From positions 1 through 23,161 of the IMG/VR virus record IMGVR_UViG_3300034190_003249: DNA of 23,161 bases. One strand, 5' to 3'. The position numbers were made by a program, and so were the translations under genes. Shown here piece after piece: positions 1 through 23,161 of this stretch (position 1 is the stretch's first letter; each line of letters opens with the position of its first letter). This DNA is from a virus. The notes beneath the pieces were generated by a model that saw nothing but the letters and a program-made list of their open reading frames with translations, was not told the origin of the DNA and ran no database searches.

Positions 1-13
1 GGTACAATGTTCA
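1..13. promoter_or_regulatory. Operator candidate (site 1)
   Basis: GGTACAATGTTCA matches the palindromic consensus at 11 of 13 positions, with an intact right half-site. It lies at the window edge, so more copies may exist to the left. Confidence 0.35.
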
Positions 14-31
14 CCATATCAATAGGTTATA

Positions 32-44
32 GATACAATGTTCA
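32..44. promoter_or_regulatory. Operator candidate (site 2)
   Basis: GATACAATGTTCA matches the consensus at 10 of 13 positions, with an intact right half-site TGTTCA. It shares the 10-base core ACAATGTTCA with site 1 (4-13). Confidence 0.35.
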
Positions 45-198
45 TAGATAAGGACCATTCAAGGTATGTATAGGTATGGCTTATCTGTTAGGAGGGCTTA
101 GAAGGGACGTGAGAGCCTTGCTTAAGTTGTTGAAATCATTAAGCATTCAAGGGTGTGTATAAGATTACAGGTAGTTAGAGAGATGGTTAGACTGATGG

Positions 199-211
199 TG
201 AACATTGTTAA
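199..211. promoter_or_regulatory. Operator candidate (site 3)
   Basis: TGAACATTGTTAA matches the palindromic consensus TGAACAwTGTTCA at 12 of 13 positions. Its central base is T, so it reads as the opposite orientation of the other sites. Confidence 0.4.
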
Positions 212-325
212 ATTTAGATAGAGAGTTTTAAAAGTGGAGGGGGTGGGTCAAAGAATTAGATGCTGAGGATGTGTGTAAGGCTCGCATCTGAATCGTACGC
301 CAATTTTAACGATCTTTCTTAATAG

Positions 326-338
326 TGAACAATGTTCA
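326..338. promoter_or_regulatory. Perfect palindromic operator candidate (site 4)
   Basis: TGAACAATGTTCA is a perfect inverted repeat, 6 bp on each side of one central base. It is the best copy of a motif found four times in the first 340 bases. It lies about 35 bp upstream of TATAAT (373-378), a sensible position for a repressor or activator. The binding protein is not encoded in the window. Confidence 0.5.
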
Positions 339-372
339 TACGTCTATGCACCGTAGCTTTAAAGAATCTATT

Positions 373-378
373 TATAAT
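373..378 (+). promoter_or_regulatory. Perfect -10 box TATAAT without a clear -35
   Basis: TATAAT is exact, but the bases about 17 upstream (near 350-355) do not resemble TTGACA and there is no TGn extension. The palindrome at 326-338 ends 34 bases before it, where an activator could substitute for a -35 box. Confidence 0.25.
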
Positions 379-390
379 ATGTAACGTAAT

Positions 391-420
391 TTGACAGGGA
401 CTCTCCATATTATTTATTCT
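391..420 (+). promoter_or_regulatory. Candidate sigma70-type promoter for the late operon
   Basis: A perfect TTGACA at 391-396 is followed after 18 bases by TATTCT (415-420), a 4 of 6 match to TATAAT. Transcription would start near 427, giving a leader of about 44 nt before the first gene at 471. The -10 is imperfect, so this is a candidate only. Confidence 0.35.
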
Positions 421-470
421 TATATAGAGATGTAAAATATATTTTTTTTGAAATCACGGGACAAATTATT

Positions 471-1157
471 ATGACGATGCCAGTACCACCTCCTAGTGGA
501 GAGTTAACAATCAATGAAGCAGACTTTGTTTTAGATAGCACTTTAAAACCTAAGCACCGTAATGATCCAACTGTAATAGCATTTATAAATTCCTTCATTA
601 GATGCAAAAGTATTAAGCAAGCTTGTGCAGAGTCAGGAGCACATCATTCTCTTGGCTATTCAATAAGACATAGAAAAGATGTTGCGAATTGTATTACGAA
701 GCTAATCGGACTTAGTGCTACTAAATATGGTTTTGATGCTGCTGAGATTTTTGAGAGAGCCAAGGAGATAGCAGAGTTTGATCCTATTGAACTAATGAAT
801 CCTGACGGAACTTATAAAGAGAGTTTACATGACATACCTGCTGAAGCTCGTCGGTGTATTAAAAAACTAGAGGTTCAAAATTTGTGGAGTCAGGAGACAG
901 ACATAAATGGACTCGATAAGAAAATAATAATTGGTAAAGTTATAAAGGTTGAATTTTGGGATAAGATGAAAGGGATTGAACTTGCAGGTAAAGAAAAAGA
1001 GATGTTTAAAAATACTACTAAAGTTGAACATGGACTTACAAAAGATATGGCAGGTATTTTACTTGCTTCGGCTAAGAGAGCTGATGCAGCCATTGAGGAC
1101 TTTAGTACCCCTAACACTTTTGATGTAACACCTATTAAGGATGATAGTGATGAGTAA
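471..1157 (+). CDS. Terminase small subunit
   Basis: Predicted small terminase, the DNA-recognition part of the packaging motor; it would bind the packaging site and hand DNA to the large subunit. The 228-residue protein has a helix-turn-helix-like segment around residues 43-70 (KSIKQACAESGAHHSLGYSI). The middle section FDPIELMNPDGTYK, then IPAEARRCIKKLEV and FWDKMKGIELAGKEKEMF, matches the layout typical of Terminase_2-like small subunits (DP..L...DG, IP.eaR..I, W.K..alel.gk...mf). Its acidic tail ends DSDE. The start has only a weak Shine-Dalgarno (CGGGA at 457-461), and an in-frame ATG at 477 is possible. It overlaps the next gene by 8 bases. It is the first gene after the control region. 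Family assignment is from pattern recognition. Confidence 0.85.
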   Translation: MTMPVPPPSGELTINEADFVLDSTLKPKHRNDPTVIAFINSFIRCKSIKQACAESGAHHSLGYSIRHRKDVANCITKLIGLSATKYGFDAAEIFERAKEIAEFDPIELMNPDGTYKESLHDIPAEARRCIKKLEVQNLWSQETDINGLDKKIIIGKVIKVEFWDKMKGIELAGKEKEMFKNTTKVEHGLTKDMAGILLASAKRADAAIEDFSTPNTFDVTPIKDDSDE

Positions 1158-1398
1158 AATATTACATAAAGGGATTCGACCGACTTACCCTACCGAGCCT
1201 GTAGTGGCAACTAAGAAGCGTAAATTATTAGACTATCAAGTAGAGACAATGCCTGACGGATCTAAACGGTATTGGAATAAACGGATGCTTACGAGTGGTT
1301 GCGGAGAGGTGGTCACTGATGGTAACGTCAGGGGAGACTTGATTTATTGTAAAACGTGTGACGAGTGGTTTGATGTTACACAATTTGAGAAGGTATGA
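1150..1398 (+). CDS. Small cysteine-containing hypothetical protein
   Basis: Not recognised. I start it at the ATG at 1150, giving 82 residues, because AAGG at 1137-1140 is properly spaced from it. The ATG at 1141 directly abuts that AAGG. The N-terminal half is basic. The C-terminal half holds C51 and a C67-K-T-C70 pair followed by DEWFDVTQF, which looks like one half of a zinc ribbon with only three cysteines. It overlaps the terminase small subunit by 8 bases and the next gene by ATGA, so translation is probably coupled. A nucleic-acid-binding or adaptor role would be a guess. Confidence 0.7.
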   Translation: MSKILHKGIRPTYPTEPVVATKKRKLLDYQVETMPDGSKRYWNKRMLTSGCGEVVTDGNVRGDLIYCKTCDEWFDVTQFEKV

Positions 1399-1589
1399 CA
1401 CTTTACTTATACGAGAAAGCTACCGTAGAATATTTAGACACTTTAAGTGAAGGTAATATTATTTTCATCGGTAGGAATAAAAAGAAGAGATGGTACATTT
1501 CTCGTCTTGGTGACATTATAAAATATTACGATTATAAGAACGAAGAAAAAGAAGCAGACATAGACGACGTATTCAGGAGAAAGAGATGA
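1395..1589 (+). CDS. Small hypothetical protein, 64 residues
   Basis: Not recognised. It is a compact protein with many charged and aromatic residues, including NKKKRWYISRLGDIIKYY, and a basic tail ending FRRKR. No signal peptide, membrane segment or cysteine motif is visible. It begins inside the stop codon of the gene before (ATGA, 1395-1398) and ends inside the start of the next (ATGA, 1586-1589). That double coupling in an unbroken chain of genes is the main evidence that it is real. Confidence 0.6.
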   Translation: MTLYLYEKATVEYLDTLSEGNIIFIGRNKKKRWYISRLGDIIKYYDYKNEEKEADIDDVFRRKR

Positions 1590-1903
1590 GTCGAATAGCA
1601 CAATGTGTAGTTTTAAATGTTAATGCCAGTATAGTTTGTCAAGGTTATCCAATTAGTCAAGTAGTCTTAACCGCAGCTAAGTTTGATAGAGAGATTAACC
1701 GTAACGGTAAAACTAAAACTCTTAAGGCAGCTTTAAGATCTCTTCAGAAAGATTTTAGAAAAGCTAAGACAGAATTCTTTAAAGAGCTTGATAGACATTG
1801 TACTAACCAAGAGTACGTTGACTTCATAAATAAATTCTTAAATGATAGACGAATGGAAAGTGAGACAAGTGAAGAGAGACTTGCTCGAAGGTTAGCTGTA
1901 TAA
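1586..1903 (+). CDS. Hypothetical protein, 105 residues
   Basis: Not recognised. The N-terminal part is mildly hydrophobic (residues 5-30). The C-terminal two thirds is strongly helical and charged (LQKDFRKAKTEFFKELDRH, then EYVDFINKFLNDRRMES). The upstream GGAGAAAGAG just before 1586 can act as a ribosome binding site, and the ATGA overlap with the previous gene suggests coupling. Its stop overlaps the next start as TAATG. A small helical DNA-binding or assembly protein is possible but not shown by any motif. Confidence 0.6.
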   Translation: MSRIAQCVVLNVNASIVCQGYPISQVVLTAAKFDREINRNGKTKTLKAALRSLQKDFRKAKTEFFKELDRHCTNQEYVDFINKFLNDRRMESETSEERLARRLAV

Positions 1904-2067
1904 TGCATGATCTTAAGAAAATAAAATATAATAAGTACGGACAGCCTGTTAAAGAAGATAATCTTTTCTATGAGGCTATGTTCTGGCTAATAGTATTCGG
2001 TATCTTCATAGGCGGTAGTTGCGTCTTATGGTATGTGATTTTTAGAGCAATAGGAATAGTTGTATGA
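1903..2067 (+). CDS. Single-pass small membrane protein, 54 residues
   Basis: A short gene fitted exactly between neighbours: it starts in TAATG (1901-1905) and ends in ATGA (2064-2067). Residues 1-20 are polar and basic (MHDLKKIKYNKYGQPVKEDN). Residues about 24-48 form one hydrophobic helix (EAMFWLIVFGIFIGG, then a cysteine and VLWYVIF), followed by R, A and a short tail. Lysine-rich residues before the helix suggest the N-terminus stays inside. A short single-helix phage protein can be a holin, a spanin partner or a superinfection factor. Nothing here decides among these, and no endolysin is adjacent. It is real mainly on the strength of the precise overlaps. Confidence 0.55.
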   Translation: MHDLKKIKYNKYGQPVKEDNLFYEAMFWLIVFGIFIGGSCVLWYVIFRAIGIVV

Positions 2068-2222
2068 CGAAGATTAAAATAGATTTCAACATTGGCTGTA
2101 GAGGTAAAGACTGTAAAGAGGTTCATACTTTTGATCATGTACCTGAAGAAGACTTCAAATGTAAATGTGGTTATCAATTAATTAAAGACGGTATGATTTA
2201 TCCTTCAGGGGAGAAGAAATGA
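2064..2222 (+). CDS. Tiny zinc-ribbon-like protein, 52 residues
   Basis: Starts in the ATGA overlap with the membrane protein gene and ends in an ATGA overlap with the HAD gene. The four cysteines are arranged C11-x5-C17 and C33-x-C35 (GCRGKDCKEV, then FKCKCGYQL), separated by a short loop with two histidines. This resembles a small rubredoxin or zinc-ribbon fold, though the pair spacing is not the classical CxxC. A structural zinc site is an inference. The function is unknown; small phage zinc ribbons are often nucleic-acid or protein adaptors. Confidence 0.55.
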   Translation: MTKIKIDFNIGCRGKDCKEVHTFDHVPEEDFKCKCGYQLIKDGMIYPSGEKK

Positions 2223-2611
2223 AAAGTATGTTTATAGGTATCGACTTTGACGGAACGATGGTTACACATAAATACCCTGAGCTAGGTGAGCCATTAGATT
2301 ATGCAGTAGAGGTAGTTCACAAATTAATGAAAGCCGGTCATAAGATTATTCTCTACACAATGAGAAGTGATACTGAGAAAGGTAATAGACTCCAAGAGGC
2401 AGTTGATTATATGGAAGGTGAGGGAATTGTTCTTTACGGTGTTAATGAGAATAAAACTCAGAAGCATTGGACTGACTCTCCTAAGATCTTTTGCAATTTA
2501 TATATTGATGATGCAGCTCTTGGTATTCCTGCAACTGTAGCTGCAAGCGGAAGACTCATGGTTGATTGGATAGAAGTAGAAGAGTTATTAGAAGAACGTG
2601 GTTATCTGTAA
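2219..2611 (+). CDS. HAD-superfamily hydrolase (phosphatase-like)
   Basis: A compact 130-residue HAD-fold protein with the catalytic motifs visible. Motif I is IGIDFDGTMVTH (nucleophile D9, acid/base D11). Motif II is LYTMRS (T47). A lysine lies in DSPKIF (K89), and motif IV is LYIDDAALG (D97, D98). The protein lacks a large cap domain, so the active site is open, as in the small BT0820-like HAD proteins. The reaction is probably phosphate-ester hydrolysis. The substrate is unknown: a nucleotide, a sugar phosphate, or a DNA end given its place between the terminase genes. Start: GGGGAG precedes the ATG at 2219, which overlaps the previous stop (ATGA). Its stop overlaps the next start (TAATG). 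Confidence 0.8.
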   Translation: MKSMFIGIDFDGTMVTHKYPELGEPLDYAVEVVHKLMKAGHKIILYTMRSDTEKGNRLQEAVDYMEGEGIVLYGVNENKTQKHWTDSPKIFCNLYIDDAALGIPATVAASGRLMVDWIEVEELLEERGYL

Positions 2612-2877
2612 TGAGAAAACTATTTCTAATACTCGATAAACTAACAATTAATAAAATTCATTTCTGTCTTCAGTCTCACGGTGATAAAGACTTCTATAAT
2701 TTAAAAGTGATGACTCCCCAAGGTAAAGAAGATTATATCAGCGGAAACAGTTTAGAATTGATTGAAGAAAGATTAATTATAATTTGGGGACACTTAATAG
2801 GTAGTACGGCGAATGTTATAAAGACCCCTGCACCGTTAAGTGTTCCCATCCCTCCACCAATGCCACCTCCCGTATAA
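2611..2877 (+). CDS. Hypothetical protein with proline-rich tail, 88 residues
   Basis: Not recognised. I place the start at the ATG at 2611, which overlaps the HAD stop (TAATG). A longer reading from 2566 would run 45 bases into the HAD gene without a better ribosome binding site. The body (residues 1-70) is a mixed alpha/beta sequence without motifs. The C-terminus is unusual, ending PLSVPIPPPMPPPV, a polyproline segment that could be an extended linker or a ligand for another protein. Its stop overlaps the next start (TAATG at 2875-2879). Confidence 0.6.
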   Translation: MRKLFLILDKLTINKIHFCLQSHGDKDFYNLKVMTPQGKEDYISGNSLELIEERLIIIWGHLIGSTANVIKTPAPLSVPIPPPMPPPV

Positions 2878-3008
2878 TGAAATCATATAAGAAAAGAGCT
2901 AAATGTTATTGTGACGTTGGACCTTATAGATGTGAAATCTGTAAACCTAATAAGAAAGAAAAGAGAAATATAAAACGTGGTGAGAAGCAAAAGGTAAAGT
3001 ATGAGTAA
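2877..3008 (+). CDS. Tiny lysine-rich Cys4 protein, 43 residues
   Basis: Begins in TAATG at 2875-2879 and runs 8 bases into the terminase large-subunit gene. The N-terminal half has four cysteines, C10-x-C12-x6-C19-x2-C22 (KCYCDVGPYRCEIC), a plausible tetracysteine zinc site. The C-terminal half is almost all lysine, arginine and glutamate. A very basic tail behind a zinc knuckle would suit nucleic-acid binding, but this is inference. Both precise overlaps support a real gene. The AAGG Shine-Dalgarno of the large subunit (2991-2994) lies inside it. Confidence 0.5.
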   Translation: MKSYKKRAKCYCDVGPYRCEICKPNKKEKRNIKRGEKQKVKYE

Positions 3009-4590
3009 CGTAAACGTAGAAGAAGCTGCAATATTTAAAAAGATGATTGACGAAAATAGATACGACTACTGTAAGTTAATCTATTTAATATTTCCATTCG
3101 GTGAAGAGGGAACTGACCTTGAACACATGGCTCCTTACAAGTGGCAAATGGAAGAGTTACAAAAACTCTCTGATCATTTAGCAGATCCTAAAACTCGTTA
3201 CGAGACTTATCGATTAATTATTTCTTCAGGTAACGGTGCTGCGAAAACTGCATTCGGTGCAATGGTTGCGATAATGCTTTTATATACTCAACGATTAAAA
3301 GCAAGAGTAACTGCCAACACTGATCCGCAGCTCTCTCAAATAATTTGGCCGGAGTATGATTTATGGTTTAACAGAGCTAGATACGTTGATCACTTCTTTG
3401 AAAAGTTTGGAACAACTATTAAAGCTAAGAATCCTAAGCTTGCAAACGTTTGGAAAATAGATAGGTTTACTTGGAATGAGCAAAACCCTTCTGCAGTATC
3501 AGGACTTCACAATAAAGGTGGAGCTTGTATGTATATCTTTGAAGAAGCGCCAGGAATTCCTGCAAAAATATGGCAGTATTCTTCAGGTGCTTTTACTGAA
3601 ACAGAAACTATTAAACTTCATTTAGCTTTTGGGAACAGTGATGATCCTGAAAGTAAATTTGAACAGAACATGACTTCTCCGATTTGGCATTCAAGAAGAA
3701 TTGATACAAGAGAGTTAAAACATATTGACCCGAAACAAATTGAAGCATGGTTAATTGATTGTGGTGGTGATGAGAACTCTGACGACTTCAGAGTGCGTGT
3801 AAGAGGATTACCAAGAAAGTCAGCTAAGGATTCGATTATTAAATTGGAAGCCGTAGAAGCGGCACTAGCGAGACGACACAACTTCGATAAAGCAAGTGTT
3901 GCAAACTTTCCTATCATTCTTTCTATTGACCCTGCATGGACAGGTGGAGATGAGTGTACGATTTGGTACAGGCAAGGTCCGTACAAATGTTTATTAGAAA
4001 GATACAAACTTAATAAAGCGAATAACGAAACTCACCAAGTCAGTTATAATAAATTATGTTACTGGGAAAGAAAGCTAGGTGCAGATGCAGTTAACATAGA
4101 TCAAGGTGAAGGTACTGCAATTTATACTCTTGCTATGAACGCTCAGAAGTATCACTGGGTTTTAGTTTCGTTTGCCAACTCTCCAACAGATCAACCAGAT
4201 CCTAAAGAGTCTGAGTACGCAAACATTAGAGCCATGATGTATTATCATCTTCAAAGAGATTTATTTGAAGGCGGTATTTTAGATAGTAGAGATGAAGCAT
4301 GGGTTGAAGATATTAAAAAACAATTATGTTGGACCAAGGGGACTCGTCATAAAGTTACTCATAAGAAAATTGCTGAACCTAAGATGGACATTAAAGATCG
4401 GGTTGGTAAGTCTCCTGATATTGCCGATGGTGCCGTATTACTTTTTGCTCACGATATTATTGATAGACTTCCACAAAATGAAGTAGGTGCTGACGGAACC
4501 GCATTCGCAGTTGGTGAAGAAAGTTTCAGAATGCCTACTCCTGATCCTTCAGATGTTTATGGAGAGTATGATGATAGCTTATACGATTGA
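3001..4590 (+). CDS. Terminase large subunit (packaging ATPase and nuclease)
   Basis: Motor protein that pumps phage DNA through the portal and cuts it. The 529 residues contain an N-terminal ATPase: Walker A-like SGNGAAKT (residues 76-83, K82), a Walker B-like strand MYIFEEA (177-183), and a coupling segment LAFGNSDD. The C-terminal RNase H-like nuclease has the expected acidic residues in SIDPAWTGGDE (D310), VNIDQGEG (D367) and SPDIADGA (D473, D476). Length and order are normal for phage large terminases. Odd points: the residue before the Walker A lysine is alanine rather than the usual glycine, and the Walker B ends EE rather than DE. AAGG at 2991-2994 is spaced 6 from the ATG at 3001. 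Confidence 0.93.
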   Translation: MSNVNVEEAAIFKKMIDENRYDYCKLIYLIFPFGEEGTDLEHMAPYKWQMEELQKLSDHLADPKTRYETYRLIISSGNGAAKTAFGAMVAIMLLYTQRLKARVTANTDPQLSQIIWPEYDLWFNRARYVDHFFEKFGTTIKAKNPKLANVWKIDRFTWNEQNPSAVSGLHNKGGACMYIFEEAPGIPAKIWQYSSGAFTETETIKLHLAFGNSDDPESKFEQNMTSPIWHSRRIDTRELKHIDPKQIEAWLIDCGGDENSDDFRVRVRGLPRKSAKDSIIKLEAVEAALARRHNFDKASVANFPIILSIDPAWTGGDECTIWYRQGPYKCLLERYKLNKANNETHQVSYNKLCYWERKLGADAVNIDQGEGTAIYTLAMNAQKYHWVLVSFANSPTDQPDPKESEYANIRAMMYYHLQRDLFEGGILDSRDEAWVEDIKKQLCWTKGTRHKVTHKKIAEPKMDIKDRVGKSPDIADGAVLLFAHDIIDRLPQNEVGADGTAFAVGEESFRMPTPDPSDVYGEYDDSLYD

Positions 4591-5005
4591 AAGATATAAT
4601 ACCCCCACTAGAGAGCTGTGTGATTTCATAATGGCTGAAGCTCCAGAACTTAATAAAAGATTCGGAAGTAAATTCAATTTCAAAAGATGCGACTTAGAAC
4701 TGATGACTAGAAAAGGTTTATTCTTGGTAGTTAAAAGAGAAGGTGAAATTAGAGGATGGATGATAGCCTTTATGACTCCGAGTATCTTTGACACAAATGT
4801 TAAGATATTGCAACAACAATCGTTTTTCGTTAAACCTGACTCAGGAAGGGCGGCATACCACCTATTTAAGAAATTTATTGACATAGGAAAAAGTGAAGCT
4901 GATCATATAAACACTATGTTGACAAGTCAAACCAACATAAAACCTGAGACATTAAATCGGCTAGGTTTTAAAGAGGTGGAGACGTTGTACCGTTTGGAGG
5001 TTTAA
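4571..5005 (+). CDS. GNAT-like acyltransferase of the packaging module
   Basis: Predicted 144-residue GNAT-fold protein. The longer reading from 4487 runs inside the terminase gene with no ribosome binding site. GGAGAG at 4561-4566 points to the ATG at 4571 (or 4568). A central strand pair GEIRGWMIAFM, the helix-rich segment AYHLFKKFIDIGKSEA, and the typical GNAT ending LNRLGFKEVETLYRLEV are visible. The canonical acetyl-CoA pyrophosphate loop (Q/RxxGxG/A) is not clear, where the sequence reads VKPDSGRAAYHL. Proteins of this sort commonly sit near the terminase and portal of podoviruses; their substrate is unknown. It overlaps the terminase by 20 bases, and its last bases carry the GGAGG for the next gene. 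Confidence 0.7.
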   Translation: MIAYTIERYNTPTRELCDFIMAEAPELNKRFGSKFNFKRCDLELMTRKGLFLVVKREGEIRGWMIAFMTPSIFDTNVKILQQQSFFVKPDSGRAAYHLFKKFIDIGKSEADHINTMLTSQTNIKPETLNRLGFKEVETLYRLEV

Positions 5006-5389
5006 GTGAGCACAGGTGGTGGTAATAGTTTTTTTGAAAGTACATTAGATATTGTTGCTCAAGCTTTTACAGGCGGTGCTATAGGTTTCAAAAGTGACGA
5101 AGGTGGACTTGGAGTAGGTGTTACTGGTGAAGTAGGTGTGGATACCTTTAAAGAGATCACAGGTGCAGCAGCAGCAGAAGAAGCAAATGCAGATGCTAGA
5201 AAAAGATTTGAAGAAGAAAAAGCAGCATCAGATAAACAACGAGCAGATAACGTAGCTCAATCTGCAGCTAACGAATTACAGAAATCACGTTCCGCAGCTT
5301 CGGCAAGGGGAGGAGTCTCAGGTTCATCTAAAGGGCAATCTAGGTTTTCTAGTTTAGGCAATGATGAATCAGACTTTCTAGGTCTATGA
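5006..5389 (+). CDS. Small virion-type protein preceding the portal
   Basis: A 127-residue protein with a GTG start at 5006, chosen because GGAGG at 4996-5000 is ideally spaced and the previous gene stops at 5005. The N-terminus is glycine-rich (FTGGAIGFKSDEGGLGVGVT). The middle, residues about 52-95, is a charged Ala/Glu/Lys coiled coil. The tail is Ser/Gly-rich, ending SLGNDESDFLGL. No catalytic motif is visible. T7 gene 7.3 occupies the same place directly before the portal and encodes a small Gly/Ser-rich tail-assembly protein, so this may be a positional counterpart. There is no clear sequence match. It overlaps the portal start by ATGA. Confidence 0.65.
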   Translation: MSTGGGNSFFESTLDIVAQAFTGGAIGFKSDEGGLGVGVTGEVGVDTFKEITGAAAAEEANADARKRFEEEKAASDKQRADNVAQSAANELQKSRSAASARGGVSGSSKGQSRFSSLGNDESDFLGL

Positions 5390-7083
5390 CAATAAATACA
5401 AAACAATCATGTGAATTTTTAAGACAACAATCTAAACAGACTTTTGATTTAGTCCGTAGAGATTGGTGTGATCTTTTACGTTGGGGTTTACCTCATCGTT
5501 CATCATGGATCTTAAGTCAGACTCAAGGTGAAAGAAAGAATCAACATATAGTTGACCCTACTCACATCTTAGCACTTCGTTCTTTCGTGGCAGGATTCTT
5601 AGAAGGTAACACTTCTTCGTCTCGTCCTTGGGCACGTATAGGAACTAGAGATTCTGAGAGAGATGACAGCTTTGAAAATAAAGAGTGGCTACAACATTTT
5701 ACAAGTAGAGTGATGAATTATTTATCTACCTCTAACTTTTATCATGCTGCCGGTAATTTTTATTATGACTATGGAGTTGTGAATACAGGTGCTCATTACT
5801 TTGAAGTTTTAGAAAATGGATTCTTCGTTCATACTCTTATGCCCGGCTCTTACTTCGTAATTAATAATTCTTACGGTGAAGCTGTAGTGCTTACTAGAGA
5901 ATTTTCAATGAACGTAAAATCTCTAGTGGATGCTTACGGACAAAAAAATGCTAGTGGTAGCATTGATTGGTCTAACATTTCTGATGGAGTTAAGAAGTCT
6001 TATGAAGATGGAAACTATACTCAGCAAATAGATGTTGTCCATATCATCAAAGAGAATCCTGATTACGATATTCAAGATCCTGACAATATTGAAAATAGAA
6101 AATGGTTAGAACTTACTTACGAGACAGGATCTTCTGCAAGAGGATCTAACTCAGGTAACATCTTAATGGGAGACTCGATTCGTTTAGACGATGATGTTTT
6201 CTTAAAGAGATTCACTACCAAGAGAAAGCCGTTTGTTGTAGGGAAGTCTACAGACTCTTTCGAGTACGGAGAAAAAGGTCCAACTATAGATGCTCTTGGT
6301 TGTATTAAATCTTTGAATAAGAAAGCCATTGGTAAAGATCAAGCTCTTGAGCAAATGCTTAGACCTACTTTACAGGGACCGGCAAGCTTAAGAAAAAGTT
6401 ATATCAGCAATGCTCCTAACACTTTTATTCCTCTTGATGCTAGATCAGTTGGGAATAAGCAGAAGCTTGAATCAGTATTTCAAATCAGTCCTGCCATCGG
6501 TGCAGTGATTCAAGATGTTGGTGATCTAAGACAGCAAGTAGATAAACTTTATTATGCTGACTTTCTTTTATACCTTTCTAAAAATCCTAAGACTCGTACA
6601 GCTACGGAAACTGCAGCCATTGTTGAAGAACAACAAAGGATTATCGGACCTAATTTACAGTCTTTGAATTTTACTTATAACGTTCCTGTGATTGAGTGGG
6701 TAATGGATTATGTTCTTTTTGAAGATCCATATCTAAGACCACCACCGGAATCAATGCAAGGTCAGGCTTTACGTCCTGAATTTATTTCTATCTTCGCACA
6801 AGCTCAACGTTCGGCAGACTTACCTGCAGTAGATAGATTTGCTGCCATGATCGGTAACGTTGCTCAGATTGATCCTAGAATTTTAGATAAGATCAATACT
6901 GATAAACTTGCAGACATTTATGAAGACCGTTTATATTTACCATCAGGATTAAATAATCCTCAAAGTAAAGTAGACGCTATGAGAGAACAAGCTCAAGCAG
7001 ATGCGAAGAGAACGCAAGCTCTTGAGCAAACGCTACCTGCAGTAGCAAAAGCAGCAAAAGATGCTTCGGCATTACAAGAATAA
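5386..7083 (+). CDS. Portal (head-to-tail connector) protein
   Basis: Forms the dodecameric ring at the capsid vertex through which DNA passes. The 565 residues match the head-tail connector family of T7-like phages (Pfam Head-tail_con). Landmarks are DWCDLLRWGLPHRSSW (26-41), HILALRSFVAGFLEGNTSSS (60-79), then RPWARIG (80-86), TLMPGSYFV (around 150), LRPTLQGPASL and QQVDKLYYADFL in the clip and stem region, and TATETAAIVEEQQRIIGP before the wing. The C-terminus is rich in Gln and Ala (DAMREQAQADAKRTQALEQT), like the barrel or tail of other podovirus portals. Length is normal. Start is ATGA-coupled to the preceding gene. Confidence 0.93.
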   Translation: MTINTKQSCEFLRQQSKQTFDLVRRDWCDLLRWGLPHRSSWILSQTQGERKNQHIVDPTHILALRSFVAGFLEGNTSSSRPWARIGTRDSERDDSFENKEWLQHFTSRVMNYLSTSNFYHAAGNFYYDYGVVNTGAHYFEVLENGFFVHTLMPGSYFVINNSYGEAVVLTREFSMNVKSLVDAYGQKNASGSIDWSNISDGVKKSYEDGNYTQQIDVVHIIKENPDYDIQDPDNIENRKWLELTYETGSSARGSNSGNILMGDSIRLDDDVFLKRFTTKRKPFVVGKSTDSFEYGEKGPTIDALGCIKSLNKKAIGKDQALEQMLRPTLQGPASLRKSYISNAPNTFIPLDARSVGNKQKLESVFQISPAIGAVIQDVGDLRQQVDKLYYADFLLYLSKNPKTRTATETAAIVEEQQRIIGPNLQSLNFTYNVPVIEWVMDYVLFEDPYLRPPPESMQGQALRPEFISIFAQAQRSADLPAVDRFAAMIGNVAQIDPRILDKINTDKLADIYEDRLYLPSGLNNPQSKVDAMREQAQADAKRTQALEQTLPAVAKAAKDASALQE

Positions 7084-7094
7084 TTAATATAACT

Positions 7095-7100
7095 CGGAGG
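7095..7100 (+). promoter_or_regulatory. Strong ribosome binding site (CGGAGG) of the exported protein
   Basis: CGGAGG is 5 bases before the ATG at 7106, in the context AACTCGGAGGTTATAATG. The same CGGAGG core precedes the major capsid and cement genes, the products expected in highest copy. Confidence 0.7.
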
Positions 7101-7105
7101 TTATA

Positions 7106-7696
7106 ATGAAGTTTTTAGTAGCAGTATTTTTTACATTATTATCACTTTCTGCAGTAGCAGGATTTGAAGGGAAACAAGATGGAACAAGTCTTAAGGTTTT
7201 TAATAAGATTGATTGTTCTACAGGTCTAACTTGTACTCGTACTGGTAATGGTGATTTCACTATGACCGCTGATGCAAGTGGTGCTTTAATTGAGTCTGAT
7301 GTTACAGCTCAAGATGAAGGTCTAAACATTGGTCGTCTTGCAATTTTCGATTACGATTTTGCTGTTGATGGTGGAGCTGTTAGTACTATCGCTTCAGGTG
7401 TTAGTCTTCCTGCTAAAGCTGTTATTGAAAAATGTTGGTTTCGTATTGAAACTCAAATTGTTGATGCAGGTGCAGGGACTCTAGCGGTTCAGTGTGAAGA
7501 TGCTAACAATATTTTAAGTGCAGCCGATCAATCAGGTGTTGCAGCAGGTGCATTCTTAGCTTCAGCAATTACAGGTACAGCAGCTACTATGGTTGATGAT
7601 ATTGCAGCTTCTTGTGACATTAGTTTCGTTATCGGTGGAGCAGCTATTTCTGCAGGTAAACTTAGAGGGTACTGTAGGTACTCAGTTCACGAATAA
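7106..7696 (+). CDS. Exported Cys-rich structural-type protein
   Basis: A 196-residue protein starting with a textbook Sec signal peptide: a lysine, a hydrophobic core (FLVAVFFTLLSL), and a signal peptidase I site SAVA before GFEG, cutting after residue 18. The mature part has two sections. One is an N-terminal segment with KIDCSTGLTC (C37, C43). The other, about residues 72-196, is a beta-rich domain (GRLAIFDYDFAVDGGAVSTI ... LPAKAVIEKCWFRIET ... AGKLRGYCRYSV) that resembles a common phage structural or decoration domain of unknown exact role. Six cysteines (37, 43, 110, 130, 170, 190) could form three disulfides in the periplasm. It sits between portal and Bbp19-like genes behind a very strong ribosome binding site. 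Whether it reaches the virion is unknown. Confidence 0.8.
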   Translation: MKFLVAVFFTLLSLSAVAGFEGKQDGTSLKVFNKIDCSTGLTCTRTGNGDFTMTADASGALIESDVTAQDEGLNIGRLAIFDYDFAVDGGAVSTIASGVSLPAKAVIEKCWFRIETQIVDAGAGTLAVQCEDANNILSAADQSGVAAGAFLASAITGTAATMVDDIAASCDISFVIGGAAISAGKLRGYCRYSVHE

Positions 7697-8058
7697 TGGA
7701 CTCAGTAGCAGCAACTAAATATTACGAAGAGAAAGAAAGACAGGAGAGTATCGAACATCGTGATGCTCTCTTGGCTATCGCCTCAGTTGTAAAAACCAAG
7801 GAAGGGGAAAAGCTTTTTAGATATTTATTTAAAAACTTTGAAGTTGCGAATCTCCCTGACCGAGGATTAGAAGATAAAGATTTGTATGAGTACCTAGGAT
7901 TTTTAAGAGCAGGTAACTCCATTTATAAACTCGTATGTGAAGCTGACGCAGAAATAGCAGGTTCCATATTATCGAAACTAGAGAGAGAAAGATATGAGCA
8001 CAAACTCGCAGAGCACAGAATCGAAACCGGCTATGCCGACCCCAACTCCAACGCCTGA
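7696..8058 (+). CDS. Bbp19-like small virion/assembly protein
   Basis: A 120-residue protein, likely related to the Bbp19-type proteins found just before the scaffold in BPP-1-like phages. The signature region is VVKTKEGEKLFRYLFKNF, then LYEYLGFLRAGNSIYKLVCE, which has the family layout (T-x-EG-x2-L/F-x2-L, then a G/aromatic-rich R-x-G-N helix). N-terminal and C-terminal parts are charged helices. It starts in a TAATG overlap with the exported-protein gene and has no good ribosome binding site of its own, so its translation probably depends on the gene before. Its last 65 bases overlap the scaffold gene in another frame. The biochemical role of the family is not established. Confidence 0.7.
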   Translation: MDSVAATKYYEEKERQESIEHRDALLAIASVVKTKEGEKLFRYLFKNFEVANLPDRGLEDKDLYEYLGFLRAGNSIYKLVCEADAEIAGSILSKLERERYEHKLAEHRIETGYADPNSNA

Positions 8059-8800
8059 TACAACACCTTCTGTAGAAACACCAGTTGAACCTAAAGCAGG
8101 TGAAGTTGATGACTTAGGTTATACAACTCCTGAAGACGTTACTCCTGCAGTAGAAGAGGTAAAACCTGATGAAGAAAAACCTAAACCTACTGAAGAACTA
8201 CCTAGCGAAGAAGACAGCACAGGCTATGGGAAAGAAGACGAAGTTGAAAAACCTGAAGATAAACCTGCAGAAAAAACTGCCGAAGAACTTGCTAAAGAAA
8301 AGGAAGACGAAGAAAATAAAACAGACGAAGAAAAAGCCGCTGAATTAGTTCAAGCGAATATTAAAAAACATATTGAAGGACTACCTGAGTCGGTTAATAA
8401 AGATGCAGTTTCTAAGTTCGCTGAAGAGAATGGACTTACTGATGTTCAAGTTGAAGCCTATGTCAAGCTTGCGAAAGCAGATGATGCTTCCTTGGTAACT
8501 CAGAGAGAGAATGCGATTAAAGAGCAAAGAAAGGCTTGGAAAGGCGAATTACAAGGTGATCCTGAATTTGGTGGTGAAAACTTTGATAAAAATGTTGACC
8601 GAGTTAACAAGGTATTAGATAAATATATGCCTGATACTAAAAAGATCTTGACAGAGCGAGGTACAATGTTGCCTCCTTATATCATGAGGGATTTTTTGAA
8701 GTTGGATAAGGTTTTAAATCCGACAACAAAACTTCCCACGGGTGAACCTCCTGCTGTAAAAAAGGAAGAGGTAAGTTTACTGGATGAAATGTATAGTTAA
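7994..8800 (+). CDS. Capsid scaffolding protein
   Basis: A 268-residue protein directly before the major capsid gene, with scaffold features. The N-terminal 130 residues are disordered, very acidic and proline-rich (MPTPTPTPDTTPSVETP, then EEKPKPTEELPSEED). The C-terminal half is helical. A conserved element, around residues 178-195, reads RKAWKGELQGDPEFGGENF, followed by RVNKVLDKYMPDTKKILTE and MLPPYIMRDFLKLDKVL, as in many podovirus scaffolds. It guides capsid protein into the procapsid and leaves or is degraded later. The start at 7994 has GAGAGAGAAAG upstream but overlaps the previous gene by 65 bases. An in-frame ATG at 8033 is a weaker alternative. Confidence 0.8.
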   Translation: MSTNSQSTESKPAMPTPTPTPDTTPSVETPVEPKAGEVDDLGYTTPEDVTPAVEEVKPDEEKPKPTEELPSEEDSTGYGKEDEVEKPEDKPAEKTAEELAKEKEDEENKTDEEKAAELVQANIKKHIEGLPESVNKDAVSKFAEENGLTDVQVEAYVKLAKADDASLVTQRENAIKEQRKAWKGELQGDPEFGGENFDKNVDRVNKVLDKYMPDTKKILTERGTMLPPYIMRDFLKLDKVLNPTTKLPTGEPPAVKKEEVSLLDEMYS

Positions 8801-8807
8801 TTTTTCT

Positions 8808-8813
8808 CGGAGG
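8808..8813 (+). promoter_or_regulatory. Strong ribosome binding site (CGGAGG) of the capsid gene
   Basis: CGGAGG is 5 bases before the ATG at 8819, in the context TTTCTCGGAGGAAAATATG. It is nearly the same as the site at 7095-7100. Confidence 0.7.
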
Positions 8814-8818
8814 AAAAT

Positions 8819-9844
8819 ATGACAGCAAAAGGATCACAATTTTTAACTCTAGCTGATGTAGCTAAAAGTAAAAACAAAGTTATCGGTGGAGTAGCCGAAG
8901 TTCTTATGAACGAAAATGCTATGCTTGAAGATATGATGTACACAGAAATGAATGAAGGAACTATCCATAAAGAAGATATTCGTTCAGCACTTCCTGAAGT
9001 TTATTATAGAAAAGCTAACCAAGCTATTCCTTCAAGTAAAAGTACAATTGAAGAAAGAAGTTTTACAGCAACTCACTTTGAGTCTAAGTCTCAAGTTGAT
9101 CGTGCCGTTGCAGAACGTGGTGGTATGGATCGTGTTGCTTACAACAGATGGAACCAAGCACAAGGTCACTTACAAGCTCATGCAAATGAACTTGCTGATC
9201 TTATGATTTACGGATCACCGGCACTAGCCAACCGTAAAACTGCAGGTCTATTTGATATTTACTCAACTCTTGCAACTACTGAAGAGACAAGTAATCAAAT
9301 CGTTGATGCCGGTGGTACAGGATCTGATAACTGTTCAATTCTTAAAGTTCATCACGGAGAGAGAGCAATTTTTGGAGTTTACCCAAAAGGTACAACTGCA
9401 GGTCTTACTAGAAATGATCACTCAAAAGGTGGGAAAGTTATTAAGATTGAAGCTCTTGATGTAAACGGTGCAGCCGGATCACTATGGGGTTATGAAGAAG
9501 AATTCTTAACTGATCATGGTCTTGTTGTTAAAGATTATAGACAAGCTTCTCGTATTGCTAACATTGATGTTTCAAATTTAGTATCAGGTGCAGGTGCTGC
9601 GGATCTTATCGATCTTATGATTTCTGCTAACTATACTATTGAGAATCCTCAAAATGGTAAAGGTGTATGGTATGTGAATAGAACCGTAGAGGCTCATCTT
9701 CACAAACAAGCTCTTACTAAAGTTGGTGCCGGTGGTGGTCTTAGCTTTGAGAACTTTGAAGGTCGTAGAATTCTAACTTTCCTTGGTGATCCAGTAAGAA
9801 GAATGGATGCACTAGTTAACAGTGAAGCTAGAGTAACAACTTAA
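8819..9844 (+). CDS. Major capsid protein, GP20/BPP-1 type
   Basis: The main shell protein, HK97-fold by family. Its 341 residues carry the hallmarks of the BPP-1-type major capsid protein: FLTLADVAK (8-16), the loop PEVYYRKANQAIPSSKST (59-76), AHANELADLMIYGSPAL (120-136), VDAGGTGSDNCSI (162-174), GVYPKGTTAGL (186-196), and RQASRIANIDVSNL in the second domain. Length is as expected. Expression is set for high output, with a near-ideal CGGAGG ribosome binding site and a hairpin terminator just after the stop. Only one cysteine is present, in contrast to the exported protein at 7106. Confidence 0.93.
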   Translation: MTAKGSQFLTLADVAKSKNKVIGGVAEVLMNENAMLEDMMYTEMNEGTIHKEDIRSALPEVYYRKANQAIPSSKSTIEERSFTATHFESKSQVDRAVAERGGMDRVAYNRWNQAQGHLQAHANELADLMIYGSPALANRKTAGLFDIYSTLATTEETSNQIVDAGGTGSDNCSILKVHHGERAIFGVYPKGTTAGLTRNDHSKGGKVIKIEALDVNGAAGSLWGYEEEFLTDHGLVVKDYRQASRIANIDVSNLVSGAGAADLIDLMISANYTIENPQNGKGVWYVNRTVEAHLHKQALTKVGAGGGLSFENFEGRRILTFLGDPVRRMDALVNSEARVTT

Positions 9845-9848
9845 TCAA

Positions 9849-9873
9849 AGGGAGCCGAAAGGCTCCTTCTTTT
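9849..9873 (+). terminator. Intrinsic terminator after the major capsid gene
   Basis: GGGAGCC-GAAA-GGCTCCT forms an 8-bp stem (9849-9856 with 9861-9868, one G-T pair) closed by a stable GNRA tetraloop and followed by CTTTT. The T run is short, so read-through into the cement gene is likely. The hairpin may also protect the 3' end of the capsid message. Confidence 0.75.
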
Positions 9874-9909
9874 AAGTTTAAGATTATGCTTATTTTTATT
9901 TAATTTATT

Positions 9910-9915
9910 CGGAGG
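9910..9915 (+). promoter_or_regulatory. Strong ribosome binding site (CGGAGG) of the cement gene
   Basis: CGGAGG is 8 bases before the ATG at 9924, in the context TTCGGAGGTTACTATAATG. It is the third copy of the strong site used by the head genes. The AT-rich 36 bases between the terminator and this site show no convincing promoter. Confidence 0.65.
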
Positions 9916-9923
9916 TTACTATA

Positions 9924-10361
9924 ATGAGATTTGATTTAGAAAACCAGTTGTCCGTTGAGCAAGCCTTCACAGGTGCAGCTACCGTTTCAACTAACTCGTA
10001 CAAAAAGCAATCTGCTGCTCAAGATATTTCTATCGGGCGTAGAATGGCTTTACTACTTTTACCTACAGTTGCTCAAGGTGCAGGTTCAACTATGACAGTT
10101 GAAGCGATCCAAGCTGATGATGCTGCTCTTACGTCTAACGTAGAAGTACTCAACACTGTAACAGTTATTGCAGCTAACATGACTCTTGGAGATCAGTTAG
10201 AGATTCCATTTCCTCAAGGAACTATGGATAAGCAATACCTAGGTGCTAGAGTTACTCTTGCTACTGGAACAACTACTATTACTGCAGATATTTATCTTGT
10301 ACCTCAAGATGAAATTGCTCAGTACAAGTCGTTTGTTAAAGTAAACAAAGCGTCTGTTTAA
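9924..10361 (+). CDS. Capsid cement (decoration) protein, Bbp16-like
   Basis: A 145-residue protein that probably binds the outside of the capsid and stabilises it. It begins MRFDLENQLSVEQAFTGAA, a start typical of Bbp16 cement proteins. It continues with the family pattern: DISIGRRMALLLLP, AGSTMTVEAIQADDAALTSN, LEIPFPQGTMDKQYLGARVT and TITADIYLVPQ, a jelly-roll-like beta protein. Its place directly after the major capsid gene, and its own strong CGGAGG site, fit a product made in capsid-like amounts. It is isolated by hairpins on both sides (9849-9873 and 10373-10410), so it may be made from a discrete transcript or mRNA segment. Confidence 0.85.
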   Translation: MRFDLENQLSVEQAFTGAATVSTNSYKKQSAAQDISIGRRMALLLLPTVAQGAGSTMTVEAIQADDAALTSNVEVLNTVTVIAANMTLGDQLEIPFPQGTMDKQYLGARVTLATGTTTITADIYLVPQDEIAQYKSFVKVNKASV

Positions 10362-10372
10362 TAATTAATATT

Positions 10373-10410
10373 TAAGCCCTTCGGATCTAACGTGAAGAAG
10401 GGCTTATTTC
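10373..10410 (+). terminator. Hairpin terminator after the cement gene
   Basis: TAAGCCCTTC (10373-10382) pairs perfectly with GAAGGGCTTA (10397-10406), a 10-bp stem with a 14-base loop, followed by TTTC. The T tract is weak and the loop long, so it may be a partial terminator or mRNA-stabilising hairpin. Confidence 0.65.
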
Positions 10411-10423
10411 TATAGGAAATATT

Positions 10424-10771
10424 ATGGATATGCCAACAATAGAAAAACCTGAAGACAGTTCAACTATTCCGACTCCTTTAGATTCTTCTAGTGATAGTTC
10501 AGAAGGACTTGCTCCTCCTGTTCACGAAGAAAAAGTTCAAGTAATTAATCCTGAAGATGACAACAACAGCATAGTTCCTGTACCATTGAAGAAGCAGGTA
10601 ATTGAAGTTGTTGCTACAAGAAAAGGATTCTACGGACAAACAAGAATTCCAAAAGGTCAAACGTTTAGTGTTGCTTCTTTTGATGATCTTGGTGAGTGGA
10701 TGATTTGTACTGACAAAGAAACTGAAAAGAAAAGAATACAATTCTTTAAAGATAAAAAGGCGAAGAAGTAA
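10424..10771 (+). CDS. Small phage protein with a conserved WM C-terminal motif
   Basis: A 115-residue protein whose function is not known to me. Residues 1-60 are disordered and rich in Pro, Ser and acidic residues (TIPTPLDSSSDSSEGLAPP). Residues about 62-100 form a small beta domain, VIEVVATRKGFYGQTRIPKG, then FSVASFDDLGEWMICTD. That pattern (At..GfYg..r...G..F......wM) recurs in small proteins beside capsid genes of many phages. The tail is lysine-rich (KKKRIQFFKDKKAKK). Start: AGGAA at 10414-10418 precedes the ATG at 10424. It may be a minor head or head-completion protein, by position only. Confidence 0.65.
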   Translation: MDMPTIEKPEDSSTIPTPLDSSSDSSEGLAPPVHEEKVQVINPEDDNNSIVPVPLKKQVIEVVATRKGFYGQTRIPKGQTFSVASFDDLGEWMICTDKETEKKRIQFFKDKKAKK

Positions 10772-10800
10772 CTCTCGCCTTTTAATGCGAGGGTGAAATG
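10772..10800 (+). promoter_or_regulatory. RNA hairpin covering the adaptor ribosome binding site
   Basis: CTCTCGC (10772-10778) pairs with GCGAGGG (10787-10793), a 7-bp stem with one T-G pair and an 8-base loop. The right arm contains the GAGGG Shine-Dalgarno of the gene starting at 10798. The left arm starts one base after the stop codon of the previous gene. A ribosome ending there could open the hairpin, coupling the two genes. There is no T run after it, so termination is unlikely. Confidence 0.45.
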
Positions 10801-11418
10801 AGTTATACAAGAGTTCAAGTTTACAATTTAAGTTTATCTATATTGCTACTCTCCCGTGAGGTTGCAGATTATCTAACAGATGATACTGAAGAAGTTCGAG
10901 TACTGAACACTCACTGGGATATAGCTCTTGAATCCGTTCTTCAAGATTTAGATTTAGACTCAACATCAGAACCAATTACATTAGAACTTATTGAGACACT
11001 TCCTACAGATCATCTATGGACTTACTCTTATAAATATCCTACCAACTGTGCTTTTTTCAGAAGAATAGAATCAGTTGCGGTAATGGATATTCCATCTACT
11101 CACATTGCCAAGAGAGTCACCGTTCGTAATGGTGTCAAAGTTATTTTCACAAACGAAGCTCAAGCTATTGCTGAATGTATTCCTAAAGATATTCTCATCG
11201 AATCATTAAGCTCTATGACGATCATGTGTGTTGCTCAGAGACTTGCCGAGCTATCAGCTCCTCTACTTGTGGGTAAAGGTGCAAAGACTCTTAGAAAAGA
11301 AATTAGAGATGCTTATGTAGTTTCTAAACTTGAAGCTCAAGAAACTGATGCTAGAGAAAACTTTAATTACAGTACTGATGCTCAACACTCTGAGTGGGTA
11401 CAAGAGAGAATTTCGTGA
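10798..11418 (+). CDS. Tail tubular protein A / head-tail adaptor (T7 gp11-like)
   Basis: Forms the ring joining portal to tail nozzle. The 206 residues have the family layout: an N-terminal YNLSLSIL helix, RVLNTHWDIALESVLQDLD, WTYSYKYPTNCAFFRRIESV, a small beta insertion (VTVRNGVKVIFTNEAQAIAE), then AQRLAELSAPLLVGKGAKTLRKEIRDAY and KLEAQETDAREN. This helical-bundle pattern matches gp11-like adaptors. Length is normal. Its ribosome binding site (GAGGG at 10789-10793) sits in a hairpin arm. The stop overlaps the next GTG start as GTGA. Confidence 0.85.
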   Translation: MSYTRVQVYNLSLSILLLSREVADYLTDDTEEVRVLNTHWDIALESVLQDLDLDSTSEPITLELIETLPTDHLWTYSYKYPTNCAFFRRIESVAVMDIPSTHIAKRVTVRNGVKVIFTNEAQAIAECIPKDILIESLSSMTIMCVAQRLAELSAPLLVGKGAKTLRKEIRDAYVVSKLEAQETDARENFNYSTDAQHSEWVQERIS

Positions 11419-13913
11419 GTTTAAAACCATTACTTAGTTTCTCTTCAGGAGAGCTAGATCCTATTCTTCATGACCATGTAACTTTAGAAAAGTTTAAGAA
11501 AGGTCTACATACTGCTAGAAACGTAATGGTTTCTAAGACAGGTGGTTTACTTTCTCGATTCTCAAGATCTTATTTTGTAGATGGAAAGAATGCTAATGAA
11601 CAGATCAAATTATTCTCTCCTCCAAATTCTAGTGCCCTCTTGGTATGGGGAAATCTTTACGTTAGAACTTATGACTTCACAGGAGCCTTAGTTAATGAAG
11701 TTGCTCATTTATATAACGAAGCTCAAGTTCAAACTATGCACTTCACAGCAAGTGGAAAATATGTTTACGCTTTTGTTGAAGGGCAGACAGCACTTAAGTT
11801 TTTATACGACGATGCTACTCCTGCATTCGTAGCTTCAGCAGATGTATTCGCACTACCTCTTGCTCCTACTAATATGGCTATTACAGCCAATGGTGCACCT
11901 ACTGGATATTCAGTTGATTATCTTGTTAGTAAAGTTAAAAACGGTGAAGAGTCTTTAGGTGTAGAAATTACAGGAACAACTTATAAAAAACCATTAGCCG
12001 CAGGTGAGTCTAATACTATTACTGTAGATATAGAATTAGCTTTCGCAGGTGACTTAGATGAGTACAGCGGAATAAGAGTTTACAGAAGACCTAACTCAGG
12101 TGGAGCTTACGGATTCATAGGATCAAGTAGTAACATGAGTAGTGTTGGTGCAACTCTTAGTGCAGCTTTTGAGGATCTTGGAGGTAGCGCAGATTTTACG
12201 AATGGTTTTCAAGAGACAATTACCAAGACAGGTCTAAGTGGAATAGGAGCTTTAGCTCTTGTACCTAAGACAGGTACTGTTTATCAGCAACGATTATTAA
12301 TGGCTAACATAGTAGATGATGAAGAAGCAATCTTAGCTTCACGTTCTGGTTTTCAGAATAATTTCTACCGTGACTTTCCTTATGATTCTGATTCAGCTTT
12401 AAAGTTTAAGTCAGGTACTTCAGGTAAAGCTTCAGTATTAAGAATGGTTGATAACGATGGACTAATTGTTTTTACTAACGTTGGAGTTTTCGTTTCAGTA
12501 GGTGCTCTTACGATTGACAACATTGCTTTAGAGAAAAAAGGTAGTTGGGTAATCGATGAAAACATACCTCCTCTTTCAGTTCCAGGCGGTGTCTTTTTCG
12601 TAGATGCTGCAACCAATACTGTTAGGCAATTAATCTTCTCTCAAGACATTTTAACTTATCAAACTTTAGATCAATCTATTTTCAGTGATCATCTATTTAG
12701 ATCAAGAACAATTACATCATGGGCGTATCAAACAGGTGCCGTTCCAATGATCATAGTTACTTTTTCTGATGGAACATGGGCTACGTTTACTTATCACTTT
12801 GAACATCAAATGAGAGCGTGGACAAGACACGATTCAGAATATCCAGTTGAGGCAGTTATCGAAACAGGTGTTGCTGATTCAACTTTCTTTGTCACTAATA
12901 AAAATGGCGTTAGACAAGTTGAAGTTAGTATTCCTAGATATACTCCTGCAGCAACAGTAGTAGCTAACCCTGAGTATGATAAGTTTTCAACTCATGCTTT
13001 CATGGATGCTATTAAAACTTATTCTATTCCATTACATGAAAGTTTAGCAGGTAGTGATGTATTCACGTTGACTCCTGTTATAGCTGACACATGGGATGGA
13101 GAATTAACTTTAACTTGTGGAACTTCTGCAATCTTTATTACAGGTGGACCGCCACTTGATGAGGAAGCAGGAGATATAGGTAGAGTCTTTAGAGTATTCG
13201 CATTAGATGGATCAAGTGTAGATCTTACAGTCACAGCTAGAGCTAGTGATGATGAAGTTACAGTTGTACCTAGTATTGAATATCCTTTAGCTGATGCTTC
13301 AGGTTTTAGAATGTATCAATGCTTTTATAAAGTGACAGGGCTTGATCATCTTGAAGATGAACAGGTATCAGTTATGAGTGATGGTTATGTTGTAAAGTCA
13401 CCTTACAATGATATTGAAAATTACGGAACTACTACTGTTCTGTTAGGACAAATGATCCTACCTGCACCTACTGAAGCAAAGGCAGGAGAAGTAGGTAATC
13501 ACGCAATAGTTGTAGTAGGTAGACCAATTACTGCAGATATTAAAACACTAAACATTAGTACGGTTGAGCAGAAACCTACTATGATAGAATCTATAAATTG
13601 TACTAAACTTTACATTAGAGTTCATGAGAGTAGAGGACTTTACGTTTCTAATGAGTTCCCTGAAGAAGCTGAAAATGAAGTTGATGGGAATGGAGTTCTT
13701 GGTATGCAGAACTTCGATGTGTATAAAATACCAAGAGGGAATGATATTTTAGGAAACAGGTTCTTAGCTGCTCAATCTGAAAGAGTAGAGCTACCTTTAA
13801 AAGGATCATGGGAATCTCAAGGGAAAGTTTCTATTAGACAAGTTGATCCAGTACACTTTCAAATACTTTCAATTATCCCTGATGTTGAAGTACTTAACAG
13901 GAGTAATAGATAA
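11415..13913 (+). CDS. Tail tubular protein B / tail nozzle (T7 gp12-like)
   Basis: Forms the tail nozzle below the adaptor. I choose the GTG at 11415 (832 residues) because it overlaps the previous stop (GTGA) and has AAGAGAG upstream. A GTG at 11394 lacks a ribosome binding site. The start, LLSFSSGELDPILHDHVTLE and then the TARNVMVSKTGGLLSRFSRS segment, is the classic nozzle opening. Residues about 150-255 look like a fibronectin-type insert (YLVSKVKNGEESLG, then YSGIRVYRRPNSGGAYGFIG). Later parts show the propeller repeats (FFVDAATNTVRQLIFSQD, MIIVTFSDGTWATFTY) and the conserved C-terminal VVGRPITADIKTLNI and TKLYIRVHESRGLYV segments. Confidence 0.88.
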   Translation: MSLKPLLSFSSGELDPILHDHVTLEKFKKGLHTARNVMVSKTGGLLSRFSRSYFVDGKNANEQIKLFSPPNSSALLVWGNLYVRTYDFTGALVNEVAHLYNEAQVQTMHFTASGKYVYAFVEGQTALKFLYDDATPAFVASADVFALPLAPTNMAITANGAPTGYSVDYLVSKVKNGEESLGVEITGTTYKKPLAAGESNTITVDIELAFAGDLDEYSGIRVYRRPNSGGAYGFIGSSSNMSSVGATLSAAFEDLGGSADFTNGFQETITKTGLSGIGALALVPKTGTVYQQRLLMANIVDDEEAILASRSGFQNNFYRDFPYDSDSALKFKSGTSGKASVLRMVDNDGLIVFTNVGVFVSVGALTIDNIALEKKGSWVIDENIPPLSVPGGVFFVDAATNTVRQLIFSQDILTYQTLDQSIFSDHLFRSRTITSWAYQTGAVPMIIVTFSDGTWATFTYHFEHQMRAWTRHDSEYPVEAVIETGVADSTFFVTNKNGVRQVEVSIPRYTPAATVVANPEYDKFSTHAFMDAIKTYSIPLHESLAGSDVFTLTPVIADTWDGELTLTCGTSAIFITGGPPLDEEAGDIGRVFRVFALDGSSVDLTVTARASDDEVTVVPSIEYPLADASGFRMYQCFYKVTGLDHLEDEQVSVMSDGYVVKSPYNDIENYGTTTVLLGQMILPAPTEAKAGEVGNHAIVVVGRPITADIKTLNISTVEQKPTMIESINCTKLYIRVHESRGLYVSNEFPEEAENEVDGNGVLGMQNFDVYKIPRGNDILGNRFLAAQSERVELPLKGSWESQGKVSIRQVDPVHFQILSIIPDVEVLNRSNR

Positions 13914-14488
13914 TGGCTTATGCAATGGCAGCAATGGCTGCAGTACAATTAGCAAGTAGTTACTTCGCAGCTCAGAATGCTAGAGACACAGCGGAACTTA
14001 ATAATGATGTTGCTCAATGGAATGCAGAGTTCGCTGAACTTGATGCTCACGACGCAATCATAGAAGGTGAGAGTTCAGTTGCTAGATATGAAGCTGTAGT
14101 AGATCAGACTTTAGGTGATCAACGAGTAGCCTTCGCAGTAGCTGATGTAGATGCTACTTATGGTAGTGCTTCTGAAATTAGTAAAGAAACAAAATTCATG
14201 GCAGAAATTAATAGAATGGAAATTGAAAAGCAAGCTCAAGAAAAAGCTCTAGGTTACAAACGTCAAGCTAGAGACTTCAGACTTCAGGCAGGACTTAACC
14301 TTGCTGCTGAAGAGGCTAGAGCTTCTTCAATACAAGCTTCAGGTGTTGTCGGTGCACTAGGTACTTTATCTAAAGCAGACTTCACAGGTTATGGACCTAA
14401 GAGAAGTTCAGGCGGTCAGAATCAAGGCTTAGACAATTTCAGAAATAATGAAGTGACAGGTTATCAGTCACTAACAGGGGACTTTTAA
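13913..14488 (+). CDS. Internal virion protein, T7 gp14-like
   Basis: Small ejection protein expected to enter the cell envelope first and form the outer-membrane channel of the DNA conduit. The 191 residues begin with an Ala-rich helix (AYAMAAMAAVQLASSYFAAQ). They continue with the family signature: Ala/Glu-rich helices, DQRVAFAVADVDATYGSASE (where relatives have the Q-R-A..A..G-v....GS pattern), INRMEIEKQAQEKALGYKRQ and FRLQAGLNLAAEE. The C-terminal tail is Gly/Ser/Asn-rich. It has AGGAG at 13899-13903 and also a TAATG overlap with the nozzle gene. It is the first of three internal protein genes in the usual order (small, medium, very large). Confidence 0.85.
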   Translation: MAYAMAAMAAVQLASSYFAAQNARDTAELNNDVAQWNAEFAELDAHDAIIEGESSVARYEAVVDQTLGDQRVAFAVADVDATYGSASEISKETKFMAEINRMEIEKQAQEKALGYKRQARDFRLQAGLNLAAEEARASSIQASGVVGALGTLSKADFTGYGPKRSSGGQNQGLDNFRNNEVTGYQSLTGDF

Positions 14489-14489
14489 G

Positions 14490-16292
14490 ATGGTTACTAT
14501 ACCTAGACTACAAAGAATTGCTCCATCTAAGGACTTACCTTCTAATCGTAGAATTCAAGCTAAGGCTCAAGATCAATCTGCAAATATTCTTCAACGAGGA
14601 AAACAGATCTCTGCTCTTGGTGAACGTGCGGTTGAAATTAATAGAGCATACGAAGATAGTAAGATTGATAGTCTTTCAAGTGAAGCTAATCAAAAGTATG
14701 CCGAATGGAACGTTCAGAAACTTCAAGAGCTGAAGAATCATAAAGGTGATCCTACAGATGCTTACGCTCAGTATGATGTTGAGGAAAAAGAATTCTTCGA
14801 TAATGTACTAGGTGACAAGCCTGATATAAATGAAAGAGTTAGAAAAGGATTGACAGCTAATCTAGCTAAGTCTCAAAACTCAAATAGAATTAAAGTTTTA
14901 AAGCAACGTGGATTTCAAAAAGAAGTTTACGAGCATAATCTTTTCACATCAGATTTAGATCTTAATAAGCAAGAACTTTCAGTTAGTGCAAGTTACATTG
15001 AGAAAGGTGATAAAACATCTACGATTCAATTTAATGAAGGACTCAATAACATAAGAACTTTAGTTGCCAAGAATGCTATAAGAACTGGTACGGCTGAAGA
15101 AATTGAAGATGATGCTAAAGGTGATCACCGTTACAAAGATGCTGACGGTAATGAGATTAGAGTTAAACTTTCAAATGCTGCTAAAGCTAAAACTTATACG
15201 GAAATGAATAAGGGTGTTGTTAACTCCGTTGATGTTTTAATTGCTAGTGGTAAGACAGGTGAAGCTAGAAACATGATGGACGATTATTCTCTTTACATCG
15301 ATGCTAAATCTAAAGCTAAGTTTGAGAAGAGATTAAAAGTTAATGAAAGTGAAAATGAAGCTAGAACATTTCTTCAAAACATTAGAGGTAAAACTCCTGA
15401 TGAACAAGTTAGACTTATCGAAGGTATAAAAGATAGTGAGACTAGAAGTGAAGCTATTAAGATTAAGCACCTCGACAGTACAAAATTAAAAGCACTCAAG
15501 AAGAATAGTGAGAATAAGAACTATGAGAGAGTTCATGGGGTAGTTGATCAACTTAGAGATTCAGGTCAACTTTATACTGAAAAGTCAATTACGGATCATC
15601 CTGAAATTAAAATGATTCTTCAGAAAGCTAGTTTAAATCCTACCCAGATGAGAGTCTTGCGTGAGGAGTTTAAAAGTCCTAAGATTAGTGAAGACAAAGC
15701 ATTAGATCGTGTGACTGATATTTTCCTTGGTGGTGATCTACAAAAGATGACTTCTGCTCAACTTAGTGAAGCAATGGTAGGACTTAGTAAAAGTGATAAG
15801 AGTAAATTCCGTACTAAGTTCTTAAGTAGAACATCAGATAAGAAAGGTGCTGAGAGAACTTCTCAAATTTACAATAGATCTAAATCTCTCCTGACTGATA
15901 AAATGTATGCTTCAGGAATGATTGAAAATGTAGATGGGTTCTTAGATGATGATGATTTCTTAAAACTAAAGAAAGCTAAAGTTGAACTTCTTGAGTACTT
16001 AGATAACGCTGAACTTGGAGACAAGCCTTCAATGGGTACAATTAACTCACATATTGATGACTTCATTAAAAGTAAAAAGAAGGAAAGTATATTTGATAAA
16101 GTTAGTTTCGGTAACTGGTTTAAGTCTAAAGTTCCTGCTAAAAAATCAAATAGCAAGAAAGCTAGAAGAAATCCTCTTGAAGGTGAAGATACTTTTGAAT
16201 GGCAGAGAAGATATAAAAAAGAGAGAGGACTTTCAACACCTCCTAGAGATAATGATCCTGACTTCCTAAACTACGTAAGAGAGAATAAATAA
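14490..16292 (+). CDS. Internal virion / ejection protein, T7 gp15-like by position
   Basis: A 600-residue, mostly helical, highly charged protein. N-terminal residues (PRLQRIAPSKDLPSNRRI) are followed by a long helical region. A repeat-like helix pair VLIASGKTGEARNMMDDYSL and KSKAKFEKRLKVNESENE (about residues 249-290) matches the pattern seen in medium internal virion proteins. The C-terminus is basic (KKSNSKKARRNPLEG, then ERGLSTPPRDNDPDF). No catalytic motif or membrane helix is visible. AGGGGA at 14476-14481 serves the ATG at 14490, and its stop overlaps the next start (TAATG). Position and composition support a gp15-like periplasmic tube component; sequence similarity alone would not. 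Confidence 0.75.
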   Translation: MVTIPRLQRIAPSKDLPSNRRIQAKAQDQSANILQRGKQISALGERAVEINRAYEDSKIDSLSSEANQKYAEWNVQKLQELKNHKGDPTDAYAQYDVEEKEFFDNVLGDKPDINERVRKGLTANLAKSQNSNRIKVLKQRGFQKEVYEHNLFTSDLDLNKQELSVSASYIEKGDKTSTIQFNEGLNNIRTLVAKNAIRTGTAEEIEDDAKGDHRYKDADGNEIRVKLSNAAKAKTYTEMNKGVVNSVDVLIASGKTGEARNMMDDYSLYIDAKSKAKFEKRLKVNESENEARTFLQNIRGKTPDEQVRLIEGIKDSETRSEAIKIKHLDSTKLKALKKNSENKNYERVHGVVDQLRDSGQLYTEKSITDHPEIKMILQKASLNPTQMRVLREEFKSPKISEDKALDRVTDIFLGGDLQKMTSAQLSEAMVGLSKSDKSKFRTKFLSRTSDKKGAERTSQIYNRSKSLLTDKMYASGMIENVDGFLDDDDFLKLKKAKVELLEYLDNAELGDKPSMGTINSHIDDFIKSKKKESIFDKVSFGNWFKSKVPAKKSNSKKARRNPLEGEDTFEWQRRYKKERGLSTPPRDNDPDFLNYVRENK

Positions 16293-19200
16293 TGGAAAAC
16301 TTTGCTCATGAAGATACAGATGTTAACGCAGCAGAATTAATTAGAAACGCTGAACCTTCTACTCCTGAAGAGTCAGCTAAAACTATTGAGAGAGCTGAAC
16401 GTTATGAGATGCACCCTGATGAATATAAGTCGATGGAGAAAGAATTAAATCCTGAAGCTGAAATTCAAGAACGTGTACCTGCTCAAGTTAGCACATCAGT
16501 ACAAAACCACATGAGTAAATCAGCTCAACATACTAACCTTGTAAAAGATGAGGTCGGTACTTTAGAGATGATCGGTAAGCAAGCAAAGTTTATCAAGTAC
16601 AATCTATTTGAGAAATTCAAACTAGAAGAAGAAATCTTTGAAATGGAAAACTTAAATAGACTTGATCCTAAAGCTCTAAAAGATGAAGACTTCGACTATT
16701 TAGAAAAGCTTTATTCTCAACAACAAAAAGAGATAGATAGTTTTGAACTTGAAGGATTTGAAAAAGTATCAGGTCAAGCTGCAGGACTAGTTACGGATAT
16801 GACTAGAAGTGTATTTAATAACAAAGCTCTTATCGCAGGTACTACTGCATTAGGTGCTGCTGTAGGTGGAGTCGGAGCTATACCTGCTCTTGGTACTGCT
16901 GTAACTGTAGCGATTGCCAAGGAAGCATATTTAAAAACTACTGTAGGAACGTTTGCCGATCTTAGAAGAATGAAAGATGAGAAGACAGGTGAACCTTTAA
17001 ACTTACCTAGAGAAACTATCGACAACATATCAACTGCCGTAGGTGTAGTGGCAGGTAGTTTAGAATATTTTACAGGTAAGACTTTAACTGCAGGACTTAC
17101 TAAACTTATTGACCCTAAGAGACTAGCTATTAATTCTGTTAAGAATGTTCAACTGAAAGTAGCAATGACAGCTCTAGGTAACGCTGCTAAAACTGGCGTA
17201 GTAAGTGGAGCTGAAGAGACAAGTGCAGAGATAGCTTCGATACTAGGTGAAAATTATGCAAGAGGAACTGCTGATGAGGCAGGATTCCTTAATGCTATTA
17301 CAGCTACTACAGATCAGATCATGAATGATAAAGCTACTCAGGAACGTCTTAAGATGACGGCTGTTGTAGGTACTGTAGGCGGTGGATTAATTTCAGGTGG
17401 TACAAGTATTATCGCAGCTCCTAAAGCTATCAGTAATATTAAGAAAGATATTAAAGTTGAAGAGACTAGACAACTCAAGACTAAGAAAGTTAATGAAGCG
17501 ATTAAAGTTCTAAAGTCTCAGAATGATTTCACTAATGTTTCAGCTACAACTATTCAAACTAATCTTAAGAATAAATCACCAGAACAAATGAGTGATCTTA
17601 GAAAAGATATGTTCGATGAATCAGGCTATGAAGGTAAGATATTCTTTAATGAGAATGATATAGCTACTATTGAAGCTGAGAATCCTGAACTAGCTGCAGA
17701 TCTTAGAAAGTTAGATGTGACAGGTGCTACAGAAGGTCAGACAAGTTCAGGTGTTGGCTTAGATCCTCATAGGTTCCTAGACCTTGTAGATGATAATCCT
17801 ACTCTATCTGAATACATGAGAATGAATCCTGAAGCTCCTAATCCGTTAGAGTCGAGAAACTTCTTAGAAACATTAAACGGTATTGAAGCTGAGAGACAAG
17901 CATTATTTGAGTCTCTTGGTGCTGATCAAAAAATGACTCCTGAACAAGAGTTAACTCTTAAAGGTTTAAACGATACTGTTGAAGCTGCTATCAAAGAAAA
18001 TACAATTGAAACTTATGTAGAGGATTTTGATCTACCTCCTTCGATTGAAAGCATCATGCCTAAAGATCAACTTGAAAGATATAAAGACGCTCAGTATAGA
18101 ACTAGATTTGAAGTGTCTGAGCAAATTACTGAAGAGTTCAATCAACGTGAACAACGTATTGAGAATAAAGTTCTTAGAGCTAATGATAAAATATTAAAGG
18201 AGCAACAACTTAGAGACAATAAGAGAGGTCTTGAATTAGTTGAGAAGTTTAAAGGTGAAACTAGAAAGGACTTTTCACCTTTAGCAATTGATCCAAACTC
18301 TTTACCCTTGGACCTTAAAGAAGCTTACATGAAGGACAAGAAGTTAAGAAGTCGTAGAGCTTTTAAAGAAGGCGGTATAACTCTTGAAGAGTCAGCAGCA
18401 ATGGCAGGTTACGAAAGTGGTCAGGCTATGTTGAAAGATTTAGCAAACGCTCCTACAGTTAAAGAATTAGCTGATGCTCGTAAAAAGAAAATCTCTGAAG
18501 TTAGAAAACAAGTTAAAGAAACTAGAGATAAATCTAAAGATGCTAGACTTGATGAATTATTTAATGAGACTAGTAAGCTTCACATTAGAGAAATGGAGAT
18601 TATGAAGTCTCAAGAGTGGGGAGCTACCAAGACAGGTATTAAAATAGCTACTCCGATAATAGGTGATGTGAACAAGCAAGCAGTAGACATTATCAATAAA
18701 ACTAAAGTTGGTAACGTATCTCCAAAACAATTCAATGCAGGTGAAAGAATACTTCAAAAGAAATATCTTAATCATATTTTAAAGAATGAAGTTGAACAGG
18801 CATTCATAAGTAAAACTAAAGCAGTTCTTAATTCAGAATTAACTAGAGAATCTTTAAGAGCTAGAAAGAAGATTAACGATACTAAGAGATTCATTAAAAA
18901 ATTAAATAGTAAGAAGACTAGAGCAAACTTAGAGAAGTCAGGATTAATAAAAGAAGTAGATAGCATTCTTGAATTATTTAATCTTGATCCTACAGTTAGT
19001 AAGAAAGAAACAAATAGACAAAACTATGTACAGTATATTAAGTCTCTTGCCGATAGAGGCGAAGGTGTAATAGTCCCTGAAAGTTTAAGTGATGTTAGAC
19101 AACGTGGATCAGATCTAACTGTCGAACAATACGGAAAGATAACTGATCGTCTTAGAAACTTAGAGCATCAATCTAAACTTAAGAATAAATTACTTAAACT

Positions 19201-22060
19201 AGATGAGAAGAGAAAAGCTGCAGGTAAACTTTTAACTGAAGAAGCTGTAGTTACTGAAGCTGTTTTAGAATTAGAAGAACACCCTACGTTTGACCCTAAT
19301 AGAAAAGCAGAAGACCCTACTAATAAAAACTCTCGTAAATTTATCAATAAGATGAAGGATAAATTCTCAGTAGGTAAGGCAGCATTCACTAATTTTAAGA
19401 ACGTATTGACGGAACTGGATAAAGAACATCTAGGTGGTTCCATGTATAACCTACTAGCTGAACCTTTAGTTAGAGCTGAGACTTTTAAAAGAGAAAGACT
19501 TTCTAACGTAACTAAACAGATTAAAAAGATTGCTGATATATACGGAAGTGAAAAGTTTAAAGCAGCTTTTAATGACTTCGTAGATATAAAACAATTTGAA
19601 GGTTACGAGGCACTAGGTTTCGGAACTATGGTTAGATCAGATTTATGGATGCTCTTGGCTTACACAGGAGATTCTTCAGGACGTGACCGTATAGGAAACT
19701 TTAAGCATAAAGTTACAGGTGAGCCGATGACTATTGAAACTGTGAGAGCAGTATTAGATGAGCACCTGACAGAGCAAGATGCTAACTTAGTTCAAAACTT
19801 CACTAACATATTTAAAAGCTTTGAAGAAGAAGCTAAAGCACTTCATAAAAGAACTACAGGTGTTGAACCAACAATGGTTAAAGGTGTACCTATTCAACAT
19901 AAAGGTAAAGTTCTCGATGGTGGATACGTCCCTATGAATTATCTGAATACTACTATCGATGAAAAGATAGATAGATTCTTAGATATTCATGGTGACATTG
20001 ATAACTCTATGTTCGGAGGCAAGGACGATAGAAAGTTATACAGTGCCTTGAGAGCTGCGGAACAAACTGATCAGGGACGTTTAATAGATCGTTCAGGTTC
20101 GAGCAGAGAATTAGATACTGACTTTACAAATTTACTTCAAGGCTTTGAAGAACATATTCACGACGTTGCTTATCGCGAAGCGGGAATGGACACTCTTAAA
20201 CTTGCCAAGAATCAATTCCTCAAGAAGGGAATGATAGCTACTGTAGGTGAAGCTAAGTATGAAACTGTTATTAATGGAATCATTGAAACTGTAGGTAAAG
20301 TTGATAATGACCGTACATCTTCAGTATTCAGTAAAGAGCATAGAGGAGCTTTTGAAGTTTATAAATATTTTGAACAAGGTTTTGCGATTAATGCTCTAGG
20401 TTTCAATATTAAATCAGTAGCCATGCAGCCTCTTTCTCTTGGTACTGCTACTCTTAGAATGGGACCGAAAGGAGCTACCTATCTTAGAAAAGCTCTAGGT
20501 CAAGCGATAAAAAGTGTAGGAGATTATGAAGCCTTCTTTCAAAGTGCTGTAGAAATTAATCCTGACCTAGCTACAGGTAGAGATAACATTGACGATACAC
20601 TTACTACAAGTACATACGACTTTATCGATAAGACTGATAATGCAGGTAAGTTTCGCTCAGTTAAGCAATGGAGAGATAAGTTTAGAGAAGTGTCTATGAT
20701 GGGACTTCAGAAAGTTGATATTCAATTGAAAGCTGCTGTTTCATTAGCTTCATATTCTCAATTCGTAAACGGTGATGTTAAGAACTTTGATCAAAAGAAG
20801 TTAGCAAGTATGACTCCTGTTCAAATTGATATAGCTGCCAAGAAATACGTAAAGCAGATTTCAGATCTTGCTCTTACTACAAGTGCTAACATTGATAAAT
20901 CTGCTGTAGAGAAAATCGCAATCATGAGACTCTTCACTAGATTCTATACTGATGTTCGTTCTCAATTAAATACTGGTACTTCTCAAGTTCGTAAAATTAG
21001 AAACGCAATTAAAGAAGGTGATATTAAAGGTGCAGCAAGAGATGGATCAGCATTAATGACTATCTACATGATGAACAAAATGTACACCGATAGCTTATAT
21101 GATGAAGAAACTCCGATAAGTGAATTAGGAAAAGTTAATGACTTCGACAGTCTTATAGAGTGGATGGGTGACTCTATATCTTACGGTGTGAAAGCTCCGA
21201 TAAGTGTAGGTGTAGGATCAGTACCTATCGCTAGAGATGTTCAGTTTGCTTTAGAAAGTAAATCGAGAAAGAAGAGTGTTAACAATTGGATCGATAGAGC
21301 ATTGTCAGATGTTGCAATGGCTACCTTAGCTATCAATGATATGATTCACTTTAGAAGTTTATCGAAGAAGAAAGAGAAAGCTTTAGTAAATACTATGGGA
21401 ATATTGACTCAATCTCCTGCTAAGAAAACTTATCCTGTACTTAAAGGAATCATGTCAGGAGCAATCGATATATCAGGTGCTGCAGTAGGTTTCCTTGGTG
21501 GTCAATTAGCTGAACTAGGAGAGAATATTGGTCAGTTTATTGAAGAAAACAAAGATGTAGAAAGTCAACAAGAATTTATAAAAGACTTAAAGCAGATTCA
21601 AAAGGATATTGTACCTCCTCAATCTCAGTCTAACATCGTCCCTGAAGATGCCCTTGAAAATATACCTAAAAGCGAATGGAACACTGTAGACAGCGTTACA
21701 GGGGCTGCAGGAGTGTATCAATTCACAGAGCAGAGATGGGATGAAATTGCCGAACAGGCTCCTGATCTTGATCTTACCGATAACGGGAGAGTAACCAAGG
21801 ATATAAGTCAACAAGAAAAGGCTATGAAATGGTCTTTAGAAAACAACGCTAAGGGATTGGCAGCTTATAGAGTTGACGTTAACATTAAGACACTATACGG
21901 CGCACACAGATTTGGATTAGATGACTACGCAGCAATAGAACTTTCAGGAAATAACGAGAAGTTGACAAACATCGTAGAGAATGAAGAACTATTTGAAGGC
22001 TTTACAACTGTTAAGCAGGTTAAAGACTTTGTAGCAAATAAAATAAAAACTAAGGATTAA
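16292..22060 (+). CDS. Giant internal virion protein with C-terminal lysozyme-like domain
   Basis: A 1922-residue ejection protein, gp16-like by position and size. Gly/Ala-rich hydrophobic segments lie at about residues 174-215, 244-272 and 354-382 (TALGAAVGGVGAIPALGTA, TAVVGTVGGGLISGGTSII), typical of proteins that enter or cross the inner membrane. The middle (about 550-1050) is charged coiled coil. Residues about 1350-1600 contain FAINALGFNIKSVAMQPLSL, a segment seen in large phage virion polyproteins. Another Gly/Ala-rich segment is at about 1716-1755. The C-terminal 135 residues carry TGAAGVYQFTEQRWDEI (1803-1819), matching the G-A-x-G-x-YQF-x-TW core of lysozyme-like transglycosylases. 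The catalytic glutamate is probably E1795 or E1789. In T7 gp16 that domain is N-terminal. Start is in a TAATG overlap. Confidence 0.85.
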   Translation: MENFAHEDTDVNAAELIRNAEPSTPEESAKTIERAERYEMHPDEYKSMEKELNPEAEIQERVPAQVSTSVQNHMSKSAQHTNLVKDEVGTLEMIGKQAKFIKYNLFEKFKLEEEIFEMENLNRLDPKALKDEDFDYLEKLYSQQQKEIDSFELEGFEKVSGQAAGLVTDMTRSVFNNKALIAGTTALGAAVGGVGAIPALGTAVTVAIAKEAYLKTTVGTFADLRRMKDEKTGEPLNLPRETIDNISTAVGVVAGSLEYFTGKTLTAGLTKLIDPKRLAINSVKNVQLKVAMTALGNAAKTGVVSGAEETSAEIASILGENYARGTADEAGFLNAITATTDQIMNDKATQERLKMTAVVGTVGGGLISGGTSIIAAPKAISNIKKDIKVEETRQLKTKKVNEAIKVLKSQNDFTNVSATTIQTNLKNKSPEQMSDLRKDMFDESGYEGKIFFNENDIATIEAENPELAADLRKLDVTGATEGQTSSGVGLDPHRFLDLVDDNPTLSEYMRMNPEAPNPLESRNFLETLNGIEAERQALFESLGADQKMTPEQELTLKGLNDTVEAAIKENTIETYVEDFDLPPSIESIMPKDQLERYKDAQYRTRFEVSEQITEEFNQREQRIENKVLRANDKILKEQQLRDNKRGLELVEKFKGETRKDFSPLAIDPNSLPLDLKEAYMKDKKLRSRRAFKEGGITLEESAAMAGYESGQAMLKDLANAPTVKELADARKKKISEVRKQVKETRDKSKDARLDELFNETSKLHIREMEIMKSQEWGATKTGIKIATPIIGDVNKQAVDIINKTKVGNVSPKQFNAGERILQKKYLNHILKNEVEQAFISKTKAVLNSELTRESLRARKKINDTKRFIKKLNSKKTRANLEKSGLIKEVDSILELFNLDPTVSKKETNRQNYVQYIKSLADRGEGVIVPESLSDVRQRGSDLTVEQYGKITDRLRNLEHQSKLKNKLLKLDEKRKAAGKLLTEEAVVTEAVLELEEHPTFDPNRKAEDPTNKNSRKFINKMKDKFSVGKAAFTNFKNVLTELDKEHLGGSMYNLLAEPLVRAETFKRERLSNVTKQIKKIADIYGSEKFKAAFNDFVDIKQFEGYEALGFGTMVRSDLWMLLAYTGDSSGRDRIGNFKHKVTGEPMTIETVRAVLDEHLTEQDANLVQNFTNIFKSFEEEAKALHKRTTGVEPTMVKGVPIQHKGKVLDGGYVPMNYLNTTIDEKIDRFLDIHGDIDNSMFGGKDDRKLYSALRAAEQTDQGRLIDRSGSSRELDTDFTNLLQGFEEHIHDVAYREAGMDTLKLAKNQFLKKGMIATVGEAKYETVINGIIETVGKVDNDRTSSVFSKEHRGAFEVYKYFEQGFAINALGFNIKSVAMQPLSLGTATLRMGPKGATYLRKALGQAIKSVGDYEAFFQSAVEINPDLATGRDNIDDTLTTSTYDFIDKTDNAGKFRSVKQWRDKFREVSMMGLQKVDIQLKAAVSLASYSQFVNGDVKNFDQKKLASMTPVQIDIAAKKYVKQISDLALTTSANIDKSAVEKIAIMRLFTRFYTDVRSQLNTGTSQVRKIRNAIKEGDIKGAARDGSALMTIYMMNKMYTDSLYDEETPISELGKVNDFDSLIEWMGDSISYGVKAPISVGVGSVPIARDVQFALESKSRKKSVNNWIDRALSDVAMATLAINDMIHFRSLSKKKEKALVNTMGILTQSPAKKTYPVLKGIMSGAIDISGAAVGFLGGQLAELGENIGQFIEENKDVESQQEFIKDLKQIQKDIVPPQSQSNIVPEDALENIPKSEWNTVDSVTGAAGVYQFTEQRWDEIAEQAPDLDLTDNGRVTKDISQQEKAMKWSLENNAKGLAAYRVDVNIKTLYGAHRFGLDDYAAIELSGNNEKLTNIVENEELFEGFTTVKQVKDFVANKIKTKD

Positions 22061-22063
22061 GAT

Positions 22064-23059
22064 ATGTCACGTACTACCTATGCACCTAAAGAATCATACA
22101 CTGGTAACGGTGCTACCTCCGCTTATACTTTTGATTTTAAAGTTGAAGCTAAAACTCAACTCTTAGTTGTTGTTCTTGATGACACAGGTGTTGAAGTTGA
22201 AAGAGTTAGAGGTAATGATTTAGTTTATCTAAGTTCAGTTACACTTAACACAGGTGGAGGCGGTACTGTAAATTTAGTCGCTAACCTAACCACCGATTAT
22301 ACAATATATTTATTACTAGCTAACGATACTCCGACTCAGGTTTATGAGTTTAGAAATAAGAATAGTTTTACTCTTAAACGTTTTGAAGATGCTCTTGATT
22401 TTATTCTTGGTGCTGTTCAACGTTTAACCTTTCTAAGTTTAGGATCATTAAGAATTAGTGATACAGATGATGAGACTCTTTTCGATGCTCAACTCCCTGA
22501 AGGTGTAGCTTCTAATGGTGAAGCTATTCTACAAGTTAATAGTGCCGGTACTGGTTTTGAGTTTGGAATATCATCTTCAACTATTGCTGCAAATGTTGCT
22601 GCCGCTGCTGCAAGTGCTTTAGCCGCTTCAAATAGTGAGACAGCCGCAGGTGTTAGTGAAACTGCTGCCGCTGCGAGTGCCGTTGATGCTGCCGCTAGTG
22701 CCGCTGCTGCTCTTGCTGCTAGTGTAGGTTATACTCCTAGTGCTGTTCAGACTTTAGGTGCTGCAGGAGAAATTGTAATTGTTTTAACTTCAAGACAACA
22801 CGTTAGAGTAAAATCAAGCGGTGGAATTTTAGCATTATCTACAACTCCTTTCGGAACAGATCCTGCATTATTTCAAGATGGGATGGAAATTGTAGTTGAA
22901 TGTGATGATGCTGCTAACTATCACAATCTTCTGGAGTTAGATGGGCAGTACGGATTCCAAGGGAACGGAGGCTTACCGCTTAAGTTTCCAAACATAATTA
23001 CATTTTTATACAACGAAACAAAAGAAAGATTCTTAGTTAAATCTACAGGAGCATTTTAA
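22064..23059 (+). CDS. Tail fibre protein with T7-type N-terminal attachment domain
   Basis: A 331-residue fibre. Residues 1-150 resemble the T7 gp17 N-terminal domain that docks on the tail (YTGNGATSAYTFDFKVEA, then DYTIYLLLANDTPTQVYEF, then FTLKRFEDALDFILGAVQRL). A short linker leads to an alanine/serine-rich rod, about residues 173-222, with repeating A-x2-SA-x2-A units (AAAASALAASNSETAA), a trimeric coiled-coil shaft. The last 110 residues are a beta domain (VQTLGAAGEIVIVLTSRQHV, LDGQYGFQGNGGLPLKFPNI). The protein is shorter than T7 gp17, so it may be a complete small fibre or an adaptor for another receptor-binding protein. AAGGA at 22052-22056 is spaced 7 from the ATG. Confidence 0.85.
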   Translation: MSRTTYAPKESYTGNGATSAYTFDFKVEAKTQLLVVVLDDTGVEVERVRGNDLVYLSSVTLNTGGGGTVNLVANLTTDYTIYLLLANDTPTQVYEFRNKNSFTLKRFEDALDFILGAVQRLTFLSLGSLRISDTDDETLFDAQLPEGVASNGEAILQVNSAGTGFEFGISSSTIAANVAAAAASALAASNSETAAGVSETAAAASAVDAAASAAAALAASVGYTPSAVQTLGAAGEIVIVLTSRQHVRVKSSGGILALSTTPFGTDPALFQDGMEIVVECDDAANYHNLLELDGQYGFQGNGGLPLKFPNIITFLYNETKERFLVKSTGAF

Positions 23060-23060
23060 T

Positions 23061-23161
23061 ATGAAAGCATTACTTAATTTACTAATACTATTTTTAATAA
23101 CCTTCACATCTCTTGGTAACGCTAGAGTGATTGAAGCGTTGGAAGATATTACAATCTCTCC
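23061..23161 (+). CDS. Start of an exported protein (cut by the window edge)
   Basis: Only the first 33 codons are present. They encode a clear signal peptide: MKALLNLLILFLITFTSLGN, then AR. There is one lysine, a long hydrophobic core and a likely signal peptidase I site after GNA (residue 21). The mature protein starts RVIEALEDITIS. The gene starts one base after the tail fibre stop codon ends, without a clear ribosome binding site, so translation is probably coupled to the fibre. Export suggests a lysis protein (such as a secreted endolysin or spanin component), an envelope protein or another exported structural protein; the visible part cannot decide. Confidence 0.65.
   Translation, partial: MKALLNLLILFLITFTSLGNARVIEALEDITIS

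Follow-up and report, generated by a model that had tools for sequence, protein, structure and literature searches.

Introduction

Assembly of tailed phages is regarded as wholly cytoplasmic, yet a gene in the head module of the virus in IMG/VR record IMGVR_UViG_3300034190_003249 encodes a protein that begins with the features of a secreted one. Why would a gene surrounded by portal, scaffold and capsid genes carry such a start, and where would its product act? The stretch analysed, hereafter the window, comprises 23,161 bases, positions 1 to 23,161 of that record. A first-pass annotation of the DNA had described a strongly expressed, cysteine-rich protein with a Sec signal peptide, and had proposed that it represents a decoration-type domain redirected to the periplasm, with receptor masking, superinfection exclusion, addition to virions at lysis and a secreted decoy as candidate roles.

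Results

A signal-bearing protein encoded in the head module

The gene is an uninterrupted plus-strand ORF (7106-7696) with a 196-aa product, here P0001. It lies directly after a PF12236 connector gene and is followed by a 120-aa ORF and then by a scaffold-like gene, which confirms the location between portal and scaffold given at first pass. The features of the region are as follows.

5386..7083, plus strand: portal-type connector, upstream of the gene (PF12236, 1.2e-75; phrog_332)
7096..7100, plus strand: GGAGG ribosome binding site before the ATG at 7106 (sequence)
7106..7159, plus strand: predicted signal peptide, residues 1-18, SAVA/GFEGK (rule-based; kept in 7 of 7 close relatives)
7160..7324, plus strand: mature N-terminal part, residues 19-73, with CSTGLTC containing C37 and C43 (alignment; low model confidence)
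7325..7693, plus strand: predicted jelly-roll domain, residues 74-196, cement-like (structure models and structure matches)
7493..7495, plus strand: codon of C130, partner of C170
7613..7615, plus strand: codon of C170, partner of C130
7696-8058: 120-aa ORF, downstream of the gene
7994-8800: scaffold-like gene, by position (PHROG label "protease", 2.9e-9)
8819..9844, plus strand: major capsid protein gene, GP7 family (PF20911, 1.5e-83)
9924..10361, plus strand: Bbp16-type cement gene without signal or cysteine (PF21190, 1.1e-8; phrog_427; cysteine count)

By its gene content, the window phage is predicted to have a podovirus-like head of the epsilon15/BPP-1 kind (PF12236 connector, GP7-type capsid, Bbp16-type cement). 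Of 91 capsid-protein matches, the 20 listed have 36-39% identity and come from phages with many different hosts, and the window itself had no near match in the phages collection. No tRNA was found in the window, nor any match to Rfam. The large terminase gene overlaps at its end with an acetyltransferase-like gene (4487-5005, phrog_1249), and a terminator-like hairpin (9849-9868) lies directly 3' of the capsid gene.

The sequence TCGGAGG precedes the starts of the gene at 7106, the major capsid gene at 8819 and the cement gene at 9924, so that the ribosome binding site is indeed the one used for capsid and cement. This site was the only basis that we found for strong expression, as promoter-like sites were not in excess in the window (5 found, 8.1 expected).

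The N-terminus of P0001, MKFLVAVFFTLLSLSAVA followed by GFEGK, has the pattern of a Sec-type signal peptide. Signals were called by a rule rather than with SignalP, namely a positive start, an uncharged core and small residues at -3 and -1, and P0001 satisfies it with K2, a hydrophobic core free of charge and SAVA ahead of G19. The rule was passed by 439 of 10,000 shuffles of the first 30 residues of P0001 (about 4%) and by 2 of the 21 called genes of the window, the other being the gene at 10798, which matches a tail protein family and has an N-terminus that is unconvincing as a signal. The mature part of 178 residues holds six cysteines (C37, C43, C110, C130, C170 and C190). Cysteine makes up 3.06% of P0001 compared with 0-1.46% of the twelve other window proteins counted, and both the scaffold-like protein and the cement protein have none. 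Signal peptide, SAVA/G site and six-cysteine mature part thus all stand as first described, on the sequence and the rule-based call.

Seven close relatives (70-80% identity) keep both the signal and the six mature cysteines. Their signals share only 4-10 of 18 residues with that of the window in ungapped comparison, and signals of the genus retain a positive residue 2 (K or R), a core without charge and, ahead of GFEG, the motif V/A-x-A. In a random-mutation null, the rule was passed by 10% of sequences at 6/18 identical residues and by 32% at 10/18; all five distinct signals of the close relatives pass it, a result for which no joint probability is given because these are related sequences. 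In the window phage and its close relatives, the ribosome site stands directly before the start of the signal.

The signal accompanies a cysteine pair in one clade

Ninety homologues from viral contigs and genome contigs were tabulated, 78 at first and 12 in a follow-up scan queried with members bearing the cysteine pair; some of these are near-identical sequences recovered from separate assemblies. Both C130 and C170 are present in 18 of the 90, and one without the other in none. All 17 pair-bearing homologues with a readable start have a signal, while the 18th (L087) is cut by the end of its contig, close to the beginning of the mature part. Among the first 78 homologues the two cysteines were found together in 12 and singly in none, with a signal in 11 of the 12. 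In the follow-up scan, the signal was present in 6/6 new homologues with the pair and in 0/6 without it.

In a tree built without 11 duplicates and without nine rows that were distant or fibre-like, the 17 distinct pair-bearing rows form a single clade (SH-aLRT 92), and the association therefore counts as one inheritance of signal and cysteine pair rather than as repeated invention. An independent-pairs comparison of the two traits yielded only 2-4 pairs, too few to give it power. Signal and cysteine pair thus have a single origin, and both have persisted through changes in the type of phage and in the place of the gene.

Outside the clade, a signal or signal-like start was found in 8 of 72 homologues (L026, L033, L037, L045, L052, L056, L067 and L092), none of which has the C130/C170 pair. 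The signal of L037 was accepted by eye, as the rule rejects the proline in its core; L056 was counted as signal-like and may be an anchor; L055 and L057, which pass the rule only from weak downstream starts, were scored as having none; and L047 and L066, cut at their 5' ends, are counted among the 72. The tree requires at least 4 changes of signal state, a soft number given few columns and many open forks. Homologues starting consistently downstream of the signal would have spoken against the first-pass annotation. In the clade they do not, as the 17 of 17 show, whereas most homologues outside it lack a signal, which therefore belongs to sub-lineages. Even cysteine counts were found in 16/19 signal-bearing and 30/59 other homologues, but because 8 of the 19 belong to the genus of the window, parity is not taken as evidence.

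Position of the gene among relatives

Close relatives have the same neighbours as far as their records extend, with the gene between portal and capsid wherever both sides are covered. The homologue of L008 (41% identity) resides in a different type of phage, with another capsid protein family and the gene order portal, cement-like gene, small gene, scaffold, capsid. Elsewhere in the clade the position of the gene varies. In L101 and L102 it is located 3' of the capsid genes, with one small gene in between; in L086, L087, L099 and L100 it lies upstream of the terminase, and in L053, L098 and L122 it is found close to genes for fibres or lysis. The intervening small gene of L101 and L102 codes for a signal-less protein of 149 aa that shares, by eye, the YDFAVDGGA stretch of the domain. 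With adjacency defined as a neighbouring gene that matches major head protein families, signal-less homologues adjoin the major capsid gene at 7 of 8 loci tested, the exception being L050. In L014 several genes, including portal and terminase, are in pieces, probably through sequencing errors, and the connector gene of L067 (4976-6751) contains a single stretch matching terminase, primase and helicase-loader families simultaneously, which suggests an intein.

The C-terminal domain is predicted to be a cement-type jelly roll

Sequence searches of Pfam, PHROGs, NCBIfam, PADLOC and PDB with P0001 returned nothing usable, including no match to PF21190 or phrog_427; PF21190 (Bbp16) was matched by 2 of 32 aligned family members, at best with 2.8e-4. 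Four mycobacteriophage records of the phages collection were considered as relatives (E 0.5-0.6) and not accepted.

A model of mature P0001 built from 32 aligned sequences had a mean pLDDT of 76.5, with most blocks of the domain at 85-96 and the first ~55 residues poor. The best matches among solved structures were Pam1 (Z 11.5), GP4 (10.3), KHP30 (10.1), the R4C tail protein (10.0) and KHP40 (9.1), that is, four phage cement proteins and one tail protein, followed by an unrelated chain at Z 7.7. The match to Pam1 had an rmsd of 9.3 over 125 residues with this model, and of 2.7 over 113 residues (Z 10.7) with our first model. The decoration-type domain proposed at first pass is thus upheld by the structure search, whose top matches are trimeric cement proteins (Z 9.1-11.5), and we predict with high confidence that residues 74-196 form the jelly roll of these proteins. 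The redirection to the periplasm agrees with the cleavable type of signal called by the rule, but most homologues outside the clade do without it. Assuming the canonical BIDG/CHEF order, C130-C170 would link strands E-H and C110-C190 strands D-I (available part of PMC3863775). Since homologues without a signal adjoin the major capsid gene, the cement-like domain is virion equipment by origin; the predicted fold does not show function.

A second signal-bearing gene follows the tail-fibre gene

At the end of the window, two further features bear on the question.

22064..23059, plus strand: short tail-fibre protein with a tail-fibre N-terminal domain and no signal (phrog_13893, phrog_5510)
23061..23161, plus strand: start of a second signal-bearing gene, MKALLNLLILFLITFTSLGNA followed by RVIEA, cut by the end of the record

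The gene at 23061 lies directly after the tail-fibre gene. An intact copy in relative G001 encodes a fibre-like protein of 1110 aa with 17 cysteines and the same kind of signal, parts of which match annotated tail fibres of cultured phages. Residues 124-290 are matched by the tail fibre of Pelagibacter phage HTVC309P, in which, however, a fibre-type N-terminus and the matching part belong to one signal-less chain, whereas the window phage has a short fibre protein and then a separate signal-bearing fibre-like protein. Fibre motifs are shared by 27 viral loci; two of these are the same gene in close relatives, both with a signal. None of the remaining 25 passes the rule, although L131 and L149 are signal-like by eye and the start of L148 is unreadable. 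Shortly 3' of a signal-bearing fibre-like gene, L123 has two small cysteine-rich, lipoprotein-like genes (13642-14339; 7 and 6 cysteines), and L053 (2260-5838) encodes a signal-bearing protein of 1192 aa with a carbohydrate-binding module of family 5/12 (PF02839, 1.5e-10).

Signal-bearing genes also cluster in phages whose family gene has a signal. We compared 22 signal-positive loci, which have a signal on the family gene or extend such a record, with 40 signal-negative loci, counting genes of at least 100 aa and excluding the family gene itself. The rule was passed by 25 of 174 genes in the former and by 5 of 302 in the latter (Fisher p 8e-8, only a guide because genes of the same phage are not independent). 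The 25 include three probably false calls, orthologues of the tail protein at 10798, whose removal leaves 22; four of the 25 resemble small lipoproteins. Five signal-bearing genes in a row follow the cement-like gene of L026 (by eye; rule, 5/10). Runs of such genes occupy virion or late modules of unrelated phages (L026, 5649-9560; L052, 6839-12481; L067, 6767-14361; L122, 2006-8385). Compared with the phages collection, the L018 and L026 proteins had no matches, nor did two signal-bearing proteins from fibre modules, while a third had short matches only.

Discussion

P0001 has the predicted jelly roll of about 120 residues that characterizes phage cement proteins and is encoded, as they are, close to the capsid gene in the head module. 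It departs from them in its signal-like N-terminus, which a protein of cytoplasmic assembly should lack, and on this account we regard it as a fold relative of these proteins rather than as one of them. Its residues 74-196 share the predicted jelly-roll/Ig-like fold of the trimeric cement proteins of Pam1 (7eel), GP4 (gp1, 8h89), KHP30 (7dn2) and KHP40 (7dou), and, as noted above, its signal-less homologues adjoin the capsid gene. P0001 differs from them in its signal peptide, six cysteines and added N-terminal part, and in that its phage has a separate Bbp16-type cement gene. The GP4 protein forms trimers on the capsid exterior, according to the accessible part of PMC9698820. The cement protein of BPP-1, Bbp16 (PF21190, 3j4u), is likewise a jelly roll and resembles the predicted fold (Z 7.4-8.1), but P0001 has no Pfam match, and Bbp16 retains Met1 in the capsid and hence has no cleaved signal (PMC3863775, in the part available). 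The tail protein of siphophage R4C (8gtc_T, Z 9.7-10.0) shares the predicted domain fold and differs in being a tail component with a larger chain.

We consider it very probable that P0001 is exported and active outside the cytoplasm, and probable that it is disulfide-bonded. An exported, oxidised, cement-type jelly roll is the simplest account of these features and our best reading. As to function, we tentatively favour the view that P0001 is an extra form, destined for export, of the jelly roll that serves tailed phages as capsid cement or fibre knob, and that it docks on virions.

We infer export, cleavage, disulfide formation, release and docking in the following course. P0001 would be made late, together with the head proteins, pass through Sec and lose 18 residues at SAVA/G. 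Disulfides would form in the periplasm, C130-C170 in all members of the clade, to which the genus of the window would add C37-C43 and C110-C190. Lysis would free the protein, which may then sit outside finished virions as a decoration or adhesin, and the fibre-like product of the gene at 23061 would take the same route. As tailed phages assemble in the cytoplasm, docking would have to follow lysis, a step that we hold possible without counting on it. Binding to finished capsids in vitro is known for decoration proteins of other phages. In favour of docking are the fold, the neighbours in the virion module, a ribosome site of the type seen at the capsid gene, and the fibre-like partner that also bears a signal. 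The presence of a separate Bbp16-type cement gene is a point against this reading, and no precedent was found for docking of an exported protein after lysis.

Members of the clade in which the gene lies away from the head genes fit a host-directed cassette equally well. In that case exported P0001 would be retained in the periplasm or released, and its binding to cell debris or the host envelope would either spare progeny from loss on receptors already spent or bar the cell to further phages. The signal peptide and likely disulfides suit such a role, as does a gene position that varies among phages like that of a portable cassette; weaker structure matches include TNF-like sugar-binding lectins (Z 5.5-6.4, within chance range). 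Llp of phage T5 and Cor, which act in superinfection exclusion, are likewise small phage proteins sent to the periplasm, and Llp, which has a disulfide and blocks a receptor, offers a precedent (available part of PMC9586334). However, Llp and Cor are lipoproteins, while P0001 has no lipobox with cysteine at +1: residue 19 is glycine and all six cysteines are distant. P0001 had no family match to defence models, among which those of Llp and Cor were not included. Exclusion proteins are described as early (PMC9586334, same part), whereas the gene stands with late head genes and shares the type of ribosome site found at the capsid gene, and the signal-bearing fibre-like gene is hard to account for on this view. 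We consider a host-directed role somewhat unlikely.

It is improbable that the signal-like N-terminus has another use, for instance anchoring the protein uncleaved in the membrane or, on an otherwise normal virion protein, acting as a hydrophobic tag for assembly. In favour of such a use, a head module would be expected to contain virion genes, and the hydrophobic starts of the wider relatives L045, L052 and L056 could be anchors. Against this, the genus keeps the -3 and -1 residues (V or A, and A) while the core changes, six cysteines suit an oxidising compartment, and homologues without the segment occupy the same kind of module, so that a tag seems unneeded. A wrong start codon or a hydrophobic start arising by chance is highly improbable despite the simplicity of a rule that shuffles can pass, given the ribosome site directly before the signal in window and close relatives and the signal in every readable clade member.

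The domain itself is already known; of its Sec-exported, disulfide-prone head-module version linked with an exported fibre-like protein, we found no earlier account in the literature searched. Searches on signal peptides in structural, decoration or fibre proteins of phages, judged from listings and including the accessible part of PMC5723332, yielded none, nor did a search for cement jelly rolls with Pam1.

Returning to an exported, oxidised jelly roll as the preferred account, the second signal-bearing gene turns a question about one gene into one about a set of genes. Signals that recur on cement- and fibre-type genes, together with a cysteine pair, across very different phages suggest that some phages export such proteins, so that portions of their outer equipment would leave the cytoplasm ahead of lysis. 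It is a doubtful extension that some tailed phages complete their virions outside the cytoplasm, with two Sec-exported, disulfide-bearing appendage proteins, a jelly roll of cement type and the distal portion of a split tail fibre, attaching to the particles only at lysis. Should the exported proteins rejoin the virion, phages could bear appendages that are oxidised and tougher; should they act on the host, virion parts would have been made into a class of secreted exclusion factors that appear late.
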